Positions 1 through 48,307 of a DNA stretch of 48,307 nucleotides are shown here, one piece after another. The stretch is from the NCBI GenBank assembly GCA_020346225.1, contig CP070777.1:52260-100566 (forward strand). The letters run 5' to 3'. Every line of letters starts with the position of its first letter. Within the stretch, counting starts at the first letter, position 1. The translations under genes were made by a program, and so were the position numbers. The DNA is from Candidatus Zixiibacteriota bacterium. Lineage in GTDB: Bacteria > Zixibacteria > MSB-5A5 > GN15 > FEB-12. A model generated the notes under the pieces. That model had not been told where the DNA came from. It was given only the letters and a program-made list of their open reading frames with translations, and ran no database searches.

Positions 1-288
1 CAGGGCCAGTATGTGCAGGGCGGTTTGCATGTGAGGCAATATAAACCGGTCACAGGGTCGGAACAACCTTTTAACTTTCGTGGGCTCAGCGAGTTAAGGC
101 CAGGGTCCGGCAAACGTCGAGACTTTGACCAAAAAAGCCCAACTTTGGCCGCCTGAGTAACGTTATAGAAGTAGACTTTCGCCGGCGGGGGTTGGCGAAA
201 GTCGAAATCGACTCCATGTGTTTTTATGCTAAAGAGCGGAGCCGGGATGCTCCGCTCTTTTATTTCCTCTCGTCAATCTCGATGCCAG
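1..288. other. Left-edge region without a supported gene
   Basis: No gene can be supported here. A plus-strand frame is open from the left edge to a TGA at 154-156 (51 codons) but resembles nothing I know. On the minus strand an ATG at 30-28 opens a frame running off the left edge. Upstream of it are possible promoter boxes, TTGTTC (66-61) and TATATT (43-38), 17 bases apart, but there is no ribosome binding site. Two inverted repeats lie further in: GACTTTCGCC (174-183) with GGCGAAAGTC (194-203), and AGTCGA (200-205) with TCGACT (208-213). The hairpin at 231-260 is listed separately. Confidence 0.4.
231..260 (-). terminator. Hairpin terminator downstream of fumC
   Basis: AAAGAGCGGAGC (231-242) and GCTCCGCTCTTT (249-260) form a perfect 12-bp stem with a 6-base loop. 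It lies 28 bases past the fumC stop. The stem ends in an A/T run on both sides, so it could work in either direction. fumC is the only recognised gene it would serve. Confidence 0.75.
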
Positions 289-1677
289 TTACTTGGGGCC
301 GATCATTTTCTCGGGCCGGACCTTCTGATCAAACTCCTCGGCCGTCAGAAGACCCAGCGCCACGGCCGCTTCTTTGAGAGTGGAGCCGTCGGCATGCGCC
401 TTCTTGGCAATCTTGGCGGCGTTGTCATAGCCGACATGCGGATTGAGGGCCGTTACCAGCATGAGCGAATTTTCGAGGAATCGCTTAATGTTGGCCTGGT
501 TCGGCTCGATGCCGACGGCGCAGTTGTTGTTGAACATTTCGCAGGCGTCGGCCAGAAGCCGGATCGACTGCAGCAGGTTGTGGATCATAACCGGTTTAAA
601 GACGTTCAGCTCGAAGTTGCCGGAGGCACCGCCGACGTTGACGGCGACATCGTTGCCGAGCACCTGAGCACAGACCATCGTCATGGCCTCGGGCTGAGTG
701 GGGTTGACCTTACCGGGCATGATGGACGAGCCGGGTTCGTTGGCGGGGATGGCAATCTCGCCGATGCCGCAGCGCGGGCCTGAGGCCAGCCAGCGGACAT
801 CGTTGGCCATCTTCATCAGCGAGCAGGAAAGGGTCTTCATTACGCCGGAAGCTTCGACGATGGCATCATGAGCGGCCAGCGCCTCGAACTTGTTGGGGGC
901 GGTAACGAACTTCTTGCCGGTCAGGTCGGCTATCTTGGCGGCCGATTTGACGGCGAATTCGGGATGCGTGTTCAGGCCGGTGCCGACAGCGGTACCGCCG
1001 AGAGCCAGCGGGTAGAGCCGCTCGAGGCATTCGTCGATGCGCCTCAGGCCGAGAGTAAGCGCCTCGGCATAGCCGGAAAACTCCTGACCGAGGGTAAGCG
1101 GGACGGCATCCATCAGGTGGGTACGTCCGATCTTGATGATGTCCTTGAAATCCTTGGACTTCTTGGCCAGAGTATCGCGAAGCTGCGTAACCATCGGGAT
1201 GAGGCGGCGATGAATTTCCTCGACGGCGGCGATGTGCATGGCGGTCGGGAAGGTATCGTTGGAGGACTGGGCCTTGTTCACGTCGTCGTTGGGGTGAACC
1301 GGCTTTTTGGAGCCCATCTCTCCCCCGGCCATTTCGATGGCGCGATTGGCGACGACCTCGTTGACGTTCATATTGGTCTGGGTGCCGGAGCCGGTCTGCC
1401 AGACGACCAGCGGAAAATGGTCGTCGAGCTTGCCGTCGATAACCTCATCGGCAGCCTTGACAATCAGGTCGCCCTTTTCTTTGGGCAGGGTGCCCAGTTC
1501 CATGTTAACCAGGGCGGCGGACTTTTTGAGGATGCCGAAAGCCCGGATCAGTTCGCGCGGCATGCGTTCGCCGCCGATGCGGAAGTTCATCAGAGAGCGG
1601 GCGGTCTGGGCGCCGTAGTAGCGGTCGGCCGGGACTTTTATTTCGCCCATCGTGTCGGTTTCTACGCGGTATTCCAT
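289..1677 (-). CDS. fumC: Class II fumarate hydratase
   Basis: Interconverts fumarate and L-malate in the TCA cycle, in the cytoplasm, as an iron-free homotetramer. The product is 462 residues, the usual length for the family. It carries the superfamily signature [11 protein letters not shown] and the substrate-loop sequences SGSGTQTN-like (here [13 protein letters not shown]) and [10 protein letters not shown]. The start at 1677 (MEYRVETD) is chosen because GGGAG sits five bases upstream and the N-terminus then matches the family. An in-frame extension to 1824 exists but reads like non-coding sequence. The gene is single, divergent from the neighbouring outer-membrane protein, and ends in a strong hairpin. 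A CRP-like palindrome lies about 90 bases upstream. Aspartase is related, but the sequence favours fumarase. Confidence 0.95.
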
Positions 1678-1764
1678 GGTATCTCCCATACTCTTGTGAT
1701 AAGCTTTGCTATATGAGAACGACTCTGGGAATATAGCAATTCGGCGGTCGGCCGCAAGCGGGTT

Positions 1765-1780
1765 TGTGTAATTTTTCACA
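1765..1780. promoter_or_regulatory. CRP/FNR-like palindrome between fumC and the OMP gene
   Basis: TGTGT-AATTTT-TCACA matches the CRP consensus TGTGA-N6-TCACA with one mismatch. It lies about 90 bases upstream of fumC and about 135 bases upstream of the divergent gene at 1917. CRP/FNR-family control of fumarase would be unremarkable, but no regulator gene is in the window. The assignment rests only on the palindrome. Confidence 0.3.
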
Positions 1781-1916
1781 TGGGGAGCCCGAAGAGTCCA
1801 CTTCACCCGTGGTCCTTCATCCAATCGTCAGCCATCATTATTCATGGTTGTTTTGCCGGACCCGGGCGTCTATCATAGAAACGAAGATCTTGAATTACAG
1901 CAGGAAGGCGTAATAA

Positions 1917-2639
1917 ATGATGCGTTTCAGCGGGATGACCGGTGGTCGGGTTCATTTGATCATAACGCTGCTGGTACTGACCTTACCGGCAAGTCCGGGC
2001 GGGGCCGAGCCGGTGAGTGGGGAACCCAAGGAGAATCTCTTCAATGTTGCCGTCCGGGTTGGTGGCAGTACCACATGGCTGCGCCTGGGCGACTATTACC
2101 GCGGGACCAGCACCGCCTTCGGCTGCGATGCCGACCTGATGGTACGGCTGTCCAGAAGAGTCGCGCTGAAAGCCGCGGTCGGCAAAGCGGGCTTCAAGGC
2201 CGAAACCGACCCGGCGGTAATCAGCGCCGACCGATCCACCGAATATATATACCGCAACTACGACGTCTCGGCATGGCGCTATTTCCTGTCTGGCCAGTAC
2301 AGCTGGGACTGGTTGTTCAAGCGCCTGGCCCGTAAGGGCCTGGGGAGAACGATAATAGGCGTCAGTTTCGGAGTGGGTATAATCACCCACAAGCAATCGG
2401 TCGACGGTGTGATGTACCCTGAAGGCGCTGCTGTGTCCGACACTCAAACCAAGTTCGCCTTGACGATTGGTACTTCCTATACCCAGATGCTTGGCGGGCG
2501 AATCGGTATGTATGTATTAAGTGAGACCGATATCGTTTTCCTGGGCGATCCGGCTGACGCTGAAGTCCACTGGAGGGAAGACGGCGGCGTCGCCACCCTG
2601 GATCACCTTCGTTTCGGGCTGACTTATGTCTTGTGGTAA
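1917..2639 (+). CDS. Small outer-membrane beta-barrel-like protein
   Basis: This 240-residue protein is not assigned to a named family. It has an N-terminal signal peptide (hydrophobic stretch around residues 13-25, ending PASPGGAEP). The mature part has alternating polar and hydrophobic strands, for example FNVAVRVGG, IIGVSFGVGI and FALTIGTSY. It ends LRFGLTYVLW, and a terminal aromatic residue after alternating hydrophobics is the usual mark of Bam-assembled barrels. Its size suits an 8- to 10-strand barrel of the OmpW/OmpX/PagP type. Two adjacent ATG codons (1917, 1920) follow an AGGAAGG sequence. It is divergent from fumC and convergent with lysS (16 bases apart), so it is probably transcribed alone. 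Its substrate is unknown. Confidence 0.7.
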   Translation: MMRFSGMTGGRVHLIITLLVLTLPASPGGAEPVSGEPKENLFNVAVRVGGSTTWLRLGDYYRGTSTAFGCDADLMVRLSRRVALKAAVGKAGFKAETDPAVISADRSTEYIYRNYDVSAWRYFLSGQYSWDWLFKRLARKGLGRTIIGVSFGVGIITHKQSVDGVMYPEGAAVSDTQTKFALTIGTSYTQMLGGRIGMYVLSETDIVFLGDPADAEVHWREDGGVATLDHLRFGLTYVLW

Positions 2640-2655
2640 TAGCGGTCCGGGCGCG

Positions 2656-4254
2656 CTAAGACTTTTCTTCGTCGTCGACAATCTTCGACAGTATCTGTGA
2701 GACCGGCACGGAGCCGTCGCCCAGCTCTTTCATCTGCGGGAAGAAGATGACATCACGGATAGAGTGCTGGTTGGTTAGAATCATTACCAATCTATCGATA
2801 CCGAAGCCAAGCCCGGCGGTGGGCGGCATGCCGTAGGTAAGGGCGGTGACGAAATCATCGTCGAGGGGCTGGGCTTCCTTGTCGCCTTCCGCGAGAGCTT
2901 TCCCCTGCTGCATAAAGCGCTGGAGCTGGTCAACGGGGTCGTTGAGTTCACTGAAGGCGTTACCGGTTTCCAGCCCGGCCACGAACAGCTCGAAGCGCTC
3001 GGTCAGGCGCGGGTTATCGCGGTGCTTTTTGGCCAGGGGTGAGATTTCGACGGGGAAATCGGCTATGAAAGTGGGTTGAATCAAGGTCGGTTCGACCCGG
3101 ACCTCCCAGACCGCCTCGACGACCTTGCCCCAGTTGATAAGCTCTTCACCTTCTACATCGATATCGGCAGCGGCCTTCCTGGCGTCTTCGTATGACATCT
3201 CGGAGAAGTCAATTCCGGTTTGTTCTTTGATCGAGCCGAGCATGGTGATCCATTTGAAGGGCGGCTCGAAGTCTATCTCATGGTCGCCATAAGGAATCTT
3301 GTAGGTGCCGTGAATTTTGTGAACGACTTCACGGAGCATTTTCTCGAACAGGGCAGCCATGTCCCTGTAGTCGGCGTATGCCCAGTACATTTCGATCATG
3401 CTGAATTCCGGGTTGTGCAGGCGGTCCATGCCTTCGTTGCGAAAGTCCTTGCAGTACTCCCAGACCTTGTCGTAGCCGCCGATGATGAGCCTTTTCAGAT
3501 AGAGTTCATCGGCTATGCGCAGGTACATGTCGCGGTCGAGGCGCATGTAGTGGGTCTGGAAGGGGCGGGCGTTACCGCCGCCGTAGATAGGCTGGAGGAT
3601 CGGGGTCTCGACCTCGAGGAAACCCTCGCTGTCCAGAAAGTCACGGATGGCCTTGATAATCTGCGAGCGCTGTATGAAAGTCTCGCGGACTTCCGGGTTG
3701 ACGATAAGGTCAGCGTACCGGCGGCGGTAGCGTTGTTCTTTGTCAGTCAGGCCGGAGTGTTTGTCGGGCAGCGGATGCAGGGCCTTGGTCAAAAGCTCGA
3801 ACGAACTGACCCTGAGGGTCCGCTCGCCGGTTTTGGTGACGAACAGGCTTCCCTCGCAGCCGATAATGTCGCCGAGGTCGAGGGTGTTAAACAGGTCAAA
3901 CTGGTCCTGCCCGACCACGTCGAACTTGAGGTAAATCTGAATCTGTCCGGAGCTATCCCGCATATGGGCGAAGAACGATTTGCCCATCTTGCGCTTGAGC
4001 ATGATGCGTCCGGCCAGGCGGATGGCGGTTTCTTTTTCGGCCAACCGGTCAAAATCCGCCAGTGCCCGGTCGATGAGGTGCGTTCGTTCATACCGGTAGG
4101 GGTAAGAGAGAACGTTCTTGTCCGAGAATTCGCGCACCTTATCGCGGCGTATTTTCATCAGCTCCGCCAGGGGCATCTGGGGAGCATCGGGCTGCGTGCT
4201 GTTTTTCTTTTCGTCCTTTGCCATAAGCCGATTGCCAATTCGAGCGCCGGGCAT
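2656..4254 (-). CDS. lysS: Lysyl-tRNA synthetase, class II
   Basis: Charges tRNA-Lys with lysine in the cytoplasm. The order is an N-terminal OB-fold anticodon-binding domain (about residues 75-180: IRLAGRIMLKR, SGQIQIYLK) and then the class II catalytic core. Motif 2 is FRNEGMDRLHNPEFSM and motif 3 is GLGFGIDRLVM. The length of 532 residues is slightly above the usual 500 or so. The first ATG (4254) shares one base with the coaD stop (TGATG), which suggests translational coupling. A second ATG at 4224 (MAKDEKK) would give 522 residues and a more typical N-terminus, and neither has a good ribosome binding site. It is last in the minus-strand run with coaD, pilM-like and comEA-like genes. Confidence 0.95.
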   Translation of the reverse strand: MPGARIGNRLMAKDEKKNSTQPDAPQMPLAELMKIRRDKVREFSDKNVLSYPYRYERTHLIDRALADFDRLAEKETAIRLAGRIMLKRKMGKSFFAHMRDSSGQIQIYLKFDVVGQDQFDLFNTLDLGDIIGCEGSLFVTKTGERTLRVSSFELLTKALHPLPDKHSGLTDKEQRYRRRYADLIVNPEVRETFIQRSQIIKAIRDFLDSEGFLEVETPILQPIYGGGNARPFQTHYMRLDRDMYLRIADELYLKRLIIGGYDKVWEYCKDFRNEGMDRLHNPEFSMIEMYWAYADYRDMAALFEKMLREVVHKIHGTYKIPYGDHEIDFEPPFKWITMLGSIKEQTGIDFSEMSYEDARKAAADIDVEGEELINWGKVVEAVWEVRVEPTLIQPTFIADFPVEISPLAKKHRDNPRLTERFELFVAGLETGNAFSELNDPVDQLQRFMQQGKALAEGDKEAQPLDDDFVTALTYGMPPTAGLGFGIDRLVMILTNQHSIRDVIFFPQMKELGDGSVPVSQILSKIVDDEEKS

Positions 4255-4778
4255 CAGCGGCGTTTGCGGCCGGTGCGACCGAGCCTTTTGTCGAAGGCCT
4301 TCTTCACCTCGGGCGGAACCAAATCGGAGATATCGCCGCCGTTAATGGCAACGTCCTTCACGATCGTCGACGAGAGATAAACCCACGACAGAGCTGGCAT
4401 GAGAAAGACGGTTTCGGTTTCGCGGGCCAGTTTGCGGTTCATGAGGGCCATCTGGAACTCGTATTCGAAATCGGAAACGGCCCTGAGACCACGGATGATA
4501 GCGGTGGCCTTGAGTTCTTTGGCGAGGTCGGCCAAAAGGCCTTCGAATCCAACCACGGTGACGGTGTGGTTGTACGCTTTCTTCTTGACGGCTTTTTCCA
4601 GAAACTGAAGGCGCTCCTGGAAATCGAAAAAGGTATCCTTGCCGGAGTTCATGGACACGGCCACGACGACCTCATCGAAAAGATGGGTGGCTCGTTCTAT
4701 CAGCGACATATGGCCGTTAGTGACAGGGTCAAAAGTCCCCGGATAGACGGCCCGGCTCACTTTTGCCTTCTTTGGCAC
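4254..4778 (-). CDS. coaD: Phosphopantetheine adenylyltransferase
   Basis: Catalyses the penultimate step of coenzyme A synthesis, adenylating 4'-phosphopantetheine to dephospho-CoA. The nucleotidyltransferase signature is present: YPGTFDPVTNGH near residues 12-23, including the TNGH nucleotide-binding motif. So are the conserved IIRGLRAVSDFEYE segment and the SSTIVKD segment. The 174-residue length is close to the usual 160. It begins with GTG at 4778, preceded by GGAG at a four-base spacing. A small inverted repeat covers that site. A promoter candidate lies 40-68 bases upstream. It overlaps lysS by one base. Confidence 0.95.
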   Translation of the reverse strand: MPKKAKVSRAVYPGTFDPVTNGHMSLIERATHLFDEVVVAVSMNSGKDTFFDFQERLQFLEKAVKKKAYNHTVTVVGFEGLLADLAKELKATAIIRGLRAVSDFEYEFQMALMNRKLARETETVFLMPALSWVYLSSTIVKDVAINGGDISDLVPPEVKKAFDKRLGRTGRKRR

Positions 4779-4793
4779 AACACTCCAAGTGTT
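4779..4793 (-). promoter_or_regulatory. Inverted repeat over the coaD ribosome binding site
   Basis: AACACT and AGTGTT form a perfect 6-bp inverted repeat around a three-base centre, ending directly against the GTG start of coaD. The GGAG ribosome binding site lies inside this small hairpin. Folding of the mRNA could therefore hold back initiation. The stem is short and any effect is inference. Confidence 0.35.
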
Positions 4794-4817
4794 AACAGGT
4801 TGGGAATATCGGACGCT

Positions 4818-4846
4818 AAGATATAAAAGAACCGGTTGATTGGCAA
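4818..4846 (-). promoter_or_regulatory. Candidate promoter for coaD-lysS
   Basis: Read on the minus strand, TTGCCA (4846-4841) and TATCTT (4823-4818) are 17 bases apart, matching the sigma-70 consensus at 5 and 4 of 6 positions. It lies between the pilM-like gene and coaD. It could add to read-through from upstream. Confidence 0.4.
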
Positions 4847-4848
4847 CC

Positions 4849-5712
4849 TTAATTGGCGGTCAGGCCCAGGGCGACCAGGTACCGCTCGGCGGGGACGTCA
4901 CCAGGGTCGACCCCGGCCTTGAAGAAACCGGTATTGACGGCGGGGGTAGTCACTTCTATGGAGAACTGGTTCTCCAGGGCGGTTTTAAGGCTCTGACCGA
5001 AGTTTTCGCCCAGCGCAACCATCCGCGACATCGGGGTGGTGATACCGCTTTGAAAAAGCGAGGCCTTTTTGTAGCTCAGCAGTGTCTTGAGTTCCGCCGC
5101 CACCGTGCGGCAATCTTCCGTTGAGCTCAGTTCCCCGCCGCCCACAGGGATACCGATCAGATCAACTGTTTTCCCGCGGTAGATAAGGGCCATCGAAACC
5201 GACCGGCCGGTGAAATCGGCCAGGCACACGAAGTCGCCCCCTGTCTGTCGGCAGAAACCGAGATAGCCCTCAGCCAGCGCGGCAGCCCGCATCCGGTACC
5301 GGGGGGCGGCCAGTGCGGGCATATGTTCTTCCCCCCGAAGCCAGCCCGGCTCCCGGTCGAGCAACTCCCGCCGGAGCATGAGTCCGACGAAGCGATTCTC
5401 AATGGCAGTCGGGATGATGTCGAAAAGGAACCGGTTTTCGTCTTCGAGAGCCGACTGTGACATCTCGAATCGCGCCCGGGTCATTATGTCACCGGAGTTG
5501 GCGCTGAGCGACAGGGGCTTTACAATGACGCGGTCATCGGCTACCGACACAGCGACGCGACCCCCCTGCAGCAATTGATGTTCCGCCGCCTCGCCTGTTT
5601 CAATAGTGGTCAGGACCGTGACCTCGGGACGGCCGGTACCGTACTCGACGCGAGCGCCGTAAAGCGATGCGCCGAGCACCTCAATGCCTATCCTGGTGTC
5701 CCCGTCGGTCAA
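4849..5712 (-). CDS. PilM/FtsA-like actin-fold protein
   Basis: This 287-residue protein resembles PilM of type IV pilus and type II secretion systems. The N-terminal strand (RIGIEVLGASLYGARVEY) looks like the first phosphate-loop strand of the actin fold. A second such element follows near residues 166-196 (CLADFTGRSVSMALIYRG, then PVGGGELSS), and then the typical VAAELKTLLSYKKA helix. It is shorter than PilM (about 350 residues). No pilN, pilO or pilQ is adjacent, so a pilus role is not shown. The only fitting start is TTG at 5712, overlapping the comEA-like stop by four bases (TTGA). That implies tight coupling between the two genes. Confidence 0.65.
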   Translation of the reverse strand: MTDGDTRIGIEVLGASLYGARVEYGTGRPEVTVLTTIETGEAAEHQLLQGGRVAVSVADDRVIVKPLSLSANSGDIMTRARFEMSQSALEDENRFLFDIIPTAIENRFVGLMLRRELLDREPGWLRGEEHMPALAAPRYRMRAAALAEGYLGFCRQTGGDFVCLADFTGRSVSMALIYRGKTVDLIGIPVGGGELSSTEDCRTVAAELKTLLSYKKASLFQSGITTPMSRMVALGENFGQSLKTALENQFSIEVTTPAVNTGFFKAGVDPGDVPAERYLVALGLTAN

Positions 5713-6077
5713 TATTTCTTCACCCGCAGATAAGGTTTTATGCGCTCGTACAGTCTGGGGCCGATACCGCGAACCTCGGTGATATCGACCTCTCTCTCAA
5801 ACCGCTTGTTGCGGCGATAGGCGACAATGCGATCAGCGAGAACACGACCGATTCCCGGCAACAGCTCCAAAGAATCGGCGGGGGCATCGTTGGGGTCCAG
5901 AACAAAGACACCGGTAAACAGTTGCCGGTCGTCGCCAATGATGACCTCGAGCGGCGCCTGCTCGGGCGGGGTGGCGTAGGTGCGAATCAAAAGGTAACCG
6001 CCCATCACCAGAGCGGTGCCGCACAAAACGGCCAAAAATCTAAGCTGCCCGGGCGTGAAATCGAAAAAACGATTCAT
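5709..6077 (-). CDS. ComEA-like helix-hairpin-helix protein, membrane-anchored
   Basis: A 122-residue protein with one N-terminal membrane segment (about residues 14-33) and a C-terminal pair of helix-hairpin-helix motifs (LPGIGRVLADRI and VRGIGPRLYERI). ComEA of competent bacteria has this order and binds DNA outside the inner membrane. The family is also widespread in bacteria not known to be competent. A linker of about 35 residues contains a VFVLDPNDAPADSLELLPGIG stretch like the DLNTA..L..LPGIG of ComEA. It overlaps the pilM-like gene and has a good promoter 37-65 bases upstream. A role in DNA uptake is possible but unproven. Confidence 0.75.
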   Translation of the reverse strand: MNRFFDFTPGQLRFLAVLCGTALVMGGYLLIRTYATPPEQAPLEVIIGDDRQLFTGVFVLDPNDAPADSLELLPGIGRVLADRIVAYRRNKRFEREVDITEVRGIGPRLYERIKPYLRVKKY

Positions 6078-6113
6078 CGGGTCTAATGGGCTGGACCATC
6101 AATCAACAGCCGA

Positions 6114-6142
6114 AATATACCCGGTGGTCGTCCCGATTTCAA
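6114..6142 (-). promoter_or_regulatory. Promoter for comEA-pilM-coaD-lysS
   Basis: On the minus strand TTGAAA (6142-6137), a 17-base spacer and TATATT (6119-6114) match the sigma-70 consensus at 5 of 6 positions each. The start point would be near 6107, giving a 30-base leader before the comEA-like gene. This splits the long minus-strand gene run into two transcription units. Confidence 0.6.
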
Positions 6143-6176
6143 CCACTAAGCTGGAGTTGAAAGAGGCCGAGTACGG

Positions 6177-6758
6177 TTATTTTTCGTCCTGGAGTTTTTC
6201 CGGATCGCTGAGAGTACCGGATACCTGAGAGAGAATCTTGAAGTCCTTGAGGCGGTTGTCAGCGTCAAGCCCCCACCCGGTAATCACATCGTCGCCGCGC
6301 GTTATCCTCACGAAGGCATCGGTCTTGATCCGATCGGTATTGGAGTCCCACCAGAGGTATTCGGTTTCGAGGCGGGTGCTGTCGTCGGTGACCACGACAA
6401 CATTGCCGTAGATGTTCAGCAGGCCCCGGTCTTCCCTGATTATGCCGGAGTCACCGGTGACTTCGGTCGAGACCAGACCGGTGGAGTCATAGATGTCGAT
6501 ATCGAGTTTATATGCGACCAGCGAATCCTGTTGCTCGAACTGGAACATCTTCTCCGATATGATCTGACTGGTGACGCGTCCCTTGTTGTACAGGTAAATC
6601 GTGGCGCCGCTGACCTCGGAATCGGGCCGGAAGAGACTGTCCGACTGGCCGTCGATACTGCCGGTATTGCTCTGCTGCCCACCGCAGCCTGCCAGCAACC
6701 CGGCCAGGCAGAATACAATCAGGAGGGGATTGTGGGATATTCTCAGCATGGCTTTCAT
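6177..6758 (-). CDS. lptC: LptC-like LPS export lipoprotein
   Basis: Periplasmic bridge protein of the Lpt machine that carries LPS from the inner-membrane LptBFG transporter to LptA. The 193-residue product has a lipoprotein signal with lipobox LLAGC (Cys about residue 25), unlike the membrane-anchored LptC of E. coli. It then shows the LptC jelly-roll strands: GATIYLYNKGR, LDIDIYDSTGLVST, GLLNIYGNVVVVT, DRIKTDAFVRITRGDDVITGWGLDAD. The segment GD..ITG.GLDAD is typical of the family. No lptA or lptB is in the window, although an acyltransferase and three KDO genes are adjacent. A palindrome TTCTTATAAGAA (6760-6771) touches the start. ATG at 6749 is an alternative start. Confidence 0.8.
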   Translation of the reverse strand: MKAMLRISHNPLLIVFCLAGLLAGCGGQQSNTGSIDGQSDSLFRPDSEVSGATIYLYNKGRVTSQIISEKMFQFEQQDSLVAYKLDIDIYDSTGLVSTEVTGDSGIIREDRGLLNIYGNVVVVTDDSTRLETEYLWWDSNTDRIKTDAFVRITRGDDVITGWGLDADNRLKDFKILSQVSGTLSDPEKLQDEK

Positions 6759-6806
6759 CTTCTTATAAGAATGTCGGCGCTAAAAGTCCAGATTTTTGCC
6801 AAAATG

Positions 6807-7718
6807 TCAAGCGGTATTTTGGGGCGGGGTGCGCCAGCGGTTGTGAAGCCAGATCCACTGGGCCGGCTGCGGGCTGATAATCTCTTCCAACGCCTTGGTA
6901 CACTTGCGAGTAACGTCGCGAACAGCATCTTCTTTGGACAGGCCCGGCGCAGCCGTTACCTCAGGCCTGATGACCACCCGGTAGCGGTCCTTTTCGGTTC
7001 TGAGGCAGGCCAGGGGTACCAGCGCCGCGCCGGTTCTCAGGGCCAGCATGGATTGCCCCACGGGCGTGTTGGACAGCCGCCCGAATGCAGGAAGGTGCAT
7101 ACTGCGGACTCGCTGCGAATCAGTGTCGATGAGTACCCCGACAACTTTGCCCTGTTTCAGCCAGTCCAGGAGCAGTCGGGGAGAGTCGGTGGTGGCGAAA
7201 TTGCGCAGGCCCATGGCCTCGCGATTGGCCACGAGAAGGCGGTCCAGGCGAGGGTCATACAGCCGCCGTCCGATCACGGCGACCTCATAGCCGCAGGAAG
7301 CCATGTACACGGCCAGCAGCTCGAAGTTGCCGATGTGGCCGGTGACACCTATGACGCCCCTGCCCCGCCGATGGGCGGCGTCGAAATGCTCCATGCCCTC
7401 GGCATCGACAAGCGGCCTTATCTCGGACTGAAAGTGTTTGCGAAACCTGACGACGTCGGTGAGGTTCTTGCCGGTGTTGATAAAGAACTTCCGACCGACA
7501 GCCTGTTTCTGGATAGGCGTGAAGCGGTCACCGAAGGCCAGGGTCAGGTGGCGCGATATCCTGTAACGGTCTTTCGGCAGAAGCCGCCACGCCAGCAGGC
7601 CAACGAAGCTGCCGATGAGCAGCGCCAGCGTTCGGGGAACGGCGTTGAGTATCCGAATCAGCCAGAAGGAAAGGTGATAGACGGCGCCGCGTTTTATTTT
7701 CTTTCGGAGAGTCATCAC
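6807..7718 (-). CDS. Lipid A biosynthesis acyltransferase (LpxL/HtrB family)
   Basis: Transfers a secondary acyl chain to a lipid A precursor at the inner face of the inner membrane. The 303-residue product has an N-terminal hydrophobic segment (about residues 20-45). The catalytic HX4E motif lies within GVTGHIGNFELL, near residue 148. The family ending WIWLHNRWR is present. Length matches LpxL/LpxM (about 305). It is placed with KDO synthesis genes, consistent with Re-type LPS assembly, where the E. coli enzyme acts on KDO2-lipid IVA. I cannot tell LpxL from LpxM by sequence. Confidence 0.88.
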   Translation of the reverse strand: MMTLRKKIKRGAVYHLSFWLIRILNAVPRTLALLIGSFVGLLAWRLLPKDRYRISRHLTLAFGDRFTPIQKQAVGRKFFINTGKNLTDVVRFRKHFQSEIRPLVDAEGMEHFDAAHRRGRGVIGVTGHIGNFELLAVYMASCGYEVAVIGRRLYDPRLDRLLVANREAMGLRNFATTDSPRLLLDWLKQGKVVGVLIDTDSQRVRSMHLPAFGRLSNTPVGQSMLALRTGAALVPLACLRTEKDRYRVVIRPEVTAAPGLSKEDAVRDVTRKCTKALEEIISPQPAQWIWLHNRWRTPPQNTA

Positions 7719-7759
7719 AATAAAGGCACGTCACCGGGACCGACAGCGTGCGATTTGGG

Positions 7760-8725
7760 CTACACAAGCTTTGACTTCAGTATATCGTGCAGATGGATGA
7801 TGCCGGCCAGCCGGCCCTCGGCATTGACCGTGGGCAGTTGCGTAATCGAGTGTTTTTCCATAAGGGCGAGAGCCGAGTCCAGAACGGCATCGACCGATAT
7901 CGTCTTGGGATTCTTTATCATCACCACCGAGGCGGTCAGCTTGTAGAAATCATCCTGCTTTTCGGCTAGACGCCGAAGGTCACCATCGGTGAATATCCCG
8001 GCCACGCGGCTGTCGTCGTCGAGCATAACGACGCAGCCGAGACGTTTGCCGGTCATTTCGAGAATCATCTCTTTCATGGTGGCATCGTGGTCGACAAGAG
8101 GCACGCGCTGGCCGGTGTGGTGAAGCTCGCCGACCTTCTTGAGGAGGCGTTTACCGATAAATCCGCCGGGATGAAGGCTGGCGATGTCGGAGGCTGAGAA
8201 ATTGCGCGCTTTGAGAAGAGCGACGGCAAGGGCGTCACCCATGACCATGGAGGCGGTTGACGACGAAGTGGGCACGAGATTGTTGGGGCAGGCTTCGCGC
8301 TCGACGGAGCAGTCGAGGGTTATATCGGCCCGCTGACAGAGCTCGGAATCCAAGGTACCACAGAGGACGATAATCTTCACACCGAGGCGACGGGCGGTTG
8401 AAATCAGCATTTCCATCTCGCCCATGTGCCCCGACTTGGAGATGGGCATGAGGATATCTTCCTTGCGCATGAGGCCGAGATCACCGTGCATGGCTTCGGC
8501 GGGATGAAGAAAGAACGAGGGAATGCCGGTTGAGTTGAAGGTGGCGACGATCTTTTTGCCAATCAGTCCGGATTTACCCATGCCGGCCACGATGACGCGG
8601 CCGCGACAACGGAGAATGGCATCCACGGCGCGGTTGAAATTGTCATCAAGGCGGTCGGCCACGGCGGCGATGGCGTCGGCCTCGATTTTGAAAACCTCGC
8701 GAGCGTAATCTTTCAAATCACTCAT
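7760..8725 (-). CDS. kdsD: Arabinose-5-phosphate isomerase (KpsF/GutQ family)
   Basis: Converts ribulose 5-phosphate to arabinose 5-phosphate, the first step of KDO synthesis. The order is a SIS domain (about residues 35-170, with GMGKSGLIGKKI and the LHPAEAMHGDLG active-site stretch) and two CBS domains (about residues 205-320). Its 321-residue length is the same as the E. coli enzyme's, to within a few residues. It overlaps kdsC by four bases (ATGA). With kdsC and kdsA it supplies KDO-8-phosphate and KDO. kdsB is not in the window. Confidence 0.93.
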   Translation of the reverse strand: MSDLKDYAREVFKIEADAIAAVADRLDDNFNRAVDAILRCRGRVIVAGMGKSGLIGKKIVATFNSTGIPSFFLHPAEAMHGDLGLMRKEDILMPISKSGHMGEMEMLISTARRLGVKIIVLCGTLDSELCQRADITLDCSVEREACPNNLVPTSSSTASMVMGDALAVALLKARNFSASDIASLHPGGFIGKRLLKKVGELHHTGQRVPLVDHDATMKEMILEMTGKRLGCVVMLDDDSRVAGIFTDGDLRRLAEKQDDFYKLTASVVMIKNPKTISVDAVLDSALALMEKHSITQLPTVNAEGRLAGIIHLHDILKSKLV

Positions 8726-9252
8726 ATCACAAAACTCTTGGGATCGATGTTAACGGCCTGGAAATAACACTCGAGAACTTCCCTGACAGCGCCTCTGCCG
8801 CCGGCTTTTTCTGTAACATAGTCAGCCGCCGCGAGCAGTTCGGGCGCTGAGTCGGCGACGGCGATGCCCAGACCCGACTTAACGACAAGGGGGATATCGA
8901 GAATCTCGTTGCCGACGAAGGCCACCTGGTCGAAGCTGAGCTTCAGCCGCTCGACGAGGGGCGTTATAATCTCCACTTTGTCCTTCATCCCCTGCATGAT
9001 ATGCTTTACGCCCAGGTCCCTCATGCGACTGTCGGTGGCGGGCGAATAGCGTCCGGAAACTATGGCCAGCTCAAGACCGGCGCGAAGAGCCAGCACGATA
9101 TAGAGGCCGTCCGATATGTTGAAACGTTTGAGCTCGAAACCGTCGGGGCCGAAATAGATGCTGTCGTCGGTTAACACCCCGTCCACATCCAGAGCCAGCA
9201 GCTTAATGGATTTCAGTTTCTCGATAAAACGGTCGCGCGTCACGGTGGGCAT
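8722..9252 (-). CDS. kdsC: KDO-8-phosphate phosphatase
   Basis: Removes phosphate from KDO-8-phosphate to give KDO. A small HAD-family protein of 176 residues without a cap domain, active as a tetramer in the family. HAD motif I is LLALDVDGVLTD (nucleophile Asp near residue 20), motif II is AIVSGR, and the motif IV region is VAFVGNEILDIPLV. The usual GND motif here reads GNE-ILD, a mild variation. It lies between kdsA (16 bases) and kdsD (four-base overlap), so its role is well supported by context. Confidence 0.93.
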   Translation of the reverse strand: MPTVTRDRFIEKLKSIKLLALDVDGVLTDDSIYFGPDGFELKRFNISDGLYIVLALRAGLELAIVSGRYSPATDSRMRDLGVKHIMQGMKDKVEIITPLVERLKLSFDQVAFVGNEILDIPLVVKSGLGIAVADSAPELLAAADYVTEKAGGRGAVREVLECYFQAVNIDPKSFVI

Positions 9253-9268
9253 AAAACGAAAACCTTCG

Positions 9269-10063
9269 TTAAGGCAATTTGATGATTTTCATTACTTCGT
9301 CAAGCAGCCGCTCCATGTCGTCGAGCGGAAGCATTGCCCCGGCGTCCGAGAGAGCCTCGGCCGGCCGGGGATGGGTTTCGACAAAGAGACCGTCGATACC
9401 GACGGCGGCAGCGGCCCGGGCCATGGGGATGATAAACTCCGGCTGGCCGGAGGAAACCCGCCCGGCGGCGCCCGGAAGCTGCAGAGAATGGGCGGCGTCG
9501 AAAACCACCGGCAGGCCGGTCTGTTTCATGATGAGCAGGGAGCGAAAATCAACCACCAGGTTACGGTATCCGAAGGTGGTGCCGCGTTCGGTGAGCATGA
9601 CCTTTTTTGAATTGGCCTTGGCGGCAATTTTCGACATGTCCTCCGGCGCCAGGAACTGACCCTTTTTGATGTTCACCCAGCGCCCGGTAGCGGCCGCTTC
9701 AACCACGAGAGACGTCTGGCGGCTGAGAAAGGCCGGAATCTGCAGGATGTCGGCTACCTTCGCGGCGGGCTTGATTTCGGCGGTTTCGTGGATGTCGGTC
9801 AGAACGGCCAACTGGTATTTGTTCTTGACCTTCTCGAGCGTTTCCAGTCCCTTTTCCAGGCCGGGTCCGGCAAAAGAGTCGCCCGAGAGACGGTTGGCTT
9901 TCCGGTAAGAGGCTTTGAATACGTACGGAAGGTCGTACCGGCGTGCCAGGGCGGCCACTTTTTCCGCCACCTCGAAGCACATATCTTCGGATTCGATGAC
10001 ACAGGGACCGGCTATCAGAAAGAACCGCTTCTGCTCAATCTGCTGCAGGGTGTCTTCTGCCAT
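9269..10063 (-). CDS. kdsA: KDO-8-phosphate synthase
   Basis: Condenses phosphoenolpyruvate with arabinose 5-phosphate to KDO-8-phosphate. The DAHP/KDO synthase barrel is clear: FFLIAGPCVIES at the N-terminus, FKASYRKANRLSGDSFAGPG, LTDIHE, and the FDAAHSLQLPG segment. The start is ATG at 10063, giving 264 residues (MAEDTLQQ). An in-frame TTG at 10087 would add eight residues and looks less likely. The ribosome binding site is poor for both. First gene of the kdsA-kdsC-kdsD-acyltransferase-lptC run. Confidence 0.93.
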   Translation of the reverse strand: MAEDTLQQIEQKRFFLIAGPCVIESEDMCFEVAEKVAALARRYDLPYVFKASYRKANRLSGDSFAGPGLEKGLETLEKVKNKYQLAVLTDIHETAEIKPAAKVADILQIPAFLSRQTSLVVEAAATGRWVNIKKGQFLAPEDMSKIAAKANSKKVMLTERGTTFGYRNLVVDFRSLLIMKQTGLPVVFDAAHSLQLPGAAGRVSSGQPEFIIPMARAAAAVGIDGLFVETHPRPAEALSDAGAMLPLDDMERLLDEVMKIIKLP

Positions 10064-10138
10064 AGGGGGAAATATAAAGGCCGTCAAGGAAAAATCCAGC
10101 GATAAATGCCAGTCGTAAAAGCGCTTCGGGACAGGGAA

Positions 10139-10528
10139 TCACGGCTCCAGGCGGCGGAGATGCCACTTGATGCGGTCACCGCTGCGGGTTATGTAACGGT
10201 CGGACGCCACCTGGGCCATGGTGTCATTGACCGAATAAACCCAGAAAAGGCGTGACGCGCCGCCGATGGAATCAATAGCCGTAACGAACACTCCGGCCGC
10301 GGTAGAGAAATAGTCAACCTGATGTTCTGCCATGAGGATATCTAAAACGCTGAGCGAGTCCCGTCCGGTCATTTCGATAATCAGGCTGTCGTGGAACGCA
10401 ACCGTGGCAGCCGAGTCACGTCCGGGATCGTCGGCCTCGGCGAGATCATCGGTGCCACTGCCGCAAGACAGAAACACCGAGGACAACACAAGGGTCAGGA
10501 CAAGGAATAATCGCCTATATCGCACCAT
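10139..10528 (-). CDS. DUF4430-like lipoprotein
   Basis: A 129-residue secreted lipoprotein with lipobox FLSC (Cys about residue 22) and a short acidic linker. The C-terminal domain (about residues 55-129) resembles the DUF4430 / transcobalamin-C-like fold: GVFVTAIDSIGG, FWVYSVNDTMA and a closing GDRIKWHLR. Proteins with this fold are often surface-exposed and some bind cobalamin or other ligands. No such function is shown here. It is 75 bases upstream of kdsA on the same strand and may be cotranscribed with it. Confidence 0.65.
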   Translation of the reverse strand: MVRYRRLFLVLTLVLSSVFLSCGSGTDDLAEADDPGRDSAATVAFHDSLIIEMTGRDSLSVLDILMAEHQVDYFSTAAGVFVTAIDSIGGASRLFWVYSVNDTMAQVASDRYITRSGDRIKWHLRRLEP

Positions 10529-10588
10529 ACCAACTCGCTATCATGGCATCGTTATGGCATTTAAAGTAAAAACAGGCGCAAATAAAAG

Positions 10589-10618
10589 TTGTTTTTTCGG
10601 CTCAAAGCCGAATATACT
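10589..10618 (+). promoter_or_regulatory. Promoter with a palindrome in its spacer
   Basis: TTGTTT (10589-10594) and TATACT (10613-10618) are 18 bases apart and precede the membrane-protein gene at 10653. The spacer contains a perfect inverted repeat, TTCGGCT-CAA-AGCCGAA (10596-10612). Operators in this position are known for MerR-type activators and for repressors that block polymerase. The -35 box is weak, as expected for an activated promoter. Confidence 0.45.
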
Positions 10619-10652
10619 GGCGCAAACACGGTAAAGTTTGCAGGGAGGCTAT

Positions 10653-11549
10653 ATGGATTACGGCAGGCTCGTAACAAGGTCGTTCGAGATAGCGTGGAAA
10701 TACAAGTCGCTCTGGATATTCGGTCTTTTTGCCGGCGGCGGCTGGTCCAATCTAAATTTTGATATCCCCACTAGGAAATCATATTCATTCGACACACCCG
10801 GACTGGAAAATATTCTGGATATCTCCCCCGAGAAGATCGTGATGTTTGCGATCGCTGTGGTGACGGTGATAGTAGTGATGATTCTGCTCAGTTTCATTTC
10901 GGAAGCCGCCCTGATCGATTCGGTGAACCGGATTGACCGTGGCGGCAGGTATCGTTTTATGGACGCCTTTTCCACCGGTATCGACTTTTTCCTGCGGTTT
11001 CTGGGAGTGTTTCTGCTGGGTGTGTTTACCGGCATCGTGTTTACGGCGATACTGGCTCTGGCGGCGGTAATCTTCTTCAAGATTCACACGGCCATGGGGA
11101 TTCTGTCTTTACTCGCAATAATACCGCTATTTCTGTTGGGATCGTTTGCGATATTCAGCCTCATCGTGCTGACCCAGCGGGTGATGGTGGTACGCAACGT
11201 GTCGATCGGCGACGCTCTGGAGGAAGCTTACCTCCTGTTCAGAAGGAATCTCTCGAAAACCGCCATCGTATTCCTCATATACATCGGCCTGGCGATTCTT
11301 CTGGGTATTGCCGCCGTGATAATCTGGGCAATATTCAGCATACCGATAGCAGCCCTGGGACTGGCGGCGCATATGGAGCCGATATCAGCGTTCTTTGCGG
11401 CCCTGATTGTCGGCCTGCCGGTATCGCTGGTGCTGGGCGGTTTCCTGGGGGTGTTTTTCAGCAGCCTGTACACCCTGTTCTATTTCCAGCTGGTCGAGCC
11501 GAAGGGGGTAGCGGCGCCGCAGACGCCGCCGGCATCGGCGACAGTGTAA
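10653..11549 (+). CDS. Polytopic membrane protein, function unknown
   Basis: A 298-residue integral membrane protein with about six hydrophobic segments. The N-terminus (MDYGRLVTRSFEIAWKYKSLWIFGLF) resembles a group of uncharacterised bacterial membrane proteins that begin with a similar W.YK.LW.FGLF stretch. The start at 10653 is chosen for the GGGAGG sequence four bases upstream; an in-frame TTG at 10638 is not needed. The tail ends in a short Ala/Pro-rich run. It precedes a secreted PDZ protein by 52 bases. I do not recognise a catalytic motif. Confidence 0.75.
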   Translation: MDYGRLVTRSFEIAWKYKSLWIFGLFAGGGWSNLNFDIPTRKSYSFDTPGLENILDISPEKIVMFAIAVVTVIVVMILLSFISEAALIDSVNRIDRGGRYRFMDAFSTGIDFFLRFLGVFLLGVFTGIVFTAILALAAVIFFKIHTAMGILSLLAIIPLFLLGSFAIFSLIVLTQRVMVVRNVSIGDALEEAYLLFRRNLSKTAIVFLIYIGLAILLGIAAVIIWAIFSIPIAALGLAAHMEPISAFFAALIVGLPVSLVLGGFLGVFFSSLYTLFYFQLVEPKGVAAPQTPPASATV

Positions 11550-11601
11550 GCGCCTTTTTACCTTGCCATCGGCGGCGGGCTGCCGTTTATTTTGCATCGC
11601 G

Positions 11602-12774
11602 ATGCGAGCGATCCTGATCAGCACTCTGCTTACCGCGTTTCTGACAACGGCTGCGACCGGGCAGGAAACGTATTATTCCATATTCAGTTACCGTTATTTC
11701 ATTCCCAAGGTGAGAATCAACGACCGCTCGGTCGATCTGCAGGAGAACGTCCTTAGGGAATTCTACCGCGAGCGCTCGGCCAGCCGGGATATGCGCTGGG
11801 TGAGTGAAAATGACAGCGTACTGGTAGCCTTCTGGCAGCAGAAGGGCGACACGGTTTTGCATATACTGCGGGAGTATTCGGGAATCGAGTGGCACGAGTC
11901 GGAGTTCGATATTCACCTCGTACGATATTTCCCCAGCCTCGGTTCGTCGGACCCGCTGATTATCCCGGCAGGCGGCATCACGCGCAGCTCGGTAATTGAG
12001 GCGGCCCCCGAGGGCAACCGGATGCTGCTCAATATCGTGTTTCAGCTGGCCAAACGGATGATATCCCAGGGGTACCAGCCGGAGGACTCGCTCTATCTGT
12101 CGGTGGCCTATCACCCCCTGGTCAGGCACGGTCCTTACCGTCTGGACAACCTGGCGATGCTGCTGGCGATGTATACCTGCTGGAACATGCTGGGTATCGA
12201 TTCGACGCAGGATGCATACGAATCGGCCTTCTGGAGAAACAACTTCCGCGGCCGCGAGATTTTTGAGAAGTACTTTCTCGACAGCTGGGTACTCACGCCC
12301 GACCGCACGCTGGCCGACTGGATCGCCGCGGAACCGCCCAACTCGCAGCTGGTCACGGTGACCAGGACGCCGCGTCGCCGCCGACCGATCGGCCAGAGCG
12401 GTCCGAGGACTTTTATCGAGGATATACCGCTGAAGGGGCGTTTGGGTTTCTCGGTCAGGACGGGCGACGGCGGCCGCATGGTTGTAGATAAAATCGATGT
12501 TTACCGGCTGGCCTACGCCTGCGGTTTGCGAACGGACGATGTGATCCGCCGGGTGGACGGACGGGTGGTGAGAAACCACAAGCAACTGGTGGAATATACG
12601 CTGGCGGGACTCGAGCGAGGCGGGGCGACGGTGGAAATTGTGCGTGAAGGAAACCCGTCGGAGGTGGTGCTTCAACCGATCCTGCTTATGGACGAGTTCG
12701 AGGACGAAATTATTCCGCCGGGTTTGGACAGCCTGCAGCAAGACTCCACAGAGCAAGATTTCGAGGAATACTGA
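11602..12774 (+). CDS. Secreted protein with C-terminal PDZ domain
   Basis: A 390-residue protein with an N-terminal signal peptide (ILISTLLTAFLTTAATGQ) and a long middle region of unknown fold. The C-terminal PDZ domain spans about residues 285-370 (GRLGFSVRTGDGGRMVV, then GLRTDDVIRRVDGRVV). The tail is acidic. No protease motif (HEXXH, GNSGG) is visible, so it is not an obvious HtrA or site-2 protease. The start at 11602 (MRAILIS) is chosen because an earlier in-frame TTG gives no signal peptide. The pairing with the preceding membrane protein suggests a shared envelope role, but none is known. Confidence 0.7.
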   Translation: MRAILISTLLTAFLTTAATGQETYYSIFSYRYFIPKVRINDRSVDLQENVLREFYRERSASRDMRWVSENDSVLVAFWQQKGDTVLHILREYSGIEWHESEFDIHLVRYFPSLGSSDPLIIPAGGITRSSVIEAAPEGNRMLLNIVFQLAKRMISQGYQPEDSLYLSVAYHPLVRHGPYRLDNLAMLLAMYTCWNMLGIDSTQDAYESAFWRNNFRGREIFEKYFLDSWVLTPDRTLADWIAAEPPNSQLVTVTRTPRRRRPIGQSGPRTFIEDIPLKGRLGFSVRTGDGGRMVVDKIDVYRLAYACGLRTDDVIRRVDGRVVRNHKQLVEYTLAGLERGGATVEIVREGNPSEVVLQPILLMDEFEDEIIPPGLDSLQQDSTEQDFEEY

Positions 12775-12812
12775 GTGTAATTGCGGGCAGCGAAATATCG
12801 GAGGCCAATAGA

Positions 12813-12848
12813 AGAAGCGACCCTGCCCGCCAAGGCAAAGTCGCTTCT
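12813..12848. terminator. Bidirectional terminator between convergent genes
   Basis: AGAAGCGAC (12813-12821) and GTCGCTTCT (12840-12848) form a perfect 9-bp stem. The loop itself can pair TGCC with GGCA. It sits between the PDZ gene and the end of the cytochrome operon, with ATTATTT following on the plus strand. Confidence 0.6.
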
Positions 12849-12870
12849 ATTATTTACATCGGTCCGAATC

Positions 12871-14844
12871 TCAGGTGACCGTTTCCTCGGTTTTGCTGTC
12901 GGCATCGGAGCCCAAGGACTGCTCCACCTGTTTTTGCTGTTTCAGCTCCTCGTACCAGGCGGGATGGTGAAGCTGCACTTCGCTTACGGTCATCTTGCCG
13001 GTCAGCCATGTGAACGACATCGGGTACTGCTCCGGATGGAACATGACAAAGAAGAAGTGGAAAATGGCAATGGCCAGAGTGGCCAGCCAGGCCTCATAGA
13101 AGTGAATTGTCTCGGAGATCTTAACGACCCACGGCGGGAGGAAGGAGGTGAAGAAGGTCGGATACCAGAGGATGAAACCGGTGAAGGCCATAACGAAGGT
13201 ACCCCATACCAGCGCCCAGTACTCGGCCTTCATGGTGTAGTCGTAGAAACCGAACTTGGGTTTTTCATCGATCATACCCAGATGGTAGCGCAGGTTTTGA
13301 AAGATCTGAGCGATATCGTTCTTGACGGGCAGTAGTTCCTTGAACTGATAACGGCCGCGCTTGGTGAAGAACAGGAAGAGAGCGTGGTGCGCGGATATGT
13401 ACAGCAGCAGGAAAGCGGCAATGCGGTGGATGACGGAGCGGGCGTTTTCAAAGATTCCGAAGAAATTCAGGACCGACACCCACCAGGCATCGGGATAGCG
13501 GAGCGCGAATCCGGTTATCACCAGTACGATGAAGGCAATGGTAACGATCATATGCTGATAAACCATGTTCCCGCTGAACCTCTGCACCTTGGGCTGCGCC
13601 TTGGTGGCCCGGCTTTTCAGGATTAGATACCTCCCGAGAATTATCAGGTTGTGGGTGAGCATGGCGCCGACGATCAGGACGATGGCCACGATGTAGATCC
13701 ATTTGACAATGTTATCCAGGCGATTGAACTGCGCATAGGCGGTCTTGTGGGTGTAACTCGAAGCGAAGGCGTAGTTGGCGTTGATATGGCACTTCTGGCA
13801 GGTCGCCGTCAGGTTATTCGGATGAATAGACGAAGCCGGGTTGGCAGACGGCAAGATATCGTGAGCTTTGTGACAGGAGGCGCAGTTGGCAGCCTTGATG
13901 GAGCCCCCGTGAATGGCCAGACCGTGGTACGAGTCCTGATAGGAGGTAAAGCGGTCATCGCCCAGACCGAATTTCTCCACTATGAGGGGGTCGTTGTGGC
14001 ATTTGCCGCAGACATAATCGGAGAGATTGGAGGCGTTTACCGGGGAGCCGGGGTTGTCGATCTCCAGGATTTCGTGCTCACCGTGGCAATCGGCGCAGTT
14101 GGGGCTGTCGAGAATTCCCAGGGCGAGGGCCTTGCCGTGAATACCGCGGTTGTACTGGATGTAGATGTCGTTGTGGCACTTAGAACACGTGCTGGGAATG
14201 TTCATCTTATTGACCATCGACGCGGGATCCGAGGCCTTCTTCAGGTTATGCATGCCGTGACAGTCGTCGCAGGAAGCCGCGGACCCGATGCCCTTGGCGA
14301 TGCCCTCGGCGTGGATACCGCGCATATACCGGTCAAACGAATCGGTAATTCGCACATCAGGGTCGTCGGTAAGGACCTGCTTGTGGTGACACCGGGAGCA
14401 GGTGTAAGGCAATTTCTTGGGCGAGGTCCAGGCCTCGGGGTGCAGTTGCGACAGAGTGTTGTGGCTGTCATGGCAGGAGGCGCAGGTAGGGGCGTTGGGG
14501 TTGTGGACGGCCAGGCCGTGAGCTGAAGACTTGAACACCTGTCCGGCTTCGACGTGACATTCCGACGAGCAATCGGCCGACGCCAGCCGCTCCTTATGCG
14601 GGTATTCTTCAATGCCCCGCAAGTCGGCGTGACAGTCGACACAGCCCATACCGCTATGCACCGAGGCGTTCATGGCGGCCGCATTCACGTACATGCTGAC
14701 CTCAACACCCTTACTATTGATGCCGGTCAGGTCGGGGTCCTCGTGGCAGGCGAGGCAGGTTTCGTTGTCATCCTGACCATGGGCGCTGAAGCATATCAGT
14801 GAAGCAGCCAGCGTAAAGGCTCCAAGCAGTTTCAAAACCTTCAT
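12871..14844 (-). CDS. CbcL-like multiheme c / cytochrome b fusion
   Basis: A 657-residue fusion. A signal peptide (1-23) is followed by a periplasmic c-type domain with ten CxxCH motifs (residues 30-353) and one CX3CH (CSSECH, 92-97). Then come five membrane segments (about 382-404, 430-449, 471-493, 541-560, 581-602) of a b-type cytochrome, with candidate heme-ligand histidines at 398, 431, 473, 485/486, 581 and 596. Geobacter CbcL has the same two-part plan and moves electrons from menaquinol toward the periplasm during metal reduction, so a quinol:cytochrome role is inferred. Its heme domain is paralogous to the 9- and 11-heme proteins of this operon, and its membrane domain to the stand-alone cytochrome b. 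AGAGGA precedes the ATG. It is the last gene of the operon. Confidence 0.85.
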   Translation of the reverse strand: MKVLKLLGAFTLAASLICFSAHGQDDNETCLACHEDPDLTGINSKGVEVSMYVNAAAMNASVHSGMGCVDCHADLRGIEEYPHKERLASADCSSECHVEAGQVFKSSAHGLAVHNPNAPTCASCHDSHNTLSQLHPEAWTSPKKLPYTCSRCHHKQVLTDDPDVRITDSFDRYMRGIHAEGIAKGIGSAASCDDCHGMHNLKKASDPASMVNKMNIPSTCSKCHNDIYIQYNRGIHGKALALGILDSPNCADCHGEHEILEIDNPGSPVNASNLSDYVCGKCHNDPLIVEKFGLGDDRFTSYQDSYHGLAIHGGSIKAANCASCHKAHDILPSANPASSIHPNNLTATCQKCHINANYAFASSYTHKTAYAQFNRLDNIVKWIYIVAIVLIVGAMLTHNLIILGRYLILKSRATKAQPKVQRFSGNMVYQHMIVTIAFIVLVITGFALRYPDAWWVSVLNFFGIFENARSVIHRIAAFLLLYISAHHALFLFFTKRGRYQFKELLPVKNDIAQIFQNLRYHLGMIDEKPKFGFYDYTMKAEYWALVWGTFVMAFTGFILWYPTFFTSFLPPWVVKISETIHFYEAWLATLAIAIFHFFFVMFHPEQYPMSFTWLTGKMTVSEVQLHHPAWYEELKQQKQVEQSLGSDADSKTEETVT

Positions 14845-14883
14845 GTTTGCATCCTCTTTATATCAAGCAGCGTATCTTATTTA

Positions 14884-16455
14884 TCATTCGTGGCAGTCGG
14901 CGCAAATAGACTGCTCTATTTTTGTTACGCCATGCTTTTCGGTATCGTGGCAGTTCTGGCAGCCGAGCTCAAATTCAGAAACATGTAGAGTATGAGGAAG
15001 CTCATCGCCGCGGTAGCTGACCACTTCGGGATTGAAGGCTTTGCCGTGACAGAAGGTCACACAACTGTTTTCCGGCTGAATACCCGAGCCGCGATCCGGT
15101 GCCTTATAAGAACCGTTAATAGCTCGCATCGCCTCTTCGAAAATATCGGCACTCCTGTTTAACAAGTAAAGGGAATATTGAATATTGTGGGGAATATGTC
15201 CCTCGCGGACGAAGGCGTAATTCTCGTCGATGGAACTGAGGGCGGCGCGCACCTTCTGGCGATTCCGGCTGCTGCCGCCGGAATTGCGATAGTCCTGCCA
15301 TGCGTTCCGTGCAAATGATTGATAATCAGTCAGTACCTTCCGGCTTCCCTCGAGCCAATTATCGAACATGAGATCGTAATCCTCGCCGTGGCAGGTGATG
15401 CACGAGCGGCGCCCGGCTTCCTTTTTTTCCTGATGGGCCAGAATCTCGCCTTCGGGCGTCACATGCGTGTGGCAGCCGGTGCATGAAACCTGCGCCGTGA
15501 ACATGTCGCTGGGCATGTCCAGCGAGTCACTGCCGCCGATGCCCATATACAGCTGCTTGGGTAGATTGTGCTGTCTGATGTGGCAGCTTTCGCACGCCAC
15601 TTCCAGGGCACTGGCCATGGTGAAGTTGCCATGCTCGATATCCGAGTGGCACCTGTAACAGTCAATGCCGTTTTCACCGACATGCGTGTTATGAAGTTCC
15701 GTTCGCGAGAACTGCTCCCTGAGTCGCTCGACGTGACACGCATGGCAGGCCGATTCGACCACCGAGCCGTCGCCCCGAACGATTTGCACATGACACTGTT
15801 TGCACTCAACATCCAGCTTCAGGTAGGGCTCGTGGTCGAAGACGAAGCCGCTGTGTTCAACCTGCCGGGCGGGCATGCCGTGACAGGCGTTGCAGCCGGT
15901 AACGGCCTCACCCAGACCGGCGTCTTTAAAGTGACAGACGAAACAGCTTCTGTCGTTGACGACCATGTGGCCCTGGATATCATTGTCGTACTGCACAATC
16001 TGGTTATGGCAGGAGGTGCACCGAAGACGTCCGCCACGCAGGTCCTTTCCGAGATGAGCGTTGTGTTCGAAGAGGATATTTCCGCGGAATGTGATCCCCA
16101 CATCGAGAGACTCCCGGTCGTGACAGCCGGAGTTCAGGCAGCTTTCATCCGAAACCATTGCTTTGGGGCGGCGGTCGTAGGTATCGGTCCAGTACTTGAC
16201 GGCCGACACGGCCAGATCGAGGGCGCCGTAATCGTGGCAGGCGACGCAGTCGACGTCCGCGTGGGTGGAGGCCTGCCAGTGCCGGACGTAGGGGTCCATA
16301 TAATGACAGGTGTTACAGAAGGACGACTGGCTGGTCTTGTAAGAAAAAACGAGACCGGCCGCCACCAGAATTATCAGGCAGGCCCCGGCGAAGATGACCA
16401 GCGTACGCCAGTGCCGCTTCAGGAGCGCCCATATATCGCGGAGGAAGGTGATCAT
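14884..16455 (-). CDS. NapC/NirT-anchored multiheme cytochrome c, up to 15 hemes
   Basis: A 523-residue protein with one N-terminal membrane anchor (about 19-39). It has a NapC/NirT-type start (FCNTCHYMDPYVRHWQASTHADVDCVACH) and a long periplasmic domain. There are thirteen CxxCH motifs, one CX4CH (CLNSGCH, 106-112) and one CX3CH (CVTFCH, near the C-terminus). NapC/NrfH-family proteins take electrons from menaquinol or ubiquinol and pass them to periplasmic partners. This one is far larger than the tetraheme NapC. A helical insert free of heme motifs lies near residues 355-455. It ends directly on a last heme motif (CADCHE). It overlaps the cytochrome b gene by four bases, suggesting a joint complex. 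Confidence 0.85.
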   Translation of the reverse strand: MITFLRDIWALLKRHWRTLVIFAGACLIILVAAGLVFSYKTSQSSFCNTCHYMDPYVRHWQASTHADVDCVACHDYGALDLAVSAVKYWTDTYDRRPKAMVSDESCLNSGCHDRESLDVGITFRGNILFEHNAHLGKDLRGGRLRCTSCHNQIVQYDNDIQGHMVVNDRSCFVCHFKDAGLGEAVTGCNACHGMPARQVEHSGFVFDHEPYLKLDVECKQCHVQIVRGDGSVVESACHACHVERLREQFSRTELHNTHVGENGIDCYRCHSDIEHGNFTMASALEVACESCHIRQHNLPKQLYMGIGGSDSLDMPSDMFTAQVSCTGCHTHVTPEGEILAHQEKKEAGRRSCITCHGEDYDLMFDNWLEGSRKVLTDYQSFARNAWQDYRNSGGSSRNRQKVRAALSSIDENYAFVREGHIPHNIQYSLYLLNRSADIFEEAMRAINGSYKAPDRGSGIQPENSCVTFCHGKAFNPEVVSYRGDELPHTLHVSEFELGCQNCHDTEKHGVTKIEQSICADCHE

Positions 16456-17408
16456 TCCGTCGCCTCCTCAGTGTCGGCTACCTTCAGTTTCTCTTCGACG
16501 ATGCGGGCCGATTGGGACTCCATTATTTCAGCGTATTCCAGCGGGTGGTGATGCTTCATCTCATCCTCAGTGAGCTTGCCGTGCCACCAGACCCAACTCA
16601 TCGGGAAGACATCGGGGTTGAAATGCACGTTGTAGAAGTGCCAGATAACGATAGCCAGGGTGGCCAGAAGCCCCTCGTCGGAATGGGCCTCGCGGCCGAT
16701 ATCGAAGAGGTACTTGGGGAACCATTCTTTGAACCACATAATGAGGCCGGAGCCGATCATGATTACCATGCCCCAGTAAACAGCCCAGTAATCGAACTTT
16801 TCGATGAATGAAAAGCGGCCGAATTTCGGCGGTGAGGGGCGGCGCCCGAAGAAATAGAGAAGGGTCTGGAAGAAGTTCTTGATATCTTTCGGGCGCGGCA
16901 TCATCAGAAAGAAGTCACGACGGCCGTCGCGAGAGAAGGTGATATAGAAAAGGTGCCAGACACCGACGATAATCAGGCCGACGGCGCCGACGCGGTGGAT
17001 CAGGGTGGAATTCTGCAGGCCCCCCAGAAGGTCGATGATGATGAATTTTGAGATGGCCAGTTCGGGGAACTTGAGCGGCATGCCGGTTATGATCAGGATA
17101 ATGACGGAAACGAACATGAGAGCGTGCTGCAGGCGGAAGTTGACGCCGAAACGCTGAAAGGTGCGCTGGGGAGTTTCTTTTCGTTCCTCGTAGGCGCGGC
17201 CGGGGCTGAGTTTGGTGACGGCTTCATTGAGGAGCACACTCACCTCGAAACTCAGCCGACGCCGGGCCTCGGCCGTCATTTCATCGACTTGCTCCAGGCG
17301 GTCTTCGTCGGGCTCGGCGATAGTGGCGGCGTCCTGAACGATATCCTCCGCCAGCTCGGAGATTAGGGATTCGCGTTTGCTTTCGGCGGGGTTGCTGGAG
17401 TCGGTCAT
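16452..17408 (-). CDS. Cytochrome b, Cbc-type membrane subunit
   Basis: A 318-residue b-type cytochrome with an acidic cytoplasmic N-terminus of about 90 residues and four membrane segments. Histidines placed as in b561/formate-dehydrogenase-gamma-type cytochromes are in RLQHALMFV, LIHRVG, GVWHLFY and VIWHFYNVHF. The C-terminal segment PMSWVWWHGKLTEDEMKHHHP closely matches PMSFTWLTGKMTVSEVQLHHP of the fusion protein two genes downstream, so the two membrane domains are duplicates. It probably forms the quinone-reactive subunit of a complex with the multiheme proteins on both sides. It overlaps the next gene (ATGA) and lies 12 bases after the 9-heme gene. Confidence 0.85.
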   Translation of the reverse strand: MTDSSNPAESKRESLISELAEDIVQDAATIAEPDEDRLEQVDEMTAEARRRLSFEVSVLLNEAVTKLSPGRAYEERKETPQRTFQRFGVNFRLQHALMFVSVIILIITGMPLKFPELAISKFIIIDLLGGLQNSTLIHRVGAVGLIIVGVWHLFYITFSRDGRRDFFLMMPRPKDIKNFFQTLLYFFGRRPSPPKFGRFSFIEKFDYWAVYWGMVIMIGSGLIMWFKEWFPKYLFDIGREAHSDEGLLATLAIVIWHFYNVHFNPDVFPMSWVWWHGKLTEDEMKHHHPLEYAEIMESQSARIVEEKLKVADTEEATE

Positions 17409-17420
17409 GACGTTAAGGCC

Positions 17421-18488
17421 TTACTTTTGCCCCCGGGCAGCTTTAGCTCGCCGGAAAAGGTCGAGAATTATAAATATAAACAGCCCGGCCAGCACCGACA
17501 CGGTCAGGACCAGAAAGCCCCGCGAAATGTAATAAAGGAACCCGGACTCCTCGCTAGAGGGGTCGATGTGGATTCTTCCCGAGGTGAATCTGGCACTGGC
17601 CTCGGGATGGCAGCCTTCCTTGCCGCAGGTTCCGGGAATATTAGCCGGATTTATCGATGACTTCGGGTCGACCTGCGAGCGTATATCGTGATACCCGTGA
17701 CACGAGGCGCAGTTGGCGACCATCATGTTTTCCATCAGTTGCGCCACTCCATGGAACGATTCCTCGAAAGTGGCGATCCGGTCGGTCTTAATACCGTACT
17801 TGGCCACCACCCCCATGGGGCCATGGCAACCGGAACAGGTCTCGGTGACGTGGATGGGTGAGACTCTCGAATCCAGCAGATCCGGACGTTCGATATTGTG
17901 TTCACCATGGCAGGAAGTGCAGACGGGCGAGTCCGTGTTTCCGAGCTCGACGGCGCTGCCGTGCACCGATTCCCGATAAGTGGCATAGATATCAAGATGG
18001 CAGGTACCGCATGTTCTGGGTATGCTCTGACGGTAGAATTTCGATTGGGGCAGGTCGTGGCGCAGAACATCATGGCTCCCATGGCAGTCCTGACAGACCG
18101 GCGCTTTACGGTTGCCGCGACCTACTTCCAGACCATGAACCGAATGCTCGTACTGGTCGTACATCTCACCCTGTGGGGCACCCACCGGATTACCTGAATA
18201 ATGACACCGCCGGCAGTTCACCTTGGCCACGGTCTTGTGTGGAATGTCAACGATATCGGCGTGGCAATCAGTGCATTTCTTGCCGGCGTGCACCGACGCC
18301 GCGATGACCGAGGTATCTATGTAGAGTGATACTCTGCGGCCGGTGGCTTCAATCTTGTGATGGTCGGTCTTGCCGTGGCAGATAAGACACTTTTGCTCTC
18401 CCCGCACCGGGCCGGCGGCACCGAGAGCGACCAGAAAGTATATGACCAGCGTGCCGATTAGTTCTTTCTGTCGGGAGAAACGCGCCAT
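17421..18488 (-). CDS. Membrane-anchored multiheme cytochrome c, 8 CxxCH plus one CX4CH
   Basis: A 355-residue protein with a signal peptide (about 1-30), a heme domain and a C-terminal membrane anchor (about 318-342) followed by a short basic tail. It has eight CxxCH motifs and one CX4CH (CGKEGCH). The CX4CH falls exactly where the paralogues have CGSCH (11-heme protein) and CQKCH (fusion protein), so it is very likely a real heme site. The shared segment DRIATFEESFHG...ANCASCHG.HDI recurs in all three proteins. It lies between the 11-heme gene (two bases) and the cytochrome b gene (12 bases). The role is inferred as electron transfer at the periplasmic face. Confidence 0.85.
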   Translation of the reverse strand: MARFSRQKELIGTLVIYFLVALGAAGPVRGEQKCLICHGKTDHHKIEATGRRVSLYIDTSVIAASVHAGKKCTDCHADIVDIPHKTVAKVNCRRCHYSGNPVGAPQGEMYDQYEHSVHGLEVGRGNRKAPVCQDCHGSHDVLRHDLPQSKFYRQSIPRTCGTCHLDIYATYRESVHGSAVELGNTDSPVCTSCHGEHNIERPDLLDSRVSPIHVTETCSGCHGPMGVVAKYGIKTDRIATFEESFHGVAQLMENMMVANCASCHGYHDIRSQVDPKSSINPANIPGTCGKEGCHPEASARFTSGRIHIDPSSEESGFLYYISRGFLVLTVSVLAGLFIFIILDLFRRAKAARGQK

Positions 18489-18490
18489 CT

Positions 18491-19672
18491 CTATACCCTC
18501 TTTACCCGCCGCTTGTATTCCAGAACGCGATAGAGCACAAAGGCCAGAATAAGAATGGAGATGAACCAGATGTAGAACTTACGGACATAGAATTCCCCGC
18601 CGGAAGTCGGGTCGGTGGCGGAGGTGTGCACCTGTCCCTGGGCGAAATCCTGCGGCAGGTCGTCGTGACAGGAACCGCAGGTCTTCTCAATGTTGACGGT
18701 GTGGATGAGCGACCTTTCGTCGGACTGGGGATAGATATCGTGAACCCCGTGGCATGAGGCACAGTTGGCAACGGTGGTTTCACCCAGTTCGATGGCGGTG
18801 CCGTGGAAGGACTCGTTGAAAGTGGCAATGCGGTCGGCCTTGAGACCGAATTTGCCGACCACCTTCTCCGACGCGTGACAATCCGAGCAGGTCCTGGGGA
18901 CATTGCCGGCGAAGACCTTTGAGGTCGGGTCAAGATGCGCCCGGATGTCATGCTCGCCATGGCAGTTGGTGCACGTGGGCGACTCCAGAGTGCCTTTGGC
19001 CAGGGCACTGCCGTGAACGGACGCGGTGTAATGGGAAGCGATTTCTTCGTGACAGCGACCGCAAGTGGCGGCTATGTGCGTTTTGTATAAGGGACTCTCC
19101 GGCTGGTCGGACGGCATGAACGAGTGGCCACCGTGGCAGTCGGTGCAGGCGGGGGCGCGCATGTTCCCTTCGGTCATGAGGGCTCGTCCATGGACCGAGT
19201 TCTCGTAGGCCTTGATCATCGGCGGTTTGGGCAGTTGCGTAAATTTTGCAGTGACCGATGCATCCTCGTGACACTTGATACAAACCGACACCGAATTCCG
19301 GTGGTTGACGGCTGACTCGGGGTCATCGACTGCTAGAATGGTGTGTCCGCCATGGCAGGTAACGCAACCGGGCACGTCCTCGACGGAGACCTCACGTCCG
19401 TGCATGTGCGGGGACACGCCGTAGGCTTCCGCAGCGTCGATATGACACCTGCCGCAGAGGACGTCGTGAGTGCCAACATGACGCAACTCCGGGTTGACGT
19501 TGTGGCAGTCATTGCAGCCGAGTTCAGCGTGAACGGAATTAAGCAAGACAGCCGGGTCCACCGCGGGCGCACCGGTAGAAACCTGGCCATGACATTTAAG
19601 GCACGGGTCGTCGGCCGCCAACACGGTCGCCGAGAGCAGAACCGCACCAACGAGAAATCTGATACCTGCCAT
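18491..19672 (-). CDS. Membrane-anchored 11-heme cytochrome c
   Basis: A 393-residue protein with a signal peptide (MAGIRFLVGAVLLSATVLA), eleven CxxCH motifs and a C-terminal membrane anchor with a basic tail (YKRRVKRV). The start at 19672 follows a GAGGGG...AGGGG stretch; an in-frame ATG at 19711 would precede the signal peptide with 13 unlikely residues. It is the first gene of the five-gene cytochrome operon. A good promoter lies about 70-95 bases upstream. Repeated CHG-HDI/HTI pairs suggest the domain grew by duplication of a two-heme unit. Confidence 0.87.
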   Translation of the reverse strand: MAGIRFLVGAVLLSATVLAADDPCLKCHGQVSTGAPAVDPAVLLNSVHAELGCNDCHNVNPELRHVGTHDVLCGRCHIDAAEAYGVSPHMHGREVSVEDVPGCVTCHGGHTILAVDDPESAVNHRNSVSVCIKCHEDASVTAKFTQLPKPPMIKAYENSVHGRALMTEGNMRAPACTDCHGGHSFMPSDQPESPLYKTHIAATCGRCHEEIASHYTASVHGSALAKGTLESPTCTNCHGEHDIRAHLDPTSKVFAGNVPRTCSDCHASEKVVGKFGLKADRIATFNESFHGTAIELGETTVANCASCHGVHDIYPQSDERSLIHTVNIEKTCGSCHDDLPQDFAQGQVHTSATDPTSGGEFYVRKFYIWFISILILAFVLYRVLEYKRRVKRV

Positions 19673-19738
19673 ACCCCTATCAACCCCTCTTCCAGACTGG
19701 CCGCACGTCACGGCTTCAGCCCGGGGCTCTCCAGTCGA

Positions 19739-19767
19739 ATTATAGCCCGGAGCGGACCTGCGGCCAA
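19739..19767 (-). promoter_or_regulatory. Promoter of the five-gene cytochrome operon
   Basis: On the minus strand TTGGCC (19767-19762), a 17-base spacer and a perfect TATAAT (19744-19739). The leader of about 60 bases contains ACTGG and CCAGT arms that can pair around GC-rich sequence. The operon it serves runs to the hairpin at 12813-12848. Confidence 0.6.
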
Positions 19768-19875
19768 ATTAATCCTTTTCGAGCCCAATATAAGTAAATA
19801 CTCACTAACTTCAAGCACTATTTTTCACAAGCCTTGCCCGCTAGCTAACTGCCCTAACGGCAATTTCTTAGCACG

Positions 19876-21387
19876 TCAATAGCCTGATTCCGGCGTGTGG
19901 CAATCGGTGCACTTGAACTCACGCCAAGCTTCATCTATATCTTCTGGGTGCTGGAAAGTCAAACCCGACAGATCATATTGCAGCTCCGAGACTGTTTCTG
20001 AAGGTCCCTGGGCAACAATAAGATGGCAGGTGGAGCAGTCGTTGGAAACCCCCTTACCGTCATCGGTCTCCATCGACCAATTATGGCATCGAAAGCAGCC
20101 GTCGTTGACAAAGTGACTCAAGTTGTTCTCCCGGACGCGGTAGTCGGTTTTCATCTCCGGGAAAAAGTTCTGGTTGTACACCTTGAGTAGAATATCGGTG
20201 GCTTTCTCAATTTCATGGCTGTCGTTGGCGGCCAGTTCGGGATAATTTTCCTTATAGTAGTCGACAAGTCCTTCCGAAATCGCCGCGTTAGCCTCTTCCC
20301 GGTCGCTGTATTCGTCATTGAGGAGCTCCAGGCCGACCTGCCGGATGTATTTTAATTCGGGGGATATCTGCCTTGTCGACAGGGCCAGGTTCAGCGCTGT
20401 GGCCGGCGCCAGGAACGAGTGGCTGGGTCGGTTGTGGCAGTCCATGCAGTCGAACAGCCGAATCTCTGTTTCAGGGTCTTCGAAATCAGGCGGTTCCAGG
20501 TCAGGATTGCGATATACAACCGTATCACCGTCAGCGGTGATAAGCTGGACCCAGCTGACCTCCCGTCGTTTTCTATCCGAGGCGACATAGTAGATGGTGT
20601 TGGATCCGATCATGTGCCAGTGGATGCCTTCGAGCCGTCCGGTGCGGGGGTTTCCGCCGCCGATTTTGACGAGCAGCTTTATGGTCCACGGGCTGTTATC
20701 CTCGTCGGTGCGGTAATAGGTGTGAGTGACCATTTTCTCGCCGTAGAACTGCCTCGGCCAGTGGCACTCCTCACAGGTTTCCTGAGCCGGTCGGAGGTTT
20801 TCCACGGGCGTTTCGATAGGCCTAGAGAACGTGTTCAAGGTCGTAGCCCACAGCTGCCGGATGCCGTCGACCTTCGACTTGACGTAGAACGAGGCTCCCG
20901 GGCCGATATGACATTCGACGCAGGCCACCCTGGCGTGGGCGGAGTTGTGATAGGTAACATTCTGGGGTTCCATCACGGTGTGACAGGTTTCGCCGCAGAA
21001 AGCGACGGAGTCGGTAGCCTCATAGGCTTTGGTGCCGCTGTAGGCGACCAGGAAAATAAGCACGGCCGACAATCCCAGAAACAGCCACAGGTTTCTCATA
21101 TAGTAGGGGTCGCCGGGGTCTATGGAGAGATTGAACCGGACCGATTCGCCCCGACGCCGGGCGGCCCTCACCTGCAGCCACACGGCCAGCAGAAAGAGCA
21201 GGAAACCGACAGTGATAATGAAAGGCGCGATGACAAAGGTCACCAGGGAACGATAGGGGTTGTCGGTGGGGGCGGTGAGATCAATGACGAGCAGTATCAA
21301 AAACAGAAAGACACCGGCGGCAAACAAGGCTCCGCCGACCGCGGCCAGGGGATGTCTATAGAGCGTACGTCTTCTGCGCTGCTGCAT
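19876..21387 (-). CDS. NapC/NirT-family cytochrome c with three membrane segments
   Basis: A 503-residue protein with two N-terminal membrane segments (about 15-35 and 47-70) and a third near 98-118. A periplasmic NapC/NirT-type domain follows. The first heme motif is CX3CH (CGETCHTVMEP) and then come six CxxCH motifs. CX3CH at this first site is, to my recollection, common in this larger NapC/NirT branch. The sequence HARVACVECHIGPGASFYVKSK is typical of it. A region without hemes (about 215-300, strand-rich) and a helical region (about 330-400) separate the sites. It probably passes quinol electrons to periplasmic cytochromes. It has its own promoter, so it need not be coexpressed with its neighbours. 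Confidence 0.82.
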   Translation of the reverse strand: MQQRRRRTLYRHPLAAVGGALFAAGVFLFLILLVIDLTAPTDNPYRSLVTFVIAPFIITVGFLLFLLAVWLQVRAARRRGESVRFNLSIDPGDPYYMRNLWLFLGLSAVLIFLVAYSGTKAYEATDSVAFCGETCHTVMEPQNVTYHNSAHARVACVECHIGPGASFYVKSKVDGIRQLWATTLNTFSRPIETPVENLRPAQETCEECHWPRQFYGEKMVTHTYYRTDEDNSPWTIKLLVKIGGGNPRTGRLEGIHWHMIGSNTIYYVASDRKRREVSWVQLITADGDTVVYRNPDLEPPDFEDPETEIRLFDCMDCHNRPSHSFLAPATALNLALSTRQISPELKYIRQVGLELLNDEYSDREEANAAISEGLVDYYKENYPELAANDSHEIEKATDILLKVYNQNFFPEMKTDYRVRENNLSHFVNDGCFRCHNWSMETDDGKGVSNDCSTCHLIVAQGPSETVSELQYDLSGLTFQHPEDIDEAWREFKCTDCHTPESGY

Positions 21388-21437
21388 AAATCATTTCTCG
21401 GAACAGTCTCTCAAATAGCGTCTCCACAAACTCCACT

Positions 21438-21467
21438 ATTATACACTATCAGTTGAGTAGATGCCAA
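21438..21467 (-). promoter_or_regulatory. Promoter of the NapC/NirT cytochrome gene
   Basis: On the minus strand TTGGCA (21467-21462; 5 of 6), an 18-base spacer and a perfect TATAAT (21443-21438). The start point would be near 21431, about 44 bases before the gene. It lies just after the terminator of the porin gene, so the two transcription units are cleanly separated. Confidence 0.7.
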
Positions 21468-21483
21468 ACCCTTTTTGGTAAAA

Positions 21484-21510
21484 GGCCGCACCACCCGGGG
21501 TGGTGCGGCC
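21484..21510 (-). terminator. Terminator of the mtrAB-like operon
   Basis: GGCCGCACCACC (21484-21495) pairs perfectly with GGTGGTGCGGCC (21499-21510). On the minus strand the stem is followed by TTTT. It is 40 bases past the stop of the porin's C-terminal part. Its position shows that transcription of the whole interrupted porin gene is expected to end here, not at the internal TGA. Confidence 0.8.
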
Positions 21511-21550
21511 ATCAGCACAAAGAAGCAATATCCAAGGGAAGATTTTTTCC

Positions 21551-21967
21551 CTAAAGCTGAATCCTCAATCCCGACCGGACGACAAACACCGCGCCGGTTT
21601 CATCGTCGTACACATAAGGCGCGTAGTCCCAAAGGGTTCCGAAAGTGCCGTCGGCCGTCCAAGTAACCTGCGGTGAGAGAACGTATTCGAACCCCAGCGT
21701 GAAGTTGATCAGCTCGAAATCCAAATCGGAGTAGAGAGGCATCTGTTCGAAGGTGAAGTCCTGATCCTCAAGTTCACCTTCGAGCCGATCCTCAACACCT
21801 GGCATGGCGACCTCTTGCAGCGAGGCCTCCGCCTTATTATAGGCCACCGTTGCCGAGAGGCGAAGGTCCGCAGCGGGAACGTAGGATGCTGTGATATACA
21901 CGTTATGGGCTTTGGATTCATAATCGCTCATGGTATAAGCCGAGCCATAATGCTTTGCGTCGCCCAC
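21551..21967 (-). CDS. MtrB/PioB-like porin, C-terminal part after the in-frame TGA
   Basis: A 138-codon piece in the same frame as the larger porin part upstream. Between the TGA (21994-21992) and the GTG at 21967 lie eight sense codons (AGHIFRDA). It carries the last strands of the barrel: KAHNVYITASYVP, LRLSATVAYNKAE, ELINFTLGFEYVL and VVRSGLRIQL at the end. It has no signal peptide and no convincing ribosome binding site, so it cannot act as a protein on its own. It is best read as the end of one 723-residue porin. Confidence 0.75.
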   Translation of the reverse strand: MGDAKHYGSAYTMSDYESKAHNVYITASYVPAADLRLSATVAYNKAEASLQEVAMPGVEDRLEGELEDQDFTFEQMPLYSDLDFELINFTLGFEYVLSPQVTWTADGTFGTLWDYAPYVYDDETGAVFVVRSGLRIQL

Positions 21968-21991
21968 GGCGTCGCGGAAGATATGGCCCGC

Positions 21992-21994
21992 TCA
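21992..21994 (-). other. In-frame TGA within the MtrB/PioB-like gene
   Basis: The codon after ALFDG is TGA, at position 577 of the protein. The next codons continue in the same frame. It may be a point mutation (from CGA, GGA, TGG, TGC or TGT), a sequencing error, or a read-through or recoded codon. Only a weak GCGG/CCGC stem follows, so a selenocysteine element is not evident. Confidence 0.85.
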
Positions 21995-23722
21995 CCCGTC
22001 GAACAACGCCACCGTCACTGGCAGGCGCGATTTGTCGAGAGTGCCGGTGTACCCGGCGGCCAGAGTCCATTTGGCATTCGGGATGAAGTTCAAAGCGACA
22101 CTCGGCTGCAGGGAGTGGTGCTTGACATCGAGCGAGTCCAGGTCACCGTTTTTGTCATAGGTGAACTTCGCGCCCAGGCTGAAGCTGAACCTGTCATTCG
22201 GGCGGTCGCTGAGTTTCCATTCAACCACGTGTTTGTCGGTGGGCAGCGAAGTGATATCCTGGTACCGGAGGTCTTCTCTCTGGAAATAAAAGATCCATTG
22301 AGAGACCGGTATAAGGGGTTCCAGGATGTCATTGCCGGCGGCTTCGAACAAACCCCTGGCGGAAACAAACGGGTTGGAGACCTTCTCGAAGCGATATTTG
22401 ACCGCCGTCGAGAGCCGGAGTCCTTTGCGGTAGCGCAACCGGGCCTGGCCGGTCAGTTTCTCCGTGCTGGTTCCCTCGTTTACAAGCGGGTAGTCGTCGC
22501 GGTCGATCCGGTTGTATCCGGCCAGGACCGAAAGGGTGAGCCGGTTGGTAAGCCGGGAAATGACCTGGGCGGACAGCCTGGTATCCCACCGGTCAAGCGT
22601 GGAGATGCGGGTGTAATCGAAATCGGTTTCGTTCAGGTCAGCAGCGCCGTCGCGGAAGGTAGGCAGATCAATGTACGGGTCGCCCCCGATCTGCCGTGCG
22701 GCGGTGCCTTTGGTGACAAGTCTTGTTTTATCATTCAGTCTGACGGCGTAATTGGCGGCGCCAATAAGCGATTCGGTTGTTTCTCCGCTCTTTTTGTTCT
22801 TGGCCCGGGCATAGCCCAGCGAGCCGGTCATCCGGCCTTTGCCGAGGTCGGTTTTGAGGCGCACCCGGTGCGAGGTCTTCTCGGTGCGGGGCAACCTGCC
22901 GAAGACGAGCTCTTCGTCATCATACACAAGCCGGGAACTGAACTCGCCGGCGGCGGCGCCGCTTACCGGATTCTTGGCCGGGTCGTAGTAAGCGGAAACA
23001 TCCGGCGCGTCCGAATCAAACAGCCTATACTGGAACCGGTAGCCCAGATCGAGCCGACCGAATTCGGCATCCAGGCCGGCTTCGAACTGGTGCTGAGCCT
23101 GATCAATTGTGCGGGTACGTGAGGTAACATGGCAACTGAAGCAATGGTTCGAGGCAATTGCCTGCTCGGTGCCGTCCTCGATAATGCTTCTGTGATTCAA
23201 CGATAGACGCACGTTGTTTTTTTGCGAGAGCAGGGCCTGAAAGCGGGTCAGAATTTCGCGACGATGGATGTTATAGTCGGCGTCAGGGTCGACTATCTCA
23301 TGCGTCAGCATCTTGCCTCCGGGGTTTCCCGTAGAGGCCAGATACTCTCGCGCTTCGAGGTTGGCCAGTCGATCCTGAGCGGTCTGATGAGTCAGCGAGC
23401 GATAGCGGGCGTTGAACCTGAGTGTATTTCCCACGGTGCCGCGCGCCTGACCGATGATGTTTTCTTCATCGAAGTAGTGCCCGTCCAGCCTGAAAGTAGT
23501 GTTATCGGAGCGCGAGAAATAGTTCAAACCGACTTCCGGTCCCCAGCCGTCGCCGCTCTTATCATACTCGCCGATCTTCTTGGGGCTGTCCTGAAAGTCG
23601 GTATACTGCGAGCCCAGCCAGACCGAGAGGTTCTCGGCAGCCTCATCTTCCCCTGCCAAGGCCGGGGCTGCGGCCAGGAGAAGGGCGAGGCTCATACAAA
23701 GCAATGTTTTCATTGTCTTCAT
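21992..23722 (-). CDS. MtrB/PioB-like outer-membrane porin, N-terminal part, with a CxxCH motif
   Basis: In Shewanella and Rhodopseudomonas, MtrB/PioB forms a beta-barrel that sheathes the decaheme MtrA/PioA and lets electrons cross the outer membrane. This part (576 residues) has a signal peptide (1-23) and many amphipathic strands. One heme-type motif, CFSCH, is at residues 194-198; MtrB itself has a CxxC near its N-terminus. A TGA ends the frame after ALFDG. With the 138-codon part downstream the protein would be 723 residues, close to MtrB (about 700). The start follows AGGAGAAGGAG and lies nine bases after the decaheme gene. The MtrB call rests on the neighbour, size and fold; I compared no alignment. 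Confidence 0.75.
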   Translation of the reverse strand: MKTMKTLLCMSLALLLAAAPALAGEDEAAENLSVWLGSQYTDFQDSPKKIGEYDKSGDGWGPEVGLNYFSRSDNTTFRLDGHYFDEENIIGQARGTVGNTLRFNARYRSLTHQTAQDRLANLEAREYLASTGNPGGKMLTHEIVDPDADYNIHRREILTRFQALLSQKNNVRLSLNHRSIIEDGTEQAIASNHCFSCHVTSRTRTIDQAQHQFEAGLDAEFGRLDLGYRFQYRLFDSDAPDVSAYYDPAKNPVSGAAAGEFSSRLVYDDEELVFGRLPRTEKTSHRVRLKTDLGKGRMTGSLGYARAKNKKSGETTESLIGAANYAVRLNDKTRLVTKGTAARQIGGDPYIDLPTFRDGAADLNETDFDYTRISTLDRWDTRLSAQVISRLTNRLTLSVLAGYNRIDRDDYPLVNEGTSTEKLTGQARLRYRKGLRLSTAVKYRFEKVSNPFVSARGLFEAAGNDILEPLIPVSQWIFYFQREDLRYQDITSLPTDKHVVEWKLSDRPNDRFSFSLGAKFTYDKNGDLDSLDVKHHSLQPSVALNFIPNAKWTLAAGYTGTLDKSRLPVTVALFDG

Positions 23723-23731
23723 CTCCTTCTC

Positions 23732-24682
23732 CTATCTGGTTAGAGCGTTGCCGCCGGACGATATTGCCTGAGAAGGCAAATCCGAACCGTGGATTTCGGT
23801 GTGGCACTGAGTACATTTGGTGAGCATGCCTTCTTTCCACGAGTCGGGCGTGGAACTTCCGGCACGCTGGGGTGCCTGCGGAGTTGAGAAATCGCCGTCA
23901 ACGCTGACGACGGTGGCATGGAAGTGCATGGGGTGACAGCTCAGGCACAGGGCGGGCTCGGTCTGCTTGAGCAGGTTGTCGGCGACAGCGCCGTGCGGGT
24001 CATGGCAGATCAGGCAGTCTTCGTTGACGGGAGCGTGCTCATAAATGAAGGGGCCTTCCATCTCACCGTGACAGCTGAAACACAGTTCGCGGCCGGTGGC
24101 CTCGGCGGTAAGCCGGGCCGCTCCGCCATGCGGGTTGTGGCAGTCGTCGCAAACCAGTTTGCCCTCCCTGACTGGATGGTGCGAAGGCATATAGGCGGCG
24201 GCCCTCACATCGGCATGACAACCGTAGCATATGTCCGGCTGGGTGCATTTGGGAGCCTCTTCGTAGCCAACATGAACCGAGTGGCAGTCCGCGCAGCCGA
24301 CGTCACCGGCGAGGTGCGCCGAGAACGGCCACTCGTCAAAGCCGCCGGTCCGATGACAGTTAAGGCAGAGAGCCTGGCCGCCAAACTGGTCCTGACCGGC
24401 CGGGTTGATGATCCCGGCGGGATCTCCCTCTTCAATGTGACCGACTGCGTCCCCATGACATGCCTCGCAGCTTGTTTCAGCCCCCACGGTTTTACTCAAA
24501 CAAATCCCGTGCGGAGTCATCGAGAAAGCTTCCACTACGTCACCGTGGCAGCCGGCGCAGACATCATTTGTCACCTCGGCCAGAGCGGGCGATACAGACA
24601 ACAGTACCAGCCCGATGGCCAACGTCGCCGCCAATGCGATGGAAACAATTTTCCCCGGACTCCCCCTCTTGAAGCGACTCAT
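23732..24682 (-). CDS. MtrA/DmsE-type decaheme cytochrome c
   Basis: A 316-residue periplasmic protein with a signal peptide (about 1-35, ending SPALA) and exactly ten CxxCH motifs. Length and heme count match MtrA/DmsE/PioA (about 310-335 residues). Typical segments are present: ELCFSCHGEM, EHAPVNEDCLICHDPHG and ALCLSCHPMH. In the family, the protein threads through the MtrB barrel and forms a heme wire through the outer membrane. A perfect AGGAGG lies upstream of the ATG. It follows the TetR gene by 85 bases on the same strand and precedes the porin by nine bases. No surface decaheme (MtrC/OmcA) gene is adjacent. Confidence 0.9.
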   Translation of the reverse strand: MSRFKRGSPGKIVSIALAATLAIGLVLLSVSPALAEVTNDVCAGCHGDVVEAFSMTPHGICLSKTVGAETSCEACHGDAVGHIEEGDPAGIINPAGQDQFGGQALCLNCHRTGGFDEWPFSAHLAGDVGCADCHSVHVGYEEAPKCTQPDICYGCHADVRAAAYMPSHHPVREGKLVCDDCHNPHGGAARLTAEATGRELCFSCHGEMEGPFIYEHAPVNEDCLICHDPHGAVADNLLKQTEPALCLSCHPMHFHATVVSVDGDFSTPQAPQRAGSSTPDSWKEGMLTKCTQCHTEIHGSDLPSQAISSGGNALTR

Positions 24683-24696
24683 ACGAACCTCCTGTT

Positions 24697-24714
24697 GAAA
24701 GCTGCGGCGCTTTC
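24697..24714 (-). promoter_or_regulatory. Leader hairpin before the decaheme gene
   Basis: GAAAGC (24697-24702) and GCTTTC (24709-24714) form a perfect 6-bp stem with a six-base loop. It ends three bases before the AGGAGG site of the mtrA-like gene. There is no T-run, so it is not a terminator. It could protect the downstream mRNA or affect initiation. Confidence 0.4.
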
Positions 24715-24767
24715 CTTATATCATCATTACTGCTTGAAATTATGACCAGTCCAAGCAAGAGGACGTA

Positions 24768-25364
24768 TCAGGCTTTGAGGCCGCGAACGTAAATGGGGAT
24801 GTTATTGGCCATGGCCTCTTCAGGCTCGTACACTTTCCCCTGGAATCCCCGCCAAAGGGTTATTCCCAGCACGCAGTCAAAGACCATGCCGATGAAGCAG
24901 CGAGCCGTAAGCTGATTGTCCTTCTTAATGATTATCCCTTCTTCATAGAGTCGATCGAGCTGTTGGCAGAGGAAGGTGACGTAGACTCCCCGGATGACCT
25001 GATAAACCCGTTTTGCCTTGGCGTGATCGCGCAGGGCCGAGAACAGCAGCAACCGGTACAGGTCACGGTTGCTGGTGAAGAATTCAAGGATATGCTGAGC
25101 CAAACCCCTAAGAAGCTTCTCCAGGTCGTTTTCCTTATCGAGATGAACGAAGAGATCGGACGACGACAGGCGCTGCTCTACCGAGTCCAGCACCGCCGCA
25201 TAAATAGCTTCTTTGGATGGAAAATGCCGGTAGAGGGCCGGCTCGGTGATGCCGCAGGCTTCGGCCAGCTCCTTGATGGTGACCTTGTCAAAGCCGTTTT
25301 CGCTGAAAAGACGGGTGGCTTCGAGAAGTATCTGGCCCTTGCGATCGGGGACGGAAACCTTCAT
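24768..25364 (-). CDS. TetR-family regulator of the mtrAB-like operon
   Basis: A 198-residue repressor with an N-terminal helix-turn-helix (about residues 8-55: VTIKELAEACGITEPALYRHFPSKEAIY) and a helical ligand-binding domain that I cannot assign to a ligand. The ligand domain includes FFTSNRDLYRLLLFSALRDH, similar to the TetR_C domains seen with fatty-acid or redox-linked regulators. It lies upstream of, and on the same strand as, the decaheme and porin genes. A palindromic operator overlaps its promoter, predicting autoregulation and control of the downstream genes. Confidence 0.85.
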   Translation of the reverse strand: MKVSVPDRKGQILLEATRLFSENGFDKVTIKELAEACGITEPALYRHFPSKEAIYAAVLDSVEQRLSSSDLFVHLDKENDLEKLLRGLAQHILEFFTSNRDLYRLLLFSALRDHAKAKRVYQVIRGVYVTFLCQQLDRLYEEGIIIKKDNQLTARCFIGMVFDCVLGITLWRGFQGKVYEPEEAMANNIPIYVRGLKA

Positions 25365-25377
25365 ACCTCTTCGCCAA

Positions 25378-25393
25378 GTTAGCGTTTGCTAAC
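25378..25393. promoter_or_regulatory. TetR-type operator
   Basis: GTTAGC-N4-GCTAAC is a perfect palindrome with a four-base centre, 14 bases upstream of the TetR start codon. It abuts the -10 box of the predicted promoter. Size and position are typical for a TetR dimer site. A GCTAAC half-site also occurs near 19851-19856, but without a partner. Confidence 0.7.
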
Positions 25394-25422
25394 ACATAGC
25401 ACTTGAGCAGGCGGAATGTCAA
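25393..25422 (-). promoter_or_regulatory. Promoter of the tetR-mtrA-mtrB unit
   Basis: On the minus strand a perfect TTGACA (25422-25417), an 18-base spacer and TATGTG (25398-25393; weak -10). The operator at 25378-25393 would cover the -10 edge and the start point. A bound repressor would block polymerase. Confidence 0.6.
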
Positions 25423-25521
25423 GCAAAAAACCGAGGCAAAAAGGCCACGTTGCTGTGAGCGGATTCATAAGAGCATCGGACCGGTTCATCGGGGCGGACG
25501 GGCGATTGGGACCGGAAAGGC

Positions 25522-25550
25522 TGGACACCGGCAGATGTTTACATTATGAT
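25522..25550 (+). promoter_or_regulatory. Promoter of the HD-aconitase-PrpD operon
   Basis: TGGACA (25522-25527), a 17-base spacer and TATGAT (25545-25550), each 5 of 6 to consensus. The start point near 25557 leaves a leader of about 31 bases before ATG 25588. This also argues against the earlier in-frame ATG at 25546, which lies inside the -10 box. Confidence 0.65.
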
Positions 25551-25587
25551 AGGAAGCGAATTTCGGCAAAATGAAAGGGAAAAAGCG

Positions 25588-26139
25588 ATGAACGCCAAAA
25601 AGTCGCACCGTGACCTGGTGCTGAATCTTCTACCGGAAATCAATGAGATCAAAGATAGCGAGCTCAAAGACAAAGTAATCGCCTGCTGGGAGGAAGCGAT
25701 CGAGTTTCGCGGCTGGACGGAGGAGCTCTTGCGCGGCATCCCGTTTACTCTCCTAGCGGAGAATGTCAAGATAACGTTTATCGACCACGTTCGGGCAGTG
25801 TGCCGGATGTGTGTCGCCTGCGACGAGGTTCTTGACGAGATTCACGGCGCCAACAAGACCCCGGTAAATCGCGATTACCTTATCGCCGGTGCCATGCTGG
25901 CCGATGTGGGCAAGCTGCTGGAGTTCGAAATCGTAAACGGCAAATCGATCAAATCGGATTATGGCAAGCACATCCGCCATCCTTTCAGCGGCGTGGGGTT
26001 GGCTTTCAAGCACGACCTGCCGTCGGAAGTGATGCACGTTATCGCCACGCACTCGAAAGAGGGAACAGGCGAGAAGCTCCTGCCGGAGAGCATCATATTC
26101 CACCATGCCGACTTTATCGATTTCGACCTGGTTAAATGA
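25588..26139 (+). CDS. HD-domain-like protein lacking the HD histidine
   Basis: A 183-residue protein with the helical pattern of HD-superfamily phosphohydrolases. Visible elements are H67 (TFIDHVRAV), the core motif in the form LADVGK (residues 104-109) instead of LHDIGK, HPFSGVGLAFKHDLPSEVMHVIATHS, and a closing HHADFIDFD. The histidine of the HD pair is therefore alanine, while the aspartate is kept. Metal binding and hydrolysis may be lost or altered. It is the first gene of an operon with a homoaconitase-like and a PrpD-like enzyme, 12 bases before the former. A regulatory or nucleotide-sensing role for those enzymes is possible, but nothing shows it. Confidence 0.7.
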   Translation: MNAKKSHRDLVLNLLPEINEIKDSELKDKVIACWEEAIEFRGWTEELLRGIPFTLLAENVKITFIDHVRAVCRMCVACDEVLDEIHGANKTPVNRDYLIAGAMLADVGKLLEFEIVNGKSIKSDYGKHIRHPFSGVGLAFKHDLPSEVMHVIATHSKEGTGEKLLPESIIFHHADFIDFDLVK

Positions 26140-26151
26140 GGGCAGGCCACG

Positions 26152-28134
26152 ATGAGTAGCAAAAGCAGCGGTGCCGGACAGAACCTGGTCGAGAAGATCG
26201 CCCAGAGGTTCGCGGTCGGCCTGGACGAGAGTCACATCGTCCGCAGCGGCGATTACCTTTCGATTCGTCCGGCCCACGTCATGACGCACGACAACACCGG
26301 CGCGGTGATACCTAAGTTCAGATCGATCGGGGCATCGAAAATCACCAATCCCCGCCAGATCGTCTACGCCCTGGATCACAACGTGCAGGACACGAGCGAA
26401 GCCAATCTGGCCAAGTACAAGAAGATTCAGGATTTTGCGGCCGAAATGGGCGTGGACTTTTACCCGGCCGGACGGGGTATCGGACACCAGATAATGTGCG
26501 AGGAAGGTTATGCCTGGCCGGGAGCAATGGTAGTGGCTTCGGACAGCCACTCCAACATGTACGGCGGCCTGGGATGTCTGGGCACGCCGATTGTGCGCAC
26601 CGATGCGGCGGCGCTCTGGGCAACCGGGCGCACCTGGTGGCAGGTGCCGCCGGTGGCAAAAGTGGAACTTACCGGCAAACTCAGAGCGGGTGTGACCGGC
26701 AAGGATGTCATCGTGACCCTGTGCGGTCATTTCAACAAGGACGAGGTGCTGAACCACGCCGCCGAGTTCGTCGGCAACGGCGTGGCCTCGCTTTCTATCG
26801 ATGAACGGCTGACGGTCGCCAACATGACGACCGAATGGGGAGCGCTGGCGGGGGTCTTCCCTATCGACGGCGTGACACTGGAGTGGCTCAAGGCTCGCAT
26901 AGAATTCGTGAGGCAGCGCGGCTTGGCCGGGGTGCCTTCGGATGCGGACGGTGACGGCGAGCATCCGCGCCTCAACAGCCGCCGCCTGGCTCAGCTTCAG
27001 AGCGACATCCTGACCGCCGACAGCGATGCCGCCTATGCCAAGGAGCTTACGCTCGATCTGGGCAGTGTGACGCCGTACGTGTCGGGACCCAATCATGTCA
27101 AGGTGATGACGCCGGTGCCGCAGATGAAGGACGTGAAGATTCACAAGGCATACCTGGTATCGTGCGTAAATAGCCGGGTGCAGGACCTGGCCGAGGCGGC
27201 CCAGGTGGTGCGCGGCAGGAAGGTCGCCGATGGTGTGGCCTTCTATGTGGCGGCGGCGTCGAGTGAAGTTCAGGCCGAGAGCCAGCGCAGGGGCGACTGG
27301 CAGGCACTGATGGAGGCGGGGGCAATCGAACTGCCGCCGGGCTGCGGGCCGTGTATCGGACTGGGTGTGGGACTTCTGCAGGACGGTGAGGTGGGTATAT
27401 CGGCCACCAACCGCAATTTCAAGGGGCGCATGGGCTCCAAGAGCGCCGAGGCTTACCTGACCTCACCGGCGGTAGTGGCGGCATCGGCCATCGCCGGACA
27501 CGTGGCCATGCCGTTTGAGATGGAAACAGCCGACATCGTCGCTTCCATCAGCACAACCGATAAGGCCAAGGGCGGCGCGGTTGCGGTCAGGATTATCGAG
27601 AGCTTTTCGGAGGCTGTCGAGGGCGAGGTTATCTTCTGTCATATGGACAATCTCAACACCGACGGTATATATCCGGGCAAGTATACTTACATTGATGACT
27701 TCACGCCGAAGCAGCAGGCCGAAGTGGTGATGGAAAATTATGACATGGAATTCGCCAAGCTCGTCAAAGAGGGTGATATTCTTGTCGGCGGGTTTAATTT
27801 CGGCACCGGTTCGTCGCGCGAGCAGGCGGCCACGGCCCTCAAGTACCGGGGAATTCGCCTGGTGCTGGCCGGGTCGTTCAGCGAAACATACAAGCGCAAC
27901 GCTCTCAACAACGGCTTTCTGGCAATCGAGGCGCCTCAGTTGGTGAAAGACCTCAAGGCCAAATACGGTAGCGACAAGATGACCGTGGCGACAGGCGTGA
28001 AGGCCAGAATCGATTTTGTCAATTCGGAGCTGGAATTCGACGGCAAGAAATATTCCATCAGTCCGGTCGGCGCGGCGGCGCAGGAATTGATCGTGGTCGA
28101 CGGATTGGAAAACTGGGTTAGGAAGAACCTGTAG
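26152..28134 (+). CDS. Homoaconitase-like / aconitase-family hydratase
   Basis: A 660-residue iron-sulfur dehydratase holding both the large (LeuC-like) and swivel (LeuD-like) domains in one chain. The [4Fe-4S] ligands are expected at the Cys of SCVNSR and the pair in GCGPC. Other family segments are VASDSHSNMYGG, ATNRNFKGRMGS and the swivel-domain FNFGTGSSREQAA. The stretches NSRVQDLAEAA, LPPGCGPCIGLG and GEVGISATNRNFKGRMG are closer to fungal homoaconitase (Lys4) than to bacterial AcnA/AcnB. The substrate is probably a tricarboxylic acid: homocitrate, citrate or 2-methylcitrate. The next gene is a PrpD-family enzyme, which points to the last two. Confidence 0.8.
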   Translation: MSSKSSGAGQNLVEKIAQRFAVGLDESHIVRSGDYLSIRPAHVMTHDNTGAVIPKFRSIGASKITNPRQIVYALDHNVQDTSEANLAKYKKIQDFAAEMGVDFYPAGRGIGHQIMCEEGYAWPGAMVVASDSHSNMYGGLGCLGTPIVRTDAAALWATGRTWWQVPPVAKVELTGKLRAGVTGKDVIVTLCGHFNKDEVLNHAAEFVGNGVASLSIDERLTVANMTTEWGALAGVFPIDGVTLEWLKARIEFVRQRGLAGVPSDADGDGEHPRLNSRRLAQLQSDILTADSDAAYAKELTLDLGSVTPYVSGPNHVKVMTPVPQMKDVKIHKAYLVSCVNSRVQDLAEAAQVVRGRKVADGVAFYVAAASSEVQAESQRRGDWQALMEAGAIELPPGCGPCIGLGVGLLQDGEVGISATNRNFKGRMGSKSAEAYLTSPAVVAASAIAGHVAMPFEMETADIVASISTTDKAKGGAVAVRIIESFSEAVEGEVIFCHMDNLNTDGIYPGKYTYIDDFTPKQQAEVVMENYDMEFAKLVKEGDILVGGFNFGTGSSREQAATALKYRGIRLVLAGSFSETYKRNALNNGFLAIEAPQLVKDLKAKYGSDKMTVATGVKARIDFVNSELEFDGKKYSISPVGAAAQELIVVDGLENWVRKNL

Positions 28135-28193
28135 GCTTCACAGTGCCACTTACTACCGGAAGAATCGCCAATATCAAGATAGAGGCTTAAACA

Positions 28194-29561
28194 ATGGACA
28201 AGACGATTTCAAAGCAGATTGCGGAGTTCGCTATTCATCTGAACTACGAAGACCTGCCGGATAATGTCATCAACGAGGTCAAGCGGTATCTCTATGACTC
28301 GGTGGGTTGCGCCTACGGCGGCTATCATACCAAAGACGTCAATATCCTTCGGGATATCTACAAAGAGATGGGCGGAAAGAAAGAGGCCACGCTGATCGGG
28401 TTCGGCGACAGGATACCGGCGGTCAACGCCACCTTAGTCAACTCGCTCATGGTGCGAGCACTGGATTTCAATGATATCTACTGGAAGGAAGACCCGTCGC
28501 ATCCGTCGGATTTGATACCGGCGGCGCTAGCGGTGGGCGAATTGGTCGATGCCTCGATGAAAGAAGTAATCGTAGCCATCGTGCTGGCCTACGAGTTCGA
28601 GCAGCGCCTGTGCGAGTTCGCCGTGCCGGGCGTGCGCGAGCGCAAGTGGCACCATGCCACCCTGACGCAGTTCGTCTCGCCGATAGTGGCGGGCAGGCTG
28701 CTGGGCTTGAATGTCGAGCAGATGGTGAACGCGATCGGGATAAACGGCTGCCACAATCATACCATCGGCTGTCCCACGGCGGGCAAGCTGACCATGATGA
28801 AGAACACGGTCGACCCGATGGCGGTCCAGACCGGCGTGTTTGCGGCGCTGATGGCACAGAAAGGCTACACCGGCACACAGGCGGTGTTCGAGGGTAAGGA
28901 AGGGTTCATGGACGTGTTCGGCCCGAAGTGGGATAACGACAAGCTACTCGGCGGGCTGGGCGAGAAGTTCAAGATTCTCGAATGCAGCATGAAAGCGTTC
29001 CCGACCGAGGCGCTGACGCACACCCATATCACGGCCACCCTGAAGGTCGTCAAGGGCAACAACATCAGTTACGACCGGATCGAAGAGGTCACCATCACGA
29101 CCATCGCCCGCGCCTGCGATATTCTTTTCGACCCACACAAATACCGCCCGGAATCGCGCGAGACGGCCGACCATTCTCTCCCCTACTGCATCGCCGCCGC
29201 CCTGGTCGATCACCAGGTTACCACCGCATCGTTCTCCGAGGAGAAGCTCAAAGACAAGCGCATCTGGGAAGTGATCGACAAGATCAGAGGGGAAGCCTCG
29301 GTCGAGTTCGAGATGATGTTCCCGGCCAAGCAGCCGTCGAAGGTCATGGTCAGGACTAAAGACGGCCAGTTCTATACGGAATATCTGGAGTATCCGAAAG
29401 GCGACCCGCGCGAACCGATGACGATGGAAGACCTGACGGCCAAGTTCAACGCCCTTTCAGACGGGCTGCTCAAGGAGAAGGCCCAGCAAGAAATTCAGAA
29501 AGCCATCTTTGCCTGCGAGAAGCTCTCGGCGCGAGACTTCATGGCGAAGCTGGTTGTGTAG
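28194..29561 (+). CDS. MmgE/PrpD-family protein
   Basis: A 455-residue member of the family that includes 2-methylcitrate dehydratase (PrpD) and cis-aconitate decarboxylase (IRG1/CAD). Family landmarks: an all-helical first domain with MVRALDFNDIY and SHPSDLIPAALAVGE, and a HHATLTQFVSPIVAGRLLGL segment. A lid region contains MKAFPTEALTHTHI, and the last domain has FDPHKYRPESRETADHSLPY, much like the RPETRETADHSLPY of PrpD/MmgE. Catalytic His and Asp candidates are therefore kept. It follows the aconitase-like gene by 59 bases. Together they could carry out 2-methylcitrate turnover or make itaconate from citrate. No prpB or prpC is nearby, so neither is established. Confidence 0.85.
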   Translation: MDKTISKQIAEFAIHLNYEDLPDNVINEVKRYLYDSVGCAYGGYHTKDVNILRDIYKEMGGKKEATLIGFGDRIPAVNATLVNSLMVRALDFNDIYWKEDPSHPSDLIPAALAVGELVDASMKEVIVAIVLAYEFEQRLCEFAVPGVRERKWHHATLTQFVSPIVAGRLLGLNVEQMVNAIGINGCHNHTIGCPTAGKLTMMKNTVDPMAVQTGVFAALMAQKGYTGTQAVFEGKEGFMDVFGPKWDNDKLLGGLGEKFKILECSMKAFPTEALTHTHITATLKVVKGNNISYDRIEEVTITTIARACDILFDPHKYRPESRETADHSLPYCIAAALVDHQVTTASFSEEKLKDKRIWEVIDKIRGEASVEFEMMFPAKQPSKVMVRTKDGQFYTEYLEYPKGDPREPMTMEDLTAKFNALSDGLLKEKAQQEIQKAIFACEKLSARDFMAKLVV

Positions 29562-29590
29562 GCAATCATTCTGTTTCGCAGGGACATGCT

Positions 29591-30361
29591 ATGGTGTGTT
29601 CCTGCCGTTATCGCGTGCTTGATTTCAACAGTTCAGTTCAATCGCGTCGTCCCGTTATCATCGCGCATCGGGGAGCGTCGAAAGCGAAAAGAGAAAACAC
29701 GCTGGAGGCGTTCGAGGCGGCCATCGAGATGGGGGCGGATGCTATCGAGTTCGACGTGCGGCGGACGCGCGACGGCGTATACGTGGTGCACCACGACCCC
29801 GCGGTGGCATCGAGCGATACTCTCATCGCCGACTCCAATTATATCGATATCGATAACCTCGCCCGAAAGCAGGGTTTCCATATTCCGACGCTGGAGGAGG
29901 CGCTGAGCGCCTGCCAGGGCAGAATCGGACTGAACATTGAGTTAAAGGAAGAAGGCTATGAGGGGGACGTTGTCCCGTTTATCAGAGAGCGGGTCGAGGC
30001 TGCCAGTGCCGTAATCACCTCATTTAACGACAACTCCGTAAAACAGACAGCGTCTGCCTGGCCGGAAGTCCGGACCGGGCTGATACTGGGTGTCGATTCG
30101 CCGGCCTCCGTCAGAACGCGAATCAGCGAGCTGTTTCCCGAAAACCGCCTGAGGCGGTGCGGGGCGGATTTTGTGGCGGCGCACCACAGGCTTATCAGGT
30201 TCGGGTTCTTGAAACGGATGCTATCCGCAGGGTACCCGGTGTGGGTATGGACGGTTGACGACCCTGCCCGGACCAGGGCCCTGATCCGGCAGGGGGCGAG
30301 CGGCATAATCACCAACGTGCCCGACCAGCTGCGGGGGATTTGCGGAAAAACGGCCTATTGA
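29591..30361 (+). CDS. Glycerophosphodiester phosphodiesterase
   Basis: Hydrolyses glycerophosphodiesters from phospholipid breakdown to glycerol 3-phosphate and an alcohol. A TIM-barrel GDPD of 256 residues with all main motifs: IIAHRGASKAKRENTLEAF, the metal-binding EFDVRRTRDGVYVVHHDP, the ELKEEG metal ligand and the closing VWVWTVDD. No signal peptide is evident, so it is probably cytoplasmic. An AGGGA-type site precedes the ATG. It is 29 bases after the PrpD-like gene and may be cotranscribed. A terminator candidate overlaps its stop. Confidence 0.9.
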   Translation: MVCSCRYRVLDFNSSVQSRRPVIIAHRGASKAKRENTLEAFEAAIEMGADAIEFDVRRTRDGVYVVHHDPAVASSDTLIADSNYIDIDNLARKQGFHIPTLEEALSACQGRIGLNIELKEEGYEGDVVPFIRERVEAASAVITSFNDNSVKQTASAWPEVRTGLILGVDSPASVRTRISELFPENRLRRCGADFVAAHHRLIRFGFLKRMLSAGYPVWVWTVDDPARTRALIRQGASGIITNVPDQLRGICGKTAY

Positions 30362-30382
30362 TACGGTCATGAGGCCTTTTTT
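30345..30382 (+). terminator. Candidate terminator after the GDPD gene
   Basis: GGCCT (30352-30356) pairs with AGGCC (30372-30376), and the stem extends by an A-run before it and the TTTTTT after it (30377-30382), with one bulged C. The stem begins inside the last codons. It is weaker than the others in the window because of the 15-base loop. Confidence 0.5.
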
Positions 30383-30461
30383 GCGCGACCATCGAAAACT
30401 TCTCGCCTTATAGGCTGTTATAGGAGAGACGGGGCAGGGCCAGGACCGCAGGGGGCAACTT

Positions 30462-30812
30462 TTGAAAACCGGCACAGCCATAATCATTCTCGGCACCTAC
30501 ATGTTCGCCATGGGGATAGTGGGACTGGCGCGAACAAGTTCCTTCACCCCTCTGTTTATCAGCGGCGGCATCGCGGCAGTGACCATCTGGCTGGGCTGGC
30601 TTTTCGGACAGGGCATGCGCTCGGTCCGAGGCGTCACCCTGTGGTGGCTGGCTCTCAACGCAGCGATTCTGGGGTACATGGCTTTCGAGCAAGTTCCCGC
30701 TCACGGCGAACCGAGGCCTGGGTCGGTACTGATCTTCGGGTCGATGGCAGCACTTTCGGCAATTACCTTCTTTTTAGTGATATTGTCTTCCAGCAGGCGT
30801 CGTCCGCGATGA
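30462..30812 (+). CDS. Small four-helix membrane protein (TMEM14-like)
   Basis: A 116-residue integral membrane protein with four hydrophobic segments (about 4-22, 28-48, 57-75 and 86-108) and an arginine-rich end. Size, the four helices and the SSFTPLFISGG segment resemble the TMEM14/UPF0136 family; that is a tentative match. It starts with TTG, supported by GGGGG six bases upstream. Its function is unknown. It is alone between the GDPD gene and the efflux operon. Confidence 0.6.
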   Translation: MKTGTAIIILGTYMFAMGIVGLARTSSFTPLFISGGIAAVTIWLGWLFGQGMRSVRGVTLWWLALNAAILGYMAFEQVPAHGEPRPGSVLIFGSMAALSAITFFLVILSSSRRRPR

Positions 30813-30920
30813 TATTAACTTCTGGTGCGGCTGTCGGATCTCGGCGGCCCCTTCCAGCGCCTTATTAATGAGAGCGGCTGGGACGGTATCCCGGGGCGAT
30901 GTCTAAGTTATTCATTTAAA

Positions 30921-30947
30921 ACAACATAGTCGCAAAATTGCGGTTGT
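30921..30947. repeat. Nested inverted repeat upstream of the efflux operon
   Basis: CGCAA-AA-TTGCG (30931-30942) is flanked by ACAAC (30921-30925) and GTTGT (30943-30947), with a five-base offset on the left side. It lies just upstream of the promoter of the efflux operon and could be a second regulator site. No T-run follows directly. Confidence 0.4.
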
Positions 30948-30960
30948 CCCGAAAAAATTC

Positions 30961-31015
30961 TTGCCCAACAAGAGAGTGTTCCGTATATGTAACTAAACAG
31001 TTGGTTTAAACTAAA
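30961..31015 (+). promoter_or_regulatory. Promoter and TetR-type operator of the efflux operon
   Basis: TTGCCC (30961-30966), a 17-base spacer and TATATG (30984-30989) make a fair sigma-70 promoter. Just downstream, TAAAC-N5-GTTTA (30994-31008) is an inverted repeat, and AACTAAA occurs twice (30991 and 31009), 18 bases apart. A repressor bound here would cover the start point. This predicts autoregulation by the TetR protein encoded next. Confidence 0.6.
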
Positions 31016-31025
31016 AGGTTAATAT

Positions 31026-31667
31026 ATGGTTGATTTGTCACTGGACACCGGTTCAGACACCCGTTCCCGCGGGGCATCCAGAGACAAAATACTTCAGGCG
31101 GCGGCCAAAGAGTTTGCTCAGCGAGGCCTCGCCGGCGCCCGCGTAGACCGGATCGCCTCGGGGGCGGGGGTCAATAAGGCGATGATTTATTACCACTTTT
31201 CGTCCAAAGAGGGCCTTTACCGGGAGGTTATCAAGGAATTGATCGCCCGGCGGGCGACGGCTTTGAGCGGCGATATCGCCGGAGAGACCGACCTGGCGGC
31301 GGTGCTGCGCCGCGCTCTGGATTTTCACGCCGAACTGCTTCATCGGAAACCGGAGACCGTCCAGATTTATCTTCGCGAACTGGCCGACCCCAAGAGCGAT
31401 ACGGTGGAGAGTGTTGCCCGGATAATCAGGGAGAGCGGTCTGCCCGACGAGTTCACCAAGATGCTGGCGGCCGGCATGCGAAGCGGCGCCTATCGGGCCG
31501 TGGACGTGCGCCAGGCGGTAATTTCATTCATAACCATGAGCATCGGTTATTACCTCATGTCGTCGGTGTTCAGCAAGGTCTGGCAGTTCACGGACGAACC
31601 GGCCTTTATCGAGGAACGCAAGAAGGCGATAATCGATCTTTTCATGAACGGAGTCAAGGCACGATGA
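31026..31667 (+). CDS. TetR-family regulator of the efflux operon
   Basis: A 213-residue repressor with an N-terminal helix-turn-helix (about residues 18-65: KILQAAAKEFAQRGLAGARV, then AGVNKAMIYYHFSSKEGLY). The helical C-terminal domain resembles those of regulators linked to YbhGFSR-type exporters, such as CecR. It is the first gene of the operon and overlaps the TolC-like gene by four bases (ATGA). In E. coli cecR likewise precedes ybhGFSR. A ligand that is also the exporter's substrate is the usual pattern. Confidence 0.88.
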   Translation: MVDLSLDTGSDTRSRGASRDKILQAAAKEFAQRGLAGARVDRIASGAGVNKAMIYYHFSSKEGLYREVIKELIARRATALSGDIAGETDLAAVLRRALDFHAELLHRKPETVQIYLRELADPKSDTVESVARIIRESGLPDEFTKMLAAGMRSGAYRAVDVRQAVISFITMSIGYYLMSSVFSKVWQFTDEPAFIEERKKAIIDLFMNGVKAR

Positions 31668-32974
31668 ATGCCAGGTATATTTTGTTGGCGGCGATGATAT
31701 CGCTGACCGGCGGACGAGCGATGCCGCGCGAACTGTCGCTAAAAGAGGCACTGGTGATGGCGGAAAGCCACTCACATCAGTTGAAGGCGGCGAAGGCGGA
31801 GGCCGAGGCTTTCCGGCAGGAGCTGAAGGCGGCCACGGCGGAGCGTTTGCCGACGGTGTCGCTCTCCGGGGTGGCGTCGTACAAAGACGAAGTGCCGAAG
31901 CTGGAAATACAGTTGCCCACCGGGCAGACGTTCTCGCGTGATTTCGGCTTCAACGAAACCTATCAGGCGGACCTCAGGTTGAGCCTGCCCCTTTTCGCCG
32001 GCGGCAAAATCAGCGGCGGGGTGGCGCTGGCACAGGCGGCGCGCGACTACCATGAAGCATTGAGCCGGGCGAGTCTCGACGAAGTGCTGCTGGTTGCGAG
32101 AGTCGGGTATTTCTCGTTGTATCGAGCCAACCGGCTGCTGGCGGCCGCCGCGGCCGGTCTCGAGCGGGCGGAGATAATAAGCCGTGACGTGCAGTCGCTT
32201 TTCGACGCCGGGGCGGCCGATTCGGTTGACTTGCTCGAGGTGCGCCTGCTTTTGACGGACGCCCGGCTGAGGCGGCGCAGCGCCGAAAGCATGCGCCGTC
32301 AATGTCAGATTGAGCTTGCGGTCATGCTGGGGCTCGACCCATCGGAAGAACTCGCGATCTCGTTCGAACCGCCCCCGCCATCTTCCCCCGACTCAGGGTT
32401 TACCGCTATCGACGAGGACAAACCGGAACTGGCGGCGGCATCATCGGCGGTAAGGATGAGCCGGCAGGCACTGAGGCTTTCGCGGTCAAGTTATTTTCCC
32501 ACGGTGGTGGCCTTCGGCGGATACTCATGGGGCAAGCCCAACATCGATCCCTTCCATGACGAGTTCAATGATTACCTGACCGTGGGAGCGACGTTAAGCT
32601 GGTCATTCAATCTCGGCGGCAGACCGATTAGGAGCGCCGCGGCCGCCGGCCACCGGCTGAGAACCGCCGAACACCAGTTCAATCGTACCCGCGAAAGGCT
32701 GGAGCGGAGGGGTCGCGTCGCCCTTGAGAACCTGCGGCTGACTTTCGACAGGTTCGAAAGCGCGTCGGAGAACTTCGAAACGGCCAGAGACAACTATCGT
32801 CTGGCCGGGGTGAAACACCGCCAGGGCGTTCTTTCCTCGAATCGTCTTCTGGAAATCGAGGCGTCACTGCAGGAAACCGAAGCGTCGCTGGCCTCCGCCC
32901 GGGCGGAGTTCTACATCATACAGAGTCAATATTATTATGAAATCGGTTCACGCAAACTAAGGGAAGGTTGGTAA
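31664..32974 (+). CDS. TolC-family outer-membrane efflux protein
   Basis: Outer-membrane channel of a tripartite exporter. The 436-residue product has a signal peptide (about 1-20) and two repeated TolC halves: LSLKEALVMAESHSHQLKAAKAEAEA at the start and a second helical hairpin from about residue 230. Long coiled-coil stretches rich in Ala, Glu and Arg are typical. It overlaps the TetR gene and ends one base before the HlyD gene. The E. coli ybh cluster has no dedicated TolC gene, so this operon carries a full set of its own. Confidence 0.88.
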   Translation: MNARYILLAAMISLTGGRAMPRELSLKEALVMAESHSHQLKAAKAEAEAFRQELKAATAERLPTVSLSGVASYKDEVPKLEIQLPTGQTFSRDFGFNETYQADLRLSLPLFAGGKISGGVALAQAARDYHEALSRASLDEVLLVARVGYFSLYRANRLLAAAAAGLERAEIISRDVQSLFDAGAADSVDLLEVRLLLTDARLRRRSAESMRRQCQIELAVMLGLDPSEELAISFEPPPPSSPDSGFTAIDEDKPELAAASSAVRMSRQALRLSRSSYFPTVVAFGGYSWGKPNIDPFHDEFNDYLTVGATLSWSFNLGGRPIRSAAAAGHRLRTAEHQFNRTRERLERRGRVALENLRLTFDRFESASENFETARDNYRLAGVKHRQGVLSSNRLLEIEASLQETEASLASARAEFYIIQSQYYYEIGSRKLREGW

Positions 32975-32975
32975 G

Positions 32976-33863
32976 ATGAAATATATCGGCTTGATGATAG
33001 CCTGTGTCGCTGCGGTCGGTTTTGCCGGGTGCGGAAACAACCAGGACGTTCCGGGCGGTTCAGGTCTTCTGGAGGCAACCGAAACGATTGTCTCGGCGGA
33101 AACATCGGGCAGGATACAGGCGCTTCGTTTCGACGAGGGCATGGCGATAGGTGAGGGTGACACGCTTCTCGTTATCGATACCAGCCGTCCGACGTTAGAC
33201 CTGGCCTCGGCCGAGGCCGGCCGCAAGGTAGCGACGGCGCAACTGGGGTCGGCCCGGGTGCAGCTTAAGAAGGCAAACGAGGCTGAAAGCTACACCCGGC
33301 AGGAGCGCGACCGCATCCAGCGACTATTTGACTCCGGCACGAGCACGAAAAAGCAGCTCGACCAGCTCGAGTTCGAGGTGAGCCAGGCGATGCTGACCCG
33401 CCAGGCGGCCCAGGCCAACGTAGCCACGATCAAGGCCGAACTGGACAGGATAGACGCGGACATTGATCGTATCGGGCGGTACCTCGAAGATTGCTACCCG
33501 GTGGCGCCGGTAGCCGGAGTGGTCACCGAGAAGTACGTCGAGCAGGGCGAGTTGGTCAAGCCCGGCGACCCGATTGCCAGGATCTCCCAGCTCGGCACGC
33601 TCTGGGTGAAGGTATACCTTCCGGCCGGTGCCTTTGCGAGGGTCAAGCTGGGCGATGCCGCCGTCGTCGACACGGAAACCGGCGGAAAACAATATGACGG
33701 TCGGGTGGTATGGGCCTCGGAGGAAGCGGAATTTACGCCCAAGAATGTTCAGACCGAGAAGTCGCGCGCCAGCCTGGTTTATGCCGTCAAGGTGCAGGTG
33801 GACAACCCGGACGGCAGTCTCAAGATCGGCATGCCGGTTTACGTCACCATCGGAGAGCAATGA
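32976..33863 (+). CDS. HlyD/YbhG-like membrane fusion protein, lipoprotein
   Basis: Periplasmic adaptor linking the ABC permease to the TolC-like channel. The 295-residue product has a lipoprotein signal (lipobox VGFAGC, Cys about residue 19) and biotinyl/lipoyl-like half motifs (GLLEATETIVSAETSGRIQAL and PVAPVAGVVTEKYVEQGELVKPG). Between them is a helical hairpin (about residues 75-170), and a beta-barrel domain follows. YbhG of E. coli is the nearest known model. It overlaps the first ATPase gene by four bases (ATGA). Confidence 0.88.
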   Translation: MKYIGLMIACVAAVGFAGCGNNQDVPGGSGLLEATETIVSAETSGRIQALRFDEGMAIGEGDTLLVIDTSRPTLDLASAEAGRKVATAQLGSARVQLKKANEAESYTRQERDRIQRLFDSGTSTKKQLDQLEFEVSQAMLTRQAAQANVATIKAELDRIDADIDRIGRYLEDCYPVAPVAGVVTEKYVEQGELVKPGDPIARISQLGTLWVKVYLPAGAFARVKLGDAAVVDTETGGKQYDGRVVWASEEAEFTPKNVQTEKSRASLVYAVKVQVDNPDGSLKIGMPVYVTIGEQ

Positions 33864-34774
33864 GTTTCGTAACGGTATCGGGACTGCACAAATCCTACGG
33901 CCGGGTCAGGGCCGTGGTTGATTTCAGTCTAACGATCGATCGGGGCCAGATCTATGCCCTGGTCGGTCCGGACGGCGCCGGCAAGACGACCGTGATCAGA
34001 GCGCTATGCCATTTAACCGCAGCCGACGGCGGTTCGATCACCATCGCGGGACGCGACGCGGCCCGTCAATTTAACGAGATCAAACCGATTCTCGGATACA
34101 TGCCGCAGGTTTTCTCGCTGTATCCCGATCTCACTGTGGAAGAGAACCTGTGGTTTTATGCCGGCATATACGGTGTGACCGGCAGCCACTATCATGAGAA
34201 AAGCGAATATCTGTACCGGTTCTCGAACCTCAAGCCATTCGCGGGGCGACGCGCGCAGAACCTTTCCGGCGGGATGAAGCAGAAGCTGGCCCTGTCCTGC
34301 GCATTGATGCACGATCCCGAGCTTCTGGTGCTGGACGAACCGACGACCGGCGTGGACCCGCTGTCGCGCCGCCAGTTCTGGGAGATTCTTCTGGAGCTGA
34401 AGCGTCAGGGGGTGACCATTCTGGTTTCCACACCGTACATGGACGAAGTGGCGCGGGCCGACCGGGCCGGCTTCGTTTTCAACGGCGCGAAACTGGCGGA
34501 AGGTACGCCGGAAGAGCTCCCGAAGCTGTTCGAAGGTCATCTGTACTACCTGGAATGCGAACCGACGGCGGCACTGGCGGCGGCGCTCAACGAGATCGAC
34601 CATCTGACGGCGCGGCGGTTCGGCGGCGGCATGCACATCTATATTGACAAGGGCTGGCATCATGAAGATCTGGTCGAGCCGCTCCGCCGGGCGGGAGTGC
34701 GACCGGGGCAGCTTAAGGCGATCAAGCCGGACCTCGAAGACTGCTTTATCCAGCTCATGGAAGCACCGCAATGA
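33860..34774 (+). CDS. ABC exporter ATPase 1 (YbhF N-half type, degenerate H-loop)
   Basis: A 304-residue nucleotide-binding subunit. Walker A is GPDGAGKTT (about residues 33-41), the signature is LSGGMKQKLA, and Walker B is LLVLDEPTTGVDP. The H-loop reads STPYMDE where STHYMDE is expected, so the switch histidine is missing. GPDGAGKTT is characteristic of the first half of YbhF-type tandem ATPases. After the ATPase core is a C-terminal domain of about 75 residues. It overlaps ATPase 2 by four bases, so the two halves of a YbhF-like protein are here separate genes. The start is the ATG in the ATGA overlap at 33860. Confidence 0.9.
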   Translation: MSFVTVSGLHKSYGRVRAVVDFSLTIDRGQIYALVGPDGAGKTTVIRALCHLTAADGGSITIAGRDAARQFNEIKPILGYMPQVFSLYPDLTVEENLWFYAGIYGVTGSHYHEKSEYLYRFSNLKPFAGRRAQNLSGGMKQKLALSCALMHDPELLVLDEPTTGVDPLSRRQFWEILLELKRQGVTILVSTPYMDEVARADRAGFVFNGAKLAEGTPEELPKLFEGHLYYLECEPTAALAAALNEIDHLTARRFGGGMHIYIDKGWHHEDLVEPLRRAGVRPGQLKAIKPDLEDCFIQLMEAPQ

Positions 34775-35520
34775 ACGACAGAGCTGTTGTCGTAGAAGAC
34801 CTGTCGCGTCACTTCGGCCGTTTTCGGGCGGTTGACGGTATCTCGCTGACAGTCGATCGCGGGGAGATATTCGGCTTTCTGGGGGCCAACGGAGCCGGCA
34901 AGACGACGACCATCAGGATGCTGTGCGGTCTGTTGGCGCCGACGGCGGGAAAGGGCAGTGTCGCCGGTTTTGACATCTATCGCCAGGCCGAGAGCATCAA
35001 AAAGAGCATCGGCTACATGTCGCAGAAGTTCTCTCTGTACCCCGATCTCACGGGACGGGAAAACCTGAATTTCTACGGGGCGGCGTACGGTCTGGACAGA
35101 AAGCAGATACGGGTGCGAACGCAGCAGCTGACGGAGAGGCTGAACCTGCAGGATTTCGTTGACCGTTTATCGAGTTCACTGCCGGTGGGCTGGCGCCAGC
35201 GCCTGGCGCTGGGAGTATCGCTCCTTCACGAGCCCAAAATTCTCTTTCTGGACGAGCCGACCAGCGGCGTCGATCCGGTGTTTCGGCGTAAGTTCTGGCA
35301 ACTGCTGTACGAACTGGCCGAGGAAGGAGTCACTATCTTCGTCACGACGCACTATATGGACGAGGCCGAGTACTGCGGCCGCATATCGATCATGCATCAG
35401 GGCAAGATAGTCGAGCTGGGAAGGCCGTTCGAACTGGTGGAGCGGTACCGGGCGGCGAATCTCGAGGATTTGTTCGTTGACCTCATCCGAAACAGGGACA
35501 ACGTCAATGCGCCAGCTTAG
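34771..35520 (+). CDS. ABC exporter ATPase 2 (YbhF C-half type, degenerate signature)
   Basis: A 249-residue nucleotide-binding subunit. Walker A is LGANGAGKTT, Walker B is ILFLDEPTSGVDP, and the H-loop is intact (TTHYMDEAE). The signature is LPVGWRQRLA instead of LSGGQ, lacking the serine. This is the mirror of the defect in ATPase 1. A head-to-tail heterodimer would thus have one consensus site (its own Walker A and H-loop with the LSGGM of ATPase 1) and one degenerate site. It overlaps the permease gene by 14 bases. Confidence 0.9.
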   Translation: MNDRAVVVEDLSRHFGRFRAVDGISLTVDRGEIFGFLGANGAGKTTTIRMLCGLLAPTAGKGSVAGFDIYRQAESIKKSIGYMSQKFSLYPDLTGRENLNFYGAAYGLDRKQIRVRTQQLTERLNLQDFVDRLSSSLPVGWRQRLALGVSLLHEPKILFLDEPTSGVDPVFRRKFWQLLYELAEEGVTIFVTTHYMDEAEYCGRISIMHQGKIVELGRPFELVERYRAANLEDLFVDLIRNRDNVNAPA

Positions 35521-36613
35521 ATTCATAGCGAAGAAAGAGTTCTATCACATTCTGAGGGACCCGCGCTCGCTGGCCATTGCTATCGCGATGCCGATCCTCA
35601 TGACGTTTCTGTACGGATACGCCATCAACCTGGATATAGAAAATATTGTGGTGGCGGTCGTGGATTTCGACCGCACGCTGGAATCGAGGCAACTGGCCGA
35701 TCGACTGTATCAATCCACCTACTTCAGCAGACCGGAGCGGTCGGTTGTTTTCGAAGACCCCGAGGCAGCGCTGCGACGTTCGCAGGCCGCTGCAATCATG
35801 ATTATCAGGCCAGGATTCGGCGAAGCGGTGCGGGGCCGCGAGAGGTTTTCGCTGGGGATGCTGGTGGACGGCTCCGATAACACGCTGAGCGCCGCCATCC
35901 AGCATTATTCGAGTGTAATCGTCGCTGACTACACGCGCGACCAAATGCCCCTGAATCTCACCGTGCCGTTCATAGAGATTTCCACGCAGGTTTTGTACAA
36001 TCCCGACCTCAAATCCTCACACTTCTTCGTGCCGGGGCTGGTGGCGATAATCCTGATGATGATTTCGGCCTTGCTGACTTCAATAACCATCACCCGGGAG
36101 AAGGAGACGGGAACCCTGGAGCAGCTTCGAACGGCCCCGGTAAAGCCGTGGGTAATACTGTCAGGGAAAATCGCGCCGTACATATTGCTGGCCCTGCTTG
36201 ACGGCATTCTGGTGCTGGTGGCCGCGGAACTTCTTTTCGGGATACCTTTTGCCGGTTCCGAGCTATTGCTGCTGGGTTTCGGTCTCATCTATGTTTCGGC
36301 GGCGCTGTCGGTGGGGATTCTTATTTCTTCGCTGGTCAAAACGCAACAGGTAGCGATGATAGCCGCCCTGACGTCAACGATGCTGCCTTCGGTTATGTTG
36401 TCGGGCTTCATTTTCGCCATCAGAAATATGCCCCGGCCGCTTCAGGGGTTGGCCCACATCGTTCCGGCCAAGTACTTCGTAACGATAATCCGCGGAATCA
36501 TGCTCAAGGGTGCGGGACTCGATATTCTGGTGATACACGGGTTGTCGCTGGTGGCCCTGATGGCGGTGCTGATGACAGTGGCGGCACGAAAATTCGATAC
36601 GAGGGCAGGTTAG
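35507..36613 (+). CDS. ABC exporter permease 1 (YbhS/YbhR-like)
   Basis: A 368-residue ABC-2 type permease with one N-terminal membrane segment (about 22-42), a large periplasmic domain and five C-terminal segments. The N-terminal FIAKKEFYHILRDPRSLAI and the EKETGTLEQLRTAPV coupling helix are typical. The start at 35507 (MRQLRF) lies inside the end of ATPase 2 and follows AGGGA. With permease 2 it would form the transmembrane heterodimer. Confidence 0.88.
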   Translation: MRQLRFIAKKEFYHILRDPRSLAIAIAMPILMTFLYGYAINLDIENIVVAVVDFDRTLESRQLADRLYQSTYFSRPERSVVFEDPEAALRRSQAAAIMIIRPGFGEAVRGRERFSLGMLVDGSDNTLSAAIQHYSSVIVADYTRDQMPLNLTVPFIEISTQVLYNPDLKSSHFFVPGLVAIILMMISALLTSITITREKETGTLEQLRTAPVKPWVILSGKIAPYILLALLDGILVLVAAELLFGIPFAGSELLLLGFGLIYVSAALSVGILISSLVKTQQVAMIAALTSTMLPSVMLSGFIFAIRNMPRPLQGLAHIVPAKYFVTIIRGIMLKGAGLDILVIHGLSLVALMAVLMTVAARKFDTRAG

Positions 36614-36615
36614 AC

Positions 36616-37713
36616 ATGCATCGCGCCTTTCTCGGACTGATCCGCAAGGAATTCATACAGGTGTTTCGCGACCGCAATATGCTCCGCATAGTGTTCGCCA
36701 TGCCGATCATTCAATTGCTGTTGTTCGGATACGTGGTCAACCTGGAGGTCAAGAACATCCGTCTGGACGTATACGATTTCGACCAGAGCCGGCTGTCGCG
36801 GGAATTCGTCAGCTCCACCAAGGCCGGCGGCTACTTCTCGCCGACCCCGGCCGCCCGGCCGCTTTTTGATCTCGAGCGCAACTTTCAGGATGCCAGCCGG
36901 GACATGGCGGTAGTGATACCCGACGACTTCTCGGAGAGAATCGCCCGGAAGGAGAGTGTGACGATCGGTCTGATGGCCGACGGCTCCGACGCCAACGCGA
37001 CCTCGATCGGCTCCGGATACCTGGCGCAAATCGTCCAGAAGTTCTCACGCCGCGTTCACGGCTTCGAGATGCCGGTAGATATAAAGCACCGTATCCTGTA
37101 CAACCCGGAGGCTCAATCGGTTTACTTCATGGTGCCGGGCATCGTGGCCACGCTGCTGACAATGGTGACGGTGATGCTGACTTCGATGGCTATCGTGCGC
37201 GAGCGCGAAGGCGGCACGCTGGAGCAACTGCTGGTAACACCGATGTCGGGAATAACCCTGCTGGCAGGCAAGCTGGTTCCTTTCGGGCTGCTGGGTTTGT
37301 TCGAAATGAGCATGGCGCTGACGGTCGGCGTGCTGTGGTTCGGTATCCCCTTTGCGGGTTCGCCGCTGCTCCTGCTGGTGTTATCGGCGCTCTATCTTCT
37401 GACGACACTGGGAATGGGTCTTTTCTTTTCGACAGTAACGACGACCCAGCAGCAGGCGATGTTCTTTGCCTGGTTTTTCTCGATATTCGCCATCCTCACT
37501 TCGGGCTTCTTCACGCCCATCGCCAACATGCCCGAATGGATGCAGTATATCACCTATGCCAACCCGATGCGCTTCTTTATGAGCATAGTCAGGGGGATAA
37601 TGATGAAAGGCTCCGGTCCGGTGGAGCTGCTTGGGGAAATCTACACGTTGGCGATATTCGGGCTGGTTGTTCTGGGGTTTTCGGCCTTACGCTTTTCAAA
37701 GCGAGCCGCTTGA
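36616..37713 (+). CDS. ABC exporter permease 2 (YbhR/YbhS-like)
   Basis: A 365-residue paralogue of permease 1, with the same layout: LIRKEFIQVFRDRNMLRIVF at the N-terminus, a periplasmic domain, then the coupling stretch REREGGTLEQLLVTPM and five membrane segments. It starts two bases after permease 1. It is the last gene of the plus-strand efflux operon and converges on the polysaccharide locus, 31 bases away, with no clear terminator hairpin between. Confidence 0.88.
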   Translation: MHRAFLGLIRKEFIQVFRDRNMLRIVFAMPIIQLLLFGYVVNLEVKNIRLDVYDFDQSRLSREFVSSTKAGGYFSPTPAARPLFDLERNFQDASRDMAVVIPDDFSERIARKESVTIGLMADGSDANATSIGSGYLAQIVQKFSRRVHGFEMPVDIKHRILYNPEAQSVYFMVPGIVATLLTMVTVMLTSMAIVREREGGTLEQLLVTPMSGITLLAGKLVPFGLLGLFEMSMALTVGVLWFGIPFAGSPLLLLVLSALYLLTTLGMGLFFSTVTTTQQQAMFFAWFFSIFAILTSGFFTPIANMPEWMQYITYANPMRFFMSIVRGIMMKGSGPVELLGEIYTLAIFGLVVLGFSALRFSKRAA

Positions 37714-37744
37714 CGACGCCGCCTGGCCACCACACATCCGCTAA

Positions 37745-38401
37745 TCAAATACCGAGGCAATTACCTAACCTGTAGAAAACGGAAGTGCACGAACGTGAGG
37801 CGCTGATCGGGCCGAAGCCCCCGAAATCGAGGCGCTTGAAACCACAGGCCGCCAAGTGGTCACATCCCTGCCGATATCTTTCCCGGTCGCTGTTATCCCA
37901 GATGATAACACCAGCCGGTTTCAGGGCCGGCAGCGAGTTTATGGCACAGTTTACGCGATCCCGGCCATCAATGAGAATAATATCGAATTCTCTGCTGTAC
38001 CGGCAAACGGCCTTTGAATAGTCACCGCCGGGTTCCAGGTCATAATACAGGTACTCAACCTCCGGCGATAAGCGTGGTTTCATAAGCTCATACCACCGGC
38101 TATCATGCTCACAACTGACAACCCTGGCCACACGTTGACTCCACCACAACGTGGAGCCGCCGCTGCCGAACTCGAAGACGGACATGTCCGCTCTAATCCG
38201 GTCCTCCAGAAAGGCTATCGCGGCATAGGTGAGCCAGGGCAGGGCGCGGCTGGCCCTGTCAACCGGCATCCGTTGGAAGTAGCTTTCGAAAAACCCGACC
38301 TCCTGCAGGTAACTAGCATCTCTCCACAAAGTATAGAGGGCGGAGAGGTCGGACACGGCTCTTACCTTTCGACAAGCTTTGAGTATTTTCTTCACCACCA
38401 T
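37745..38401 (-). CDS. SAM-dependent methyltransferase-like protein
   Basis: A 218-residue protein with a Rossmann-type motif VFEFGSGGSTLWWS, a following acidic residue in VSCEHDSRW and FDIILIDGRDRVNC at the expected strand 4. This fits class I methyltransferases of the kind found in polysaccharide loci. The target sugar or lipid is unknown. The start at 38401 is chosen because AGGTG lies eight bases upstream. A GTG at 38410 overlapping the previous gene's stop (GTGA) is the alternative. Confidence 0.65.
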   Translation of the reverse strand: MVVKKILKACRKVRAVSDLSALYTLWRDASYLQEVGFFESYFQRMPVDRASRALPWLTYAAIAFLEDRIRADMSVFEFGSGGSTLWWSQRVARVVSCEHDSRWYELMKPRLSPEVEYLYYDLEPGGDYSKAVCRYSREFDIILIDGRDRVNCAINSLPALKPAGVIIWDNSDRERYRQGCDHLAACGFKRLDFGGFGPISASRSCTSVFYRLGNCLGI

Positions 38402-38406
38402 TGTTA

Positions 38407-39669
38407 TCACACCTTGTTTACGGCCCTTGCATCTGACCTCATGATATCCCGGTAGATGTTTTCGGTTCGCCTTACTATCGATTCCCAGCCGTATCGTTCA
38501 ACGACGTGGAGATAAGCATTGTGCACGTTTCGTCTCGCGGTATCAGGATCGTCCAGGGCGGCTTTGAGCCCGGCAGCCAAGGAATCTTCGTCGCCACTCC
38601 TGAAAACTATGCCTGCGGGCGAGCCCGTGCCATCGGAACGGAGAACCTCAAGATTCTCGGGAATGTCCGAAGCAACCACCGGTGCCCGGTGCTTCATGGC
38701 TTCCATGAGCACTATCGGGAGCCCTTCGATAGCCGACGGCAACACGAAAAGGGCGCAGTTGGCGTAGAGTGCGGAAAGCCTGGGACCGTGTACGGTGCCG
38801 AGAAAGACGGTTTCCTCACCGGCCATCCCTTTGAGTTTGCGGACGTACCTGTCGGTGTGCCAGGATTCTCCGGCCACGGCCAGCTTGAGGTCGCGGCCCA
38901 ATTTCTGCACGGCGCGGATAAGAAGGTGACAACCCTTATCCGCGATCAGCCGACCGACAAATAAGACATACTTCCCTCCGGTAAGTCCCTGACGGCGCAC
39001 CCACTCCGTCTCACGGCGGCCCCAGGGACTGGGCTCGGACACGCCGTTGGGAATGTAAACCGTTTTGTCCGATGGTCCGACATAAGATTCAATATTGCGC
39101 GACACGCAAATGGTCCGGTCCGGGAACAGCAGCGAACATTTCAGGCCGGCCCTGAGGCACGTGCGGGCGAAGCGGCCCCATTTCTCCTGGCGGAAATCGA
39201 GAGCGTGCACGGTGGACACCACTCTCTTGCCGAGCAGGGCGGGTATCCAGTTGACCAGAGAGGGGCCGATACCGTGGTAGTGAATGATGTCGAAACCGTT
39301 GGCGGCGGCCACGGATGTGGACAGAGCGGCATGAGAGATGGCGTCGAGATGTTTGGTGTTGAGCGACCTCAGCAACGACAGGGATACGCCCCTGAAGAGA
39401 TAGTCGCCTGCTCGGGACCGGTCGACGAACTCATTATCGTCGAGCGACCCGCTGTAATGAGGCCGGCAGAACACGGTCACATCGTGTCCGCGAGCGGCCA
39501 GACGGGTGCTCAGGTTCTCGACGTGGTACTCGATGCCGCCGTAGGTGGCCGGCAGGCCCTTCTGACCGACCATGGCAATTCTGAATCTGCGTTTCAAAGC
39601 AAGGAACTCGTCCACGCTGGACGAGGAAATGTGGTCGGCCAACGCCGGTTTCATACATACTGTTGTCAC
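38407..39669 (-). CDS. GT4-family glycosyltransferase A
   Basis: A 420-residue retaining glycosyltransferase of the GT-B fold, using a nucleotide sugar in the cytoplasm. The N-domain has GQKGLPATYGGIEYHVENL, common in GT4 rhamnosyl- and galactosyltransferases. The C-domain has YVLFVGRLIADKGCHLLI and the EX7E motif in EGLPIVLMEAMKHRAPVVASD. It begins with GTG at 39669, after GAGGG. The donor and acceptor are not predictable. Confidence 0.88.
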   Translation of the reverse strand: MTTVCMKPALADHISSSSVDEFLALKRRFRIAMVGQKGLPATYGGIEYHVENLSTRLAARGHDVTVFCRPHYSGSLDDNEFVDRSRAGDYLFRGVSLSLLRSLNTKHLDAISHAALSTSVAAANGFDIIHYHGIGPSLVNWIPALLGKRVVSTVHALDFRQEKWGRFARTCLRAGLKCSLLFPDRTICVSRNIESYVGPSDKTVYIPNGVSEPSPWGRRETEWVRRQGLTGGKYVLFVGRLIADKGCHLLIRAVQKLGRDLKLAVAGESWHTDRYVRKLKGMAGEETVFLGTVHGPRLSALYANCALFVLPSAIEGLPIVLMEAMKHRAPVVASDIPENLEVLRSDGTGSPAGIVFRSGDEDSLAAGLKAALDDPDTARRNVHNAYLHVVERYGWESIVRRTENIYRDIMRSDARAVNKV

Positions 39670-39734
39670 GTTCTAAATCCCTCAGATGGCAGGAAAACGC
39701 TCTCCAATCGCTTTCTTTGACCCCGCTCGTGTTT

Positions 39735-40817
39735 TCACTTTATTACCAGTTTCTTCTGACCCGTTCGCCTGACGCCAGGGATGCTGTCGAGTTCCCGGAC
39801 GGCCTCCGGAGCCAGGCTCCGGTCAATATGGAGCGGCCTTCCCCCGGCCAGGCGTATCTTGTTTCTGACAATCCAGGCTATGGCTCCGGCCGGATTCCTG
39901 AGCATGTCAAATCTTGCGGTGCCGATAAAGGCACAGTCTTTACGGCAATTGCTCACCATGCGGCGAATCGCGGCGGCCCGCGAACTGTTCCAGATCTTTT
40001 CGAACGACTGTTCGGTCAGGTTGCCCATTATCCATTCCTCATCGCTGCCGTTGCACGCAGTGATATTACCGAAAGGATCCAGAAAGAACAGATCGGTGCC
40101 AGCGGTGCAGCATCGCTGGCGGCTGAGCCCGGACAGAGCATAGTGATAAAGTCGCTGATTGAAGCAGGCGCGCAGCCAGTCCTTGACCCTGAGCCGCACC
40201 GAACTTCGACGCGAGGTGAGCAGGGCGGCCATGAATCTTTCCATTTCACGAGCGACCAGCGCTTTATCGAATATCTCGTTGTCTCTTTTGTGGAAGTACC
40301 ATGAGTTATGCATGGTAGATTGCGCGAATTCGACCTGGAGACCGGCCGCCAGCTCATAGAGGTTGACGAGATCGGTGACATTCCGGTCGCAGATAACTAT
40401 AGAGAAGCCGATGTCTTTGACCCTGGTCTTCTTGAGTTCGAGAATCGTGCGCAGGGCGTGGTCGAAGCCATCGGTGATACCGCGCAGACGGTCGTTGAGA
40501 GCAGGCAGACCCTCGAGGCTGACGCGAATCATCACCCGAGGATACTTCTCGGCGATCCTGACCAGCTTTTCGGTGTGATAACCGTTGGTGCTGATTTCAA
40601 CCTTGCGGCACCTGCGGTATAGAATGTCAACCAGCTCTTCGGCATCGTCACGCAACATCGGCTCGCCGCCCGTAAGATTTATTCGCCCCAAGCCCGAGGG
40701 AAGTTTGGCGACGATTTCGGGTGTGATTTCTTCGGTTTCCGAGGTGGCGTGTTTCCAGACATTGCACATGTGACAGTGCGCGTTGCATCTAAAGGTAGCG
40801 ATGACGCTGGCATTCAT
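39735..40817 (-). CDS. Radical SAM protein with SPASM-type domain
   Basis: A 360-residue radical SAM enzyme. The [4Fe-4S] motif CX3CX2C is at residues 11-18 (CNAHCHMC), very close to the N-terminus. It is followed by NLTGGEPML and a typical beta/alpha barrel. A C-terminal SPASM-like domain has cysteines in RCCTAGTD, ITACNG and NCRKDC, expected to hold auxiliary clusters. It lies between two glycosyltransferase genes, with a 65-base gap downstream and five bases upstream. The substrate is unknown: it could be a sugar, a lipid carrier or a peptide. Confidence 0.82.
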   Translation of the reverse strand: MNASVIATFRCNAHCHMCNVWKHATSETEEITPEIVAKLPSGLGRINLTGGEPMLRDDAEELVDILYRRCRKVEISTNGYHTEKLVRIAEKYPRVMIRVSLEGLPALNDRLRGITDGFDHALRTILELKKTRVKDIGFSIVICDRNVTDLVNLYELAAGLQVEFAQSTMHNSWYFHKRDNEIFDKALVAREMERFMAALLTSRRSSVRLRVKDWLRACFNQRLYHYALSGLSRQRCCTAGTDLFFLDPFGNITACNGSDEEWIMGNLTEQSFEKIWNSSRAAAIRRMVSNCRKDCAFIGTARFDMLRNPAGAIAWIVRNKIRLAGGRPLHIDRSLAPEAVRELDSIPGVRRTGQKKLVIK

Positions 40818-40822
40818 GTTGT

Positions 40823-42106
40823 TCAGCCTCCCACGGTTGTCATTTGTCGGTTAACACAGTCACCTGAAGACTCCCCGTTGCTTTTATTATTGATAGCCTG
40901 CTCATAAACTTGAATAACCTGCTCATAGTGCCGCTCAGAACTGTGGTCAACAAGCACCTTTTCTCGTCCCCGGCCGCCGAGTTCGCGTGCGAAGTGGTGG
41001 TCATTGGCCACCAGAGCCATCGCATCGGTCAGATCCCCGACACTGCCGGGTTCAGAGAGCAGACCGGTCACTTGGTGCTCCACCAGTTCCGGAACACCGC
41101 CGAGGTTGGCGGCAATGACAGGTTTGGCGGCAGCCATGGCCTCGAGCGCCGAATAAGGGGCATTCTCGGGGCAGGTTGAGGGCAGCACAGCGGCCAGGCA
41201 GTCCGCCAGCAACTCCCGAACAGCAGACCGGGATACATGTCCCAGGAATTCGACATTGTCGAGGTTGGCCTCGGCAGCTTTTTCTTCGAGCGACCTGCGC
41301 TGGGGACCGTCGCCGGCGATCAGAAGGCGCCCACCTTTGAGGCGGCTGAAGGCCTCAAGCAGAATTTCCACTCCCTTCTCCCGGGAGAGCCGGCCGAGGT
41401 ACAAAAAGTAATCCCGGCGGTCGGACTTAAAGTCGGTGGCCGGCAGGTAATTGGCGATGGTGGTCACTTTGCGGTGCGGAAGGCAATGTCTTATCAATAT
41501 TTCGGCCATAAAGCGGCTGGGGCATATAAACCGGTTCACCCACCGAGCCAGCCGGCGCGGCGAAAACAGGGAGCATTCCAGAGCGGCCAGCAGGCTGGCG
41601 GCCAGCGAGCCTTTCTTGCATCGGTGCCGGACAGCATAATAATATCGTCCGCCGGCGCACCGGTCGCACACCAGACCCTCGCGCAAGAGCAAATGATCCG
41701 GGCAGAGGAGCGTGTAATCGTGTTGCGTCCACACAACGGGGACGCGGCGTTTGGCGGCGGGGCCGATTATGGCCGGCGTCAGCTGGTGGTGAATATTCTG
41801 CAGATGTATTACATCGGGTTTGAAGTCCGCAATGAGCCTGTCGAATCGGCGAACAGCCTGAAAATTGATAACCGATCGAGAAGCTACCCGCAAAGCACCG
41901 AGGAGATTGAAAGTCTCCAGCTCCTGGTGAAAGTTGATGTTTGCCACGAAGTATTCATCGAAGTCGGTTTTGATGTTCTCCGGGTGACGCATGGAGAACG
42001 GGGCTACCTCGTGCCCGGCCTGTTTCAGCAGGTCCATCAAGCGGAGAGTATAGATGCAGTCGCCGCCGCGCGGGTAGAGGTATTTGTTGGCGAGGAGGAT
42101 TTTCAC
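40823..42106 (-). CDS. GT4-family glycosyltransferase B
   Basis: A 427-residue GT-B glycosyltransferase. The N-domain begins MKILLANKYLYPRGGDCIYTL. A cysteine pair within LLCPDHLLLREGLVCDRCAGG is also seen in some exopolysaccharide transferases and may bind a metal. The C-domain has FLYLGRLSREKGVEILLEAF and the EX7E region ENAPYSALEAMAAAKPVIAAN. It starts with GTG at 42106 (GTGA overlap with the upstream gene's stop) after GGGGG. Confidence 0.88.
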   Translation of the reverse strand: MKILLANKYLYPRGGDCIYTLRLMDLLKQAGHEVAPFSMRHPENIKTDFDEYFVANINFHQELETFNLLGALRVASRSVINFQAVRRFDRLIADFKPDVIHLQNIHHQLTPAIIGPAAKRRVPVVWTQHDYTLLCPDHLLLREGLVCDRCAGGRYYYAVRHRCKKGSLAASLLAALECSLFSPRRLARWVNRFICPSRFMAEILIRHCLPHRKVTTIANYLPATDFKSDRRDYFLYLGRLSREKGVEILLEAFSRLKGGRLLIAGDGPQRRSLEEKAAEANLDNVEFLGHVSRSAVRELLADCLAAVLPSTCPENAPYSALEAMAAAKPVIAANLGGVPELVEHQVTGLLSEPGSVGDLTDAMALVANDHHFARELGGRGREKVLVDHSSERHYEQVIQVYEQAINNKSNGESSGDCVNRQMTTVGG

Positions 42107-43302
42107 TTGGCCCCCTGTCGATAGCTGACGGTGAACGACGGCTCCTCCGGCGAGAGGCCATACTCCCGAAAGAAGAATTCCTGCGACCTTCCCCTGTCCA
42201 TCAGATCGGTCATAAGCGATCCGCGTTTCACGAACACGCCGACATCAGCAGCCACCGCTTCACGAGTCTTTGCATCGTACTTAATATCCAGAATGTCGAA
42301 CTTGGCGACGTTACAGACGATTGTGAGAACCAGCACCGTTACAACTACAGACCTCTTCTGTCGTATGGCGATTGCCCATAATGGCACGACTATGAATAGG
42401 AGTGGCAGGAGATACGATATCTCCGCAGGAATTTTAAAAAACAGAACCTCTTGAAGCACCACAATGACTATCCCCAGAGTTACGAAGGGAACACGAGGAT
42501 GCCTATGTCTCCGCACAACGGAATAAAAGGAAGACGTCAATATGATTATCAACGGCAGCAGGCCCAGAAGATGCGCGTTCTTGTAGATGAAGCGGTACAA
42601 GTGCTCAAGCACACTCCAATCGGCAACACTGTAGGTGAGAAACGCGAGGCTGTAATCATAAGCGATGAACGAAGGAATATACAGAAGCCCTCCCAGAACC
42701 GATGCTATACCAATGGATTTGGCGATTGGGGCGAGATCCCGCCTATCCGTCCGTCTGAAGTGTATGTACAGGAGGAACAGGTAAATTGCACCAACAATGA
42801 GAACGTTCGACAGCCTGCAAGAAATGGCCATAGCAAAGCATGGCGCCGAGGCCAAGTACCAGCGCTTATCCAGAAGAGCTATCCCACACATGATAAGGAA
42901 GAGGCTGTAGATGTAGTCCATCGACGAGGAAGCCGCGATGATATAATATGGATTCAGCCCCACCACAAGGACAATCAGGACAGCGGTGGTACTATCCAGA
43001 TAGTTCTTGAGAAGTCTCCAGAAGAGAAACAGCGCGAATGTTCCCATGATGGCCGAGACCAGATTCGACAGGTAGAATGCGCCCAGCAAGGAAGTAATGC
43101 CGATGATCATCTCCGGGACAAAATAGCCGGGCGGTCTGGACGGCATATACACAAAGGTTGACAGCGCCTGTTGTCCGGTGCGGATCATCAAGTATGTGTC
43201 GCAGTCAGTACCGTAACCGAAAAGGCTCAGCAAATAGTAGAACATTAGCGTCGCCCCAAAAGCCGCTGCTACTCGCAGTGTATCTGTATTCACCGATATC
43301 AT
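42103..43302 (-). CDS. Polytopic membrane protein, GT-C-like
   Basis: A 399-residue protein with about ten membrane segments and a C-terminal periplasmic tail. GYGTDCDTYLMIRTG in the first loop has acidic residues placed like the catalytic loop of GT-C transferases that use polyprenyl-phosphate sugars, followed by MPSRPPGYFVPE. This suggests a sugar transferase at the periplasmic face, but the family match is loose. The start at 43302 is ATG; a TTG at 43323, overlapping the upstream stop (TTGA), is possible. It overlaps glycosyltransferase B by four bases. Confidence 0.65.
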   Translation of the reverse strand: MISVNTDTLRVAAAFGATLMFYYLLSLFGYGTDCDTYLMIRTGQQALSTFVYMPSRPPGYFVPEMIIGITSLLGAFYLSNLVSAIMGTFALFLFWRLLKNYLDSTTAVLIVLVVGLNPYYIIAASSSMDYIYSLFLIMCGIALLDKRWYLASAPCFAMAISCRLSNVLIVGAIYLFLLYIHFRRTDRRDLAPIAKSIGIASVLGGLLYIPSFIAYDYSLAFLTYSVADWSVLEHLYRFIYKNAHLLGLLPLIIILTSSFYSVVRRHRHPRVPFVTLGIVIVVLQEVLFFKIPAEISYLLPLLFIVVPLWAIAIRQKRSVVVTVLVLTIVCNVAKFDILDIKYDAKTREAVAADVGVFVKRGSLMTDLMDRGRSQEFFFREYGLSPEEPSFTVSYRQGAK

Positions 43303-43319
43303 ATAATTATCCCGCCGGG

Positions 43320-44855
43320 TCAAATTTCATGGCGATCATGTTCATCTCTTTCATTTCGGCCCTGCAGCACAGACGACCACAATGCAATCAGGCCGCACAC
43401 TGTCCAGATAATCACGGACTGATTTCGGTAGGTGATGTTGAAGCAAGCCAGGTTCTGAATCGCCATCATGGCCAACAACCCCAAGCTGGCCAGGCCGAAA
43501 GTCCTGAGCCACGGATCTTCGGAATGCCTCAATACGTTCCGGGCTCTTCGGTACAGCCTGCCAAATATCCAGAGAAGAGCGATCAGACACAGAAGTCCAC
43601 CCTGAATCAGAAGGGCTGCATAGCCCACATCGTGGACCCAACGCACCGCCCCTTCTTGGAGACCCAGGGCGTCAGCTTTGGCGTACACTTCGGAGGCGGG
43701 GATACTCATGGAAATGTGTACAAAGGTACCTGGCCCCATTCCCAAGAGAGGAGTCGCTGACAAGACCGCCGGGACCGTGTACAAGAGCACGCACAGCCTT
43801 CCGGTGGCGCTGATTGCCTCGATATAATCGCTGGTGAACAGGTGAAAAAATCTGCCGGCCATGTTGAAGTCCTGATTGACGGAATCGGTTGCAGGCGTCA
43901 GGACTCCGGCGATAATTAAGAGTGCAGTAATCCCAGGTACAGCTATGTATAGCCAACGCCAACGATGGCGCAGAGTAAAGAGCATTACGGCCGCACCAAA
44001 GAATGCACTAACCCAAGAGATTCTCGAAGAACTCAGGGCCAGACCAGTCAGTATCGGGACCAGGGCAGCAAGGTAACGGCGCTTCTTGCCCGTCAACAGG
44101 TAGGCCGACACAACAAAGCACCCGGCGAAGGCAAGGTAGTTGCCAAGGTCCCCTGATCTCGGCAGCATCCCGGTAAATTTGGTGTGATAGGAACCGTGCT
44201 GAAGACCGGGTTCCCCGATTAACTGTCCGCCCACGACTATGTCTCTGGGGCGGAACATTTCTATAAGAATGTTCCCTTCAAGAGCCTGCCCGATACAAAC
44301 AAGGGACTGCAGCACACCGATTGCGATTACGGCGGTGACTATTCGTCTCAACAGCGCCCGGTCGGGCTTCAGATTGTAGATGATGTAGAACAGCGGAACG
44401 TAACGCACGAGGTTCTTGATATGGATAAGTGACGTCGTCAGCGGGATGTGATTGACCAATCCGGATAAGAACCATCCAAACACGAAAAGGAGCATCAGCC
44501 TGTCGATGGGGCTGCTTTTCCACGTTCTGGAAAGAAGCATTCGCTCGACCAACATCAGACCCATAATGGCGAAAAGCATGCTTTCCCACATGTACCTGGT
44601 CGGGGCGTAGAGGCTGTCGGGGAGCCATTTCAGAACCAACTCTTCGAAGGGCGTATAGATAATCAGAAACAACACCAGTTTCTGCTGATTCATCCAGAAG
44701 TAATAGAACAACACCGTTCCCAGCGCGGCCATAAACAGCCACGGGGCGAAGTTGGCCGCCAGGGCCGTTATCGCGACGAGTCCGATGGCCAGCGGCCTCA
44801 GGTCAAACGGCCGATGTTTCAGGCTCAGGGTGTGTTCTGTCAGATACCTCGTCAT
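43320..44855 (-). CDS. O-antigen ligase family protein
   Basis: A 511-residue protein with about twelve membrane segments. It has the Wzy_C/WaaL pattern: a large periplasmic loop (about residues 305-400) and a LSSSRISWVSAFFGAAVMLF stretch before it. WaaL transfers O-antigen to lipid A-core; Wzy polymerises it. The two cannot be told apart here. It overlaps the end of glycosyltransferase C by 53 bases, unusually long for this locus. A later non-ATG start may therefore be used. Confidence 0.8.
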   Translation of the reverse strand: MTRYLTEHTLSLKHRPFDLRPLAIGLVAITALAANFAPWLFMAALGTVLFYYFWMNQQKLVLFLIIYTPFEELVLKWLPDSLYAPTRYMWESMLFAIMGLMLVERMLLSRTWKSSPIDRLMLLFVFGWFLSGLVNHIPLTTSLIHIKNLVRYVPLFYIIYNLKPDRALLRRIVTAVIAIGVLQSLVCIGQALEGNILIEMFRPRDIVVGGQLIGEPGLQHGSYHTKFTGMLPRSGDLGNYLAFAGCFVVSAYLLTGKKRRYLAALVPILTGLALSSSRISWVSAFFGAAVMLFTLRHRWRWLYIAVPGITALLIIAGVLTPATDSVNQDFNMAGRFFHLFTSDYIEAISATGRLCVLLYTVPAVLSATPLLGMGPGTFVHISMSIPASEVYAKADALGLQEGAVRWVHDVGYAALLIQGGLLCLIALLWIFGRLYRRARNVLRHSEDPWLRTFGLASLGLLAMMAIQNLACFNITYRNQSVIIWTVCGLIALWSSVLQGRNERDEHDRHEI

Positions 44856-46149
44856 CGGAGCAGACGGCTCCCTTCCCTGTCAATTGCTTAAATATCTCGT
44901 AATATGTTTCCACCGTTCGTTCATAACTCATATGTCGCTCGGCAAACCGTCGAGCATTTTCGCCGAGTGAAGCTCTCAGGCGGTGGTCATTCTTCAAAAT
45001 CTCAATCTTGTCGGCGATCTGCTCCGGATTGCGCGCTTCGATTATCAGCCCGGTCGCACCATCGATAATCGGCACGGCGCTTTCCCAACCCTTGATGCCT
45101 ATGATAATGGCCAGACCTGAGGCCATGCTCTCGGCCAACGCAGTGGTGAAGCCGGGCAAGTTGGTAAGATCGGGGAATACAGCTACGTCAGCCGCGGCAT
45201 AAGCCGCAGGTATGTCCTGGTTCGGAATCATTCCGGTGACGACTACATTGTCCAGACCCAGTTCTTTCAAGCGACACGCAAACTCAGAATTTCGGTCTGG
45301 CATGAGCTGGCCGCCGACAAAGACAAAGGCAATGTCATTACCTGCGCCATTCCTATTTAAGGTTGCGGCGGCGTCAAGCAGATACTTGGCACCGCGGCGG
45401 TCACAGATTCGCCCGAAGAACGCAACTACGAATCTTGAGCCCAGTCCGAACTTCGTCACAAATGTTTCAGTGTCACGGTTTGACCTGAAACTACGATGAT
45501 CCACGGGTTTGGGTATGACGTGGATCTTATCCGCGCAGCTTCCATATTTGCTGATGAACCGCTGCCTGCCCGCATCATTATAGGATATTATGCCGGCGAT
45601 TCGCTTCAGAACGCGCTTTTCAAGCGGAAGTACAATTCGGTGCTTCTTCTCAATGGATATTTCGACATCGCCGGAGAAGAGATAGACAATCGGTATTTTC
45701 AGTAATCTCGATGCCACATATGTCTGGTAGCTGCGGGGCGTCAAAGTCTGATATGGACTTTCAAAAATGAGATCAGGCTTCCAGCGCAAGAGCTGTGGGA
45801 TAACAGACGCGGTCCATCGGAAGATGCGTCCGGGATGGACACCCTCTTTGCCAAGCTTAATCAGTCTACTCTTCATCAGCAGCAGATGATAATCGTCGGG
45901 CAGAGGACACAACTCGTCAACGGGATATGCTCTCGTCTTGAAGATCCTCGAGTCGGCCGGGCTGGCGATGTCGGTGCCGAGATGAACAATCTCGCAACCG
46001 TAGTCCTCGCAAAGAATCTTGCCGACGCGGAGGTCTTTATCGCCACGGTAGAGTTCCACGAATTCATGCGAGAGTGCGATGCGCATGCGGTCCGGCCTTT
46101 TGGGCGGCGGGACAAAATGCTTGACCCTGTCAGCTGTTACAATCGGCAT
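44803..46149 (-). CDS. GT4-family glycosyltransferase C
   Basis: A 448-residue GT-B glycosyltransferase. Visible are FVVAFFGRICDRRGAKYLLDA in the C-domain and the EX7E-like ALAESMASGLAIIIG. The first 21 residues precede the usual MRIALSHEF opening. The start at 46149 is kept because AGGGAAG lies upstream, although an ATG at 46086 is possible. It overlaps the flippase gene by 20 bases. Confidence 0.85.
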   Translation of the reverse strand: MPIVTADRVKHFVPPPKRPDRMRIALSHEFVELYRGDKDLRVGKILCEDYGCEIVHLGTDIASPADSRIFKTRAYPVDELCPLPDDYHLLLMKSRLIKLGKEGVHPGRIFRWTASVIPQLLRWKPDLIFESPYQTLTPRSYQTYVASRLLKIPIVYLFSGDVEISIEKKHRIVLPLEKRVLKRIAGIISYNDAGRQRFISKYGSCADKIHVIPKPVDHRSFRSNRDTETFVTKFGLGSRFVVAFFGRICDRRGAKYLLDAAATLNRNGAGNDIAFVFVGGQLMPDRNSEFACRLKELGLDNVVVTGMIPNQDIPAAYAAADVAVFPDLTNLPGFTTALAESMASGLAIIIGIKGWESAVPIIDGATGLIIEARNPEQIADKIEILKNDHRLRASLGENARRFAERHMSYERTVETYYEIFKQLTGKGAVCSDDEVSDRTHPEPETSAV

Positions 46150-47653
46150 TTATGACTTCCCTGTCGGTTTCGTCCAATAGATCCGGACGGTCAGGTTCCG
46201 GCGTTTTCTTCATGACCAGTTTTCGGGCGATGGCCCGGCGCTCGGTGCCGTCAAAGAACCCGATCATCGAAAGGGCCAGAGGAAACCCCAGAAACAGAGC
46301 GACCCTCAATGACCATCCCACGGCAATGCCGCCTGCCGGTATGTACGCCGCCAGGCCGACGACGCCGGCGGCGGCAAACGCCAGACGCATCAGTTTGGTC
46401 CATTCAAACGGTATGTAATACTGTCGCTGGGCCAGAAGCAGCATGACCGAAGCCATGGTCAGGTACGTGGCAGTGGTAATCCAGGCGACGGCGGTGACGC
46501 CATAAGTCGGCGTGAGGAGCACATTGAGGATGACATTGACGCTGACGGCAACAGCTATGGGTATCAGTATCATCGCCGTCTTCTTCGAAATGTTCATACC
46601 CGTTGTGAACATGTAAAAGGCACCGTAAAACATTGTCCCCAGGGCCAGGGGCAGCATGAGCCCGGCGGCGGGGTAGTAAAGCGGGGTGGCCTGTATTCTC
46701 AACAGCTGCTCGCCGAACAGGGCGAGAAAGAGTACCATCCACGTCGCCCCGGCCAGGCAATAGCTGAATATCCGGGCAAAGGTGCGGCCGGCCCGCGGGT
46801 TGTTCATGTTGGCGAATGCAAACTGCGGCCAGGCGAGCTGGAAAGCTATCACTCCGAGCGTGATCAGCGCCGTGAACTTGACGGCCAGAGCGAACAGGCC
46901 GATATCGTCAAGCGAACAGTGTTTCAGCAGGAAGACGCGATTGAGAGCATTTATACCCCAGAGGGCCGCGCCAGCCGGTATAAGCGGGGCGGAATACCGG
47001 GCAAGCCGGGCGAGCAGGCGAAAATCGACAGCCTGAGGGCGGAGGTATCGTCTCTGGATAAACAGGGACACGACAATGGTGGGCAGGGTGGCCAGCAACC
47101 TGGCCAAGATGACACCTTCGATCCCCATCCGGCGAATGGCCACCAGGTACAGAATCGCCAGCACGTTGACACTTACCTGGACCAGAGATATGACCGTATA
47201 GAGTCGCGGCCTGTTCTGCACCCTCAGAAGGTTAATGGGCATGGTACAAAGCGAGTTGAAGACGAGAAAGGCGGCCGCCAGCACAAAGAGGTTGCCGTAG
47301 GCGGAATCGTTGAAGGAAAGCCGGCTGATGCTGTCGGATAAAAGCAGGACAACCGCCAGGATGGAGAGGGCCGCGGCGATATTGTAAAACATGGCCGTGG
47401 ATGCCAGACGCTGATGGTAGCGATGGGAGCCGTTGTCGAAATAAAATCGGAAGGCACCGTTGTGAAGCTCGAGGATGACCACGAGCGTGGCAATCGCCAG
47501 CCACACTATCACGACATCGAGAACGCCGAATTCGGCCGGGAGCAGACAGCGAGCGTAAACCGGCAGCAGGAGGAGTTCCACGAAAGAACGGAGGCTTCCC
47601 ACCACGCCATAGATTGCGGTTGCCTTGAAAAAACTTCTAACGTTGCTGAACAT
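46130..47653 (-). CDS. Polysaccharide flippase (Wzx/MOP family)
   Basis: Moves polyprenyl-linked oligosaccharide across the inner membrane. The 507-residue product has 12-14 membrane segments and the MOP-type opening FKATAIYGVVGSLRSFVELLLLPVYARCLLPAEFGVLDVV. The start at 47653 (MFSNVRS) removes 40 unlikely residues of a longer open frame. It overlaps the Wzz-type gene by 17 bases. Confidence 0.88.
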   Translation of the reverse strand: MFSNVRSFFKATAIYGVVGSLRSFVELLLLPVYARCLLPAEFGVLDVVIVWLAIATLVVILELHNGAFRFYFDNGSHRYHQRLASTAMFYNIAAALSILAVVLLLSDSISRLSFNDSAYGNLFVLAAAFLVFNSLCTMPINLLRVQNRPRLYTVISLVQVSVNVLAILYLVAIRRMGIEGVILARLLATLPTIVVSLFIQRRYLRPQAVDFRLLARLARYSAPLIPAGAALWGINALNRVFLLKHCSLDDIGLFALAVKFTALITLGVIAFQLAWPQFAFANMNNPRAGRTFARIFSYCLAGATWMVLFLALFGEQLLRIQATPLYYPAAGLMLPLALGTMFYGAFYMFTTGMNISKKTAMILIPIAVAVSVNVILNVLLTPTYGVTAVAWITTATYLTMASVMLLLAQRQYYIPFEWTKLMRLAFAAAGVVGLAAYIPAGGIAVGWSLRVALFLGFPLALSMIGFFDGTERRAIARKLVMKKTPEPDRPDLLDETDREVINADCNS

Positions 47654-48307
47654 TTTCAACGACGTTTTCTGTGCGCTTTCGGCGCACCAGATAGAGTTTA
47701 CCGGCAAGGCTCCTGAGGTCCTGCTGCCCGGGCAGTTTCTTCCCGTATCGGTCAGAGAGCGTGACGAGGACAAGGGCCACGAGGATGCCGGCGATCAGGC
47801 CAAGACCGGTTGTCTTTGCTCTGGCCGGACCGCTCTTGATGCTGGGGGCTCTGGCCGTATCCAGAATCTGGATGGCCGGCGTTTCTTTCTTTTCGTTTAT
47901 TGCGGCCAGTTCACGCTCCTGAGCCAGTGTTTGATACACCTGAGTTTTGACTTCGACCTCTCGTCCTAACCGGGCGTGCTCCATGAGCAAATCGGGTGAC
48001 GTGGAGTTGTAGTAATTGAGGTTGTTGTCACGAAAGTCGCGCAGGTTTTCCTCGGCTGTGGCCAGGTCGCGACTGACCTCAACCATACGTTCTTCGATGA
48101 ACTGCCGGGTCAACCCGGCGCGGGTCTTTCTTTTGCTCTTGCTGAATTCGTCCAGCAGCGCGACACAGGTATTGGCGATGTCGGCTGAAAGTTGCGGCTT
48201 GGTGGTCGTAACCGCGACGCTGACCACGCCGGTCTTCTTGTCGCATGTCACGTCCGTGATCTCGCGAAGCTTGCCGAGAGCAAGGTCGGGATTATGCTGG
48301 TCGAAAT
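47637..48307 (-). CDS. Wzz/chain-length determinant-type protein, cut by the right edge
   Basis: The C-terminal part, at least 222 codons; the frame is open to the window edge (reading FDQHNPDLALGKL), so the N-terminus is outside. It has a helical, coiled-coil periplasmic stretch (FIEERMVEVSRDLATAEENL), a PxxP-like APSIKSGPARAK segment and a C-terminal membrane helix (TTGLGLIAGILVALVLVTL). These are hallmarks of Wzz/GNVR proteins that set polymer length. No kinase (Walker) domain follows the helix. Confidence 0.85.
   Translation of the reverse strand, partial: FDQHNPDLALGKLREITDVTCDKKTGVVSVAVTTTKPQLSADIANTCVALLDEFSKSKRKTRAGLTRQFIEERMVEVSRDLATAEENLRDFRDNNLNYYNSTSPDLLMEHARLGREVEVKTQVYQTLAQERELAAINEKKETPAIQILDTARAPSIKSGPARAKTTGLGLIAGILVALVLVTLSDRYGKKLPGQQDLRSLAGKLYLVRRKRTENVVENVQQR

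Follow-up and report, generated by a model that had tools for sequence, protein, structure and literature searches.

A GSU2204-family MtrB-like barrel gene of Candidatus Zixiibacteriota with an in-frame UGA very probably read as selenocysteine

In the usual description MtrB serves as an insulating sheath. The protein has 26 strands, with tight turns on the periplasmic side and long loops on the extracellular side (PMC7198977). Also relevant is ExtKL of Geobacter (NF040886), the annotated product of gsu2937-gsu2936. Closest to the locus described here is the NCBIfam family NF041027 (GSU2204_Se_pt_1, "GSU2204 family CXXCH-containing (seleno)protein"), which takes its name from GSU2204 of Geobacter sulfurreducens. 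Two reviews count the GSU2204 family among the selenoproteins and call it MtrB/PioB family outer membrane beta-barrel protein (PMC13188914; PMC9312934). In G. sulfurreducens, expression of both GSU2203 and GSU2204 is higher with iron oxides (PMC4070692), which is consistent with a joint role. The literature found on the selenocysteine of this barrel comprises reviews and one expression table, with no experimental account of what the residue does.

The window, a stretch of 48,307 nucleotides from a Candidatus Zixiibacteriota genome, carries on its minus strand a frame with one internal stop only, a TGA at codon 577 (Table 1). Codons 1-576 precede it, an ordinary stop closes the frame, and a downstream ORF of 138 amino acids opens with a GTG at 21967-21965, eight sense codons past the TGA. 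Re-reading the frame thus bears out the earlier note on this DNA, which had described two same-frame pieces of 576 and 138 codons, divided by a single TGA, with eight sense codons between this and the first start of the second piece. That note had left the choice between a recent nonsense mutation, a base error and read-through. Read-through stands, as selenocysteine, and the other two fall, on the basis of TGA in 54 of 54 readable orthologues, a covarying SECIS hairpin and a complete selenocysteine machinery. We consider it very probable that the gene is intact and specifies a selenoprotein, UGA 577 being decoded by SelB and the hairpin and the product being an MtrB-like barrel.

Table 1. Features of the porin locus, in window coordinates
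Feature	Position	Strand	Evidence
Complete gene for a predicted selenoprotein, 723 aa including Sec577; GSU2204 family, MtrB-like outer-membrane barrel	21551..23722	(-)	NF041027 match, orthologues, fold match
UGA codon 577, predicted to specify selenocysteine	21992..21994	(-)	TGA in 54/54 readable orthologues
Predicted SECIS hairpin, apical loop GUG at 21967-21965	21957..21975	(-)	covariation, RNAalifold, bSECIS constraints
CFSCH, codons 194-198, invariant haem-c-type CXXCH motif in the barrel	23129..23143	(-)	30 orthologues
Decaheme c-type cytochrome, GSU2203 / DmsE type, MtrA-like partner	23732..24682	(-)	NF041028 339 bits, TIGR03508 219 bits, both over cut-off; 10 CXXCH
TetR-family regulator, upstream, same cluster	24768..25364	(-)	TetR_N E 5e-18
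Probable terminator hairpin past the porin gene, then TTTT	21484..21510	(-)	perfect 13-nt arms

With the TGA read as U, the 723-amino-acid protein matched NF041027 with 563.5 bits (E 6.3e-169; curated cut-off 350 bits) from residue 13 to 576, covering positions 2-580 of the 580 in the model, which thus stops one residue short of the TGA codon. Judged by this match, the window gene is a member of the already catalogued GSU2204 selenoprotein family, and Candidatus Zixiibacteriota is a new host lineage. The Pfam family MtrB_PioB (PF11854) found nothing in the genome at E <= 0.001 and was absent among the Pfam matches of the barrel protein at E <= 0.1. An AlphaFold run with a 30-row alignment produced a large barrel (mean pLDDT 78.8, pTM 0.71), for which Foldseek gave 6r2q_B, the MtrB chain from the Mtr complex, as the top solved structure (E 9e-23). 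VIA-align superimposed the two over 569 residues in the range 27-723 with Z 26.8 and rmsd 3.3, the runner-up reaching Z 17.9. The MtrB/PioB-like assignment made earlier therefore holds by fold and not by Pfam sequence match, and the precise family is GSU2204. The model has 26 strands if the short strand 133-143 is counted as loop. Five of its strands lie past residue 577, in agreement with the earlier view that the second piece bears the final strands, and on this model a product ending at the TGA would lack strands needed to close the barrel in the manner of MtrB.

Scanning the genome contigs with a single sequence as query gave no relatives; a query made from an alignment did recover them. 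A match to the porin was found in 44 of the 80 genomes of the order. The site was read in 30 full-length orthologues and then in additional copies found in the order, in the class and in a single Latescibacterota genome. When homologs are aligned across ALFDG-x-AGHIF, TGA occupies the site in all 54 that are readable (38 in the order, 15 elsewhere in the class and 1 in Latescibacterota), in contexts that include ALFDG-U-AGH, AMFDG-U-AGH and MMDG-U-AGH, and a sense codon in none; such agreement at one site is far beyond chance. Every copy in the order that covers the site has exactly one internal TGA, apart from a decayed one with an extra TAG. In a phylum-wide search, the frames of full-length matches likewise close near the TGA site. 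Homology runs past ALFDG to residue 723 in the orthologues, and the C-terminal piece is conserved to the same degree as the N-terminal one, mean identity to the window protein being 47% after the TGA vs 49% before it (77% for residues 570-585). Versions with cysteine were sought among the weak NF041027 matches of the searched genomes and none was found, these matches not being homologous at the site; with no cysteine-containing homolog in the genomes searched, the site has no Sec/Cys exchange comparison.

The decayed copy, in genome G029 (C2:10300-11700), has partly lost its middle and carries the TAG two codons ahead of a retained TGA (AL-TAG-DG-TGA-AGH). Two nearly complete genomes of the window's genus (G016 and G017) possess selA and lack the porin, giving weak distant matches only, so the gene is patchily distributed. 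Outside the phylum, Candidatus Latescibacterota contig CP070677.1 encodes a GSU2204-family porin, matched over residues 350-703, whose gene shares the TGA and the SECIS, which suggests a wider spread or horizontal transfer.

Sixteen bases past the TGA a hairpin begins. The 45 bases from the TGA gave a gap-free alignment of 31 sequences, which had been picked for ungapped alignment, a choice that tilts this count towards copies without insertions or deletions. In alignment columns 20-38 (window 21975-21957), 85% of cells were paired vs 27-49% in slid controls. Changes on both sides of the stem numbered 35 vs a shuffled mean of 9.1, and the covariation score was 0.408 vs 0.122 after shuffling, none of 500 shuffles scoring as high. 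Columns 25 and 33 pair in 31 of 31 sequences, as A-U, G-C, U-A or C-G; column 28, the first base of the loop, is an invariant G. RNAalifold recovered the identical stem unaided. In the published bacterial SECIS model the loop has 3-9 nt with a G at its first or second position, the stem has 4-16 bp, the loop lies 16-37 nt from the UGA and the energy is <= -7.5 kcal/mol (PMC13188914). The window hairpin lies within all of these limits: its loop is GUG, its stem has seven standard pairs plus one A-A mismatch, the spacing is 24 nt and the energy -8.7 kcal/mol. Among 52 distinct downstream sequences, loop, stem and spacing were within these limits in all 52 and the energy in 42 (hairpin taken alone). 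Rfam had no SECIS family at the site, to which we attach little weight since bacterial SECIS elements are dissimilar. In a scan of the genome with the SECIS model, the porin gene was the sole clear match (E 3.8e-14), and neither of the next two (E 0.007 and 0.06) led to a convincing gene with an in-frame TGA. What this analysis adds for the GSU2204 family is support for its SECIS from covariation.

These data bear on two other readings. In the first, the gene has suffered a recent nonsense mutation and is decaying, only the first 576 residues being made. The in-frame TGA and the decayed copy in one relative, with its TAG and missing parts, would suit this, but 54 orthologues share the TGA across the class and one other phylum, the downstream part is equally conserved and the SECIS covaries, which leaves it highly improbable. 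TGA in all 54 orthologues together with equal conservation past it effectively excludes both a recent mutation and a base error. In the second, there are two separate proteins, the second starting from the GTG at 21967. An ORF with this start does exist, but the GTG forms the apical loop of the SECIS hairpin, is probably not a start codon, and gives way to GGT or GTT in many orthologues. Moreover, the 138-residue piece taken alone matches no Pfam domain and provides strands of the MtrB fold. We regard two proteins as very unlikely.

A search for selA, selB, selC and selD, which the earlier note had proposed, recovered all four over cut-off. SelA scored 503 bits, SelB, encoded directly behind it, 296 bits, and SelD 381 bits; the tRNA-Sec passed the Rfam cut-off and has the anticodon TCA (UCA). 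The SelD gene (G000:C1, about 724940-725890) contains its own in-frame TGA at codon 21 (SCAG-U-AAKL), of known type, and there is a further, shorter match to SelD at G000:C1:3017215-3017673. Since selA is over cut-off in 73 of the 80 genomes of the order, its co-occurrence with the porin is uninformative. Three porin-bearing genomes have no selA over cut-off, two of them also no tRNA-Sec over cut-off; these assemblies are incomplete (85-93%).

Some bacterial lineages read UGA as Trp or Gly, and there is thus precedent for decoding the TGA as another amino acid (e.g. Trp), by a genome-wide code change or unspecific read-through. However, TGA terminates 21 of the 32 long frames of the window and genome-wide recoding is therefore not indicated; neither TGG nor any other sense codon ever swaps in at the site, the genome has tRNA-Sec and SelB, and a SECIS would be superfluous. 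This reading has hardly any credibility. A base-calling or assembly error in the window genome, for which one base would be enough, has a negligible probability given the identical codon in 54 independently assembled genomes.

The order tetR, decaheme cytochrome, porin was found in most of the related loci long enough to show it, in several genera. The earlier note had placed a terminator after the second piece. There is indeed a perfect inverted repeat with 13-bp arms and a TTTT behind it (21510-21484), but it is not listed by terminator prediction under a stricter T-run rule. Beyond the repeat lies a promoter-like site, and with the terminator-like repeat before it the next cytochrome gene may belong to a separate transcript. 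Further multihaem cytochrome and b-type cytochrome genes occupy window 12871-21387 on the minus strand, directly downstream of the porin and behind the probable terminator.

The residues C194, C197 and H198 of the CXXCH motif are invariant in 30 orthologues, and the sole conserved Cys/Sec columns of the mature protein are C194, C197 and U577. By strand parity, with the N-terminus taken as periplasmic, the loops carrying Sec577 and CXXCH194-198 are probably both extracellular in the model, which is weak at both (pLDDT under 50 at 194-196, 575-580 and 583-589). It is conceivable, though on balance doubtful, that Sec577 and C194/C197 work together as a redox or haem-ligating centre where an MtrAB-type conduit opens outwards. 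If they do, the barrel would join in electron transfer itself and be more than a sheath, and these bacteria would need selenium to pass electrons across the outer membrane. Conservation of a selenol and a haem-type motif on the barrel may point to a role beyond that of a sheath. The strictly conserved trio C194, C197 and U577 is a target for a functional test of the GSU2204 family.

From established knowledge of SelB-dependent decoding, selenoprotein synthesis from the window gene would proceed with SelB, on the downstream hairpin, bringing selenocysteyl-tRNA-Sec to UGA 577. Translation would then run 146 residues further and supply the last barrel strands. If the MtrAB analogy holds, the barrel would keep the decaheme cytochrome encoded next to it in place across the outer membrane, and, more speculatively, Sec577, C194 and C197 on one outer face could form a single redox or haem-ligating centre close to where the conduit ends. 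Decoding of the UGA would tie synthesis of the GSU2204-family barrel to selenium. The earlier note had gone further, proposing that a codon read through would control the last step of outer-membrane electron transfer; such a regulatory role is hypothetical. Standard gene callers would break this conserved Zixiibacteriota selenoprotein gene into two.

Compared with the GSU2204 family NF041027, the window protein shares the full-length profile match, the end of the model at the Sec site, the CXXCH and the adjoining GSU2203-type decaheme cytochrome; it differs in the host lineage, Candidatus Zixiibacteriota, and otherwise no difference in kind was found. With MtrB of Shewanella MtrCAB (6r2q_B) it has in common the barrel fold over residues 27-723 (Z 26.8) and an adjacent decaheme cytochrome gene, but the identity is 11%, and the Sec and the conserved CXXCH loop are features of the window protein. 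ExtKL of Geobacter is likewise a predicted selenoprotein in an extracellular electron-transfer cluster; it is a multihaem cytochrome of a separate family, whereas the window protein is a barrel.
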